Assembly: GCF_027943255.1 (NCBI RefSeq)
Contig: NC_072892.1
Span: 121,041,792 to 121,105,791, forward strand
Reading direction: 5' to 3'
Source: Anastrepha obliqua
Lineage: Eukaryota > Arthropoda > Insecta > Diptera > Tephritidae
DNA: 64,000 nucleotides
Below, in pieces: positions 1 through 64,000 of the stretch (position 1 is the first letter of the stretch; each line of letters starts with the position of its first letter). The translations under genes and the position numbers were made by a program. The notes beneath the pieces are model-generated. The model saw only the letters and a list, made by a program, of their open reading frames with translations. It searched no databases and had not been told where the DNA came from.

Positions 1-966
1 TGTAATTAAGAAGTTATGGAAAAATGGAATTTCGTTTTTTTTTTTGATACTTGTTTATTGTCACATTTGTACATTTGTGTGCGTATACGTAAATATTTCA
101 TATTTGAAATTTTAGTGAACCAATCCATCTTTATTTTATTCTCATATCAAATTAGTTCGAAATCTCGTCACATGCCTTCACGGGCATCAGAATGTGGTCA
201 GCCTTTTATATTTTTTAAATAAACTGTGACAAGTTCTTACTCTGAACACTTAAGTGAATTGAAATTATAGACTCGAGTTGATACCTTTCAAAGTATTCGA
301 CAGTTGTGTTAGTAGCTATCCCTGGTCTCTGCCTCTAATCTAATAGAGAAAGAACGAGGTGGGCCATCGGCTGGTTTATTTTAAAATCATATGCAGATAA
401 TTTTCAATACTGACAGCTTTTTCACACTCATAAAATTGACCGAAACTCATATGGGTAGCATTTAACTCTAATTTGAATTATTCTATTTGTATCTTAATTT
501 TTGTTATAATTCTGTTCTGAGGTAGTTGACTATGACTGATCGTTCGATTTGCTATTACTTCATTATAGGTCTCTTTGTCATTAAAATTTATTTTCTACTT
601 TTTAGTTCGATTAGCAATGAAAGCGTGTTTTTTTAGTTTTTTAAACTATTTTTTATTGATAGTTTCATTTCAAAAATATGCATTTTTCTTCTTTTGATGA
701 AGTACCTATTTCAAGAGCTAAAATACAAGCAAAAGAAATTATGTGAATGGTATGTGGATTCTAGACCTTTCTGCCATCCATTTTGCTCTTTAATGACGCT
801 GGGCCTTTTGCCAAATTCCACTCGTGCGATTACGTAGTCTGAACTTCCGTTTGAATCCAGAATGTTGCTGTCACCAAAAAGCTTCTGTGAGAATCGTCCT
901 GACATCTTCAGTCTTAGAGCATAGCTTTAATGGTAATGGTAATTTAATGGTCTTACCAAATTGTTT
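1..966. other. AT-rich noncoding stretch
   Basis: No convincing gene was found. Open frames are short, have no recognisable motifs and show no splice context. The DNA is AT-rich with many short T and A runs. It ends at the inverted-repeat element that begins at about 969. Confidence 0.5.
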
Positions 967-968
967 AT

Positions 969-1731
969 GGTAGTAGGCCGGTGTAACGACCGATATTTCG
1001 ACTTTTTTCATGAATCTTTTTTAAAACGGAAATAAAATGCGATCGTTTTAAAGTTTTTACATGTTTTTATTGGTGTTTTGAAGTATATAAAAAAAAAATT
1101 TTTAAAGTTAATTTTATATTAATTTGTTTAAAATTTTTGACGTCAAAGTGGAGTCCTTAAAAAAAGATGAGTTGGTTCGGGGAAACACACAGCCTTCCAA
1201 AGTCGTCTGAAATGAAAAATTCAAAGAGATTATTATTCTGTAGACTTTATTTTAGGTCCCGAGTGTAAAATATACATAAAAATAAAAAAACAAAACAAAA
1301 AATCAAATTGGCGGACTTGTGAAAAAATGTCTCGAAATCTAATTTTTTTTCTTCATATATTGTTTAAATTAAATAGTTCATTATTAAAAAATTAAATGTT
1401 TTAAAGGTCCGGGATCTAGATATGTGTGTCTAGAATAACGGGTTAAACTTTTAGCTAAATCGGTTGAATAGTTTTGAGTCAGTGATTCCCCGAAATTTCG
1501 AAAACATGGTTTTGAGAAAAACGCGTTTAAAGTTCCGACAACAGCTGCTGCTGGCGTGTCACACGCTTTCATACACACTACGGCGCGCTCTCTTATTTTA
1601 GGTATACATAACTTTAAAAATGATTAAAATTTCTGTCTGAAATTTTTATAGTATATTTTTATGCTGTTTTTCTTCCGAAAAATGTAAAAAAAAAATTCGA
1701 TTTTTTGAACCCGTCACACCGGACTACTACC
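969..1731. mobile_element. Short DNA element with inverted ends
   Basis: The left end reads GGTAGTAGGCCGGTGTAACG. The reverse complement of the right end reads GGTAGTAGTCCGGTGTGACG, so 18 of 20 bases match. Both sides are flanked by AT (967-968 and 1732-1733), which may be a 2-bp target duplication or chance. The roughly 760-bp interior has no long ORF. It holds the phrase TTTTGAGAAAAACGCGTTTA near 1512, and a close variant occurs inside the separate element at 15441-16460. It is best read as a non-autonomous DNA transposon; the superfamily is not assigned. Confidence 0.6.
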
Positions 1732-1735
1732 ATTG

Positions 1736-3306
1736 GGCACGAAGAGTCTCGTTTCGATATGTTAATCCGAAATTTTCAGAAAAATTGCATCGTTCCCAAT
1801 TTTAGCTTACCAAAAAGAAATTATACACAAGCGTTTTGTAATCATCTGGGATGCTGCTAATTAATATAATTTACAAAATAAATTTTCATTTAAGTTTTCT
1901 GCCACATTTCTTGCAACATGCCATTTTCTCTCGACCAACCTTTAGCAACCCGTCGCTGACACTTATTAATTTTACATATCGCTAAAACTCCCGCCCTGCA
2001 ACTTTAATTTAACTGTCTGCCAGATAACAAATGTAAGCTAATGCAATAAATTCGTTTTGTTTTATCAGTGGCGCTAACTTAATTAAATCTATTGACATTC
2101 TGCGTCAACATGCCGCTGTTAATTAGCTTTTCCATCGGCGCCGCTCCATGCACATCCAATCCCCTGTCCGCAACACAACGCCCCACTGTGCCATTCCGCA
2201 AAGCAACAAGTCACTACACTACTCAACAACTATTAAAATCAATTATTATCATCGATAATGAATTTTACATAATTAATAGTCAATAGTGTGGGAGCGACAG
2301 CCACTGCGGCACACAACCGAGCGTTATCGGAATTCGGAGCAAGTAAGCAGCTGAAAGAATAGGTGGCTACCACAACGACAGCGTTTCTTGAGCTATACCC
2401 TTTTCTCGTTTCGGCGCTGCACCAATGCCAAGGGGATTTGAATAGAGTGAAAATAAACTTACCGAGTTCATAACTGAGTTCACTTGCACTTTGTGGGCGT
2501 CAGAGTCTTTTCATTTTCATTTCGCCCCTTCTACTCAGCGATTCGTGCAACAGCATATTGTTGGGTGGTAGTTAGGTTAACTGAATGGTTCACTGTGGTG
2601 AAAAAGTCAATATACTTACTTACGGCTGTTCGTTTGTAGGATTTCACTTACTCACACTTCGTAAATGCGTGCACACATACATGCACACGAGTATATGTAA
2701 ACTTCTTCCAAGCACAAGTTTTTGTATTCATTTCTAATTGAAATTTGATTGGGAAGAAAGCCGGCAACCACAAACCACAGCCCTTGGCGATTTTGTCGCA
2801 AAGCCAGCACAAAAAAGTTGAGATGAAATAAAAAAAAAATAAAAATAATAATAAAAAATAAAATTTATTTGATCACAAAACTAAGAGAAGTATGGAATGT
2901 GGTGTCTAGCAAACAAGTAAAGTCAAAGTCGCACTCTACTCGGAATTTGAAAACTTTGTATGCATGTGCACATGCTTGTATGTATGTAGTGCGATTACAT
3001 TGTAGTTTGCCGATCATTGTGAAAGTTTTAATGCACTCACCCACTAGCTTTATTGTTATAACTTGAGCTCGAGTGCATTAGTTGAAATGTGAATAGTTGG
3101 ACAAATTGGGGATATACATTTTTTCACTAAAGGGCACATCCGTGCAAATTGCATCGATGTGAACCTATACTTAGACATAAATATAAAAGATAATGTAAAA
3201 GAGAGCAATTTCGCTTGCACTGGAGTGTCCAATAATTTTGCAAATAAATAGTTTTTGACTCATACGAGGCATGGAAATTCAAGAGTTCGAAAGTGATGGT
3301 AATTTA
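1736..3306. other. Intergenic DNA, no gene recognised
   Basis: The stretch is mixed AT-rich sequence with A-rich runs near 2827-2866. Short open frames show no signal peptide, domain or splice structure. Nothing further could be supported. Confidence 0.5.
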
Positions 3307-4575
3307 CAGAGTCCGGCACTCGAAGTGTTACCAACTTCAGACCGCTCGGGAATCAGCTTCTGTTAGTTGGCTAAATGACAGTCCAGAGTTTAATTTACAA
3401 GCGCTCGGAAGTATTTTGCCGAGAGTAAACGCGAAAAAAGAAAGTCTGTAATGGTAAAATCATAACCAGCGATTATTCGTGAGCTGGAGCACCTCAAAGT
3501 AAATACAGTTTTTGTTTATCGCACCATTACTCGTTACAATGATACTGGTAGCATCGCAAAACGTCACGGAAGTGGTCATCAAAAGACCGCAACGTCACGT
3601 GAAATGGTTCAAAAAGTGAAGAAGCGATTTGAGCGAAATTTCCGACGAAGTGCCAATCAAATGGCGAAAGCACTGAAAATGTATGACCGTAGCAATCGCC
3701 TCGTACTAAAAAATTATCTCAAATCAAGCCTTACAAGATCCAAATGTCAAATGATCTCACACCAAAGCAGCAACAAGTCAGACTTGAGAGAGCGAATGAG
3801 TTGCTTCGCTTGGCCGTAAGCGGTCAATTTCTGAACATTGTGTTTTCTGAAGAGAAAATTTTTCAAATTGAGCAATTCGTAAACTTCCAAAACGATAGGG
3901 TTTATTTGACCGATCGTTCATACGAGAATTTGAATTATCGATTGACCACTAGGAGACAGCACCCGCCACAGGTAATGGTTTGAGCCGCTGTAACCACAGA
4001 TGGGCACTCTTCAATCATTTTCATCGAGCAGAGCATGGCGTCAAGGTAAATGCGAAATGTTATCGTAAAAGTATTCTGGAGGTGGCTATGAAGCCGTGGG
4101 CGTGTCCAAAAAATCATTTCGGTGGCAGATCATGGACGTTTCAACAGAACTCCGCACCATTTCACAAAGCTCGAGTGAACCAAGAATGGCTAAAAAACAA
4201 CGTTCCGAACTTGACAACGTCCACACAATGGCTCTCAATTTCACCGTATCCGAATCCGATGGATTATTCTCTTGGAGCCATTTTGGAAAGCAAGATCCGA
4301 ACTAAAAGTTTTCCCAGTCTCGCGGCGCTGAAAAAAGCCTTTGTCCGCCAGTGGGCCAAAATACCTGCAAGTCACATTCGGGCTGCTTGAGATTCGTTTC
4401 TGGACCGTCTCAAGGCAATAGTCAAGGCAAAAGGTGGGGAAAATCGAGCAAAGGTATTTTGATTCTTAATTTTGTATTATTTTCACACATTTTTTACTTC
4501 GAATTGAATAAAAGTAATTTTCCAAACTAATTTTATGACCTTTTTAATTGGTTACACTTCGAGTGCCGGATCCTG
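3307..4575 (+). mobile_element. maT-like (DD37D) mariner element, inactive
   Basis: The left terminus at 3307 is CAGAGTCCGGCACTCGAAGT. The reverse complement of the right terminus is CAGGATCCGGCACTCGAAGT. Both are followed by GTnACCAA, so the inverted repeats are about 28 bp. TA dinucleotides flank the element at 3305-3306 and 4576-4577, as expected for Tc1/mariner insertion. The 1269-bp length is normal for the superfamily. The interior encodes a decayed transposase whose last two catalytic positions are 37 residues apart, which is the maT spacing. Confidence 0.85.
3425..4390 (+). pseudogene. Decayed maT-type transposase
   Basis: Three overlapping plus-strand segments together cover the helix-turn-helix region and the DDE-type core. 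The N-terminal part shows RYNDTGSIAKRHGSGHQKT, a typical mariner DNA-binding linker. The core is identified by VFSEEKIFQIEQF, then QQNSAPFHKAR, then NPMDYS. In active relatives the first two motifs carry Asp, so here Asp appears changed to Glu (SEEK) and to Asn (QQNS), while the third Asp remains. There is an in-frame TGA in the MVW motif near 3982 and frameshifts near 3720 and 4050. The gene cannot make a working transposase. Confidence 0.8.
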
Positions 4576-4779
4576 TATTTGTAAAACGCAATCAATTTAA
4601 GTTACTAACAAAATTTTACTATCAGCCGTAATTAACAGGCTCTCCTTTACTCTATATGAGGATTCCATTTAGCGCTCACAATTGGCAACAGCCTTGGTGA
4701 ACCTCTAAATTAAGAAGCTTATTATATATTACAATCATCTTCTTGACATTTTTTGGAGCTTCACAAGCAATTCGACCTT

Positions 4780-6425
4780 AAAGGGTCAAGGAATAAAACC
4801 ATTGCTGGATTATCAGTACGAAAATAAATTTACCCAGCCTAGAAATAAATGGAATAGCGTTACCTCTAAAGGTAGAGGTTAAATATCTAAAAATTATCAT
4901 AAATAAAGAACTAACTTGACAGGCCCAACTCAACTTATTACTTGAAAAAGCAACGAAAATTCTTTGCACAACAAAAAACTTTTGGGTAAATCCTGAGGCC
5001 GGAGCCCTAAAATTACCTTCTGGATCTATATCCAAATGGTAAGGCCTTTTCTACTATATGGGGCATTGACATGGTGGACAAAAACCAATCAAATTTCAGC
5101 AACGCTATGTAGGTTACAAAAGGGCGCAAGAAGGACTACGGGAACCACCTCCACTGCTGGGATGGAAGCGCTTTTAAATCTATCACCACTAAACTTAACA
5201 ATAAAAGAGGAAGCTGTTATGCAGGGAAGCTGATCTACCTTCATATGAAAGAAAAATTTAAACCAGGAAATCTTACTGGACACCTCAATATCCTGAACAG
5301 GGTTGAACATGCAACATGCATGACCCAGGGGAATGACCACACGGAATCCGTACTCAATTTTACTCCCCCGCATAGGGGAGAGTGGAACACCAGCCCAGCA
5401 TGGCTATATGTGACTCGCAAAAATGGTTTACAGATGGATCAAAAACGCTCCGTGGGGTGAAATTTTGAAATTCGAAAAGGTCGAGCCAAGGAGCACCAGG
5501 AGATTTGGTGGTTCCTAAAACACTCATTGTATTTACAGCTCTGGAAAGAGGGTAGATAGTCAAGGAGCTCCGTGGGGTAGGAGCTGGAATAGTGAAGCCT
5601 AAAGCACACAAATTTTTTACACTGAGTACAAATACTACAATTTTCCCAGCGGATCTTTTCGCCATAATAGAAACAGAAACAGTGGAAATCGTTTCCAAAA
5701 GAGGGTTCGAAAAAGTAAAAATTAAAATACTTTCGAACAATTAATCAGTCCTCAAAGCCTGAAATAACTTTACCTTAAATCCAAAAGCTCTCACAGAGTG
5801 TTATAATGAACTCAACAATCTGGCGACTTTTAATCAGGCTTTCCTGACTTGGGTACCAGGACTTGAGGAACACGAAGGAGACGAGCAGGCAGACATTTAT
5901 GCCTAAAAATAGGTGGAGGGCCATTTATTGGGCCAACCTAATTTGTCGACTTTAAAAGATATGAAACCTGAAACATGAAACCAAAGAATGGGTTCAAATA
6001 AACGCAAGGAAAACTCGAACGGCACAAACGGCCTTCATCATTCCAACAAGTTTCCGTAATTTAATACCAACAGAGCAAAATCTGCTCTAACCCTAGACAA
6101 AAATGGCCTCAGATTACTCTGTGGAGCACTTACAGGCCACTTTGTCTGCAATAAACATTTCAATACAATAAGACTATCTAGCGCTAGTTTATGCAGATTC
6201 TGTTTTCTATGAAACATTTATCACTAATTGTGAGGCATTAGGTAACAGGAGACACAAAATCCTTTGCTCGTACCTACTAGAGGATGAAGCCTCACAAATG
6301 CTCCCTACTAAGGAGCTGGTTCGATTCCTTGCAATACTAAATAATTAGAGTTGCGCACTTAAGGGCGCACCATAGATCAATCTGGTCGAAGTACAAAAAG
6401 GCTTTAGCCTAACCTGTACAATCTA
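4780..6425 (+). pseudogene. LINE ORF2 remnant (RT tail plus RNase H)
   Basis: Fragments appear in several plus-strand frames in the order expected for the C-terminal half of a non-LTR retrotransposon ORF2. First comes the post-RT thumb motif RPFLLYGALTWWTKT (about 5036). The RNase H start KWFTDGSKT follows (about 5423), then the RNase H end LTWVPGLEEHEGDEQADIYA (about 5840), and finally the conserved tail CGALTGHF with a Cys/His-rich segment to about 6420. Frameshifts and stops are frequent, so the copy is old. The RNase H domain fits the I/LOA group of insect LINEs; the precise clade is not determined. Confidence 0.75.
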
Positions 6426-6799
6426 ATGGGTACCAATCTATCAGTACGAAATATTGATGCCTATTGAGCTCATGCCACAGTTCGTAGGAAGACAATCGAC
6501 GTCTCAAAGTCGGCTGAATGCTCGCTTACCGAATTGAGTTGTTTAACAGTTGCTTCTTTAACGGGCTGTGTAATATTGTGGGTTACCCTGATGACACCCA
6601 AGATCATCCAAATTCATAGGTGTAATTTCGGCTCATCAAACAGGCTAGCAAGCATGCTTGGAATAGCTCGCGATTACTAAAATGTGGTTTCAATTGCTTT
6701 TCTCGAAATAAAACCAATAAAAGCATATGCCAATTATGTCACCACCCCAAAATCCAAGCCAAACTGTTACTATCTCTGGGGTTACTCCAGATTCCCGAT
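6426..6799. other. Unassigned gap between LINE remnants
   Basis: No ORF or motif was recognised here. It may contain decayed LINE sequence from either neighbour. Confidence 0.4.
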
Positions 6800-7180
6800 G
6801 ACCACGAGTGTGTTTTCTATTGCTTTAAAGAGTTCCAGGTTGTATTTGAGTTTGATAAGTAGTATCCGCCATACTCAGTCAAGAGGTTTTTGGACTTCCA
6901 GGGTTGCTAAATCCTTGTGGATTCCACCGTAGAGGAGTCCTGCATATTTCGCCGGCATCTTTGCGCAAAGTGTGGCATATCGAATTGCCTGCGTTTGATG
7001 ATGAGCTCGATTGGCAGTTCGTTAGTCGAATTAAGCAACTCCTGATTTGAAAGAAAACGAGACCACCAGATTTTCAAAATTCTCCACAAACAGGCGCTGA
7101 CGAAGGGTAGCAGCTTTCAGATAAGCATGAATGGAAGTGACAAAGACTTCTAGCCATATAATATCACCGCTTTTAAGTTA
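6800..7180 (-). pseudogene. RTE-type LINE C-terminal remnant
   Basis: On the minus strand the fragments LRIFKSNLKAVILYG, then WRILKIWWSRFLSNQELLN, then HTLRKDAGEICRTPLRWNPQ occur in this order across shifting frames. This series is characteristic of the region after the reverse transcriptase in RTE/BovB-type LINEs, where NVKSVLLYG, ILRIWWP and IGHTLRK motifs follow one another. Stops and frameshifts show it is dead. It belongs to a different LINE lineage from the RNase H-bearing remnants that dominate the window. Confidence 0.6.
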
Positions 7181-8189
7181 GATTTAAAAATTCGTAGCAT
7201 AGTTTTCACGGATATAGAATTTTAAATCCATATCTTGTACAACTGGGAAAACGCTGCACGAATTTTGTTGATATGGCGGCGATGTATTCAGTCGTACCCC
7301 TTGCTGGTATAATTTTACTTCCGAACCAGCAAAATTCCGCCTTATGACTGAGCCATATACAGTAAATCGTGGGGCCTCGTTTTGCGAGCAATTTGCGGTC
7401 ATTTATTAAACCAGAGGCTCTTATTCAGGAAATAGAAGTAAGACGAAGACGATCATACTACCTTCGAGCTTTGAGCCATCTGTGTATGTATGGATGGAGT
7501 CTACTTGTTTTAGATCGAGCCATTTCCACTCTTCACTTGAGGGTCGTAGAGTCATGAACATTGTAATGGCTATTGTATGTGTGAGGACATACTCCCCCTA
7601 TCCGGGAAACTCCGAAATACTAGTTAAAATCTTACTGTTTGACTCCCATAAACTTGCAGCGTGCAAAATATGTACCAAGCTTGTGAAGTGTTCTGTCCCT
7701 TGCGAAACATATTTCTCATTTTTGTGAACTGCCCTCTGTAAATTGAAACAATCCACGAAAAAATTAATTTCCTTTTAATGAATTTTCTTTTTTAAGTTGC
7801 CTGATTTTTATAATTTAAAAGTTTTACCCGATCTTGAATATAGGCGATGCTTTTTATCCATATTTTAATATTTTCTTCCAATAACAGAAACTGGTAAAAG
7901 TACATTCTCAAGGCGGTATCGACCGTATGTGCTTCCATTAAAATATTTCACAAGCCGTTTGAGAACTACAGACAAGCGTGCTAAGTGAATGAAAAATACG
8001 CAAACAGCCTATGTAAGGCAGAAAAAGCGAAGAAAGTGCAAAGATGATTTTTTTTTAATTTTATTAAATTCTCTTCAATTTCATATCAGATTTTGCGGAT
8101 TTCTGGCGGTATTAAGGAATCCGCACTCTGCTTAGTCTGAGCGAAACATTCCCCACTTACATTCCTTCAAAAGAATAGTTTGCGGCGGC
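7181..8189. other. Intergenic DNA, no gene recognised
   Basis: A minus-strand 72-residue open frame at 7184-7402 abuts the RTE remnant and could be its decayed upstream part, but no RT motif could be recognised. The rest is AT-rich with no supported feature. Confidence 0.4.
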
Positions 8190-9043
8190 AGTATTTGGAG
8201 GGAGGGCCTGGTGAACCTGCTCACGGATGGCTCGAAATTGGAGGGAAGGGTTGGCAGAGGAGGATTTTGCGTGCAGCTCCCCATCGAAAACAAGTTCAGG
8301 TTGCCAAGCCACTGAAGAGAGCTTCAAGCGGAAGTAACAGCAATTAAAGGAGCAGCTGATTAGCTACCCACTTCCGTGGTAACTGTGAAGAAAGTAAATA
8401 TTTACTCCGTTAGACCAGCGGCAATTAGGGCCCTAGGTTCAATAACGGTGCACTCGAAACTGGTTGGGGAATGCCTGACTTCACTTTCGATTGCCTCCGA
8501 ATTTTTCGATATAAGGCTCAACTGGGTACCTGGTGACCGTGATATTGAAGGAAACTGCGTGGCGGATGAGCTGGCTAGACAAGGAACCTATGAAATGAGA
8601 GAAATCGAATTCCGTTGACTGCCTGCCATCTTCTCCGGGGGAGGTGGGCTTCGCGTCAATACAGCGAACGCTGGGAAAGTACACAAACTTGTAAAGCCGT
8701 GAAATCTTTTTGGCCTTGAGTGGATCGGAGGCGCTTGGGGGATCTTCTGAGTTTAATAAAATATCAAATCACGAATTTAGTGGGTGCCCTTACAGGAGAA
8801 TCGGCAATACTTCGAGTCCGCTTTGCGTCTGTTGTATGGGGGGATGATCTGGAATTGTCTCGCCACCTTCTCCTTAGCTGCCCTGCTTTCGCCTGCCCTA
8901 AGATTTAAGAGTCTGGGCCCCAGTCCCTCCTGCTTCTTTTCTCCCTAGTCTTCTTATCTCCTTCACAATAGTATCACACACGTATTTTTGATTTTCGTCG
9001 TAATCTGCCCTCTCTATGGGCAACCGTGTCAACCTAACCTAAT
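8190..9043 (+). pseudogene. LINE RNase H and tail remnant
   Basis: The plus strand shows LLTDGSK at about 8217 (first RNase H Asp). A 80-residue frame at 8376-8618 contains IYSVRPAAIRALGS and RLNWVPGDRDIEGNCVADEL, the middle and end of RNase H. After a frameshift come LVGALTGESA and LSRHLLLSCPAFACPKI, the Cys/His tail. The copy ends in a 3' segment reading caacctaacctaa at about 9029. Only the last part of ORF2 is present, which suggests 5' truncation, and stops and frameshifts make it inactive. Confidence 0.75.
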
Positions 9044-9259
9044 GATTTCTTATTTACACCATTAAGTAGGGATAAGCAAATTTTGTAATTTTCTTTAAAT
9101 AATTTATCTGCGCTTATAGTTCATATAAAAAATGTATGTATGTCCATTTATGTAAACATAAAATTATATACTCTTATATTTAGTCTCATATCACCCCAAC
9201 CACAAATGCGTGTATGTACTAACGTTTCATCATAATTTCTTTCTCTCCAAACACCACAG

Positions 9260-9387
9260 AGATGCATGTCACGATTCGTGGACGAATTTACGCCTCTCGC
9301 CCATGTTCGGCTGTATCTGTCCGAATAATCATATGAAAAAACGCTGTGATCGTATATTTAATATTGTAAATCACAATCCGTGTGTGG
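9260..9387 (+). CDS. Exon encoding GFR-alpha-like cysteine-rich segment
   Basis: The exon is bounded by an acceptor (ccaaacaccacag) and a strong donor (gtaagt at 9388). It enters in phase 2 and leaves in phase 1. The reading frame gives ACHDSWTNLRLSPMFGCIC followed by PNNHMKKRCDRIFNIVNHNPCV. The pattern FGCxC, then RCDRIF, then HNPC resembles the second half of a GDNF-family-receptor-alpha cysteine-rich domain, as in the insect Gfrl protein. The other forward frame across the exon hits a stop. The next exon with matching phase starts at 13827. Upstream exons were not found and are probably outside the window. The exon call is fairly secure; the family call is from memory of the cysteine pattern only. 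Confidence 0.6.
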
Positions 9388-11819
9388 GTAAGTTATGAGC
9401 AAAAAGAAAGAAACATAAAAAAAAGAAAAAAAAAGCTAAAAAACAAAAAACAAAATTGCAATGCTAAGCAAGCAGAAAACACAATAGCAGCAGCAACTAA
9501 GAAAAACAGTAAAGATAAAGTAATCAACCGCAGTGCAACTACATATTTACAACAACAACACAGCATAAATTATGCAAGAGTAGCGTAAAAAAGTATTTTC
9601 GCAATCAATTCATTTTGGATAAGTAAAATAGTAAAAGTAAAGGAACCAATATGATTTCTGCACCACAATCAGCAAGCGATAAAATTAGAAGAAATTCGCA
9701 AATTCGCAGCAAACGCAAAAATTTAAGAGAGAGAGAGAGTAAAAAAACGAGAAATTTTAAGCAAACAATTGTTTCTTAAAAAAAAAATATTTTTTTTTAC
9801 GTTTTTTACGTTACAATTTTTTTAATTTTTCGTTCTTTCCGTGTTTTTTTTTCTTTTTGTTGTTTTCTGTTTTTATATCTCTACCTACTTATGTATGTAA
9901 CTCTAATCATTCTTAACTACCTAATTATTTATTTTAATTTCGTTACTTCCATTTCCGTTTCCTTTTTGTTTGTTCTGTTCCTTTACTAATTCGTACTTCT
10001 AACTCATTGAATTTTTCCATTCAAACGCTTTCAAGAAATGTATATTTTTAAAAGTAAACAACCAACAAACGCACGCTTTTGCATCAACTCAAACTATGCG
10101 ACTGAATTTAAGAACCTACTTAAATACTATATACCTCCTAAACTACTACCTACCTATAAAGCATACAAATACAAAACGTTTAAGAAATCAAAAATGAAAA
10201 AAAAGCATAAAATTAAATCTGGCAGTGTTGTTCACCTTCACTTTAACACTTGCAATCACGCTCACTAACACCCTACTACGCCTCAACTCGCCGCTACCAA
10301 CATACATTTACAAGCCACCCGCTCATCCATTCACTCACTCGCTCGCTCATTTGCTCATCCACCCGCACTCACACTTACTCACGCCCGCAACCATCAGCCA
10401 GCCAATTATGTAAAGTATGCTTCTGTTCTGACAATGTCGTGCACTTTACTCACTCAATCAACAACAATTTCCTACACCGTTGCTACACCTGCTTACTCTC
10501 TAAACCTCGCTGGCCTACCCAGCCAACATAGCGCTAACGCTTTCTTACTCTATTCCATTACTAACTACATGCTACATACATACATACATATATTCTTCTT
10601 ACTCACATAAGCTATTTTGCATCTTCTCCATACTGCATCTGCATTAAAATTTACACCTTACGCATCTCTTCTACTGCTTCTGTATTCTCTTTGCAATCCA
10701 AGCCTGTTCGTTCGTGTTTGCTTGTTTGCACATACTTATACGAGTATGTATGTATGTTTGTTTGCTTGTTTGTGTGAATTACTGCTGTAGCAATTTGTTG
10801 AAAAGCTATTGCAACTGTATATCTAAGTATGTATATGCACTTAGCATCGGCAATCACTGTTGTTGTCACTGGCTCTGTCACTGTCATTGCCATCAGCGCC
10901 AGCACCGTTGGAGTCATCGCGTCACTCACCTTAGTCTCAATTCGTTTAGCTTACCTTAGCAAACTTAGCTTATCAGCTAAATCTTGGGCACATTAACTCG
11001 TAGATATACATTCCTACAAATATACATACATACATACGTACATACATATCTAATGCATATCTTATAGTTAGTGTTAGCGCCTGGTTTGCTTTTTGCTCTC
11101 ATCCTGATTGCAGCAGCATCTTCTTAAGTATGGCTTGTTTTGTTATTGTTTTTGTTATTTTTGTGATTGTTGTTGTTGTTGTTGACGCACTGCATTCATA
11201 ATGTTGACACTTTAAATCATTCGCTTTGTCGGCCATAAAACGGTAAGCTAGAAAAGTGTCTGATATTTTTGAAGCTTTGAAGGAAACTCGAATGCTCCGG
11301 AATGTATGTGCATATGTAGAGAGTTTGATGCTCGGCAAGTTTGCCTTTGAGGTGACTATGAAATATTCATGCATTTATATTATAGTTTTCGTAAACTTTG
11401 TGTTGCAGATTAGACCATTTCGTGGGGTCTGATTAAGTACAATTAAGTGCTTTGAAATGGCTTTCATTAGAGACTGGCTAGCTGAGACGGCTTTCAGAGT
11501 CATCAAATTATTTCTAAGCATGATGGAAATGAAATCTCAAATCTTATAGCCTATTTCCAGTGAACATTTAACAGTATTTAAGAGTTCTGTTATCTTTCAA
11601 ATATAGCAAGAGTTATGGTGCCAGAGTCAATTGAGGTTTGCTTATATTGGAGATTTGCTAACAACAGATACTCAACAGATTTGTCTGTATTTTTATACAA
11701 AGAGAGCCATGATGTAATACTGCGCCCGCTGTTAAAACAACATGTTCTGTTAAGCCAGCAAAGTTGAGTTAACTTCGTGTACGAGTTTATGAATTAGTGC
11801 ATTTAACACCTTAATCAAA

Positions 11820-12260
11820 AAGTTCCGGGAATATATTCAGAAAATTCAAATTAAAAGTTTATTTTTTAAAAGGGATATTATCGCCTACAAAGTATAATAG
11901 TTCCCAACATATTTATGCCAGTGTTTGATCCTGCTTTCGAAACTCTATTTTAGATATAGCCATCAGAGCCGTAATCGATTTTTCCTTTGCTTACTTCTTT
12001 TCGGCTGTTAAAACGCGTTCGGAAAAAGAAATCCGTTAATTTTGCGTAAAATTTCAGATTGTCCAATTTGGCTAAGAATAAGCACCCTACAATTTGTTGC
12101 CTTTAAAGTGATAGCCCCATAATGCCTCTCTAATAGAAGTCTTGGTTCTTATTGGCAAAAAACTTCAGTAATCGATTTTCATAATCTTCTCTTGATACTA
12201 ATTTCTTATCACTCAGGAAGTTTTACAATGAGAAAAAAGTTAGAAGTCGATTGGTGCCAG
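11820..12260 (-). pseudogene. Decayed mariner transposase C-terminus (first)
   Basis: Read on the minus strand from about 12260, broken frames give a PDLAPID-like motif (sGPGTNRLLTF). Further down come fragments resembling RLLKFFANK and GIMxLxxKWQQ, the usual last 60 residues of DD34D mariner transposases. Stops and frameshifts interrupt it throughout. It adjoins a second, better preserved mariner fragment at 12310-12770 with different motif wording, so it is probably a separate insertion. Support is weak. Confidence 0.35.
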
Positions 12261-12309
12261 GTCCGGACTACGATGGGGGATCAATAAGTACCCGTGTTAG
12301 AAATGAAGA

Positions 12310-12770
12310 CACCGTTTTAGAATGATACACTTCTCCCAACGCTCCGGCCATTTTCTTAAACTCTTCAAAAAATAGGATTTGTCGAACTCTCCAAAATACG
12401 CCTTTGTTTCGGCAACGACTTCCTTGTTTGAACTAAATTTTTTTCCCGCGAGCTAATATATTTCTTGATGTTAGAGAACAAGCAAAAAGTCGTAGGGAGC
12501 CAGATCGGATGAATACGGACGGTGCGGCAGCAATTCATAACGCAATTCATGCAGTTTGGCGGCGAAGACTCCTGATGAATTTGCTGGTGCCTCGTGGTGA
12601 AACAGCATCTACTTTCTCGCCAAATGCGGCCGTGTCTCCTTCAATTTCTTGTGAAAGCGGTTCACAATCTTGGGTTTTAAGAAAAGTACAAAACGTATTA
12701 TAAAATGGAATATTTATGGACAAGCATCCGAACCGAAGGCTCAAAAGCCGCCATTGACTCATAAATAGCT
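12310..12770 (-). pseudogene. Decayed DD34D mariner transposase C-terminus (second)
   Basis: On the minus strand, shifting frames show LKPKIVNRFHKKLKETRPHL, then MLFHHEAPANSSGVFAAKLH, then YELLPHRPYSSDLAPYDFLL, then KSYFLKSLRKWPERWEKCI. This is the order of the last third of a mariner transposase: the second catalytic block (normally HxDNAP, here HHEAPAN with the Asp lost), the third block (DLAPxDF, Asp kept) and the terminal WEKCI segment. Nothing of the N-terminal half or of terminal repeats was recognised. It lies in the intron of the Gfrl-like gene, antisense to it. Confidence 0.65.
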
Positions 12771-13826
12771 ATCGGCCATCATAATTATTGGATAGAAAAA
12801 CAGCGTAGTAGTAATTTAACCCCTTGTTTAAGAGCAACTACCACGATAACCTAACCTAACATCTTGGCTATGGATTTATTTAAGAAAATATTTTTTGGTC
12901 GCTTGGATTAAGATATGAAAGCAGTACATTTTACGTAAGATTTCATTTAATAGTAAAAAAATATGAGTTTTACATGAAGTATTAAAATGACTTCAGTTTA
13001 TTAGAGTTGCAAAACAAAAACAAAAAATTTATCAAAAAAACACGACATCCGCTCTTAGGGCAAACAAGTGCTGACGTCAAATGTAACCAAGGCGTTAAAA
13101 TCTCTCGAATGAAGTCCATTCATCAAAAGTTGCCTTGTATGTGTGGCTTAGTGGCAAAACAACTAGTTTTCTAAAAATTAAAAATATACACAAAATTTCG
13201 AAATGAAGCGAAACCAAATGTATGTACGTATTTAAGTTGAATATTTGACACTTTTCTTCTCTAATTTGTAAAATAATATAAATACACCCATACATACATA
13301 TATCTGCATGGCATTACACACTACATTGTTGCTACCTCTCATCCCGCAAGCTAACCGTGTTCTACTATAGATCATTTTTTCTTGGCTATACAACAACACA
13401 CAGTACGCACGCACATCCGTTCACTAGCGCAAACTTCTAAAGCAAATCATCACTTTTTACGAATTTTCTATTAAATTTTAATATCTCATCTTTCGTTCAT
13501 TAAATTTATACAGCCAATCTTTTCGTTTTCCTTTATTTTTTGTTAACTTTATTGTATTTCCATTTTCTTTTATTGCTTGAAATTGTATGCACCTGTCGTC
13601 GCACCACATCACGTCTAAGCCAGCACCGAATCTAAAGCAGAACTGATTATCGAATATAATAAACTGTATAGAGTATGCACATTTTTGCCATTTTCCTCAC
13701 TTTTCCAATATTCTAATTTGTATATTATTATATTCTGTATCGAGCTTAATTGAATTTCCTTTGCACTGGCGTACCTAAGCGCACACAGCACTGCTCTTTG
13801 TCTCCTCTCTAACTTCTCTCTTGCAG

Positions 13827-14608
13827 ATAGATTAATATTCTTCCCGGATGGTGCCATACCGAAATTCAAGCAAAAACAAAAGCAACACCACAACCGGACA
13901 ACTGCAACATCCTCGTCATCATCATCATTATCATCGTCCTCATCGCTAGCTGCTAATGCCACGAATGGTAACCAGCTCTCGAATAGTATAGCAGCGGACG
14001 AGGAAGAGGAGGATGATTACGATGATCGCATACGCGCTGAAATCTATTCAAATTATCCGCATTACCTGCACCCGCCATCGTGGGGTCTCAACAATCCGCT
14101 AGTATTGGCCTCACACTCTCCGCACACGTACGACGATGAAGATGAATCGCTATTGGAGATACCCGAACAAAAGCAACAATGGCAGCGCCAACAAATGGCG
14201 GCGCACAAGGTGGACAAAAATGGGCGGCGTAACAATGAGGGCAGCAATAGTGGCACGGGCATGGATGGTGATGATGTTGTGGTACGTTTGGACACGGATA
14301 GCACTGGTCGTCACTTTTCTGGTCTTGATACCGGTGTTGGTGTTGGTTTTGGTTTCGGTTCGTCCGGTGTGCTTGATGAGTCCATAACTGATCATAGCAG
14401 CAGCAGCGGCGGCGGGGGCGGCGGCAGCAGTATCATCAATAGTAATAGCAATCACGGCACGCACCGCATGCACGAGTTTGTAGATGGTTTCACTTTTACA
14501 ACATCACCGGCAACTGCATCAGCACCAGAGTCTGCACTTCCGGCACCGCCACCAACGCACCTACACCACAACAAAAAGCACCAAAAAACTGCAATGTATG
14601 TGAGCTAG
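13827..14608 (+). CDS. Downstream exon of Gfrl-like gene, low-complexity tail
   Basis: The acceptor ttgcag at 13821-13826 follows a good pyrimidine tract. Two bases complete the codon split at 9387 (G plus AT gives Asp), and the frame then stays open for 780 bases: RLIFFPDGAIPKFKQKQKQ, a Ser run, ADEEEDDYDDR, then Gly/Ser-, His- and Pro-rich stretches. A TAG at 14606-14608 ends the frame. Alternatively a donor at 14596 (AT|gtatgt, phase 2) could join the candidate exon at 22139, which has a matching phase. Low complexity means the function of this part cannot be inferred; it would be the stalk or intracellular side of a receptor-like protein. The intact frame and phase match are the main evidence. 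Confidence 0.6.
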
Positions 14609-15440
14609 CACCAGCACTATGTGTGTGTGTGTATATATATATATTTTTTTTTATATTCTATTATACATACCGCATATTCTAAGTGTGTGTATATATGTAT
14701 GTAGTAGTGCATGTTTAGTATAACTCAGCAGCAATAACAACCAGTTACACGCACAAGCACTTACACGCGCACAAAGCACGCACACACATGCGCTCGCACA
14801 ACTACAGCAAGACAACTTGCAGCACTCAAGCAATATGCACCAATACACGTGTATGTACACATACATCTAAGTGCATATAGACACATTTAAACAACTGTAA
14901 ATGTTAAGACATTAATATTCTATGAAATTTTAAAGTTACCATCGTCAAACTTAATTATTCAAATGGTAAAATGTGCTGAAATTTTGTGAAAATATTTGAA
15001 GAGCAGAGCTTACGAAGCTCGGGTGGAGCACTTGAGTTGTGCAAAGGGCAATTGTACAGGTCTCAGTACATGTGAAGTGAAAAAGGTTAATTTGGAAAAT
15101 TTTGAACATAGATTTTTATTGCAGGAATGTAGGAGATGCCAATAAGGTGAAATGCCCTGCAGTGAAATGCTAGACTACTCAGCAAACATTGTAGGCCATG
15201 ACTTGGCATTTGGCGTGATGGAAAAAGTCATACTAGTTTGAGAGTGCCCACAATTGCACTAGTGGCAAAATGTTATTTTTTGGAGTAACTTTTAATTTAA
15301 TAGGATAAATATTAGTTATATTATTTCGTAAAGCTTAATCGGCATTAGGCTAGCTGATCTGCAAAAAGATTTCAGGATACTAGGTATCTGGAGTCGAAGA
15401 TATTATTTTATGTAATTCGTGAGTTACATCGCGAGTTTTT
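14609..15440. other. 3' flank of Gfrl-like exon
   Basis: It begins with a (GT)n and (TA)n tract at 14622-14645 and further CA/TA-rich microsatellite DNA to about 14880. AT-rich sequence without a recognised gene follows. Confidence 0.45.
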
Positions 15441-16460
15441 AGGGGTTATATACAGTTAGGAGGCCGAGAAAAATAAATTTTCCAGAATTTTTTCTGAGAA
15501 AACTATTAAATTTATTGATCTATAAATTTGTACACATAGTAAAAATATTTTTTTGCAAAGGAGCTATAGCTGATCTATGAGATATATATATATATATATA
15601 CATATAATTGGCACGTACACCCTTTTTGTTGGGTGTTTGGCCGAGGTCCTCCTCCTGTTTGTGGTATGCGTCTTGATGTTGTTCCACAAATGGAGGGACC
15701 TATAGTTTCAAGCCGACTCCGAACGGCAGATATTTTTATGAGGAGCTTTTTCATGGCAGAAATACACTCGGAGGTTTGCCATTGCCTGCCGAGGGTCGAC
15801 CGCTATTAGAAAAATGTTTTTCTTAATTTGGTGTTTCACCGAGATTCGAACCAACGTTATCTCTGTGAATTCCAAATGGTAATCACGCATCAACCCATTC
15901 GGCTACGGCAGCGACCACCTGATCTACGAGAGCTCCTCTCAAAAATACGTTTTGCGGTGACCTCTATACCTCTGAACTGGATCCTCTGCAATTAAAAAAC
16001 CAAAGAGATTGCGTTAAAGTAATGTTAAATCTAGTAATTGGTCGAAGGAATACGCGAAATAAATTTTTTGACAAAATGGCGGTTTCTTAAAAACAACAAA
16101 AAAAAATCGAGTTTTGACCAAAATTTAGGTTTTAAATTGTTTATGGAAAAAAAAAATTTATCGGTGAGAAAAAATCTTCGATTAACTACTAAAAAATATA
16201 TGTATTTAAGAAGCTCGTGTTAAATTTGAAACCAATCGGCTTTGAAAACACCATTTTGAGAAAAACGCACTTAAAGTTTGAAAAGCACTTTACACAGGAT
16301 ACAAATTCTCTGAAACGCCTTTTCAAATTTGCGTGCGACTTCGAAAATATTCACCGGAACAATATTAAATTTTCGGTTTATATTTTTAAATATATGTACA
16401 TAAGAAAATAAAATGAAAAAAAAATCGATTTTATTTAAATTCTAACTGTATATAACCCCT
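15441..16460. mobile_element. Non-autonomous DNA element with inverted ends
   Basis: The left end reads AGGGGTTATATACAGTTAGG, and the right end is its inverted copy (CTAACTGTATATAACCCCT ends at 16460). The interior lacks a long ORF. It carries the phrase TTTTGAGAAAAACGC shared with the element at 969-1731. A SINE has inserted into it at 15583-15918. The right end abuts a LINE remnant, suggesting this element landed in the LINE. No clear target duplication was seen. Confidence 0.6.
15583..15918 (-). mobile_element. tRNA-derived SINE, copy 1
   Basis: On the minus strand the head contains a pol III A-box-like TAGCCGAATGGG and a B-box-like GGTTCGAATCTC with tRNA-like spacing. The body is shared with copies at 23908-24170 and 29424-29746. 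The tail is a (TA)n run at the low-coordinate end. It is flanked by a 13-bp direct repeat, CTGATCTATGAGA at 15570-15582 and CTGATCTACGAGA at 15919-15931 (one mismatch), the signature of LINE-driven insertion. Confidence 0.85.
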
Positions 16461-17080
16461 CAACAAGCCGTTCAGCCTTTTGTCACCGATATCTTTCAAG
16501 GATGAAAAATATGTTGATTCTAGGCACATTTGTCGAGTCCTACAGAGAGCAGTGTACTGCCAAAGTACTAGTAGGTGCTCCAAAGCACGTCTAGCATTCG
16601 CTTCGTTGCATGTGTTACACGCATCGCTCTGAACTAATCCCATTTCGGATGCGTGATGTAGGGCGAGACAATGTCCCGTCAGTACTCCAACCAATATTTT
16701 GCAGTCTTCTCTAGAGAGTGGTGAAATAAAGTTTGTAGGTCTCGTATTCCAAGTCCTTGGCAGTTTAGTACGTGGTTGAGTGTTCCCAAATCGACGGCGT
16801 TTCCAAAGCTAGTTCCTCACTGAGTTCCTCCGTTTTCAGAAAGGAGAGTGATGGGTGTATTTCTGACGTGTTCAATCTCGGCAAGGAAATATTTACCTCA
16901 GCGCGCTCATCGGCTCTCTCATTTTCTTCTATTCGTTTTTTTCCTGGGATCCAGTAAAAAGTGAGTTACCCATTTCCGCAGAGTTCATCTATTTGGATTG
17001 TTGAACAAATTTCGAGTTAGTCTAAGGAGCCATATTTCTTTAATAGGCGCTTGGCTATCAATGAAAAACGAAATCGGGAA
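16461..17080 (-). pseudogene. LINE RNase H and tail remnant
   Basis: On the minus strand an RNase H end WIPGKKRIEENERADERAEV (near 16940) is followed, after shifts, by LVGVLTGHCLALHHASEMGL and CNTCNEANARRALEHLLVLW (16431-16694). The HCxxxxH and CxxC tail is typical of LOA/I-like ORF2 proteins, though here the last Cys positions are degraded. The copy is interrupted at its 3' side by the inverted-end element at 15441-16460. Confidence 0.7.
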
Positions 17081-17199
17081 TGCGTTACCTTCGTTTGAAG
17101 ACTAAGTCACAGAAAAGCTTGATAAACAGAGTTGAATGTGTCCAAAAAATTTTTCCTAAATACGCTCTACGCTCATTGAACTTTGTTGAACAAATTCTT

Positions 17200-18015
17200 G
17201 CCTATCAATCTCGTTTGCTTTTGATTTGCCTAAAGTCTTTGTAAGTAAGAAGACGCACCGAAGCTGGTACCTCTGTCTTCACTGACGGCTCCAAGATGGA
17301 ATCAGGATTCAAAGCAGGGGTTTCCTCTAAATAAGCCAATTTATTTAGTTCCTTAAAACTGCCAAATACTGCTAGTGTTTTCAGATAGAAGTCTTTGCGA
17401 TCCTGCAGGCATGCAAAATGCTTGGGGAACGCGGAAGCGAGAGAGATATCAACGGTTCTTTCGTTAGTCAAGCCGTGATCAAGGCTCTGACAACGCCACG
17501 GTGCAGATCCAAACTAGTTAACTACTGTAAGGAGGAGATCAAATCTCTTCGATGTGCAGGTAACATTTCCCTAATCTGGGTTCCAGGATATAGGTACACA
17601 GAGTGAAATGAAATTGTTGATAAGTTTGCTAGGAAGGGAACTGAATTAGTCCACCCCATTTAATTTCCAAACGCGTAGCTGTGTTTAGCGGTCTTTGAAC
17701 GATCGGTACACTCGCGGAAAAGCTAGGTTTACGATTTAACTGCCATTGTGGAAGTTGTTCAAAGAAGGAAATGGTTGAGCGTTTTCTTTGTAAATGTCCG
17801 GGTTTGGCAGTTAGACGAATAAGGTCACTGTGTGCTCCTTTCGTCGACGGCCTGGGGCAGTGCGCCAATCTAGAGCCCATCAATCTTCTCCCTTCGATCA
17901 GTAGCTCTGGCTGGATGTAGGTATCTGCCTATTGGAGGCCTCATAATGGCGCTCTAAATGGCACTTTAGTGTTACTTGGGAAGTGCCAGAGTGGTACTTC
18001 AACAATTTCACTTAC
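17200..18015 (+). pseudogene. LINE RNase H remnant, same family as 30950-31920
   Basis: Plus-strand pieces read TSVFTDGSKMESGF (first RNase H block) and then an RNase H end resembling NLGSRI, EGN and KFARKGT across frames. They are followed by IGTLAEKLGLRF, FLCKCPGL and a 3' tail tttagtgttacttgggaagtgcc with a counterpart near 31870-31890. The phrases for the Cys tail, the LxQCANLxPxNL segment and the 3' UTR are shared with the copy at 30950-31920, so both come from one LINE family. There are many stops. Confidence 0.7.
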
Positions 18016-19179
18016 CTACCCACGTAACATCATCACTGGCAGTATTGACTACTCTCTTCTTTTAAAAGAGATTAATTTCAATAAGCCACAGTGCAAATTT
18101 CGCAGCTCTTTACATTTCTATGGTGCAAAATGTAAAACGGAGTATTCGCGTAATGATCCTCTGGTTCGAGCTTTAAGTGAATTTAATTCAATTTCGAGTT
18201 TTATCCAACCAGATTTTTTATCTCCACAAAGTTGCATTTTTAAATACTTTATATTCTATTTTCTAAGGATTCATGCAATTAGGATAGATATATAGATCAA
18301 AGGTATGCCATTTTCTGCCGAGAGGCGCCTGCTATTACAAAAAACTTTTTAAATCATCATCCCCGGAATTATACAAAGGAGGATTAGGCAAATATAAATA
18401 TTGATGAAGTCCATCGTTTTACGTTTTTGTCATTATAAACTAGTTCCCCAACTGATCCTTATAAACTGATTCTGGATTAGACTGAGGAGTTCGTTGAATG
18501 GTACGCTGCTTATTAAGAAGTTGACTACGTATTCCATCAACTGGTATGAGACTCATGCGTAGACTCAGAATTGACACGTTATTGGACATGGACACTTCAA
18601 AAATACCACTTTTTGACATTGAAAAAAGGCAGAAGACGAACCACTTCAGCTGCAAAATAAAATTCGTAGTAAAATAGTTCAGAACTAGTAGGTCTGACGG
18701 TGGGGTATTCGTACTTTTATGTGTAAATGAAAATTTTATTGAATTTACATAGGCACATATATATGTATATACGTATTTGCAACATCAAAAGCTTGAAGAG
18801 AAATTTTAGCTTGATTTCGGTAACTTGAGAAATTTAAGTAAAAGTTGCTTAGGGAAATTCATTTAAAATTTATATTGCCAATGGATTACAAAACATAAGA
18901 GGGGGCAGAGTGTAAAACTTAGACGTACTTGCAAACTATGTCGAAAACTATAGTTTTATTAATTTCTCATGAAATACTTTATCTAAGAAAGAAACTTTTG
19001 TTCAAAAAAAAAAAAAAAGACTTTAAATTGTCACAAAAACTTTGCAAACTCATTGCACAATAAGAAATGAATAAAAATTCAATGAAGCGCTCACACTTTC
19101 GTAGTCGACGTCAAGAGAAAAAACTTAATAGTGATAGTAAAATTCGTTCATATTTTTGTGATATAATTCATTTAAGTAA
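18016..19179. other. AT-rich gap with a SINE scrap
   Basis: At 18301-18350 the sequence resembles the middle of the SINE body (ctgccgagaggcg ... ctattacaaaaaac). It has no recognisable head or tail, so it is a decayed fragment. The rest is AT-rich with an A run at 19005-19018. No gene was recognised. Confidence 0.4.
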
Positions 19180-19510
19180 TTAAAAATAATGAAAATTGAA
19201 TGAGCTAAATGCTGTACTTAAGATATACTCGCGGGCTGTAGAAGGTGTTAAAGAGAAAGTGAATATTGATGTGTTAGGTTTTCTCCGGTTCTTTACAACT
19301 ATGACAGAATATATGTTGTAAGGGATGCCCATTTTGGCGGCTTGTTCTCCGATAGACCAGAAGCCAGTTATGACTGCCGTAAGTCTGCAGGTGTCCCGTC
19401 GTTTCATGTTTATTAATGTCGACGATTGCTTGAGGTTGTAGGTGAGCCTTAACGTTCTTTGTTAGGTAGTGTAGATTAATTATATACCGTCTTTGACCGC
19501 AAACCAATCA
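19180..19510 (-). pseudogene. LINE ORF2 tail remnant
   Basis: Minus-strand frames read CRLTAVITGFWSIGEQAAKM followed by GIPYN. In another frame they read HLQTYGSHNWLLVYRRT. The same phrase order (VITGFW ... KxGIPYNS) occurs in the LINE remnant at 44030-44900, so the two are related 3' ends. No RT or RNase H part was recognised in this copy. Confidence 0.5.
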
Positions 19511-19539
19511 TCGAAGCGCGGAGAGCCCATCTTTATTAA

Positions 19540-20300
19540 CAAAAAATGGTTACAAATTTAATTTTCAAAATAATAGCCATCGCTAGCAACACATTTTTCC
19601 CATCTCTCATGCAATTTGTGGATGCCGCGCCAAAAAAATTGGCCGTCTTTGGCCGCAAACCAATCATCGATCCATTTTTTGGTTTCTTCGTGAGAATTGA
19701 AGCGCTGCTCGGAAAGTGCGTGGCCCATCGATGCAAGCCAATGATAATCGGAAGGCGCCAAGTCTGGTGAGTAAGCCGCATGCACCAGCGGTTCCCAATC
19801 GTACGTCTCCACCAATTACCGGGTCGCGCTTGTTCGATGTGGCGGTGCATTGTCATCAAGAAAAATCACTTTGTGACGCCGATCGGCATATCCTGGGCGT
19901 TTTCGGTGTATAGCGCTGTTCAACTGTTTCACCTGGTTTTAATAGCTCGTACCAAATCATACCACGCTGATCCCAGAAAACACACAGCATTGCCTTGCGG
20001 CCGAGGCGATTGGGTTTGTCCGTTGTTTTTGGCTTGTGGCCGGGCAGACCATACGATCGTTTACACCTGGGATTGGTAAAATACACCCATTTTTCATCAC
20101 TCGTAACGATTCGATGCAAAAGAGACTTCCTTTTGAATCGGGAGAACAGCATTTCACAAGTGATTTTTCGCTTCTCTTGCTGCCTTTCAGTAAGTGCATG
20201 CGGCACCCATCTTCCGACCTTTAAGCGTTTGTCTTTCAAATGTTTGGAAATGGTTTTTTGGGCACGAAATTCGACATTTTTAAGAGGTGTTGAGCTTTTC
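19540..20300 (-). pseudogene. DD34D mariner transposase, broken
   Basis: Two minus-strand frames cover most of the catalytic domain. The first (20239-19856) contains KVGRWVPHALTERQQEKRK and IVTSDEKWVYFTNP, the first catalytic Asp block, then MLCVFWDQRGMIWYELLKPG. After a frameshift, LDDNAPPHRTSATR is followed by a TAA stop, then YDWEPLVHAAYSPDLAPSDY and a terminal WEKCVASDGYYFEN. All three catalytic Asp are kept with 34 positions between the second and third. The defects are one frameshift near 19856, one stop near 19815 and loss of most of the DNA-binding region. The termini were not identified. Confidence 0.75.
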
Positions 20301-20619
20301 TATCTTATAAAAGGCTTTCAAGCATTTGATTCATATGGAAGAAAAAATTTCTGTAAAATCAACGGGATTTAAAACTGCATACTCAGAAATCTTCTTAAGG
20401 TTTTGCTTAGAAATTTGACAATTTTGAGGCAATGTTTTTTTTTTTTTTTTGTTTTGTAAATAAAGTTAAATTTTGTGTTAATTTTATACAAAGTTTGTAG
20501 CTTTGTGTTATATGTTTGTTATTATGGCGGTTTTTTTTTTGGATGCATGAGAGCTATCAATATCGATAACTGGGGTTTGACATCATCGATCCTTATTTGT
20601 TTCGAAATTATGGAGCAAA

Positions 20620-20866
20620 CGCTATCGAGTTATGCTGACTGAATTTTTGTTTCCCAAACTTGATCAGCTATACATCGACGACATTGGGCTCCAATAAGAT
20701 GACGCAATTTACTATACAGTGCGCTTACAATAGATTTTTTGCACTATTCAAGCCACCATTGACGACATACGGCCCTATTTAGTGGAAAAAATAGCAAAAA
20801 ATTGTACTGATCGAATGGACGATGTGACTCGCAGCCGCGGCGGACATATGCCGGATATCATATTAA
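20620..20866 (+). pseudogene. DD41D (rosa-like) mariner remnant
   Basis: A plus-strand frame reads MLTEFLFPKLDQLYIDDIGLQ (the segment before the second catalytic block). After a deletion come ATIDDIRPYLVEKIAKNCTD and SRGGHMPDII, the C-terminus of DD41D mariner transposases. The same C-terminal signature (KRSRGQHLHEII) occurs in the better copy at 52512-53826. The first and third catalytic blocks are missing. Confidence 0.6.
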
Positions 20867-22138
20867 AAAAAAAAAAAAATAATAATAAATGTTATCTAAT
20901 TATCTACCAAATGGTAATGAAAAAATTCGATCCAACAATATTTCGGTTTTTATTATCACTTCAAGTTCACAAACTCCTAAAAAATCATCCGATAGAATGC
21001 AATATAGTTTCAGAAAAATAAAGAAGGAACACTGAAATTGACAAACAAAACACAAAAAAAAAACAAATTACAGAAAAAAACAATAACAAATTAATAACAA
21101 AAAAAGTGAAATCTTGGAAAGCCATCATGCTTCTATTATTTTGATCCACCCGAGTGTACGTAATAAGAAAAAAGAGTCGAGATAGATATATTAGCAGATA
21201 TGCTCAGGATGAGAGGAGTCGATTTGGCAATGTCCTTACGTCCATCTGTGCGCATGATAGCTCGAGGTAAAATTAATAAAAAAATGTATTAAATTCATTA
21301 TTGTTTGCCGTGAACTTAAACGCACGTGGTATGTTTTTAACAACAAATTTACTTAAAGAAAAAAAATAAAAAAGTACAACTCCAACTTCTAGCTGAATAA
21401 GTTAAAAGAATTAGTTTCCAAATAAGTAGTTTTCACGAATTTAGCACTTTTCAAATGACTAGTTTTGAGATTGAGCAGAAAGTGGGAATAAGTGTATTTA
21501 GCGAAATTATAAATTAGATAACCTGAAGCGAGGCGTACTCAAAACCCAGCTACGAAAACCAGTATACAGACAATTAGCACAAAATAGATCGTTTTTAAAA
21601 CTATTCGATGCTAGATCTAAAAAAGTCTAAATGAATTATTGCTACTTCCTCTATTCTGTCCCAGAAAGCAACGCATAATAAGCAAGCCACTTCTTAGATA
21701 TTTGTACTACTCATGCAAAATGTTTAGTATAAATACAAAAGTATCGACGATATTTCGATAGTGAGGCTCTTGTCTCTTCACTCTGATTAATAAAAAAGGA
21801 ATTCAAAGCAACAGAAATGCCGGGTTTTCTATAGGGGCTTAGCATAGCGTTTGCGGAGGTCAATCGTAGAAATTACAGTGCTTAAATTGATTACGAGGCT
21901 TCACCTCCTAAGTTGATTTGCTTGTGAAAGAAGTTTTATTTTACAATTTCATAGAATATTCATGTCTCACATTTTCAATTCTATAACTTTGATTAAGTAT
22001 GATATTAGTCTGCAAATTTATATATTTTATTTAAATTTATCTTCTTCATGCTATGCCCTGTATATTTCTCTCACCTTTTGCACTTAAATTAATCTTCGAA
22101 AAAATTTCACCACAAAAACCAAAAAAAAACAAAATTAG
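20867..22138. other. AT-rich gap with one dispersed repeat
   Basis: No gene was recognised. The segment 21179-21310 resembles 42850-42985 (listed separately). Confidence 0.45.
21179..21310 (+). repeat. Dispersed repeat, copy A
   Basis: The stretch containing atatgctcaggatgagagga and gtccatctgtgcgcatgata is matched, with substitutions, by 42850-42985. Both copies are AT-rich outside the shared core and have no ORF. They are probably pieces of one transposon family, perhaps an LTR or noncoding region, which could not be named. Confidence 0.5.
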
Positions 22139-22251
22139 TTCAAGCACAAATTCGCACAAAAGTATTCATCTTAGCGACGAATTAACCACCGGCAGAGATA
22201 AATTATCCCACCGTTCGCGCACCTACAAAGGTGATAGCATGGATGAGAGAG
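22139..22251 (+). CDS. Candidate exon, possibly continuing the Gfrl-like gene
   Basis: An open frame giving HLSDELTTGRDKLSHRSRTY and KGDSMDERG ends at a strong donor (G|gtaagt at 22252). Two possible acceptors lie at 22137-22138 and 22161-22162, both in the same phase (2) but with a poor pyrimidine tract. Phase 2 matches the optional donor at 14596, so the exon could be spliced to the low-complexity exon. A match by chance has a one-in-three probability. No domain was recognised. The donor and the balanced amino-acid composition are the only positive evidence. Confidence 0.3.
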
Positions 22252-22433
22252 GTAAGTAATTGATTACGTAAAATTATTGGAATTTACATATATTCATATT
22301 TAATATTTCAAAAAAATAAGCAAATTTTTTATAAGCGGCAAGTAATTAAAATTTGCTCTTCTAGCGGAGTATGAATGTTTTCCAGCAATAAGATTAATTT
22401 AAAATTTTTTTTAGAAAATTAAAAATTATTAAC

Positions 22434-23276
22434 GGAGAATGGGGAGTTGTGAGACGGGTTTTGTTTTTGGACCCGTATTACTCAAAATCTTAATATTCTG
22501 CATATGTCAACGATGGAATCTTTAGTCAATGAATACTGGAAGCTATTGGTATGGCCTATTTAACAAAACTACAATTTTCCTTAAAATTAAAATTGTATAT
22601 AATAATATAAAATACAATATAATGTATAAAAAATGCAATGCCATCAATATGATGATTCGCAGTGAGAACATGTGTAATAACCAGTTCGTTAATTGGCACA
22701 CTTTAGGTGCACAGCTCGATCGCATACATTGCAATGAATGGAGTTGTTTCTGCTTAACTTTTTCGGCATTGCACCTTTGCAGATGATGCAAAAATCTTCT
22801 TCTTCTTCAAATTCTAATGAACTTGAAATTATTGCTGCTGAAAGATGCGTTAAAACGTCGAAAAAAACGGTGTCTCACAACTCCCCACATTTGTTGTCTT
22901 ACAACTCCGCAAATCGTTGTTTTTATAAATGGCCGCGTAGTCATAAACACATCGAACGTTCATGCCCAAGTGAATGTGTAAATTCAAAGCTAATAGGACA
23001 ATTAATAATTTGTATATATTAACATTTGCAATTTGCTTCAACAACTAATCGAATGTATCGCAAAACAAATGATGTAAAAAACTTACCGAGAAATTCCGAA
23101 ACACAGTAACTGGAGAGACGCGTCGAATGCGTGCAAATATGACCAATGCTAGCTGAAAAGTGAGATCGCATCGAGAACACTTGTTGACACTTAAAATCGA
23201 ATGTAAACAAATGAATAATGCCGAAAGGTAACAATGTCTCACAACTCCCTGTGTCTCACAACTCCCCATTTTCCCC
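22434..23276. mobile_element. Putative DNA element with TGTCTCACAACTCCCC motif ends
   Basis: The left end ATGGGGAGTTGTGAGAC (22439-22455) is repeated inverted at the right end as GTCTCACAACTCCCCAT (23253-23269), with GGAGA/GGGGAA flanks also similar. Further copies of TGTCTCACAACTCCC lie at 23235-23249, tandem with the right end, and near 22870-22886. A weaker form lies near 22896. TTAA occurs just outside on both sides, a piggyBac-like site, but this could be chance in AT-rich DNA. Inside, a 94-residue frame (22738-23022) has no recognisable domain. It is probably a non-autonomous element about 0.85 kb long. Confidence 0.5.
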
Positions 23277-23469
23277 TATTTATTAAAATAAGAGTATATA
23301 GTATTCAAAAAAAAAGTTCCAAAACTTATTTATAAGCGCAAGATTATACAGGGTGGTCCAACTAACATTTGTGATAAGATTCGGCTATAAATTAAAGGCG
23401 CCTTAATATTTTTCATTGACTTTTTTATTGGAAAGGAGTAAGCCACGTTATATGCAATTTACATAAAAG

Positions 23470-23870
23470 ACGATGGTCCAGTCTAGAATGCTTCAGAATA
23501 AAAAGCATTTTGTGACAAGCCCGCACAGAAAACTGTCGAACTTTCTTCTGAAACTTGGAAGAAACGACTTTCGGTCGGTATTATTACAGTACACAAACAT
23601 GGGGCCACCATTGGAATCATTGAGGATCCGATTTATCTGTCTTGCTAGAGGAGGCGGATAGCACTGATCATTTTCTCTGTGAGTGTCTTGCCTTTGTTAG
23701 AGCAAGGTATGAATTTTGGGTTCTAATGTCATGATAATGACAAATATTCATTCTCGAAAACTGTAGGATATTTTCATATTTGCGAAAGAGTCTGTAAACC
23801 TCCCACATGGAAAGCTATTTCTGTCTCTGTCTCTATTCCATCATTTCTCTTTCCCTCTCCCTTTCCTCAT
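23470..23870 (+). pseudogene. LINE ORF2 tail remnant
   Basis: The frame reads KHFVTSPHRKLSNFLLKLGR and NDFRSVL, then broken pieces of a Cys tail and IFAKESVNL. The same phrases (FATSPSRKLSNCLVKFGR, KDFPLVL, FRFAKESVKF) occur in the minus-strand remnant at 43330-43730, so both are 3' ends of one LINE family. A CT-rich 3' tail follows to about 23870. Confidence 0.65.
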
Positions 23871-23907
23871 TGACCATCTACCGTTTTATTTGAAAAAGCT
23901 TTGAATA

Positions 23908-24170
23908 TATATAATTGGGAGTGCGTCTTGTTGTTGTTCCACAAATGGAGGGACCTCCACTTTCAAGCCGACTCCGAACGGCAGATATTGTTTTTTTTTA
24001 TGCGGAGCTTTTTCATGGCAGAAATACACTCGGAGGTTTGCTATTACCATAGACACGATCGCAATTAGAAAAAACTATTTCTTCATTTTGGTGTTTCACG
24101 GAGTTTCGATCCTTCCATCTTCCGAATTGTAGTAGTCACGCACCAACTCATTCGGCTACACCAGCCGCCT
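23908..24170 (-). mobile_element. tRNA-derived SINE, copy 2
   Basis: It has the same body as copy 1, including caaatggagggacctc and gccgactccgaacggcagat, but is about 70 bases shorter through loss at the tail side and one internal change. It is flanked by a perfect 10-bp direct repeat GCTTTGAATA at 23898-23907 and 24171-24180. The A-box-like region and B-box-like GGATCGAAACTC on the minus strand are weaker than in the other copies. Confidence 0.8.
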
Positions 24171-24404
24171 GCTTTGAATACAGTGGGATTTGTAGTCTGA
24201 TGAAATTTAGGAGTTAACATTCTCACGGTGCTTCTTGGCTCGCCTTTTTCAAATTTAATTTTAATTTTCAGGCCCTGCTATTAAACAGAGCAATCAAGTT
24301 TATTTAAAGAACTTCCATGGCTGATGTTACTGTAGCCATTTCGGTGAACCAGCCATAGCCATAGCAAAGACAACCCACCTGTAGTTCGTAGATGGCATAA
24401 AACT

Positions 24405-24500
24405 GTCTCCGTCGTGGAACAACATCAAGATGCACACCACAAGTAGGAAGATAAGCTCGACCAAATACCTATTATCTCTAAATATATACAGTATACTTAC
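24405..24500 (+). mobile_element. SINE tail fragment, opposite orientation
   Basis: The phrase gtggaacaacatcaagatgc is the reverse complement of the SINE body near its tail. It is followed by a diverged gacctcggccaaacacc-like segment and an AT tail at 24480-24495. The head is missing. Confidence 0.55.
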
Positions 24501-24524
24501 GTATAATATATAAATCCTAGAAGC

Positions 24525-24740
24525 CTATTTTTAACACATTTTTCTTGCCTTCGATACTTATTTCACCAATGATAACTTCAACGCCATGTTTTACGTCTTG
24601 AATCATCTCTGGGTGGTTGGCGTCAGTTTCGTCCTTAATGGTGCCTCTCAAAGCATAACCTAGAGGAGTTGTATCGCTGACTTTTAGCGGCAAATTGGCA
24701 TCACAGTTCCAGTTGAATATCCCACTTTTGAATTTTTTAA
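24525..24740 (-). pseudogene. DD41D-like transposase C-terminal remnant
   Basis: One continuous minus-strand frame reads NLPLKVSDTTPLGYALRGTI, then KDETDANHPEMIQDVKH and GEISIEGKKNVLKIGF. The pattern SpDLTPLDyxLWGxxK with YANxPxTIxxLK is the third catalytic block of DD41D/rosa-like transposases. Here the catalytic Asp position (TPLD) reads TPLG. It belongs to the TIR-bounded element at 23349-24888. Confidence 0.6.
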
Positions 24741-25385
24741 TATTTTCAAATTTTTTTTCTAAGAGATTAGCAAACCATTTTGAAAATGCCTAGTCGTAAA
24801 CTAAATTTCTGAGACATCACGGATGTTATTTCAGCTATCAAAGTGAAATAAATCGATATTTCAAATTCAAAACAGTTGGACCATCCTGTATACATTTTTT
24901 ATAAAATTTTTAAAAATATATGTATCTATTTTGTAACTACTATTTTTATGCATTTGTATGTGTGCACTATGGTAAAATAGCTTCAAAGTCATGTCGAAAA
25001 TTTCAGTCAAATAAAATTTTGCCAAAACACTTTGGCTATCTGGCTGAATACATTGTGAATAAGCATCGACTTTTGTTTTTGTTATTAAGGAAAATTAATT
25101 TTATACAGCGCTATCAAAAATTTATTTGATCAGAAAATGGAAAACTCGTTATTCAGCATTACTGTAAAACCATAGTTTCAGGTACTTTAATTTTTTTTAA
25201 TTTTTGGGGACATACTTTGGACATTTGTGAAGAGAAGTTAAAAACAGAGAAAATTAAAAAAGAAATTAAAAAAAAACAGTTGACAGCACAGGTAAATATG
25301 GTAATAAATAAAATAAAAAGTGCATGTAGCGTAGTACACATAACATAAGTGAAACTTTGAGGGCAGGCAAAGACAGAGGGAGAGA

Positions 25386-25407
25386 CCCGAGAGAGAATGA
25401 GAGAGAG

Positions 25408-25441
<34 letters not shown>
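25386..25441. repeat. (GA)n microsatellite
   Basis: A run of gagaga with two aatgaga interruptions, about 55 bp, followed by AAAA. Confidence 0.9.
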
Positions 25442-25442
<1 letters not shown>

Positions 25443-25635
25443 AAGAATATATATCTAAATAAGTTCACAACATTTGCACAACGTGGCAACAACGCGCACT
25501 ACTCCGAGCGCTTATCACCCGCACAAACGCAGCGATTCCAGGGCCGCAGCAACGCCACAAATTACCGCACGGAAACACCAATAAATCCGACGCCGGAATG
25601 GATAGCATTTTATAGCACGCACAAGCACTAGCCAG

Positions 25636-25806
25636 TAAACGGAAATAAGCGCCAAAAAGTTGGTACCAAAAACAAAAAACGCCAAAAAAATTGGGACCGA
25701 AAAACGCCCCAAACAGTACGCATCAAGGAAATATAACGCCAAAAAGTAGGCACCAAAAATATATTTCCTACAAGTTTGCACCAACAAACAAGCGCCAAAA
25801 ATTAGG
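25636..25806. repeat. Degenerate GCCAAAAAnTnGG minisatellite
   Basis: Loose direct repeats of gcgccaaaaagttggtacc, with variants gccaaaaaaattgggacc, gccaaaaagtaggcacc and gccaaaaattaggcag, are spaced by 30-60 bp. Between them lie caccaaaaa and accaaaaac units. The repetition is clear but imperfect, and it has no ORF on the plus strand. Confidence 0.55.
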
Positions 25807-26205
25807 CAGTAGAAATTAGCAACCACAAGGAAAATCTCAGGAAAAATAGCCTAAAATGTATCTAAGATATATATAAGGTATAGCTCTCTCTCTCCTTTTC
25901 CTCTACATTATATCTTTTTTCTCTCGCGCGGAACGGAAATGCCCAAAACGTTGCATGGCCTTGAAATTTTACTCTCCACACTGGTATCTGAGGTTTTTGA
26001 TCAAAAACCAACTTTAACCAATTTCTTGATGCTAGAATGATTTTTTTGTTTTTTGTTTTTGGGACATTCTACTACGGACATCCTTCAAAAAAAGCGTCTA
26101 AATGTTGCTTTAAAATAAAATATGTAAAACTTTTCATTTTTTCAAGTTTCGGTATTTTTATTCAAAATACGGGTATTAAAAAGTATATGCGAAAAATCAC
26201 ATCAT

Positions 26206-26400
26206 TTAAATGCCCATCATGAGCGCGTCTACAAATAAATAAACCGGCAATTCATAAAATTTGAACCTTCTTCTATCCAGAGCTATGCACCCGCATAGAA
26301 AGTGTTCTATAGTCTCTTCTTCTTCAATGTCGTTACAGCTTCTGATATAGTCGTTATAGGGCGCTCCCAGTCTACTGGCATGTCTGCGAATCATACAATG
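26206..26400 (-). pseudogene. LINE ORF2 tail fragment
   Basis: The 62-residue minus-strand frame contains RRHASRLGAPYNDYIRSCND, then EEEETIEHFLCGCIALDRRR. The CxxC-like, ETxxHFLCxCxAL pattern is the Cys/His tail of RNase H-bearing LINEs. Only this piece remains, and the frame closes shortly afterwards. Confidence 0.65.
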
Positions 26401-28497
26401 CCATGTTTAATCACAACTTGCTACCACGTTTACTTTTGTTACTAATGAAAAAAATGGAAAACTTGAAAAAAATAAATTTAACAAATTAAAATGTAAAAAT
26501 TAAAAATTTTTTTATCAGAAATTTTAGAACAATTTGCGGAATGCAGTTTTATAGCTCGTTAAATTGTAGTGCTTAAAGTGCAAGTTGCAAGTAACTACCA
26601 ATTACCGATAATTTTCGATTTTTTTGCCGACGGTGCTATCAAAAATATGGAAGAAAGTGGCTAGTAACGTCAACAAAATGTATTCCAAAAATCAACTGAA
26701 ATTGGTAATATCTTGCAACTTACGCTTCATGATATTAACTCTTTTAGTGGCAGGCGAAAAAGAGGTGCCCATGAGAGTAATTGGTCGAATTTCACAATTT
26801 TACTAAGGTTTGAGAAAATGCTCATAAAAACCAAACCAGGAACAATATTTATATTATTCAAAAATCCGTATATTAAGGACGAAATGGAAATGCAATGAGA
26901 CTTATTTTTCTATATTCATTGAAAACTATATATTAAACAACAGAGGTATAAAAGATTATAAAGGAAGTAAAAGTATAAAGTCTAGTTCTTTCTTACAAAA
27001 CGTATTTGCACCTACAAAAAGCGATCTTTTCATTATAATTTTATATGAACCATTTATTACAAAGTATATACTTTGCATTTCCGATATATTTCGTAACAAG
27101 ATGAATAACATTACATAACAAATATAAAAGATATTTAAAGAATATTACATAACAAATATAAAAGATATTAATGAATATTACATAACACTCCCACAATGCG
27201 AATAGTAAAGCTCTATAAGGGGCGGGCATGTATCGGGCATCCGGCGCTAAAACTGACCGGGGTTAAAATTGATGGAGCTGTAAAACCGCATACCACAAAT
27301 TATTCTGAAGATACTGGTTAAAAAGTTTGAAATTTTTATAAACATTTTTTTCATTGTTGTTTTTGATTTGCACTAAGTTTGAAGCTTGGATTTACATGGT
27401 TTTTATAGGAGAGTGAACTATGTTTCATAAAAAAATTTTTGAAATTAAATAAGAAACAAAAAGTTGTTAAAATTTGTGAAAAAGTCTAGGCAAAAAGTAG
27501 TTATTTAACGCAGTAGTATGTTAGTATGTACATTTATGTACATTTGAGGGATGCAAAGGAAGCGATGGTCATGATATATGTACAGTACGGCGAAGATTAT
27601 TTTGTGGCTTTCGGGTAATTAAAGCATAGACCTCTTGTATTACACGTGTAACTGCCCAAATCGATGTTGTTTAACGCTTAAGCGTGTAATTATTTACATT
27701 TATGTACAAATTAATTCCGATGCTATTCTGGTCATCTGACAGTAAATACATTTCAGCATTACAATGGAGTTGTTACGCAATTTGCATACGTTTAATTGAG
27801 AGATAATTCTAAATATTTACCTACATACATACATACATACATCCATATGTGAATGTAAATAGATATGTCAATAGCCGTTTGCCTAATTAGGTCAACGTCT
27901 AGCATTTGGAAATCATTTGGGTCTATGTTTCTTGATTGAAGTAAATGGCATTTACGAAAACATTATTTTAAATTATTATAAAAATTATTATATTTTATGA
28001 AAGATATTAAATGAGTTTAACTCGAAAGACATTTAGGAACTGTAGTGCTGAGATTGAGATATTCCAAAAAAATGGTATAATGATTTAAAGATGAATTCAA
28101 AATTCATTATTATTATTATGAAAGAGATTCGTTTATCGAGCTGCCGCTTAGAAATAATGAAAACAAAGCCTTACGCTAACACTTCACTGAGTTATTTGAA
28201 GGACTTAGTTCTTTGAAGGTAGTCATGATCCATATAATGAATGGAGACAATAGTTGTTGTTCAAGTTGCATGAGTCTTGGCCTTATTACTGGCGAGTAGT
28301 CAGATAAGATATCTTCAGGCCTGCACTCCGCAAACTCACAACCTTGCAATCCGTTTAAGCGGTAAGAGTTATTTTCCCAGGAGGTTACTGCCCCTGTTAG
28401 TGTCCCGCCAGGTAACCAAAAAGAGTTCCTATACTCTTCAAGTTAAGGGGTTAGGCTGCCTGTGGCGGGAAACTTTTTAACGGATGCTACAATACTA
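26401..28497. other. AT-rich intergenic DNA
   Basis: No gene was recognised. It contains the tandem repeat at 27110-27187 and a (TACA)n tract near 27822-27841. A 67-residue frame at 28277-28480 has no recognisable motif. Confidence 0.45.
27110..27187. repeat. Short tandem repeat, 33-34 bp unit
   Basis: Units starting attacataacaaatataaaa occur at 27110-27143 and 27144-27176, and a partial third unit starts at 27177. The units differ by a small indel near their ends. Confidence 0.8.
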
Positions 28498-28669
28498 CAG
28501 GGTGCGCCATCTTTTATGTCGCTAGGTAAAAGCTGAATAACTTTGTCATTTACCAACCGATCGACTTCAACATACATGTTTTCGATACGTCAATTCTGTA
28601 CAATTTCAACCATGGATCGCTTTCCACCAAAACAACGCCCTGAAAGAGTGACGCTATTCATAAAAAATA

Positions 28670-29948
28670 CGCAGGTTACGTATATTCGAATTTCGATTTT
28701 TTTGAGGCGATATGTTGGTACTCATGTCTCTCACTCATACCGACGAGTTCGGCCATTTTGAATGTTCACTTAATTGTTGACAGCTGCTTTACTTGGATGT
28801 GTTTCGGCTCGTCTTTGATTTTTACCTATTCAAAAAGATGGGTCAAAGAACCTGCATCAAATTTTGTGTGAAAAACGAAATTAAGTGCGCGGATGCATTC
28901 CGAAGAAGCTACTTTGGACCAAAGCAACGTTTATCGGTGGTACAAAATGTTCCCAGAAGGCCGAGAAGATGTGAACGCCGAAAAGCGTGCCGGACGCCCG
29001 AGCACTTCAACTACAGACGAAAGAATTGATGAAGTGAAAAAAATGGTATTGGCCAATCGTCGAATCACCGTTAGAGAAGTTGCTGAGGACCTAGACATAT
29101 CGATTGGCTCGTGCCATTCGATTTTTTTTAATAATTTGGGCATGACACGGGTCGCCGTAAAATTCGTACCAAAAGGAGCATCGCATGAACATTGCTAATG
29201 AGATGTTGGACTCTGTGCGGGACGACCCAAATTTACTCCAGAGGGTCATAACTGGTGACGAATCGTGGGTTTATGGTTATGACGTGAAAACCAAAGCTCA
29301 ATCATCTCAATGGAAGCTGCCGCACGAACCAAGAACGAAAAAAGCGCGGCAAGTTCGGTCGAATGTAAAAGATTTGCTTACTGTTTTCATCGATTGCATG
29401 GGCGTTGTGCATCATGAGTTCTTATATATATATATAATTGGCGCGTACACCCTTTTTGGGTGTTTGGCCGAGCACCTCCTCCTATTTGTGATGTGTGTCT
29501 TGATGCTGTTCCACAAATGGAGGGATCTACAGTTTTAAACCGACTCCGAACGGCAGATATTTTTATGAGGAGCGATTTCATGGCAGAAATACAATCGGAA
29601 GTTTGCCATTGCCTGCTGAGAGGCGACCGCTATTAGAAAAATGTTTTTCTTAATTTTAGTGTTTCACCGAGACTCGAACCTATGTTCTCTCTGTGAATTC
29701 CGAATGGTAATCACGTAGCAACCATTCGGCTACGGCGGCCGCCAATTGAGTTCTTCCCACAGGGTAAAACGGTCAATAAGGAATATTACCTGCAAGTTAT
29801 GCGCAAGTGCTTCGAAGATTGGAAAAAACTTTGGCATAAGTGCATAATATCTCATGGGGACTACTTTGAAGGGCACAAAATATATATTAAGGAATAAATA
29901 AATAATTTAAAAAAACTTAAAATTCCCGATACTTTTTAACACACCTCG
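28670..29948 (+). mobile_element. DD34D mariner inserted in the DD41D element
   Basis: The right terminus, read inverted, is CGAGGTGTGTTAAAAAGTAT, with TA at 29949-29950. The left end at 28670 (CGCAGGTTACGTATATTCG) is a diverged match with TA at 28668-28669. The transposase reads MGQRTCIKFCVKNEIKCADA from about 28838, then NVYRWYKMFPEGREDVNAEK, DEVKKMVLANRRITVREVAE and VITGDESWVYGYDVKTKAQS (first catalytic Asp). The frame continues to GVVHHEF, where the SINE is inserted. After it, QGKTVNKEYYLQVM joins directly to KCFEDWKKLWHKCI, so the segment with the second and third catalytic Asp is deleted. Frameshifts occur near 28900 and 29185. Confidence 0.8.
29424..29746 (-). mobile_element. tRNA-derived SINE, copy 3
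   Basis: This is the best-preserved head in the window. The minus strand has TAGCCGAATGGTT (A-box-like) and GGTTCGAGTCTCGG (B-box-like). The tail is (TA)n at the low-coordinate end. The flanking repeat TGAGTTCTT occurs at 29415-29423 and 29747-29755. Removing the SINE and one repeat restores the mariner reading HHEFFPQGK, so the insertion point is exact. Confidence 0.88.
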
Positions 29949-30949
29949 TAGTCGTTCTATTGTTCTAACTCAAAGTAACGCGGTAAACAGGCACCGTCTG
30001 GCAATAGTATTCGTCGTTTGGTGTCGAATTGTTTTAAGCTCGGGACAGTAGGAGATCGTCAACATGCCGTTCATCAACGACCAAGACGTTCCAATAAACT
30101 TGTTGAAGCAGTAAGGGAGAGCGTTGCCCAGGTGCTAACAGTGTCGTATCATCGTCGCGCTCAGCATTTTGGCGTCAGTGAAATCACAATGCGATGCATT
30201 TTAAAATATGATTTAAATTTAATTTTAATGTCTCTGACAGCGTGAATAAACAAAATTACCACATTTTGGGAACTGAGAATTCACATGAGATCCATGAAAC
30301 ACCATTACTTGACCGAAAAGTAATTGTTTGGGCCGGCATTTGCGCCAAAACCATCATTGGGCCATATTTTGACCGAGAAAACGAAACGGTTGATGGAAAC
30401 CGATATCGATGGATGTTGGCTCATTATGTCCCGCAAATGCGTGAGAAAGGTTAAGACGGTTACTGGTTTCAACAAGACGGTGCGTCATGCCCCACACTGC
30501 GAATGCAACAATTGAATTTCTGCAACGAAAGTTCCCGGGACGTCTACTGTCAAAAAGGGGCGACATCAACTGGCCCCCCAGATCACCTGACCTAACCCCC
30601 CGGACTTCTTTTCGTGGGGTTATCTGAAAAATGAGGTTTACGCCAACAAGCCGCAGACTATTGACCAGCTTAAGGCAAACATTCGTGCCGAAATCGACGC
30701 TATAAAACCCGAAATGCTTGACAAGGAGATGACAAACGCAGAAAAAAGATCGCAGTTTGTGATTGCTAATAAAGGGGGCCACTTGATTGATATTGTATTC
30801 AAAAAATAGTTGTAATAAATTGAAAATAACCAAACCAAATAAAAATATTTCACTTATACAAATCAGTTGTTGTTTTTTTTCAAAGTTATTCAATGTTTTC
30901 AATGTTGATATTTCAATAAAAGTAAAATTAAATATTGTCTCCCCTGTCC

Positions 30950-31920
30950 TTTGTCCCAGTCATGTTGTTTTACACTTACTTCCCATCGACTTTTACTTAA
31001 TTTCCATCGCTGCTCAAATTGCAACCAGGTTAAAGGAAGTTCAGAGAATTACTGTGTTAACTGTCCAAAATCCCCTATCCGCAAGCTGGAGATTGACAGG
31101 GCAATCTTTCCTAGTAGGCCGGACTGGTGCGAGGGAAAGATCTGTACCGATGCTGGTACCGCTGTCTTCACAGAAGGCCCCAAGATGGAATCGGGAATCG
31201 GAGCAGGGTTTTTTTCTAAATCAGTCATTTTAAATATATCCCTTGAAACTACCAAACACTGCTTGCGTTTTTCAGACAGAAATCTTTGGCATGCAAAAAG
31301 CTTCGGGAACATGGGAACGAGGGAAATATTAACATTTTTTCTGATAGTCAAGCCGCCATTAAGGCTCAGATCAAAATTGTTCAACTGCTGTAAGAAGGAG
31401 ATCAAATCTCTTGAGTGTGCAGGTAACAATTCTCTGATCTGGGTTCCAGGACACAAGTACATAGAGGGAAATGAAATTGCTGATAAGTTTGCCAGGAAGG
31501 GGACTGAATTAGTCTCAGAGACCTCCTATCCGGTCAACGGCACCCTCCTGACTGTTGTTAAAGGGAAAGTGCACAACTTATTTCTCAGAAAGGCGTAGAT
31601 CAGATGGAGCGATCGGCACACTCGCGAAAAAGCTAGGTTTACCATTTAAGCCGCATTACAGAACTAGTGGGGGCCTTTCAACGAACGAGACTGTTGAGCA
31701 CTTTCTCTGTAAATGTCCGGGTTTTGTAGACGATTAAGGTTACTGTGTGCGACAGGCTGGAGCAGTGCGCCAACCTAAGTCCAGTCAATCTCATCCATAA
31801 TGGCCCTGACTGACTGTAGATATCAGCCTATTGGGGGATCAAAATGGTATCAAAACGGCGTTTTTGTGCTATTTGGGGAGTGCCAGGGTGGTACTTAAAG
31901 AATTTCACCTACTTACCGAA
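30950..31920 (+). pseudogene. LINE RNase H and tail remnant
   Basis: The longest frame (30951-31598) carries CTDAGTAVFTEGPKMESGIG, which corresponds to the TDGSKME start of RNase H with the key Asp altered to Glu (FTEG). It also carries LIWVPGHKYIEGNEIADKFA, the end of the domain. After a frameshift come IGTLAKKLGLPFKPHYRTSG and TVEHFLCKCPGF, then a 3' UTR ending in atttggggagtgccagggtg and acttaccg. It shares this 3' part with the copy at 17200-18015. Confidence 0.75.
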
Positions 31921-32816
31921 ATATGAAATATTTTTGTTAACAAAGTAGGACCGAAATATGTATTAGAGAAAATTGTATTTATGGTGCGATTTTATTCATT
32001 TTAGTGCATATAGTTTTTTATAGTACAATATATTCAACTATTTAGGCCATCATCCAATACTTTACCGTAAATTTAATCGAAAATTTGTGATGTACGGATC
32101 TCAACTGGGTAACGAGAATGTTCAGCGTCACTTGTGCTGATGTGACCTTACAGGAACTGACAAGAGTTGTACTTTGAGGTAGTATGAAAACATTTTTATA
32201 CATATTTCACGATGTTGAATAACCTCAAATATAGTCAAAAACGGGTTTCCCCTTTTAAGCCAGAATATATAAAAAAAGGCTTGCTGAAGCTATGCTGAGG
32301 TTGATCATATTCAGATTCAGGATGGAAGATTTTTAAGTAATTCCAACTCAGATCAAAAAAAAGTAATTTATCGATTAGCTTTTATTTTTTATTAAGAGCA
32401 TAATTTGATCAAATCTTCTAACTAAATTGTTTCTTACAAATAAAAAAAATTTTATAAAATAAAATCATAAATAATTTAAAAAATTTTTATCAAATAAATT
32501 TTGTATTAAAAATATAATAAATTTAAAAATAAAATAAATAAATTTATAAAAAATTATTTACGGTGTTCAGAAAGGCATATCGCAGGAAAAACGAGTTTTA
32601 CCATTTTCTCACAGGCATATATCACACTTTTTACACATGCTTTACAAAAAATCAATAAATTAAAAAAATAAATAAATAAACAAAAAAAAAAAAAAAAAAA
32701 CCAAATATAAAAAAATATGGCAATGTCGAAAAAACTTAAAAAAAATTTTATTTTCAAAATATTAACTATTCATATTTGATTTTCTGGTAACTTTTTATTG
32801 CATTCGAATTTAATTC
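31921..32816. other. AT-rich gap
   Basis: No gene was recognised. A run rich in A and T with few G/C bases lies at 32380-32560, and an A run lies at 32682-32700. Confidence 0.5.
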
Positions 32817-34760
32817 TATCTAAATCCCATCAATCTTCCCCATTCCCTCAACAGCTCTTGGTGGATGTAGATATCTGCCTGGTAAGACGGATAAATTAGT
32901 TTGAGGCCACTCTTCCACAAATCTCTTGGATTCATTGATGAATTTGAAGAGATCCGGAAGAGGAAGAGTATGAACTTTGTCCATACTCAGTATATCGCAA
33001 CCCAATGTCCTAAGTCTGATTCTGGAAAATGCAGGACAGCTACAGTGAAAATACTCTGCAGTGTCGTCATTCTCAAGACAGGATAGGCATATCGGGCTGT
33101 CTACGACCCCCCCTGTGATTACACCCACCAGTACTCTCAGGTCCTTTTTGCTGAGTTTTAGGAGAAAGGTCGCAGTTTTCCTGTTTGGTTCTTTCACAAA
33201 GCACTTGGCTACTCTGCACGAGTTCAACTCAGACCAGCGACCTCTGTGGGTACAACTCATAAAGTCGTCAATCCGTAGTTGAATCGATGCGGAATTGACA
33301 CCTAGGAAGGGTTCAGGGCCTAGTGGCCTTGCAGAGCCTTCATTTGCCAATTTATCAGCTAACTCGTTCCCTGTAATACCACAATGTCCAGGGACCCAAA
33401 TAAGACTAACTTTGTTGTGTTTTACAACACTGTTCAGTTTTGTCTTACATTCACTGACTAACTTCGAAGAGCAGCGTGGGTTAGCAAGAATTTTCAGTGC
33501 AGCTTGACTGTCACTATAAATTCCAATACTGTTGCCCCACCACTTTTTTTCAATTAGGCAGTACGCCACATTCAACATGGCATAGACTTCCGTAAGGAAT
33601 ACCGTGGCCATCTGTCCTGTGGCTTAGGAGTACTCAATGTCTTCGTCTAATTACCATCCGTCGTTGTAGAAAGTGATATCCCGTTAATATTGCGTTGGGG
33701 AAACAGTAATGTCGTATTTTGTCAATTGAGCGCGACATTTAAACATATCTTGTGTATGTACATCGGGTCACATTCGGACGACAATCTGTACTACAAGTGT
33801 CTCTTTGACAGTGTTGTGATCGTACGTTTTAGTCTTAAGTTACAGCGCGTCAAAGATGGAGTCCACCAAGCAAGAAATTTGTCATATTTTACGTTTTTAC
33901 TACCTTAGATGTAAAAATGCAATGAAGGCGGCGGCAAAAATTAGTGAAGTTTATGAGCCTGATACTGTAACGAGGCGCACAGCACAGCGTTGGTTCGATC
34001 GATTTCGTTCTGGTGTTGTAGATGTCGAAGGTGCACCCCATACTGGTAGGCCAATCGTCGTAGAGACTGATAAAATCGTTAAAATTATCCAAAGAGACCA
34101 GCATGTGAGCATTCGTTCGATTAGTCAGGAACTAGGTGTAGACCACAAAACCGTTTAGAACCATTTGCAGAAAATTGGATTCCAAAAAAAGCTGGATGTT
34201 TGGGTGCCATACGTGTTGATGCAAAAAAATCTCTTGGACCGAATCAACGCTTGCGGGGTTTATAAAGGGGGGATAATGAAGTTGCCTTCTAAATGGTAAC
34301 AAGTTTGCGAACAAAACGGGACATATTTGACTTGAATCGGATAATTTTAAGTACGTTAAATAAAGCGTCAAGTTTCGATCAAAAATACGACATTTTTTTT
34401 TCTCCCAACCAATAGGTTCTCTGAACTTAACCATTGATCTCTATCTGGGATCAAAACATCATACTTCATATCGAAGCTAACGACAGGCACCCGATTGTCC
34501 ACCGGCATCGAGAACAGTGTGCCCCGCTCCGACAACTGGGGTATATCTGACAACGGCCAGTGCCTACTTCATTTCCCCAGACTCCGTTTAACTTGAGCCT
34601 GTATGCCGCCTTCATTGCTTCCTTTCGAATTCGAAGATCTAGGTTGCAAAGTTCAGAATGGCATTAAGGGCATCACCAGATGTCGTACTCATGGCACCTG
34701 TGATACCAAATCACACACTTCTCTGTAGCCTGTTTAGTGGTTTTACTCTGGAATTAATCA
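32817..34760 (-). pseudogene. LINE ORF2 remnant with long RNase H frame, split by mariner
   Basis: On the minus strand, GITGAMSTTSGDALNAILNF (post-RT region, about 34700) and CLSLRYEV/DRDQWLSSENL (about 34450) precede the mariner at 33690-34412. Immediately beyond it come the RNase H start FYNDG and then an uninterrupted 263-codon frame (33611-32820). That frame contains MATVFLTEVYAML, IYSDSQAALKIL, LIWVPGHCGITGNELADKLA, then CLSCLENDDTAEYFHCSCPA and the C-terminus. The RNase H Asp, Glu and Asp positions and the CxxC...HxxxC tail are intact. It is the best LINE copy in the window, though stops exist upstream (for example after FYNDGW). Confidence 0.82.
33690..34412 (+). mobile_element. Internally deleted mariner (723 bp) inside the LINE
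   Basis: The left end TTGCGTTGGGGAAACAGTAA and the inverted right end TTGGTTGGGAGAAAAAAAAA share their outer bases and an inner block ATGTCGTATTTT. TA lies at 33688-33689 and 34413-34414. The N-terminal frame from 33856 reads MESTKQEICHILRFYYLRCK, then TARTAQRWFDRFRSG-like text and SIRSISQELGVDHKTV before a stop. After a large deletion, GIMKLPSKW and QVCEQNGTYLT give the transposase C-terminus. All catalytic blocks are gone. Confidence 0.85.
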
Positions 34761-35569
34761 TTACTGCTTTCCACTCATGTATGTAATAATGGGTCTAATC
34801 ATTATTAAGTTATTACTGTTCGAATAAAAACTCGCCAAGGTGAAAATGAAAAATCTGCCATGTAATCATAAAAAGAACATTGAATTTTTCGAAATCGCAA
34901 ATTTCAAGAACGAAAAGAAAAGAAAGAAATGTCCATAAGAATTATTGCAAAACTAAATTTTGCACAGATCGCCCAGTCTTATTTTAAATGGATTGGCCTT
35001 TTTATGTAAATAAAACACCAATAATTTTTCTTTGTACTGGCTATCAGTGCCGACTCTATAGTTTACATTTTTTTTTTAATTTTTTTTTTACTAAATCAAA
35101 GTCAAGCCACTTTCACCAATATACGACTTCTGATTTAAATGCAGCTCAGCTAACCAGGTCTTGCTGATTTACCTTATCGTTGAGGTCTTCTCGGCTTGCA
35201 AATCCATATTTTGCTTGGCTTTCAGCAAAAATTAAAGAAATTTAACCGACGAACAACATTTTTGCCAATTCGTCAATTGAGTCAATGAATATTTGCCTAA
35301 TGAACAAACAAAGTCAAGCATCAGAGGAATATAGACATTTTTGATTCCGTTGTTGTTCTTATCATCAATTTTGGTAATAAATTTGCATACATTTGACTTT
35401 CCATGGTTGTCACGGGTATTTCAGCATCAGTTGGTATATAACATTGATTTGAAGCATATGCTCGCATACACGCACGCACACGCACGCACGCATGCAAATG
35501 CACCAAACGCATTTCTAATGCAGTCAGAGTGAGCCAACAACTACGAAAGTACGCAGCAGTGACTGCACC
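34761..35569. other. Intergenic DNA upstream of the 35570 ORF
   Basis: No gene was recognised. A T-rich run lies at 35066-35091, and CACGCA/TGCA-rich repeats lie at 35466-35492. A TATATAAC sequence at 35434-35441 lies too far from the ATG at 35570 to be assigned confidently as its promoter. Confidence 0.4.
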
Positions 35570-35797
35570 ATGGCAAATTCATTGTCTTTCATAATTTTCA
35601 CCGCATTGACTTCTGCTGCTTTGTTTGTATTTGGTATAACTGCGTGTGTGTGCGTTTTGCATACTTTCCCATTGATGCAGCATTTGGTGCATGTCGCTCT
35701 AGTTGATGCGCATTTGAGTTTGGGAGACAATAGATCAGCCAAGGGTAAACTACTATCGATAATGAAGTCACCCATATTTCATGGAGCCGAACTCAAA
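35570..35797 (+). CDS. Candidate first exon, N-terminal hydrophobic protein
   Basis: The ATG sits in a good context (gcaccATGG). The frame reads MANSLSFIIFTALTSAALFV, a strongly hydrophobic N-terminus (residues 5-35, signal anchor or signal peptide). A polar part follows, including VDAHLSLGDNRSAKGKLLS and MKSPIFHGAELK. A donor-like gtatgtac follows at 35798; without splicing the frame ends three codons later at TAA. The product is not recognised. Composition and start context favour a real exon, but no downstream exon was identified. Confidence 0.35.
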
Positions 35798-36029
35798 GTA
35801 TGTACATAAATACACTCGCATTTGCCGAATTAACATACCGATGTGAGTGATATGTGTATGTGTAAATACGGATGCGTATAAATTTAATGCGCCTATTGTT
35901 GTTTGCTTTGTATACTTTATACACTGGGAAACTGCAATCTGTGTAATCATAGTATGATTATTTAAGACACTTAACCCTCATTTGGTTCTCAAAAAAAGGC
36001 AAAAGTAATAACCTCAGAGATGACATTTC

Positions 36030-36750
36030 ATCCATTCAATATTCAATGGGAACGTACAGAAAGTACTTGATGTGACTCTCAGTAAGAAATTTGGTGGGAG
36101 TTAAAAAGTTTCCTCCGAGCCTTCCCTATCAGACCATAGGATTATTCAGTTTGAACTGGGAATAGAAGTCACTCAAGAGAGTCTGAGGAGGAACCCCAAG
36201 CACACTGGCTGGGAAAAGTTTAAGAATCTGCTAGGTATAAATTTACCCATCATAAGTCAGTGGCAATGACTAAATTACCGCTGTCTGAAACCAAATCAAA
36301 AAACAAAACCAACACGTCGAGCAATTATCTGAGCGTTTCGAAAGATGGTGCGCAGACAATTTGAAAAATCCAAGCGCACCGGATGCTGAGATGAATACTC
36401 TACCATTATAATTGCATATTGCAACGGATTTAGGAAAGTTTGTGCGGAAATTACCTCAACCCCAGTTGCGGCAGGAAGATACCAGAAGGCATAGGCACTG
36501 GGATATATGGCGCCAAAACCCAGCGTGCTGTGCCGATGGGTAGTTTTCCAAGCACCTTCAAAAAGTGGAAGTGTATGCCATCTGATTATGCCAAGTTAAC
36601 TTAGATAAAAACTTCCGGAATGAGCAAACTACCCTTCTGAGCGACACTCTGGCCGCACTCAAGGCTTTGCCATCCGATAAGATTATGTGCTCAATTACAT
36701 TTGAGTGTATCGAGAAAATGAATCTGCAATGAATGCGCAATCTATTCTGT
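36030..36750 (+). pseudogene. LINE remnant (endonuclease end joined to RNase H)
   Basis: Plus-strand fragments read VLDVTLSKKFGG, PSLSDHRIIQFELGIEVTQE and NPKHTGWEKFKNLLG, the end of the LINE endonuclease domain (SDHR motif). Then SIYGAKTQRAVPMGSFPS leads to WKCMPSDYAKLT- and TLLSDTLAALKALPSDKI-like text, the RNase H middle. The reverse transcriptase between them is missing, so this is an internally deleted copy. Stops are frequent. Confidence 0.6.
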
Positions 36751-36759
36751 TCGGTATTC

Positions 36760-37569
36760 TGAAATATTTTACTAAAAAGTTTTTAATCTTTTAAAAGCAG
36801 GGAGAATCGGATTTTTTCATTTAAAAAGAAGGCATTTCTTGAATCTTTATTTCGACCTTTAAGCGCTTCATTGCTTGTCTATTTTTTCTACTTCGCAATT
36901 GTCAAATATGATTGACGTACGACACCATTTCCAAAAATTATAAATCTCCTAAAAGGATGCGCCACTTTTTACACATATTTATTTTCTTCCGAATAATATA
37001 TAAAAAATTAATGGGGAACTTGTAATTCAAATTAAGAGTAAGGAGGCTTGAAATCCATTTCAGTGCGGTGCTTCCATGGACTCTTTTGTTCAGAATTACC
37101 AGCAGAATACATCAACAAATCAACCTGTCTTAACATACAAGTATATGCAAAATAAAAATTTAAAAAATCATGTTTGTACATGTTATCGTGCAGTAATTAA
37201 TTAGCACTCGTAGTTGAATAACTTTATATTGTAATGCAAAACCAATAGGTTATAGGCGCTCTCACCTGTTGACATCCAGCACAAAACAATTGTAGACTAG
37301 CCACACTCGACGGAGTGCAAATAGGCATTTTAAAGCAATTTATTTCATCAGGGCATTTAGGCTTTCAAAAGCCAGAGCCGAAATTCGGTAATCGCTTGTT
37401 TATAAGAATTTCTTGCAATTTACATTTTGGAGCTTTGAAAAAATTTAAATATATTATTGTACATATACATATTACATATATTCCCCGTGGCTACTAAGAA
37501 GAACAAAGTGCCTCAACAAACAAGTTAAAGTTGGGTTTATTTAACGCAAGAAATTCTATTAGCCTTTAT
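36760..37569. other. AT-rich gap
   Basis: No gene or repeat could be supported here. Confidence 0.45.
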
Positions 37570-38741
37570 GAATGGCCTGCCTGTAGCGCTTCTGCTTCAA
37601 CTAATCGCCCCCACGTGTTGGATGGTCTCCCGCACCTGCGACTTCCTTGTGGTCACCAGTCCAAGACTGTTTTTGCAATGTCTCCCTGAGGTTTCCATAT
37701 GCATTTTCGTCGCCGAATTTCGTTATACCCCAGAGGTCAGTGTGGTCTGGAAACAGATGAAAGTCGCTAGGGGCCAAATCTGGTGAATACGGTGGATGCT
37801 CCAACCATTCGAAGTTTAATTCATGGATTTTAGCCATTGCCAAAATGCTTTTGTGTCACGGTACATTGCCCTGATGAAAAATAATTTTTTTTCTTTTGCA
37901 AACTGGGTCTTTTTTCACAAATTTTTTCATCAAGCTGGTCTAACAGGTTTCAATAATATTCAGATTTTATTGTTTTACTAAATTGTAATCCACAAACAAA
38001 ATTCCTTTCGCATTTCAAAAAATTGATGCTTACAACTGCTTGGCTGATTTCTAAACCCAAAGCCGTTCCGGAGCCGAAGAACTGAAGCCACGTTTTTGTT
38101 TTGATTTAAGATCGGATAGGACTAGATAAGATAGGACCAAGTCTCATTCATAGTGATGAATCGATGCACAAGATTCATTTTATCTTTTCGAAAATACCCT
38201 AAATGTTACTAAAAAGTGTTCTTGTTCCATTGTTAGCGAATGCGGCACCCATTAGGCACACAGTTTTCTGAAACCCAATACTTCAGTATTCAATGAGATG
38301 TCTAGGGCTTCTACTAAATCTCTTTTAGTCACTGGACGACATTCCAATAAGATATCCCCTGTATTTTTTCAACGATTTCTGGTGTAGTTGCTGGACGTTG
38401 TTTTCGGACGTCCTTCACGTGGATCGTCTTCAATGCGTGTAGGACGTTTAAATTCATCAACCCATCTTTCTACTGTACTAATTGATGGCGAAAAGTCCTT
38501 ATACACTTTCAACATTCGTTTATAAGTTTCCTTTGCTTTTAAACCTTCCGAAAATAAAAATTCAATCATCGCATGATACTTTATTTTTTCCCTTGTAGAA
38601 AATGCTGTAACACGTCGATACTAAATCGCTCGTAACCAAAGAATGAATTGACAGATTGAAATGAAATTTCACTTAAGTTCATATGAACGGAGCAACGCCT
38701 TGTCTTATCGAACCGAGAAATTTATTGAACAACCTAGTACA
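37570..38741 (-). mobile_element. DD34D mariner, one end and two transposase pieces
   Basis: At the high-coordinate end the inverted terminus reads CTAGGTTGTTCAATAAATTT, with TA outside it. The minus strand then encodes MIEFLFSEGLKAKETYKRML and STVERWVDEFKRPTRIEDDP (N-terminal HTH, 38569-38369). Further on come MAKIHELNFEWLEHPPYSPD and LAPSDFHLFPDH (third catalytic block, 37843-37780). The middle is degraded, the C-terminus is frameshifted, and no matching left terminus was found near 37500. Confidence 0.75.
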
Positions 38742-39454
38742 GCGCGAGCTTTCACTATTTGAGTGCGTTTGTCAGCTGCTGACCCGCAAGCACTATTAAC
38801 GACGCTTCCGACGCTTCGTTGTTAATGCCGCGTATCTCGATGATTCGCCATTCAGTGGCACATCATCTTTGTTTTTTGCAATGTTAATTTTCAAGCTTGC
38901 TTTGGTGCGCAATCGCTCACAGCTTCCAGCTTTGACTGGATATGTGTAAATTTGAGTGACAACAAACAACACTCGTAATTGCAACAATTTACTATGAATA
39001 TATTTTGAAGACCGATAACTGATGGCGTGCATTAAATGCTTTCTAGGAGCTGCGGAATCATCTGTCTTGCAATATGAAAAAAGGGTATCAAATATTATAG
39101 GAGACAATAAAACTAACCACAATACTGTCCAGGCCTGCTGACATCAAATGAAATGAGTTGGAACTTGCTGAAATAATTATGCCAGGAAATCTTAACTCTT
39201 TATCTGGCTTTAACTTTGCAAATAATCTATGAAATTATACGTTTTACCAATGCCTTTCTCTATTCTACTACAGACAGGTGGCGGCACTAAGTAGTCTTCC
39301 CCACTGTCGACCTACGAAAAAGCCTCTAAACCTTCGATTTCTTAATCCTAAAATTTTTGTTGTTGTCTGTTGTTGCCTTCTTCTGAAGAAATATTTTTCC
39401 AGAAAATAGATCCTAAATAGTGCACTAAATAATTAATGCAATAAGCGGACAATA
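38742..39454. other. Unassigned stretch
   Basis: A 108-residue minus-strand frame at 38796-39122 has no recognisable motif. No gene is supported. Confidence 0.4.
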
Positions 39455-40655
39455 ACAAGGTGAATTTAAAAAAAAAATATGACTATAATAGATACGACAG
39501 GAGCTTTGTTCCGATCACTTCGAGTTTATTTATTCAAAATAGTTCCCTCTGACCTCGATATACTATTTTGCGTGATCTAAAAGCTTTTGGAAAGAGACTT
39601 TCAGGTCATTGACCGTAATCCGGAATGCCCTTCAGGATGTCGATGCAAGCCTTTTGAATAGCCTCTATGGACGCAAAACGTTCTCTTTTCTTTGCCAAAT
39701 GCAATTTTCCAAATGGGTAGAAGTCACAGAAAGCCATATCAGGTGAAGACGGTGAGTGATTGATGGTTAAAATTCGCTTCCTACTCAAAAAATCAGTCAC
39801 AAGAGTGGATCGATGAAATGGTGCATTATCATTACGGTATTCCGGGAGAATTCGATGAATGCGATGCAATAAACGCTTCAAAACGCCAAGATAGAAAATT
39901 GCATTGACGATTTGGCTCGTTGGCATGAACTTCTTTTGGACAATTCCCTTGGAATCGTAAAAACAAATGAGCATCAACTTGATTTTTGACTTCTCTAAAT
40001 GCGATTTTTTGGGTGATGGCTCGTCTGGGCTCTTCCATTTGGCACTTTCAAGCTTAATTTCAGGTTCATCTTGGATACACCACGTTTCATCACCAAAGGA
40101 AGTTCTCGTATTTTCTCGCCTATCGAATGTAGAATTCTGCGGAATGAAACATGCACAAACCTTTCGTAAGCCCAAATGATCAGTTAAAATACAATGAAAC
40201 GATGTTTTGGAGATATTCAACTCCGATTTCATGAATTTAAACGATGATTTCGGTTCATTTTTGATAAATTGATTAACAATTTCGATGGAGTTTTCGGGGA
40301 TTACCGATTTTGGGTGGCCCGTATGTTCATTGCCACCACTCATGAACTCTGGCACGAGATACACAATCATCGCCATACACTTTTTCATCAATTGAAATGT
40401 TTCGGTAAAAGTTTTACCGATTTTAAAACAAAATTTAATATTAGCTCTTTGTTCGAAACTCAGTTTTGTACCGATGACACAAACATACTGACACTTTAGA
40501 CGCAATAACTTCGCTTCCACTCAATCGACTGTCACCAAGCTTTCACTGGAAGTCGACTAGGGATGTAACTTCCAACGCACTAACTCATTAAAAAAATGCA
40601 GCCGTTAAAAACATTTTTATGGCGCCAGTCTTGCTTATTTTGGACTTCACCTTGT
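39455..40655 (-). mobile_element. Near full-length DD34D mariner
   Basis: The outer 10 bp ACAAGGTGAA occur at 39455 and, inverted, end at 40655; the inner repeat bases have diverged. TA precedes the left end, but the right flank reads ATAA, so the duplication is imperfect or the boundary is off by one. The 1201-bp length fits the family. It encodes the transposase frame at 39606-40520. Confidence 0.7.
39530..40520 (-). pseudogene. Mariner transposase, nearly complete
   Basis: A 304-codon minus-strand frame includes an N-terminal HTH region (LSFEQRANIKFCFKIGKTFT), a second HTH (SFKFMKSELNISKTSFHCIL), then SFGDETWCIQDEPE (first catalytic Asp), YRNDNAPFHRSTLVTDF (second) and SPDMAFCDFYPFGKLHLAKK (third). 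The usual WVPHxL linker is blurred (ACFIPQNSTF) and shortened. A frameshift near DYGQ at 39606 moves the expected C-terminus (VNDLKVSFQKLLDHAK, YIEVRGNYFE) to another frame, which also has a stop. The other two-thirds is open, making this one of the better preserved transposases here. Confidence 0.75.
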
Positions 40656-43329
40656 ATAACACTGCTCAACCCTGGCTAGAATTTTAGACGAGTATAAATT
40701 AAAACAGTTTATGCATGGATTTTCGATTCCTAGTGGCTTGATTTTTGCGCTCTTGGATTACTATTTTAATTAGTTGTATTTTTGAAATTTTCTTAGACAA
40801 TAAAAACAAAGACTAATAAATAAATAAAAAAATTAAAAAAAAAAAATAAATTTGGGCTCTTCCTACCTAATTTATGGATTCAAAGCTGCAGCTGCGTAAA
40901 TAACCCAATCCCCGAAGTTACATTTATTTTAACTGACAATAAATATGCTGTGATAAATATGAAAAATAAAATATATTTTGTATTTTCTAACAAAATAAAG
41001 CCATAATAAAATTACAAATATTATTTTAGTTAAAATTGCTAGCAAACAAAACAAAATTTAAATGACTTTTGGGAGCTGCGTACAGCTGCTGCTCTGCGGA
41101 GGATAAGCGACAATGGTTATTTGTATTATTACTATTTCGAATAAGCCACTGTTGCGATTACAAAGTACGAAATAAACATAAATTCGGCACGCACACACAC
41201 ATACACGTGTATATGCATTGTGACACACCCCAACCAAACTATCAGCCACCCAACCAACCAGTTATAACCGCTAATCCTTCAAATTAAAATGCTTTCACGC
41301 CAGTAAATAACGAAATGCGTTTGTATGCCTTTGCTACTGCCGGCAAAATTGTTGATTTTATTATGACGAAATTTCCTACAGTAACCTTCACGCGATTGGC
41401 ACAATAGCGATGGCCAAATGAGGGTGGGAGGGGCAAGGAGCAGCATATCGTTTCGTAACGGCATATAATTTCACAAAAAATTCAATTTAACAAATTCAAA
41501 CAAATCACAAAAGCGCGTAGTTTATTTGTAGAGCGACGCGGCACAACGCAAAGTGGCAACAGAAACGATGGCGGCTGGTTGACGCTTGGCTGCTTTGCTT
41601 ACTTATATTGAGCTGATTTTTGATATGGACTCGCATACACGAGCACTCATATGCATACATATAAACTCGTGTGCAATGCGTGCGTTCGGGCTTTGTTTAC
41701 GATGTGGTTTGTGGATGAGTTTGCCTTTGTTACTACACGCACTTAAACATGTATATGCATATGTGTACTTGTGTGTGTGTGCGATATGTACGTAAGCCGA
41801 GGCTTAAATGTAAGTGGCACTTCACTGAAAGTTATGGGTGCGTGTGTGCGTATATGTGTGTGCCGTTAGTGGCGTCACTTAAAATATTCTTTCTTGCGAT
41901 GGCGTGCGCCTCAAAATAGGCCTGACAATGTTGATACAACAAAACCAAACATGAACTTACACAAATACAGGCGCGCGTTTACAGTTACCCTGCAGAAAAA
42001 AAATAACAACTGTTAGAAATAAATTTCGCAACTGGGCTTAGTGAAGTCAAAGTCTGTTCTGGATAAGTGAAAGCACCCTTTAGCTGCAAGTTTGCTTCAT
42101 TTTACTATAGTCAAAGCCAACTTCAAATATAAAGTAATCAGAAACCAGTAAAGGTAAAACAGTAAACCAGTTGGGAGTCTTTCAAAATCAAATAAAAAAT
42201 TTATATTTTTATATAATATTTTCGTGTCACAAAAGTTGTATTGTAAAAACTTGAACACTCAAAAAATATTTTATTTTGAAAATGTTTCACGTGATTTCGA
42301 CCTTAGTAATATAAAATGCTGCTAACTTAGTAAGACGTAAAAGAAATTTATAAAAAGGTTAAACTCATTTCAATTAAATGAAGACAATTTTTATTCTCAG
42401 CGCCTATTGCACAAAGCCATTCCACTCAGCCACTGATTTCATAATACGAATTTTAGCATAGAAAATTTTGAGAAATTACCGAAACCTTTTGACATCAATA
42501 AGGGTGCAACTTCTCAGCATTCCTTACACCTCTAAGTCCCGAAAGGCAGTCCAATTGTGTTCGCATTTTCTAGTCTCCAAAAACTTTATTTAAAAAGAAG
42601 GTATCAAATATTTCAAAATTAATTTATCTTGCCTATCCTCCATCAAGTGACTGATCTTGATTTGCAAAATATAAGCTCAAGCGAAGTGTTTCAGGTATTG
42701 TGAAAACGGGTGTTGCCGTAAACTCATGGAGCGGAAAGTTCCGAGCTTAGAAAGTAATACATAAATTCGTTTTATAACCGCGCGTTTGTGCGCAAAGGTA
42801 TTATAATTTTATTTCCATAACGATGGTAGGTAACGGTGTAAAGAGATAAGTTAGATAGAGACATATAAGTAAATATCGAAATGCTCAGAATAATGAGAGG
42901 ACTCGACTTGGTTATGCCTGTTCGACCGTCTGACCGTGCGCACGATAACTGGGACAAAAATTAATGAATTTCAATAAGTTTTAGTTGGCGTACTACTCTT
43001 TATTCAAAGTAGTTTGGTATTGAAAATAGGCCAGCAAAAAGGACCACTACGATAAAACGGTAGTTCTCAAAACGAACAAAACAAACATTGTATTATATAT
43101 CTCTTTTATGAGGTAAGAAAAAATTACCCTAATATTACTTGATCCAAATGATGAGCCCAGAAAAGAAAATACAATGAAAGTAAAAATTAAATGAAATAAA
43201 AAAAATTTTTACTTCGATAACGACTTCGAAAAACTTGTCCGCACTTGAAACTGAATTTGAAAGACGAGCCAAAAAACACCTAGAAATTAGTAACTCCTAA
43301 AACAGGATAGACAGAGACAAAGACAGAGA
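40656..43329. other. Intergenic DNA
   Basis: No gene was recognised. AT-rich tracts occur at 40795-40850 and 40930-41060. CACACA/GTGTGT-rich DNA occurs at 41190-41220 and 41760-41870. Copy B of a dispersed repeat lies at 42850-42985. Confidence 0.45.
42850..42985 (+). repeat. Dispersed repeat, copy B
   Basis: It contains aaatgctcagaataatgaga, gactcgacttgg and gtctgaccgtgcgcacgata, matching the copy at 21179-21310 with scattered differences. It has no ORF. Confidence 0.5.
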
Positions 43330-43730
43330 CAGAGATAGCTAGTTCCGTGAGAATTTTACTGACTCTTTAGCAAATCTGAAAATATTTTTCAGTTTGAGAA
43401 AACGAATATTAGTCACTCTCATGACATCAGATCCCAAAATTCGTAGCCTTGCACTAGAAAAGGCGGAACACCCACAGAAAAAATGCTCAGTGCCATCCGC
43501 CTCCTCTAAACAAGAGTGAGTCCAACGGAGGTCACATGCTGACTGCAAGAGTTATGTCCTCTAAAAATACAGAGCACTAACGGAAAGTCTTTTCTTCCAA
43601 ATTTTACCAGACAGTTCGACAGTTTTCTGCTCGGGCTTGTCGCAAAATACTTTTCAGTTCTACAGCGTTTGCTTTTTATATTAATTGCATACATAATCGC
43701 ATACTTAGCTCGTCACCTCATTTAGATCCA
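43330..43730 (-). pseudogene. LINE ORF2 tail remnant
   Basis: Minus-strand frames read YFATSPSRKLSNCLVKFGRK, then DLRWTHSCLEEADGTEHFFC, GCSAFSSARLRILGSDV and FRFAKESVKFSRN. The HFFCGCSAF Cys/His tail is clear. The same family is present at 23470-23870. A frameshift near 43530 separates the two parts. Confidence 0.7.
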
Positions 43731-44029
43731 ACAATTTTTACGTGACAAAATTAAATTCCCATTGGACCCTCTGATACTACAAGCTATAACTCTCATTGTA
43801 TGAGCTTCTTTGATTCAATTAACAGCGAATCCATATTAAATTCTACTAAAGATGTGCGCCCTTAATTAAAACTCTGTCGATATCGAATTTAGCTTTACTG
43901 ACTTGTTTGAGTTTATTTTTAACAGGTGTAACAATATCTCAAGAGGTTCAGTACCAGGATAAGTATTCCAAGTCTCGTGAGGCAAGCACGTCTGACTGTT
44001 AAGTTTAAGTAGTGATTCACCAAGAATCC

Positions 44030-44900
44030 AGTTAGCGCTTCCACCCTATTTTGTTGCCACATCCTTAAAAAGCAGTTTGCTAAGTGTCAACGAGCTCGCT
44101 TTGCATAGGGCAGGACATTCAAAGAGGAAGCGGAAGATAGTTTCCTTTTTCTCCGGTATGAATTGTAAGGGATACCCTTTTTGTCTGCCAGAAGCCAGTT
44201 ATCACTGACGTGAGACCGCAGGCAGACCTTAGTTCCATATTTGCCAGTATTGACGTTTTTTTGTGCTTGTAGGTGGGCCATAATATTCTGCTGACTTTGC
44301 ATGTCGTCTGGTCTCTCCACCTACAATCCGCGATTTATAGATATTTTAAGGTAATTGTATTCTTGAATGCACCCAGTCCTGTGAACACCGATTTTGGAAG
44401 AATGTTTTTCTTGGTAGATCCTCCTCTTGCCAGTCAGTTCGTCTGCTTTTTCGTTTCCTTCAATGTCGCGATATCCCAAGCCCCAGATAAGGTAAATTTA
44501 TGGTTTTCACTCGAGGTGGTAAGCCTGATTTTGCTTTATTCTATCAGCCGCGAGGTTGTTGCAGCCGAGTCCAGTGCCTGGATTGCAGCTTGACTTTCCG
44601 AAAGAATAACAATATTGCCTTTAAAAGGGGAGTACGGCTGTCCAATTTTAATTATATGGGAATATATACCAGCTCCAACGCTACAATCCATTTTACAGCC
44701 ATCTGTATAGACTGATGACGAAGTCGTTTAGTAAAAGTCCGTTACTTCATTCCTCCCAAGATGGAAATAAAGTGCATAATTCCTATTGAATACCTAATTT
44801 GGGACGATATAATCAGCCCTCCGCGAAGTGTACTGAGTCTGTTACAATAATAGACTGGCCTGATCATAAGTTTTTTCCCTCCAACGAGCGTGTGATTCTG
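44030..44900 (-). pseudogene. LINE RNase H and tail remnant
   Basis: On the minus strand, LIWGLGYRDIEGNEKADELA-like text across frames (about 44480) is the RNase H end. It is followed by WRDQTTCKVSRILWPTYKHK, VITGFWQTKRVSLTIHTGEK, FRFLFECPALCKAS and VATK near 44050. Upstream, SAVKWIVALELVYIPI-like text at about 44660 may be the RNase H start. There are several frameshifts. Its tail is related to the copy at 19180-19510. Confidence 0.65.
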
Positions 44901-44984
44901 CTGGGACCAACTCCAAAGTTAATTTAGCAAATAGCTAGCACATAGATAGTCTGTTAGCCGACTTATACTATCACTAACAGGAAG

Positions 44985-45300
44985 AGATTATATAATACGG
45001 ACAGAGCCTAATAAAAGCGCATGCTTATAAGAAAGGAATCTCGGGCAGCGAGGAATGCAGGAAATGTAGGGAGAAGAGCTCTAGGAGAACTGTATAGCTT
45101 CTCAAAACACGCTTAAAAGTTTTTGGGGTACCACAGTTTGATGGATTGGAAGATGTCTCAGTTGAAAGTTGGAAATGTCTCCTGCCACCATGCGGATGGA
45201 CTATTTCAAAACACAAACGAACAAATGATGAGTTCCAGGTGGTACCGCTGAGGACTGAACCGGTCTACGCGTGAGTGCAAGTCAACCAGTTCTACGAACC
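44985..45300 (+). pseudogene. LINE ORF2 tail fragment
   Basis: The plus strand reads AHAYKKGISGSEECRKCREK and then TRLKVFGVPQFDGLEDVS. The phrase AHAYKxGIxxxxxCRKCRE is shared with the minus-strand LINE at 46726-48345 (AHAYKIGIANTDKCRKCRE), so they belong to related families. Only the last part of ORF2 is present. Confidence 0.65.
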
Positions 45301-46725
45301 TTACCTATCGTGAGACTTGCGAGATTTTCCGCATAAAAGAGTCTCAAGTTTTGTGTTCCTTTTGGATAAGACAAAAATTTTGGAAGGCATTATAGGATAA
45401 CTTCACTTAGATAAATATATGGGATATGCTATGCAATGCGAGATGAGTGCCAATGTCCTGGTCTAACGGAAACAGACCTGGGATACTCTAGATTCTTTTC
45501 TGAAAGGATCTAAACCAAAGTTAGGCTCCGATACAACACTAGCCGATTTGTTTGAATATTCATTTCCCTTAGCTTCATTTCCTACTGGGCATATAAGTAC
45601 CTACTCATATGAGAATACGGTAAAAATTTGCAGGCATGCATATTTATGTATGTATGTATGGCAATAATTCGTGCGCTGCTTTGTTTTACAACATGTCGCA
45701 GTAACTACAAATTATTTTTGTTTTATTTTATCAGAGTATTTTTTTTTTTTTTGCTGCTTGGCTGTTGGTCTCCCAGCGGCGTCATAATGTCCAAATTATT
45801 GCACATTTTCAAATTTATTTTCGTAATTTATGGGCTAAGGCGTTAAAGTGAGTACTACCCTTAGCAACAAGGGGCGCACATTTAAACCAACCCTGCAGGA
45901 AAAATTGCAGCTAGTGTGACAAGTTTGTAGTTCAAGCATAAACGGCGCTATTTCGAGTAATGAGGATTACTCTTCTATTCACTATGAGAAAATTTATAAT
46001 AAAATGCGATTTTACTAAAATTTTTTTATATTTATTAATTATAATAAATCACTAATCAGCATTCTAACTTCAATAGTTCCAAATAACACTTAACATAAAA
46101 TCACTTTGTGGCTTTCTCGGCAAACCCTCTTGATACTAATGTACTTATACAATGAGTGGAGGAAAGGCATTATTTGCTCGTGGTGGATTCAGCTCCACGC
46201 TGCTGCTCTACGTTTCCCCCTCCATTCCATTGGCCTTTTCGTGGTTGATTCGGTGCTTCGTTTAATTATCACTAAAAAGTATTTTAATACAAATAACTGT
46301 GCACGCATTAACAATTTATCAAAATTGCAGGCTTATTTCGAAATTTACTCGCCTGCGGAGGCATTTTAATGAGTCACAGAAAAGGCGACGAAACTTGCAA
46401 ATCTTTTCACTCAGCTTATCTTGAAATCTAATACTAAATATACGGCAGCTGTCAGCAGGCATGACAACGTTGGATGTCTCATTTGATACTCACTATGGAT
46501 ATGCAACACTTTTATTAAGAAAACGTTTTTTCTAATTCGCTCGCCCCCGTGAGACAATACATATTAAACGATATCTGTCTTCGGGAAGTTTCTTATAAAA
46601 AATTTCCTATACTTCGATGGTGGTATCCATTGAAGGGCGACAATGGTAGCATTATGCCCTTGTATTTCAAACTTCATAAGGATCGACCAGTTCTTAAAAA
46701 GAAATCACCATGAATCACCTTAAAA
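45301..46725. other. Intergenic DNA
   Basis: No gene was recognised. A TATG microsatellite lies at 45643-45661, and an AT-rich tract lies at 46000-46060. Confidence 0.45.
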
Positions 46726-46748
46726 TAGGTTAGGTTAGGTTAGGTTAG
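46726..46748. repeat. Short (TTAGG)n run at a LINE 3' end
   Basis: TAGGTTAGGTTAGGTTAGG continues for 23 bp directly at the 3' boundary of the minus-strand LINE. Shorter versions (cctaacctaa) occur at about 9029, 12850 and, inverted, at 60564. Confidence 0.85.
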
Positions 46749-48345
46749 CCTGGTTGGCAACAAGGCAAGCATAGACCTTTTGGTCCCTGGCGATACCAGA
46801 TGGAGACCGACCTCTATGAATACCGAAAGTAGACAACATGTAGGATGTCAGCGCTTTTGGCGAATCTAAGCAGCGCTGGGGATCCACTTTTGAGACGTCC
46901 TCAGACCCTCAAACAATGGGGCTCCCAGGCATTTCAAACGCGTTTTTGATAATGCTGGACAAACGCACAGAAGGTGTTCTAAAGTTTCCTACACATCCTC
47001 TCTGCATTTCCTGCATTTGTCCGTGTTAGCAATCCCTATCTTGTACGCATGTGCAGCCAATAGATTATGACCTGTTAGCATACCTATGATAGTTCTGCAG
47101 CCATTTCGCGAGAGCATAAGTACGAATTGAGTCAGTTTTTTGTCGTTAGTTGTACACATAACTTTTGCTGTTTTGCATGTGGTCAGATTAGTCCACCTAA
47201 CTTCCACTCGCCTTTTCATGTAGTCGTCCATTTCATTGTACATATATTGTATTTAGCGGTTTTGGTATGTCGTTCTCTTGTTCAAAAGGTAGTCTAACAA
47301 CACTTTTTGCTACCTCATCTACTATTTCGTTCCCCATAACGCCTTTGTGACCAGGTACCCAGTAGATATGCAGCCTACTGTTTGCGGCTAGCCTTTCTAT
47401 GGTCTCCCTGCTCCGTCGAACATTTTTGGGCTTAATACAATATGAGCTTATTGCTTTTATTGCTGCTTGACTGTCCACGTATATATATTATTAATTCTTG
47501 AGTTTTTTCTTGTTCTAGTGTAGGCTAGCTCCGCGGCTTTCCCCACAGCAAAAACTTCCGCTTGGAAAATACTGCTGTGGTCTGGCAGATTGATAGGCTG
47601 CCTTATCCCTAGTTTTGAGCAGTGAATACCCGCTCCCCATCCATCTGAGGTTTTAGAGCCGTCTGTATAGATTTGAAAAGTTCCATGGGCAGGCTTTCTG
47701 CCTTTGTGCCATCCCTCCTCTTCAATTGTAGTGCGAAACCCTCTCTCTCAACTAAAGTACGGAGTCATGTAGTCGGTGTAACCTGAGCTCCACTTTCCTA
47801 TTGAGTTGGTTCTACAGATGAATACTCCAGCAGCCATCAACCTCCCCGCGGATTTCGCTGCCAGGTTTTCCTCCATAAAGTCAATAGGTGGCATGCTGAA
47901 AATCATTTCCAATGCCGCCGTTGGAGGGGTTTTCAGCGCTCCTGTTATGCACAGAGCAGCGAGTCGTTGAATCTTTTCTAGTGGCATTAAGTATGTCAGT
48001 TTTCTTTCCGCAGTCCACCATACTAAGGCCCCATACAGCAATATTGGTCTAACTACTGGCGTGTAGCACCAATGCAGCAGAGAGGGTGATAGACCCCAAG
48101 TAACGCCCAGCATTCTTTTACATGCGTACAACGCGTTACTGGCCTTTTTCACCCTTTCCTCAACATTGCGCTTCCACAACAATTTACTGTCTTACTGTAT
48201 TACTCCGAGGTACCTTGCATGATCTTTGAAAAGAAGTTCGTTGTTGCCTAGCTTCGGGAGTTTCCACGTCGGGACCTTGTACTTACTGGTAAAAAGTACC
48301 ATGTCCGTTTTTCCGGAAATGATGCCAAAGAAGATAATTCTGCAT
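46726..48345 (-). pseudogene. LINE ORF2 remnant, RT end to 3' tail
   Basis: This is one of the longest and clearest LINE copies. The minus strand reads FGIISGKTDMVLF (RT palm end, about 48340), KYLGVIQ-stop-DSKLLWKRNV, then a 144-codon frame with VKKASNALYACKRMLG and VRPILLYGALVWW. RNase H appears as FQIYTDGSK-like text (about 47660), MDSQAAIKAISSY and IYWVPGHKGVMGNEIVDEVA. The tail has LTGHNLLAAHAYKIGIANTD and CRKCREDV, then LEHLLCVCPALSKTRL. It ends at a (TTAGG)n-like run at 46726-46748. A few stops and frameshifts make it inactive. It is 5' truncated within the RT. Confidence 0.8.
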
Positions 48346-48598
48346 ATTTGACGAGCCGGAGAGGAAAGAAAAAGGTCATTACGGCTTTTACCACCTGACC
48401 TGCAAGCTCCAACGATTGATTACTGGTCTCTACTGCTTACACCGAATAAGACTATAGTAAGTATTAGAATTCGACTCCTTTGCCCAAAATTGATCAGGAG
48501 GATTTCTTCAAATCCTTTAAGCACTTCATTTTTTTTTTGTTTTTATCCAGATCTGAAACTACTCAGGTAATAAAAAATATTAATCAGCTGCAGAAGAA

Positions 48599-48799
48599 AT
48601 GATTGCCTTGTCATACACTCGTACTACTTTATTCTATGCCGCAACAACGTGCCTGATGTTTGCTGTTGCGTTCGGTGCTGAAAGCTCAACAGAAAACGAA
48701 GTACAAGTCCTTTATCCGAGAAACGGTAAAATATTATCGACCAAAGGGAGATTTATTTGGTTTAATATTAATATTGAAGTCATCCTAATTAGCGACTAG
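48599..48799 (+). CDS. Candidate short secreted protein
   Basis: The 66-codon frame begins MIALSYTRTTLFYAATTCLM and continues FAVAFGAESSTENEVQV. This is a typical signal peptide (hydrophobic residues 9-25) with a plausible cleavage after FGA at about residue 27. The mature part is at most 39 residues and has no cysteine. A weak donor (ACG|gtaaaa at 48726) would allow splicing to a further exon. It lies between two LINE remnants, in a stretch not recognised as LINE. The family is not recognised; it could be a real gene, a first exon, or chance. Confidence 0.35.
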   Translation: MIALSYTRTTLFYAATTCLMFAVAFGAESSTENEVQVLYPRNGKILSTKGRFIWFNINIEVILISD

Positions 48800-48959
48800 C
48801 GCCGTTTTTCTACCTACTCTCGTGGGATGTCTTATTCTTGTTGTGTTTTGTTTTTTCTTTCATTTTTTTGTGAGTGATCTATTTCGTGCGATCCAAGTAT
48901 CACAGCAAGCTTTTTGTTTCTATTTCTGAGATCTAATTACCTAATTTGCTGTAAAAAAG

Positions 48960-50297
48960 GCTTGCCTAAAGAGCGAAGTCTTGCTAGACCTGGACATTCC
49001 GATAAATAGTGAAAAGACCAGTGACCTCTAAAGGTTGCAGTGATACATGATATGTTTGGGCGGCAGCATCCTAATAGATAATTCGGCAATGTTTTTCTTG
49101 ATTTAGTACATTTAGTTTATCGCTTCCACTTTATTTCGGCTAAAGAATAGTAGTGTAACTCAAGGGTTGTTTTTATTGTATGGAATGGGGTAGCAACTGT
49201 GACCGCCTCTGTCATGTCTAGTGTCGAATCTTTTCTTGCTAGCTCGTCTGCTTTCTCATTACCCTCTATATTCCTGTATCGGGGAACGTATATCAGAGTA
49301 ATTTGAAGCCAATGATCAAGTAGTTCTAGTTCCTCTCTACATTGTGAAACTAGTTTGTATGAAATTTAATTGGAATCTAAGGCTTTGATAGCTGCTTGCT
49401 CGTCTGAAAAGATAGCTACTCTTGCACCAATTTCCTTGTAGTGTTTTATTGATTTGTATGCTTTTTCAATTGCTAATATTTCTGCCTGGAACACGCTGAT
49501 ATGGTCAGGAATAAGCTGAGCGGCTCCGAATAGAAGCCAACTCAAACACCACAGTTCATCTTAGAACCGTCACTATAAATTTCAATGTCGAGTCTATCAA
49601 TCACTTTCCCTTTTCTCGATTCGGCTCTCGGTGGAATACGTGCTGTAAAATCTTTCTTCATGTCCAGATCAGAGATTGTGAAGTCTGATTTGTTTTCCAG
49701 CAATGAGGACCCCTGTAAGAGGATCTTTATATGCCCGTACAATATTTTTGTCCAGCTTTCTATGTCCCTAAGACTCAGCGTGCTGCATGTAGCGATTGTT
49801 TTTATGTGTAAATCTAATGGTAATTAGAATAACACCCAAGTAGTTTGCTTGTTGGGCTAGCGTAAGACTAACGCCATTTAATTTTGTGAGATTAAAGTTT
49901 GGTATCATGGTTTTCTTAGTGAATAGCATCAGTTCAAATTTACTCGAGTTTACGCACAAATAACAGAAGAAGACAATCCAACTATGGTTCGAAAAAGATT
50001 TCTTGTCGGATACCCTCCAATTTCTAAATATTTTAGAGTTGTTGTTTGTGCCATCTAAGACCTCTTCCCAGCCTGGAAATTTTTTTGACCTCAGGAAAGT
50101 GAAGTTTGGAGTGGTCCCTGCATATGTCGAGATTGTTGTTTAATATGAAATCGAATAGTGACTCACCTCTAACATTCGCCTCAGAACTGCTCCAACGATC
50201 ATGTCTGGCGTTTGCATCGTGACCCAACAACAGTCTGTGTTGCTGAGGGATGATAGTAATATTTCTACTTTGTACACATTTTCTAGCGGACTGTTTG
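48960..50297 (-). pseudogene. LINE remnant: endonuclease, RT and RNase H pieces
   Basis: From high to low coordinates on the minus strand, HDANARHDRWSSSEANVRGE and SLFDFILNNNLDIC (endonuclease, 50230-50110) come first. Then FELMLFTKKTMIPNFNLTKL (RT end, 49950) appears, so most of the RT is deleted. RNase H follows with DRLDIEIYSDGSKMNCGV (49600) and LIYVPRYRNIEGNEKADELA (about 49280), then degraded Cys-tail text to about 48965. A mariner-type derivative interrupts or bounds its 5' side at 50300. Confidence 0.7.
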
Positions 50298-50299
50298 TA

Positions 50300-50667
50300 A
50301 AGGGTTTTTTAATAAGGGCGGGTAGATGTTGAAATGGCATAAAATGTCGTTTGCTGTGTGGCACGTAGCGCCGTCCTGCTGGAACCACATGTCGTCTAGG
50401 TCCATATGGTTGAATATGGGTCATAAGAAATTGGAAGGGCCACCACGTCTACCGAAAAATGGGCGCAATGCGCGCAACGTTTGCGTCAATGAACACTCAT
50501 TTTGATAATAAAGTTTTACCATTTGAACGTGCTGTTCAATCGTGTAACTTGCCATGATGATTTGGCATAAACAACTGAATAATAAACAAAAGATTTGACA
50601 GATGTCACCAAAACAAAATGGCTGCCACAGGGCTCCAAAATCGACCCGCGCTAATTGAAAAACCCTT
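50300..50667 (-). mobile_element. DD41D deletion derivative (368 bp)
   Basis: The inverted ends are AAGGGTTTTTTAATAAGGGC (left) and AAGGGTTTTTCAATTAGCGC (inverted right), with TA at 50298-50299 and 50668-50669. The minus strand encodes a transposase start MASYTIEQHVQMVKLYYQNE and LTQTLRALRPFFGRRGGPS. It is fused by deletion to MDLDDMWFQQDGATCHTAN (second catalytic block) and then runs straight into the terminal repeat. This is a classic internally deleted, MITE-like copy. Confidence 0.85.
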
Positions 50668-50669
50668 TA

Positions 50670-52511
50670 GAACAATGCACCATGGCGTATGAGTAACCAT
50701 TTTATTAGCCATAAACGAGCTGAATTTTAGTCAAAATCAGCAGTAATCCAATGAGTAGTTCTAATAATGTACATTTTTATTTATAACTACTTAAACTTAC
50801 AGAATGGGTCACCTTTTGCTAGAAAGCAGAATGCCCATTCGAAGCGTGGTGTTTGCCCTGGCGTATACGTAACTATTTCCTTTGTTTTCACTCTACCTTC
50901 AAGCAAGGAATGCTTTAAAGCACCAATGGTTGGATGTAATTAAACTTGCAGCCACAAATGTAAATCTTCAATCATTCGCTCATACCCACATTTTTCTCTG
51001 GATTCCCTTCGATTCACTCCACTCACCTCAGCACTTCTAACATTATTGGTATGTACATATGTACGTAGTTAGCAGCGCTCGCACTTTTAATTCTAGTTTT
51101 TGTTTCCAAGCTGGCATTAACTGCAGGCAAATCCAATTCAACTGATACTCGTAAGCCGGCTCACTTACTTCGTGTTGTATAAATATTTGCTTTGAAAATA
51201 AACCAACAAAACACCTATACCCACTTACTCACCCGCATTCACTTAGCAACACATAACATCTGCACGAAACGGCTTCAAACTGTTATTTGTAGACTTAACT
51301 GTACGTACTAGTAAACAATTGCTACATTTGTAGCGCTGCTGACCTATTCGAGATTTGGTGTAAAGAAAAAAACTGTCTTTCCCTCGCACTCAACCAGAAG
51401 TAGCAGATATACAAGATTCAATAAGCTTTGAGCAGAGAAGACAAGCACTAAAGGGAACGCGGCAGTTGTACTTATGTACACACATACATACATACACACA
51501 AAAGACAAATACACGAGAGTTAGTGTGCTTTTATGTTTTTCGTTGTCTGCGCGCGATTGTCAGCAATGGTAAGCAATGAGCAACGTACAGTGCACCCTTC
51601 CCAACTGTGAGCGCTAGTGAAGTGCTGATAAGCAAACAAACTTATGGTGAGGTTGGGAAGGGTGAAAATTGACAGCGAGTTAGAGATACTTTCCATTGCC
51701 AATCATTAAAATGTGACAGCAAACGATTGAACGCAGAAAAAGTGGGGATGATAGAAATGAGCAAAGCAAACAAAGAATCCAATTGTTTATCATGGCGTAA
51801 AGGATATGCGCGCACTTTGCAAAGGTTGCCGATAAGTTGAAGCCTTGTTGTAGTTGTACTTGTTGTGTAGTTATAGTGAAACGATGGAAGAAAGAAGCAA
51901 CAGCGAATATAGCTTCGAGTAACCTCGATTGATGATCGGTGGTTGACTGCAGAAAAGAGTGTAAATTAAATTAATCTGAATGTCCTGATAGACCAGCTAA
52001 CTGTGGGATGCTAAATTGTGTTGTATTTAATGAAAGCGGATGCAGTTGAATATAAAGGATTTGCTACAAAGTGCGATTACCAATAATTTGTTCTTCATTT
52101 TGGTTACAGTTTGAAGGAGTAAGTGAGTGAAATAAAAAGCAGCGTACACAATGCATTGTTAAGGTGTGATTAAGCGATTTTTTTGAGAGAGAAACAAGAG
52201 CCTAAGAAGGTAAAGTAAAATACTTGCGTGCATGGGATATTTTATTTTATTTTATTGCGGAAATGGAAAATATACCCAACAGCAGTTTCAGGAAGCAAAT
52301 AATGAATTCAGGTTTTCACAGAAGTTTTGGCAATACTGCAAATTTCGATTTTTCGCCAAAGCTGAAGCCAATTTAAATTTCATAAAGTTTAATCCATATA
52401 AGAAAATAAGCACTCGATAATATAGGCAAGCCAGAGACAGTAAAAACAAATATTTATATATTGAAGATGACTCTACATAGCTTTGCAGTTGTTTAGATGT
52501 ATGAGCAAATA
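50670..52511. other. Intergenic DNA
   Basis: No gene was recognised. A (CATA)n tract lies near 51480-51500. The segment 51340-52200 is less repetitive than its surroundings and may be host regulatory or untranslated sequence, but nothing specific can be shown. Confidence 0.4.
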
Positions 52512-53826
52512 AAGTGTGATTTTTTAAGAGCTAAAGGAAAGCTTTTCAAAAAACACATGTAAAATTCAGATGCATCAAATTTTTATTTAAATCGATAGTA
52601 CAGTCCATATAATTTAATGTTTGAAGATTATTTCATGCAAATGTTGACCGCGACTGCGCTTCAAATGGTCCATCCGCTTAGTCCAATTTTGGCATACTTT
52701 TTCCAATGTTTCGGCCGGTATCTCACATATAAATGCTTTAATGTTGTCTTCCAATGCGTTAATTGAAGCAGACCTGTCTGAATCGACATGAGCTTTAACA
52801 GAGCTCCACACAAAATAATCTAAAGGCGTTATATCGCACGATCTGGGTGGCCAATTGACAGATTGGCAGGTCCCGAACGTGAAATAAAATGTTCACCGAA
52901 CTCGCCTTTCAACAAATCCATTCTTACGCGTGCTGTGTGGCAGGTGGCACCGTCTTGCTGAAACCTGAAACCACATGTCATGCAAGTCAAGCTCTTGCAT
53001 TTTGGGCAAAAAAAAGTTGGATACCATTTCACGGTAGCGCTCACCATTCACAGTTACGTTACGATTCGCAGCATATTTGAAGAAGTACGGTCCAATGATA
53101 CCTCCAGCCCATAAACCGCACCAAACCGTGACCTTTTCTGGATACATTGGTAGCTCTTGCAATTCTTCTGGCTGATCTTCACTCCAAAATCGACAATTCT
53201 GCTTATTTACGTACCCATTGATCCAAAAATGAGCTTCGTCGCTGAACACAATTTTTCGATAAAAAAGTGGATCTTCGGCCAACTTTCCAAGAACCCTTTC
53301 ACCCAAAATTCTGCGTTGCGGTAGGTCGTTCGGCTTCAATTCTCGCACCAGCTGTATTTTGAAAGGCTCCACACCTAAATCCTTTCGCAAAATTTTCCGC
53401 GTTGTTGAGTAACAGAGGCCCAATTGCTGCGAACGGCGACGAATCGATAATTGATGGTCATCATTAACAATGGCCGATACAGCTGCGATATTTTCTTCAG
53501 TTCGCACTCTACGTAAGCGTGTTGGTGGTTTAATGTCCAATAATGTAAATTTGGTTCTAAATTTAGTCACAATAGCTCGAATAGCCGCTTCAGCGGGTCG
53601 ATTAAACTGACCATAAAATGGAAGAAGTGCGCGATAATCTTTCTTAACAGAACATGCAATTATATAATAAAATTCAATGATTTGCAAGCGTTGGTCGTTT
53701 GTAAGACGATTCATGGTTAAATTATAGACCAAACTGAAGATGTTTGACAGTGAAACAAAACACGAAACTATTTAAACCAACTGTCTACTATTTAAACCAA
53801 CTGATAATAGCTAAAAAATCACCCGT
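52512..53826 (-). mobile_element. DD41D (rosa-like) mariner, near complete
   Basis: The ends are AAGTGTGATTTTTTAAGAGC (left) and ACGGGTGATTTTTTAGC (inverted right), with TA at 52510-52511 and 53827-53828. The 1315-bp length and one long transposase gene (minus strand) are normal for a full element. It is the best DD41D copy here. Confidence 0.85.
52614..53732 (-). pseudogene. DD41D transposase with two small insertions
   Basis: A 279-codon frame from 53732 (or from the second Met in LTMNRLTNDQRLQII) carries two HTH regions and VFSDEAHFWINGYVNKQNCR (first catalytic Asp), then VTVWCGLWAGGIIGPYFFK. At 52958-52971 a 7-bp tandem duplication (ctgaaac twice) shifts the frame just before FQQDGATCHTARVRM (second Asp). 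About 8 extra bases near 52853-52866 shift it again before the third block (NWPPRSCDITPLDYF). The last frame ends KRSRGQHLHEIIFKH, the expected C-terminus. Apart from these two lesions, all catalytic blocks are intact. Confidence 0.85.
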
Positions 53827-53828
53827 TA

Positions 53829-54170
53829 GTTGATTATCGGGTACTACTTCTCACGTCAGCACAGCATCATTTAAGATTTTTTATTTTTTATTTTTTTTTA
53901 TTGATACTTTTCTCTGCAATCTATCTTTACGACAATAAGCGAATATTATGAATATTTAGCGAAGTCCTCAACCATCTGTGTGATCCTTCTGATAGAAAAA
54001 TTTAAAACACAGACAGCGCTCCAAGCAGTAAGAAGACGTTGTTCTTAAGCAACGACATCTGGGCATTCCCACTACTTAGGACTGTTAGCGGCAGGCTAAT
54101 CACCTACCCATCAGAAATGAATAGTTTAACGAAAGCAACGCAAGGACAAAAAATGAGGAATATTTAGTAA
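53829..54170. other. Spacer between two DNA elements
   Basis: No gene was recognised. The last three bases (TAA, 54168-54170) are the left target duplication of the large element. Confidence 0.5.
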
Positions 54171-54679
54171 TAGACGGAGAGCTCATGACCAAAAAACCCA
54201 ACATATTTTATACCACTTGAAATTTTGTGTGTGATTAGTTTTTTAATACTAGAATCGATATCCCGCGGGCTGGCTGCTCAATAGCGGTCTTAATTATGGG
54301 TTTTTATTTTTTAAAATTGTTAATAAAAAACATTTTCCCAACATATTTTATACCACTTGAAATTTTAACAGAACTTCATTTACGGTCTGTATAAAATGAA
54401 ACGATGGTTGCCAGCCCATTCTCATGGTCCCAAAGTACTGCCAGCCCATGTTGAAAGTGCGTTGATGGAAGCACAAGTCAACATATTTTATACCGGCTGT
54501 CTTTTTTACACGACATTGGCAATACAGTAAATTGATGAAATCTGTAGAGCCAGCCCATTCTGATGGTCCCATCACATGGAAAATTTGGAAAATTTCATTC
54601 ATTTCATTCATTCATGAGTGCGAGCGAGACCGACTTACGTGAATGTGGGCGCGCGAGAGAGAGCGTATATCGTTTATAT
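54171..54679 (+). repeat. Left terminal inverted repeat of the 6.4-kb element
   Basis: Within the repeat CAACATATTTTATACC occurs three times (from 54199, 54339 and 54479). The first two sit in a longer 30-bp block starting CCCAACATATTTTATACCAC at 54197 and 54337. GCCAGCCCATTCTnATGGTC occurs at 54410 and 54549, with a half copy at 54440. Such subterminal repeats are candidate binding sites for the mobilising protein. Confidence 0.9.
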
Positions 54680-54801
54680 TCTGTATCTCCGTACAGTCTT
54701 GCAAAAATGGGAAGGATGAAAGGTTTGTTCATCAAAAAATTAGAGAATGGATTTTTTTTTTCCTTTTCTTAAAAAAGTTGTTATTTCTAATTTATTATTC
54801 C

Positions 54802-54830
54802 TTTATTTATTTATTTAATTTATTACATGA
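54802..54830 (-). terminator. Polyadenylation signals of the large gene
   Basis: Several overlapping AATAAA hexamers on the minus strand lie 27-55 bases past the proposed stop at 54857-54859. Confidence 0.55.
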
Positions 54831-54856
54831 ATAGAAAACAAAACAAAATTAAATTT

Positions 54857-57800
54857 TTAATTTTCGATGTCAGAAATTGATTCCGAGTCTGAACTGAAAT
54901 AGTCATTTTCTATTTCTTCAGCTTCAGCATCTGAAAGAAAATCATACCGTCAATCAAAATACCTGATAGTTGCAATATTTCGGACTATGAATGAAGGCGT
55001 AAAATACTATACCTGATTCAATGTTGTCATTCGTTGAAGAAGTTTCTATGACAGCTCCAAGAACTGATTGAGGGAATTGGTCGCCATCAAACCAATTAAA
55101 AGAAAGAAATTCTCCATTTCTCACCCAGCCACTCGATTCGGGGATATAACAAGTTGGAGATTTCAAATAAGCGTTGCGCCATGTATTTCCAATATATTGA
55201 GCTCGCAGAAGTTGCTGATGTAACTCGGTTCTACATGGCGGTAAAGACGATGCGTCGAAATTTTTCAGCTGTTTCTGGAATGCTTCGTTTACATTTGACG
55301 CTTTATATGTCTCCCAGAATTTAGAAAAGCGACCGCTGTTCACGTCATTTATGTTTCTTAAATTGTACATTTCGCATACAAATTTTTCCAGCATTTTAAA
55401 TATATGAGTTTTTGTTGCGATGGAGTTTATATTCCCCAGTTCAATAAAAGCATTTTGATATTCCGGTGATTTTTTTAATATCTGGAAAGGTCTTTTCTTG
55501 CCTTTTCTGTAAAAGGCCGGACTGTAATCACAACCGGTCAGGGCATGGAATCCTGGTAAACTCTGGCATAGGGATGGGCCGAGTTGTTCACTGAGATCAT
55601 TGATATCAATGCAACGTTTGTTATTGCCAGTTCCTAATTCCATAAATATGTGCAATTCGTCATGCGAAAGATGGTCCATGTTACCCAGCATGATGATCAG
55701 TATGTCAGTATCGGAACATTTTATTAAAACATTCTCGCAGACCGCTTTACACACATGATACACAATTTTTGTATCTGCTTCCTCCTGAAGTTCGCATGAC
55801 ATTTCCTCATCGACGATTTTCGATACAGAGGCGCCGTCACTTGTAAATGTATAGCACACATCGTAATTCAATTTTATGGTTGAATTGCCAATAAATGGCG
55901 CCATTTCCACTGCTCCCCAATGTTCTATGAGAAATCTGACCAGTGCGTTCTTGAATTTGCTATTTCTTAATTCTTTATTGAAATCTTTAGGTCGAGTTTG
56001 TTCGGGTCCTGTGATCTTATAATCGATACTGCTGACATTTCCTCTTTGTATTCGTTCATAATCTTTAATGGATGGAGTAAAATATTGGTCGAATATGATG
56101 TCGAATCGTTTGGCCGGTGTCTTCTGCATGAATGAGATAATTTTTTTTGATAAATTTCCAAAAGTGTTTGGAATTTCTTTCATTAAGTGGAGCAGGAAAA
56201 ATCCATCGATTATGACTATGTCGAATATTTGCGGTATGTTAGCAGCTGTATTTATTTTTAAAACCTGAGTGATTACAGATTTTTCAGTCTTACAAATTGT
56301 TCCATCAGAATGACATAGAGATAACGGAATTGGTGTTATTGGATAAGACAATATTTTTTCGACGTCGATATTGAAATCCATCGATAATGCCACAATTCGT
56401 GCAAATAGATCCCGTTGTAAGCGTATTTCGTAGACCTGGTTGGCAACTTTTGCTTTATTATTTACTGCATTGGCTGAAAAATTACAAATTTTAACCCTTG
56501 TGATGGCTTTCTCAAATCGCTGTGGGTCTATGGAGCACTGAGCAATGAATTCTTCCCTTAACTGGCTCCCTGATTGTTCAAATGTCAATAAATAATTTTC
56601 AACCTGCAATGATGCAGCCTTTCCCGTAGCGATGTTGAAGAGAAAATTCCTGTCAATGCTGTCATCGAAGGGGTTCATAAATTTATCAAAAATTTTTATG
56701 AAATTTCGGAGTTGATTAGAATCTCTTTTGATGATATGCGGTTCCAGTTGCGTTATGACATCGGGACGTTTCTTCAAACCAGCAGTTTCATATACATGGG
56801 AAATGATGGCAGCACGAATAGCATGACTTTTTGCCCAACGTTGCCGGGCAGAAATGGAATTTGTGAAATGGATTATTCCCGTCAATCGTTTTGCTGCATC
56901 GGCATTAATTGTTTGTTCTAAGGTTATATCAATCGGTTGTCTTGAAAAAACTTTGTCGGTTCGTTTTATGCCAAAGAAGCCTTCTTTTATGGCAACATGT
57001 AACGATGGGTGCGTTTCCTCAATCTTGTTCAAATTGTCGATATATCTGACTAGCCAACGTGCATAATTCGGCTGGTTGGATACAAAGAAAATGTTTGCTA
57101 TTTTCGGTAATATGTATTTGAAAAGTATGAAGTCTCCAGTCCTAATACTTCGACTTAGTGTAAGATAATGATGGACGAGATTTATGTACATTGTGTAAAA
57201 TTGCTGCGTTTTCCCAAATTTTCCATTCAAGCAATCTTCTTGGTATTTGAAGTATTTAGTCAACAACATTGAAACATCCCGATTCTTGACTACATCAAGG
57301 AAGTAACTGTCTACGTTCTTATATACATCTAAGGCAGAACGTACTTCATCACAACAATTTATATTTTCATGCTTTACGAATGCTTCAAACATAAGGCACT
57401 CCAAGCCCAAAGCCATCATTGGGTGCAGCCTTTTGCATCTATTAAAATGTTTTCCAATCACAAAACTATTTACCGAGCCGCCAGCAATAATGTCGCTTTC
57501 AACGGCAACGTCCATGAGACCACAATCTGTGATATATTTGCCTATGGCTTTAAAATAAGCGAGCATTATGTGGAAGGCACCTAAATGGATAAATAAATTG
57601 TCAAATCGTGGTTTTTCTGTTGCTTGGATCTGCATTGCCACTTTAGCAATAGCTAAGTCGTAGGTGACATCAATGTGAGACTGTCCCAGTTCAGTGGCTA
57701 TTTTTTGGCTGCGGATCATGGTTTCCAAAACAACAGAGATATCAGTTGGCGAGACATTAATTGGTGTCAGATAGAGAACTTTTTGTTTTGAAACGTTAAT

Positions 57801-59670
57801 TTCTTCACAATATCGGCTGTTAAATCCCACCCACATAGGCGTATTTGGGATACTTAAAGCATGGGAAATAGCCCAGAGGGCATCTAATTGTTGCACTGTC
57901 TGTAGAGTAGATGAAATTACTGAATCCTGGTCCCTATTATATATCTGAAGTGTGTCAACGAGTCTCGCTTTTTTTGTGTACGGTGTAAGTTCTGTGGAAA
58001 TTGCATCAAATGTGCGTCGTCTTTTTGATGGACCTGCAGCAGTTGTGTCACGTTGACATTCATCATCAGCAACATTGCTATCATTATTAATTACATTTTG
58101 ATAGATGATACCAACCGTATCATGTAGGGTATCTTTCCCGCTGGTTGTTTCGACAAATCTGTCGAAATTATCGAAAGCCACCCCAGTATTTAAATTTGAT
58201 GCCAACGTAATACCTTCAGGACATTCCTGAGTCCTTTCTATAGAAGAAAATGTAGCTTCGGTTTCCAGTTCTTCGAGAACATGATAGCTGCAGCAGTGAC
58301 CGTATTTGTTGAGAATATCGATAACTTTACGGCTGCTGGTTAAACTTTTCATAGCCATTCCCAAGGTAATATGCTTTCCAGGCTTCATATTTCCATTCGT
58401 AACCGCGTAGATTGTGTCGGCTGCAATTGAATTGACTTTTCTGTATAAGTCTGGGGTGTTCTTACGTCGATTTCGGGCCCCGCTCAACAACATCACGTAA
58501 AAATTTATCAAATCACGGTCGATCATACATTCTCCAGCCAGCAATTCATTCAACTTTACATTCGAGGATAAAGGCTTCTTTTCAATATTTAAAATTCTTC
58601 TTCGTAAAATGAATGCTGCTTTTTGGAGTATTTCATCTTCTTGTAACAGCGAAAAAAGGCCATCATCTATGAATTTATTTTTCGGTAAAATTACGTTTTT
58701 ATTTCTGAAAGCTGAGACTTTAATTTCATCACTGAATTTATCAAGAATTTTATTCAGCAAATGTTGAAGGTTGCATGAACCATCATAACTATAGCCACGG
58801 TCTTCGTACAATTTCTTCAATATATCATCGTATATTTCACCCAGAGATATTAAAAAGAAACAACTGCCACGAGCAATGATGTTTTTTTGGATGAACTGAT
58901 CAATTTCATCATCAGCTTCCTTGTGTAGTTCCCGATTCAGATTAAATTTTGTGTCTGCAGTTGGATTGCTTTTAAATTTATTAAAATATTCAACCCGACA
59001 GATTTTGTGATAAAATAAGTGCGGAGGCTCGTTCGAAAGTGACTTAAAAAATTCACTATCTTTCACAACATCCAAATATTCTGCCAAGGCTTCAATGAGA
59101 TTTTTTTTTTCTCCTCTGACAAGTGGTGCCTGACGTCCTTTGGATTTTTTATATTTTTTATTACAAAATGCACAAATATCCTGCTCCACACTTAATGCTG
59201 CCTCCGTTAATTTTTCACCTGAAGGTTCTTGTATGGCAGATTGACCTTCCTGATGTGTTTGTTCTATTTCGTGAGCAGATGAAGTGCTTGGTGTCGGTTC
59301 ATCTGTGAAAATATATTTGAATACAAAAAAAATTATAATCGGAACTAGTATTATATTCCTTCCCTTATTACAGTAAAATAAATATTTTCATACCTGTTTG
59401 AACTGAAATATCCGATGATGTAACTGCCTTTTTTTCATAATACTTTTTCATGACTGCTAAGAACATTTTATGGCATTTTATATGATAGCCGTCATTACAT
59501 TCTGATGCTGGTAAAATAACATCTTTATATTTTAAATTAAATTTTTTCCGAATGTCCAACACTTCCCGGCACTTTTTTAACGTATGCACGGTAAAAGCAA
59601 CGAGTTTATCATTTGTTCTTTTACTGTTACAAAAAACGCACTTGATGGAAGATTCCATTTTAAATAACAA
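54857..59670 (-). CDS. Three-exon gene, 1546-aa protein with FEN1/XPG-like nuclease core
   Basis: The proposed exons are 59670-59394, 59302-55013 and 54930-54857. The introns (91 and 82 bp) have gtatg/gtata donors and ttcacag/tttcag acceptors. The sum is exactly 1547 codons including TAA, and exon 2 is open for 4290 bases. Residues about 11-73 and 135-197 are two related zinc-binding-like modules (CVFCN ... YHIKCHKMF; CAFCN ... YHKICRVEYF). A central block (about 635-735) has DVTYDLAIAK, NLFIHLGAFHIMLAYF and SFVIGKHFNR; it may be the core of a mobilising enzyme, but this is unproven. Residues about 1118-1370 match the FEN1/XPG nuclease order: VIIDG (D1125), IIFDQ (D1164), EEAD (E1267, D1269), SDTD (D1290, D1292) and TGCDY (D1351), followed by RKGKKRPFQIL like the helix-two-turn-helix. 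The C-terminus is acidic. It is probably the element's own mobility protein. Skipping the second intron would end the protein at CNYQVF. Confidence 0.8.
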
Positions 59671-59818
59671 GTAAGAAAATCGAACGAAGAGTTAAAATTT
59701 ACGTCTTTACTAGCCAACACTGTGGAAAGAACTAACTATACCTGACGTCGTACTTTGGGTCCGGACACTGTTGTCCTTGAATACCGCCCTTATTGTATTG
59801 CAGGCAGATGGCGACTTA

Positions 59819-59979
59819 TAGACGGAGAGCTCATGACCAAAAAACCCAACATATTTTATACTTCTTGAAATTTTGTGTGAGATTAGTTTTTTAATACTCG
59901 AATCGATATCCGGGGGCTGGCTGCTCAATAGCGGTCTTAAATAATATGTTGGGTTTTTTGGTCATGAGCTCTTAGACTA
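59819..59979. mobile_element. 161-bp MITE nested in the 6.4-kb element
   Basis: Its left end TAGACGGAGAGCTCATGACC and inverted right end TAGTCTAAGAGCTCATGACC are those of the host element. TTA flanks it at 59816-59818 and 59980-59982. It keeps about 120 bp of one terminal repeat and about 40 bp of the other and has no gene. It lies 149 bp upstream of the start codon of the large gene, so it may sit in the promoter or leader. Confidence 0.88.
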
Positions 59980-60049
59980 TTATGAATCACCATTCAAAAT
60001 TCCTAGTAAAAAAGTAGAGCCAGCGCGCGCGACAGATAGTATATAAACG

Positions 60050-60558
60050 ATATAAACGATATACGCTCTCTCTCGCGCGCCCACATTCACGTAAGTCGGT
60101 CTCGCTCGCACTCATGAATGAATGAAATGAATGAAATTTTCCAAATTTTCCATGTGATGGGACCATCAGAATGGGCTGGCTCTACAGATTTCATCAATTT
60201 ACTGTATTGCCAATGTCGTGTAAAAAAGACAGCCGGTATAAAATATGTTGACTTGTGCTTCTATCAACGCACTTTCAACATGGGCTGGCAGTACTTTGGG
60301 ACCATGAGAATGGGCTGGCAACCATCGTTTCATTTTATACAGACCGTAAATGAAGTTCTGTTAAAATTTCAAGTGGTATAAAATATGTTGGGAAAATGTT
60401 TTTTATTAACAATTTTAAAAAATAAAAACCCATAATTAAGACCGCTATTGAGCAGCCAGCCCGCGGGATATCGATTCTAGTATTAAAAAACTAATCTCAC
60501 ACAAAATTTCAAGTGGTATAAAATATGTTGGGTTTTTTGGTCATGAGCTCTTAGACTA
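60050..60558 (-). repeat. Right terminal inverted repeat of the 6.4-kb element
   Basis: This is the inverted copy of 54171-54679, with the same subterminal motifs in mirror order. It ends at a further tataaacga repeat just inside (60041-60060). The 87-codon open frame at 60118-60381 lies wholly in the repeat, and its twin in the left repeat differs by one residue. It is not regarded as a gene. Confidence 0.9.
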
Positions 60559-60561
60559 TAA

Positions 60562-61317
60562 GTTAGGTTAGGTTAAGTTAAGATGGTAGTCAGTTTATAG
60601 GACTCACTCAGATCTTACACGACCAATGCTCCACCAGAATATACTTGTGCTAGCGTGTTTGCCAATCCTCGAACCATTTCTGTTATGTGCTTTTTGGTGT
60701 GGCCACGAGCTCTTCCAGCTATACGATCTTCATCTTTTGAATCACGACAAGTCGACGTGCTCTTAAGAGTCTCTTCAATTTTAGTAACAGATTAGGGTGT
60801 TTGATTGATTATTCAGCTATTTCAGGTCATAAAATACACAAACCCATCAAATACAAGCCCACATGAATACTCGTGATTTAAAAAGTTCACTTTTTCGAAT
60901 AAACCTTTAATATTTATTTTGTGTGTTAACCCTTTGCTTGGTTGATTCATTGAAACAGACTGATATAGAATAAACATTTGAAAATAACGTATGAAAAAGG
61001 AATAACGTATGAAAAAGGAATATAAACTGGAATGGAGAAGAGATGTGGGTAACGAAAGCAGTGATGGCAAGTGTTGTCACCTGTATCTATTTCCAATATT
61101 CTTACTGATCGCAATATTTCTGGTGATTTTCAGCTATATTTACTACATAAAATTTGATACCTTAATACTGAAGCTATTTTACCAGCACAATATACATTAT
61201 CGTATGTACCCTATCACAATAATAATCAAATATATGAAAGGCATTTACAAATTTTTATTAACTTTATTTAAAGTTTTATTTTAAAAAACTAAGTATTCAG
61301 ATTTATTGTCTTAATTA
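60562..61317. other. Spacer between the two long-TIR elements
   Basis: It begins with taggttaggttaagttaag, as at LINE 3' ends. GC-richer text to about 60790 may be an old LINE end. A 91-residue frame at 61009-61284 is rich in hydrophobic residues, but AT-rich DNA readily produces this. No gene is claimed. Confidence 0.4.
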
Positions 61318-61962
61318 CACGGTGCAACACTGAAAATACACCTGACAAATTACACACTGTAGGTTGTTTATATGGTCGAATAATGCATAAAAATATTTTT
61401 GTTATTTTTGTTGTACCCTCCAATTTTTTTTTTATTTATAAAAAACCCTTTTTTCAGACTTTGCTCGGTAATCTACGGATATCTCGGTCATTTTTTGACC
61501 GATTTTCAATATTTTATATGTTTTGAAAATGATATTGTCAGACCTTTCAAATGATGTACAACAAGTAATTATTCAAACTAGTTAGTTCTGATTTTTATTT
61601 GATTAAACCTGGAGAAAGTGTTTTTTTTATCATTTTTTCAACTTTAACAATTTTGTTTTGCATAATTTTACTACAAAATTAAAGATATTTGTTAATATTC
61701 TTTGAGTGCACTTATTAACGAAGAAAATAAAGTATTACTTTCAATAATCGGACAAAAATTGCGTAAACTACGCTAGTTTTCCGTAAATAGAAAAAAAATG
61801 CCTTGAATATCTATCCATTTGTGGAACCATAGTTTTTGTCTTTAATGATTATTTACTTGGAAAAATCACTGCATTCTTTATGTATTGACAATAAATGTTT
61901 GACAATGACAACTTATCATAAATTACAAATGAAAGGTTTACGTGTTTCTATATAATTTTGCG

Positions 61963-62061
61963 TCATAATTTTCGCGCGATTTCTGAGGCGCAGAGACCCT
62001 CCTCCTCCCACGCAGTAATTTTACCTCTCTCTAATTCGGTAAGTTTTGAACCGCGTGGCAT
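61963..62061 (-). pseudogene. Tc1-like transposase N-terminal fragment
   Basis: A 32-residue minus-strand frame from an ATG at 62061 reads MPRGSKLTELERGKITAWEE and EGLCASEIARKL before a stop. MPRGxxLTxxERGxIxAxxxEGxSxxxIA is the first helix-turn-helix of Tc1-type transposases. No other part of such a gene is nearby, so this is a small scrap inside the larger element. Confidence 0.55.
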
Positions 62062-62335
62062 ATTGATATTTATTTACTTAAAAAACGATTTAAATTAATT
62101 AAGAAGAATAACGGTATTATTCCATATATTCATTTATTTTTACAGAGTACCTACATATTTTTGGAGTAAAGATTAAATATTCATGTTATGCGTCCTATAG
62201 TTATGAAACGCACCATAGTCTGAAACAGCTATTAGACCAGTCTTTGGTTGGCAGTGCCTTTTTATCTACTTCTTCCAAAATCGCGTTTTTCTCAATTGTG
62301 TTTTTTTGTTAAAATTGTTTATAAGTTAGTTAAAG

Positions 62336-62725
62336 ATGTGTGACAAACGCAATAATTTCTGCTACGTTTGCGGTTTATTTGTTGATAAACAACATCGCCG
62401 TGAATTAAAAACAAATACTATCGTGGTTGAAGCATACAATCTTCACTTTGAGCGCAGTTATAGTGAAAGTCGCTGGTATGAACCAGAATATATATGTTCC
62501 ACGTACTCCATATCACTAAAAAAGTGGAAATCTAGTCAGTGTTTTCAAGATCGTTTGCCATTTTCGAGCCCAATGGTTTGGCATCATCAAGTCATTCACA
62601 GACCAGAAGACTGCTACTTTTGCCAAACCAACCTCCAAGGTCAGCGCTTCAAAACACGTAACAGTATAAAGTATCCCGAAGTGCTAACTGCTACGAAACC
62701 ATATTTTCTATTAACGAAAAACTAG
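62336..62725 (+). pseudogene. Zinc-finger-like N-terminus of a large TE protein, truncated
   Basis: The frame starts MCDKRNNFCYVCGLFVDKQH and continues with an ICSTYS segment, then PFSSPMVWHHQVIHRPEDCY, FCQTNLQGQRFKTRNSIKYP and EVLTATKP. The CxxC, IC, and PMVW...DCYFC...YP pattern resembles the N-terminus of large uncharacterised transposon-like proteins remembered from arthropods, where an SAxRPVPH-like segment comes next. Here the frame enters the right inverted repeat at about 62704 and stops at TAG in it. The rest of the gene is therefore deleted, and any product would be a short metal-binding stub. Confidence 0.6.
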
Positions 62726-63190
62726 CGTAGTTTACGCAATTTTTGTCCGATTATTGAAAGTAATACATTAATTTCTTCGTCAATAAATGCACTCAAAGAA
62801 TATTAACAAACATCTTTAATTTTGTAGTAAAATTATGCAAAAAAAAAATTGTTAAAGTTAAAAAAATGATAAAAAAAACACTTTCTCCAGGTTTAATCAA
62901 ATAAAAATCACAACTAACTAGTTTGAATAATTACTTGTTGTACATCATTTGAAAGGTCTGACAATATCATTTTCAAAACATATAAAATATTGAAAATCGG
63001 TCAAAAAATGACCGAGATATCCGTAGATTACCGCGCAAAGTCTGAAAAAACGGTTTTTTATAAATAAATAAAAATTGGAGGGTACAACAAAAATAACAAA
63101 AATATTTTTATGCATTATTCGACCATATAAACAACCTACAGTGTGTAATATGTCAGGTGTATTTCGTTTTTTTTTTTTTGTAGCACTGTG

Positions 63191-63829
63191 TTATATATCT
63201 ATGTACTTATATTATATTTATGAATACCACTGCACTCGAGAGTATCCATTTGTACTTATCCTAACAAGTTGTGCCCCTACGATTTCTTTCTTATAAACAA
63301 AAAACGGTTGAGGTGTTTAAAGGTTATTTGCATAAAAGTATGCAAAATGGTACATAAAAACTTGTGTTATTTTTATGTTATTTCCAAAATATTGGTGCGT
63401 ACATTCAAACAGCTTTTAGTAAGCATCACAGTGATAAATAATGAGTGATAGTGAGCAGTAATTACTACTCTTTGCTCGAATTATATGGTGTCTATGACAT
63501 TGGAGCGCCGCGTCGTATGAGTAACTATTTGTATAAGATTTTCCCCTAGGCTGGGTAATGGTTAATGCAGTGAACAAATGTGAAAAGTATTACTATTCAG
63601 ACGTGTTTTGAAGTTCACATGAAATATTTTCACAGTGAAAGTAAGTTGTTGAACAAAAAAATAAATATCTGTAGGTACTAGAAAGGTTCATCGCACACTT
63701 TTTCTTACTTTTCTTGCTTTGCGCTTAAGCTGTCGTTGTCAAGCTTCATTATTGAGAGTAATTTTTTTTTTTTATTTCGCTGTGAAAATATTTCCTGTGA
63801 ATGTCAGGTTAATCGCGATTGTGTACTTC
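63191..63829. other. Upstream flank of a possible gene
   Basis: No gene was recognised. A T run lies at 63761-63774. Confidence 0.45.
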
Positions 63830-63950
63830 TATAAAAAACGCAACAAACGATTCAACCAGTCTTCATAAACTCGCTTTAGAGGCGATACTCACTTCGTTTT
63901 GTACATAAATACGAAAATAGAAATTATTTTTTTCGCAACAAGCAGCAAAG
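63830..63950 (+). promoter_or_regulatory. Candidate core promoter and 5'UTR exon
   Basis: TATAAAAA at 63830-63837 is followed 28 bases later by an initiator-like CCAGTC (proposed start at A63858). The 93-base leader ends at a consensus donor (AAAG|gtgagt at 63951). It would be the first exon of a gene that continues beyond the right edge. This is inference from motif spacing. Confidence 0.45.
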
Positions 63951-64000
63951 GTGAGTTCCAACATTGCAATACTTGTAACACCATCACTGCTAGCAATAGT

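Follow-up and report, generated by a model that had tools for sequence, protein, structure and literature searches.

The window analysed here, a stretch of 64,000 nucleotides from Anastrepha obliqua, contains a unit of 6388 bp (positions 54171-60558, no strand assigned) which is bounded by long inverted repeats and identical TAA flanks. This locus raises the question of whether the unit is a mobile element and, if so, to which kind of transposon it belongs. The initial annotation had proposed an intact transposon with no familiar transposase, possibly of an undescribed superfamily.

Element ends and copies in the host genome

The left terminal inverted repeat (54171-54686, plus strand) starts with TAGACGG, and the right one (60043-60558, minus strand) starts with TAGTCTA when read inwards. 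Gap-free inverted repeats of 509 bp with about five differences had been reported for the two arms; this was confirmed, and the pairing was found to extend to 516 nt with 8 mismatches (517 nt at 98% by a second measure). Five of these mismatches are located within the first 509 positions, including three in the terminal 7 nt; the outermost 7 bases (54171-54177 and 60552-60558) differ at three positions despite the near-identity of the long arms. The TAA noted earlier on both flanks is present as a target-site duplication at 54168-54170 and 60559-60561.

The host genome (836 Mb, 204 contigs) was searched with the left end as query, and 40 of 179 candidates were scored. At least 69 matches were obtained, which were grouped into 29 places including the window; 20 of the 28 non-window places, as tallied from the search rows, were examined as copies. 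Besides the window element, 16 copies with the same two ends were found, 2.0-4.6 kb in size and with large internal deletions. Aligned pieces were 98-100% identical to the window element for copies L009-L020, 96-99% for L021-L025 and 93-98% for L026-L028. The earlier view of a transposon that is intact at this locus is supported. Copy L023 is near full length with its frame split into several pieces, and among the 21 copies examined the whole frame is open only in the window copy.

Identical 3-bp flanks were observed in 15 of the 17 two-ended copies (window included); shuffled flanks gave a mean of 2.6 and a maximum of 8 in 10000 trials. For these counts, the end of L011, which has one mismatch, was added by eye; L013 and L016 possess both ends and no duplication and were counted as misses; L023, L025 and L028 show one end only in the stretch fetched and stand outside the 17. 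L021 was excluded as well, and counting it (end at its position 940, TAA on both sides) gives 16/18. For 14 of these 15 copies the flanks agree at a length of 3 bp and at none greater; those of L027 agree at 3 bp and again at 7 bp (TTAGTTA), and it was counted as a 3-bp duplication. The flanks of different copies showed no mutual similarity at E ≤ 1e-4. Furthermore, every two-ended copy (17/17) carries one TAGACGG and one TAGTCTA end; the roles of the two ends may differ.

The duplicated triplets were TAA (five times), TTA (twice) and, once each, ATA, TAT, GGG, CTA, TGA, TTT, AAA and GGA. Targets lean to AT-rich sites and follow no TWA rule, since TAA or TTA makes up 7 of the 15 duplications. 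Hence, further copies with the same ends and 3-bp duplications exist as anticipated, but the TWA duplications expected with them do not hold as a rule.

A non-autonomous relative of 161 bp with the same TAGACGG and TAGTCTA ends is nested inside the element (59819-59979), flanked by TTA at 59816-59818 and 59980-59982. Copies L026 and L027 are without this unit and contain a single TTA at the exact site, where the joined flanks match at 109 of 114 bases; the unit thus inserted with a 3-bp duplication. It occupies the same junction, with both TTA, in 14 of the 20 fetched copies, and therefore probably entered the family before these copies spread. A 729-bp derivative was seen in L021 (its positions 212-940); it is flanked by TAA on either side and apparently terminates within the nested unit, in an end of the outer type.

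A duplicated gene of the host, immobile and with inverted repeats of chance or segmental origin, would agree with the spliced, intact gene described below and with relatives annotated as ordinary proteins. The recurrence of these ends at many sites whose flanks are unrelated, the 3-bp duplications and the empty site for the nested unit argue against a host gene, which we regard as extremely improbable.

Gene structure and predicted domains

The element harbors a single gene on the minus strand, composed of three exons. Exon 1 (59394-59658; open frame, GT..AG junction assigned by eye) encodes a first CxxC...HxxC zinc-binding-like module. Exon 2 (55013-59302) encodes a second such module, the transposase core and the nuclease, and exon 3 (54857-54930) a short acidic C-terminal tail with the stop codon. 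The introns are of the GT..AG type, with splice sites picked by eye. An intact gene for a protein of 1546 residues had been described; a single gene with no internal stops was indeed found, but its product comprises 1542 residues from the first ATG. The zinc-binding-like modules and the FEN1/XPG-like core named in the same description are both present. Inside the element, no other frame of ≥100 aa was found beyond the exons of this gene.

Searches identified 129 protein relatives at E ≤ 0.001, 120 of which were listed. The three best-scoring ones are 50-54% identical and cover 91-99% of the query. Sources given by name for the relatives listed include sawflies, beetles, butterflies, ants, an aphid and a limpet, among others; a cnidarian relative (Hydractinia) was obtained by a search for the transposase region with a distant relative as query. 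Visual comparison showed counterparts of the N-terminus encoded by exon 1 and of the acidic tail in P0009 and P0013, two of the relatives. None of the relatives listed is named as a transposon; in public annotation, transposon proteins of this type go under the label of 'uncharacterized' genes. A scan of viral contigs revealed no relative. One relative (P0151) is filed under a bacterial metagenome-assembled genome (Candidatus Thiodiazotropha); it is probably DNA of the bivalve host of this bacterium. The Pfam scan of the protein returned DUF6589 only, as a weak match, NCBIfam gave no match, and sequence searches for a relative with a solved structure found none.

A DDE (RNase H-like) transposase core is predicted at 56745-58424 (minus strand; ORF residues ~256-815) from an AlphaFold2 model of residues 1-900 with a mean pLDDT of 87. 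In the model, the core has an RNase H-like fold and a helical insertion precedes its last acid; the candidate catalytic residues are D340 or D343, D511 and E758. Conservation was analyzed in an alignment of 41 sequences, consisting of the window protein and 40 of the 120 listed relatives: D343 and D511 are present in 41/41, D340 and E758 in 39/41. VIA-align placed Hermes and Transib on top for the core model, followed by ISCth4, RAG1 and Tn5, at 8-10% identity and with moderate Z-scores, a range for which the tool itself issues a warning; Foldseek alone returned nothing at E ≤ 0.001 for this model. The statement that the element contains no familiar transposase was therefore not upheld, since a DDE transposase fold is predicted for its protein. 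By this predicted architecture, the core may resemble the transposases of hAT (Hermes) and Transib/RAG1. Typical target-site duplications are 8 bp for hAT and 5 bp for Transib. The window element differs from both by its 3-bp duplications, by the added XPG-like nuclease and by the low identity (8-10%) in the fold alignments.

The TAA flanks and the 3-bp duplications might suggest a TWA-targeting element of the PIF/Harbinger type. TWA accounts for less than half of the duplications (7/15), the Pfam scan contained no Harbinger domain, and the core model with its helical insertion aligned best to Hermes and Transib; a PIF/Harbinger assignment is accordingly very improbable. The layout of that group, a short DDE transposase plus a separate Myb-like protein, was compared as well and differs from the one gene for 1542 aa found here. 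The misfit to PIF/Harbinger noted at the outset thus stands, no Harbinger family having appeared in the Pfam scan.

An XPG/FEN1-like nuclease is predicted at 55140-56285 (minus strand; ORF residues ~969-1350). Its acids D995, D1034, E1137, D1139, D1160, D1162 and D1221, which we take to be the metal-binding acids of FEN1, are each kept in 39 to 41 of the 41 aligned sequences. Prediction and seven putative metal-binding acids together point to a FEN1/XPG nuclease fold. The predicted fold and the seven active-site acids are common to the FEN1, EXO1 and XPG nucleases; in contrast to these, the domain is fused here behind a transposase within a transposon, and identity in the fold alignments amounts to 10-17%. 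Nearly all of the 41 aligned sequences contain both the DDE and the nuclease acid sets.

Probable relation to Academ transposons

The AcademX branch of the Academ transposons carries a nuclease of the XPG type. The founding Academ report appears in the reference list of PMC4455052 as Kapitonov and Jurka 2010. In excerpts from the published descriptions, AcademX carries a nuclease and duplications of 3 or 4 bp, AcademH a helicase and duplications of 9 or 10 bp, and the two length classes seem tied to nuclease and helicase, respectively (PMC10045372); Academ duplications are given as 3 bp (PMC5199201), Academ is counted among the DDD/E superfamilies (PMC9587614), and bivalve Academ elements have a mean size of 5565 bp (PMC10294476).

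The window element resembles AcademX, as described in these excerpts, in its transposase with a nuclease, its 3-bp duplications and its size of several kb. Duplications of 3 bp were found in 15/17 copies, a DDD/E transposase is suggested by the predicted fold (moderate Z) and the conserved acids, and a nuclease is likewise suggested by predicted fold and conserved acids. In a comparison by description, which covered coding content, duplications and size, no difference from AcademX was found; the window element has ends of 516 nt and a single fused protein of 1542 aa. AcademH is assigned to the same superfamily in these printed excerpts but differs in its helicase and its duplications of 9 or 10 bp, as opposed to the nuclease and 3 bp found here. 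No helicase-bearing (AcademH) relative was recognised among the 120 matches listed of 143 in a profile search, nor among the 120 listed of 121 in the transposase-region search from a distant relative.

We conclude, with a probability of roughly 85%, that the window element is an Academ-type DNA transposon of the nuclease branch (AcademX), intact, autonomous and moving by cut and paste, with the division of labour proposed below. The name Academ is a strong inference and not a proof, as the element was matched to printed descriptions. A new superfamily of separate origin could share the layout of DDE core and XPG-like nuclease and the 3-bp duplications with AcademX; in its favour, the comparison with Academ was one by description, and Pfam yielded only the weak DUF6589 match. 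Against it, what the element encodes, the length of its duplications and its size all fit the excerpts on AcademX and Academ (PMC10045372, PMC10294476, PMC5199201). Relatives were found in insects, in a limpet and in a cnidarian, which makes a catalogued group likely. A separate superfamily is thus unlikely, and so is the undescribed one initially suggested, given that the excerpts cited assign a nuclease and duplications of 3 or 4 bp to AcademX (PMC10045372) and duplications of 3 bp to Academ (PMC5199201); discovery of a superfamily is unsupported. In literature searches on Academ, AcademX, AcademH, DUF6589, superfamily lists and XPG-like transposons, no listed title or abstract opening describes the element, and a whole-word search returned no paper pairing Academ with XPG, supplements lying outside the scope of both.

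Proposed transposition and neighbouring sequences

For this putative AcademX-type element, the two folds (DDE and XPG/FEN1) are predicted, and catalysis and division of labour are proposed from them as follows. The zinc-binding-like modules and a winged-helix-like stretch would probably hold the element ends. The DDE core would excise the element and insert it with a stagger of 3 bases, the length of the duplications observed. The XPG/FEN1-like nuclease would probably trim flap or branched intermediates at the ends, and internally deleted copies would be the expected product of gap repair after excision. We consider it possible, though doubtful, that the fused nuclease performs an obligatory step, e.g. 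a cut of one strand per end or flap trimming that gives the 3-bp stagger. If so, such a step would be without known precedent among the well-studied DDE transposases, and the recent intact window copy would provide a ready system for testing it. The intact copy belongs to a group of transposons that has been little studied, and in the same genome it is accompanied by deleted relatives that are near-identical to it and by one of 161 bp; together they constitute material for testing the role of a flap-type nuclease beside a transposase.

In the window surrounding the element, three open frames were noticed by eye: 52893-53732 has the look of a Tc1/mariner-type transposase, 39606-40520 resembles a mariner-type transposase, and 32820-33611 a retrotransposon RNase H piece. 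A short TTAGG-like tract (60562-60582) directly follows the right TAA duplication.
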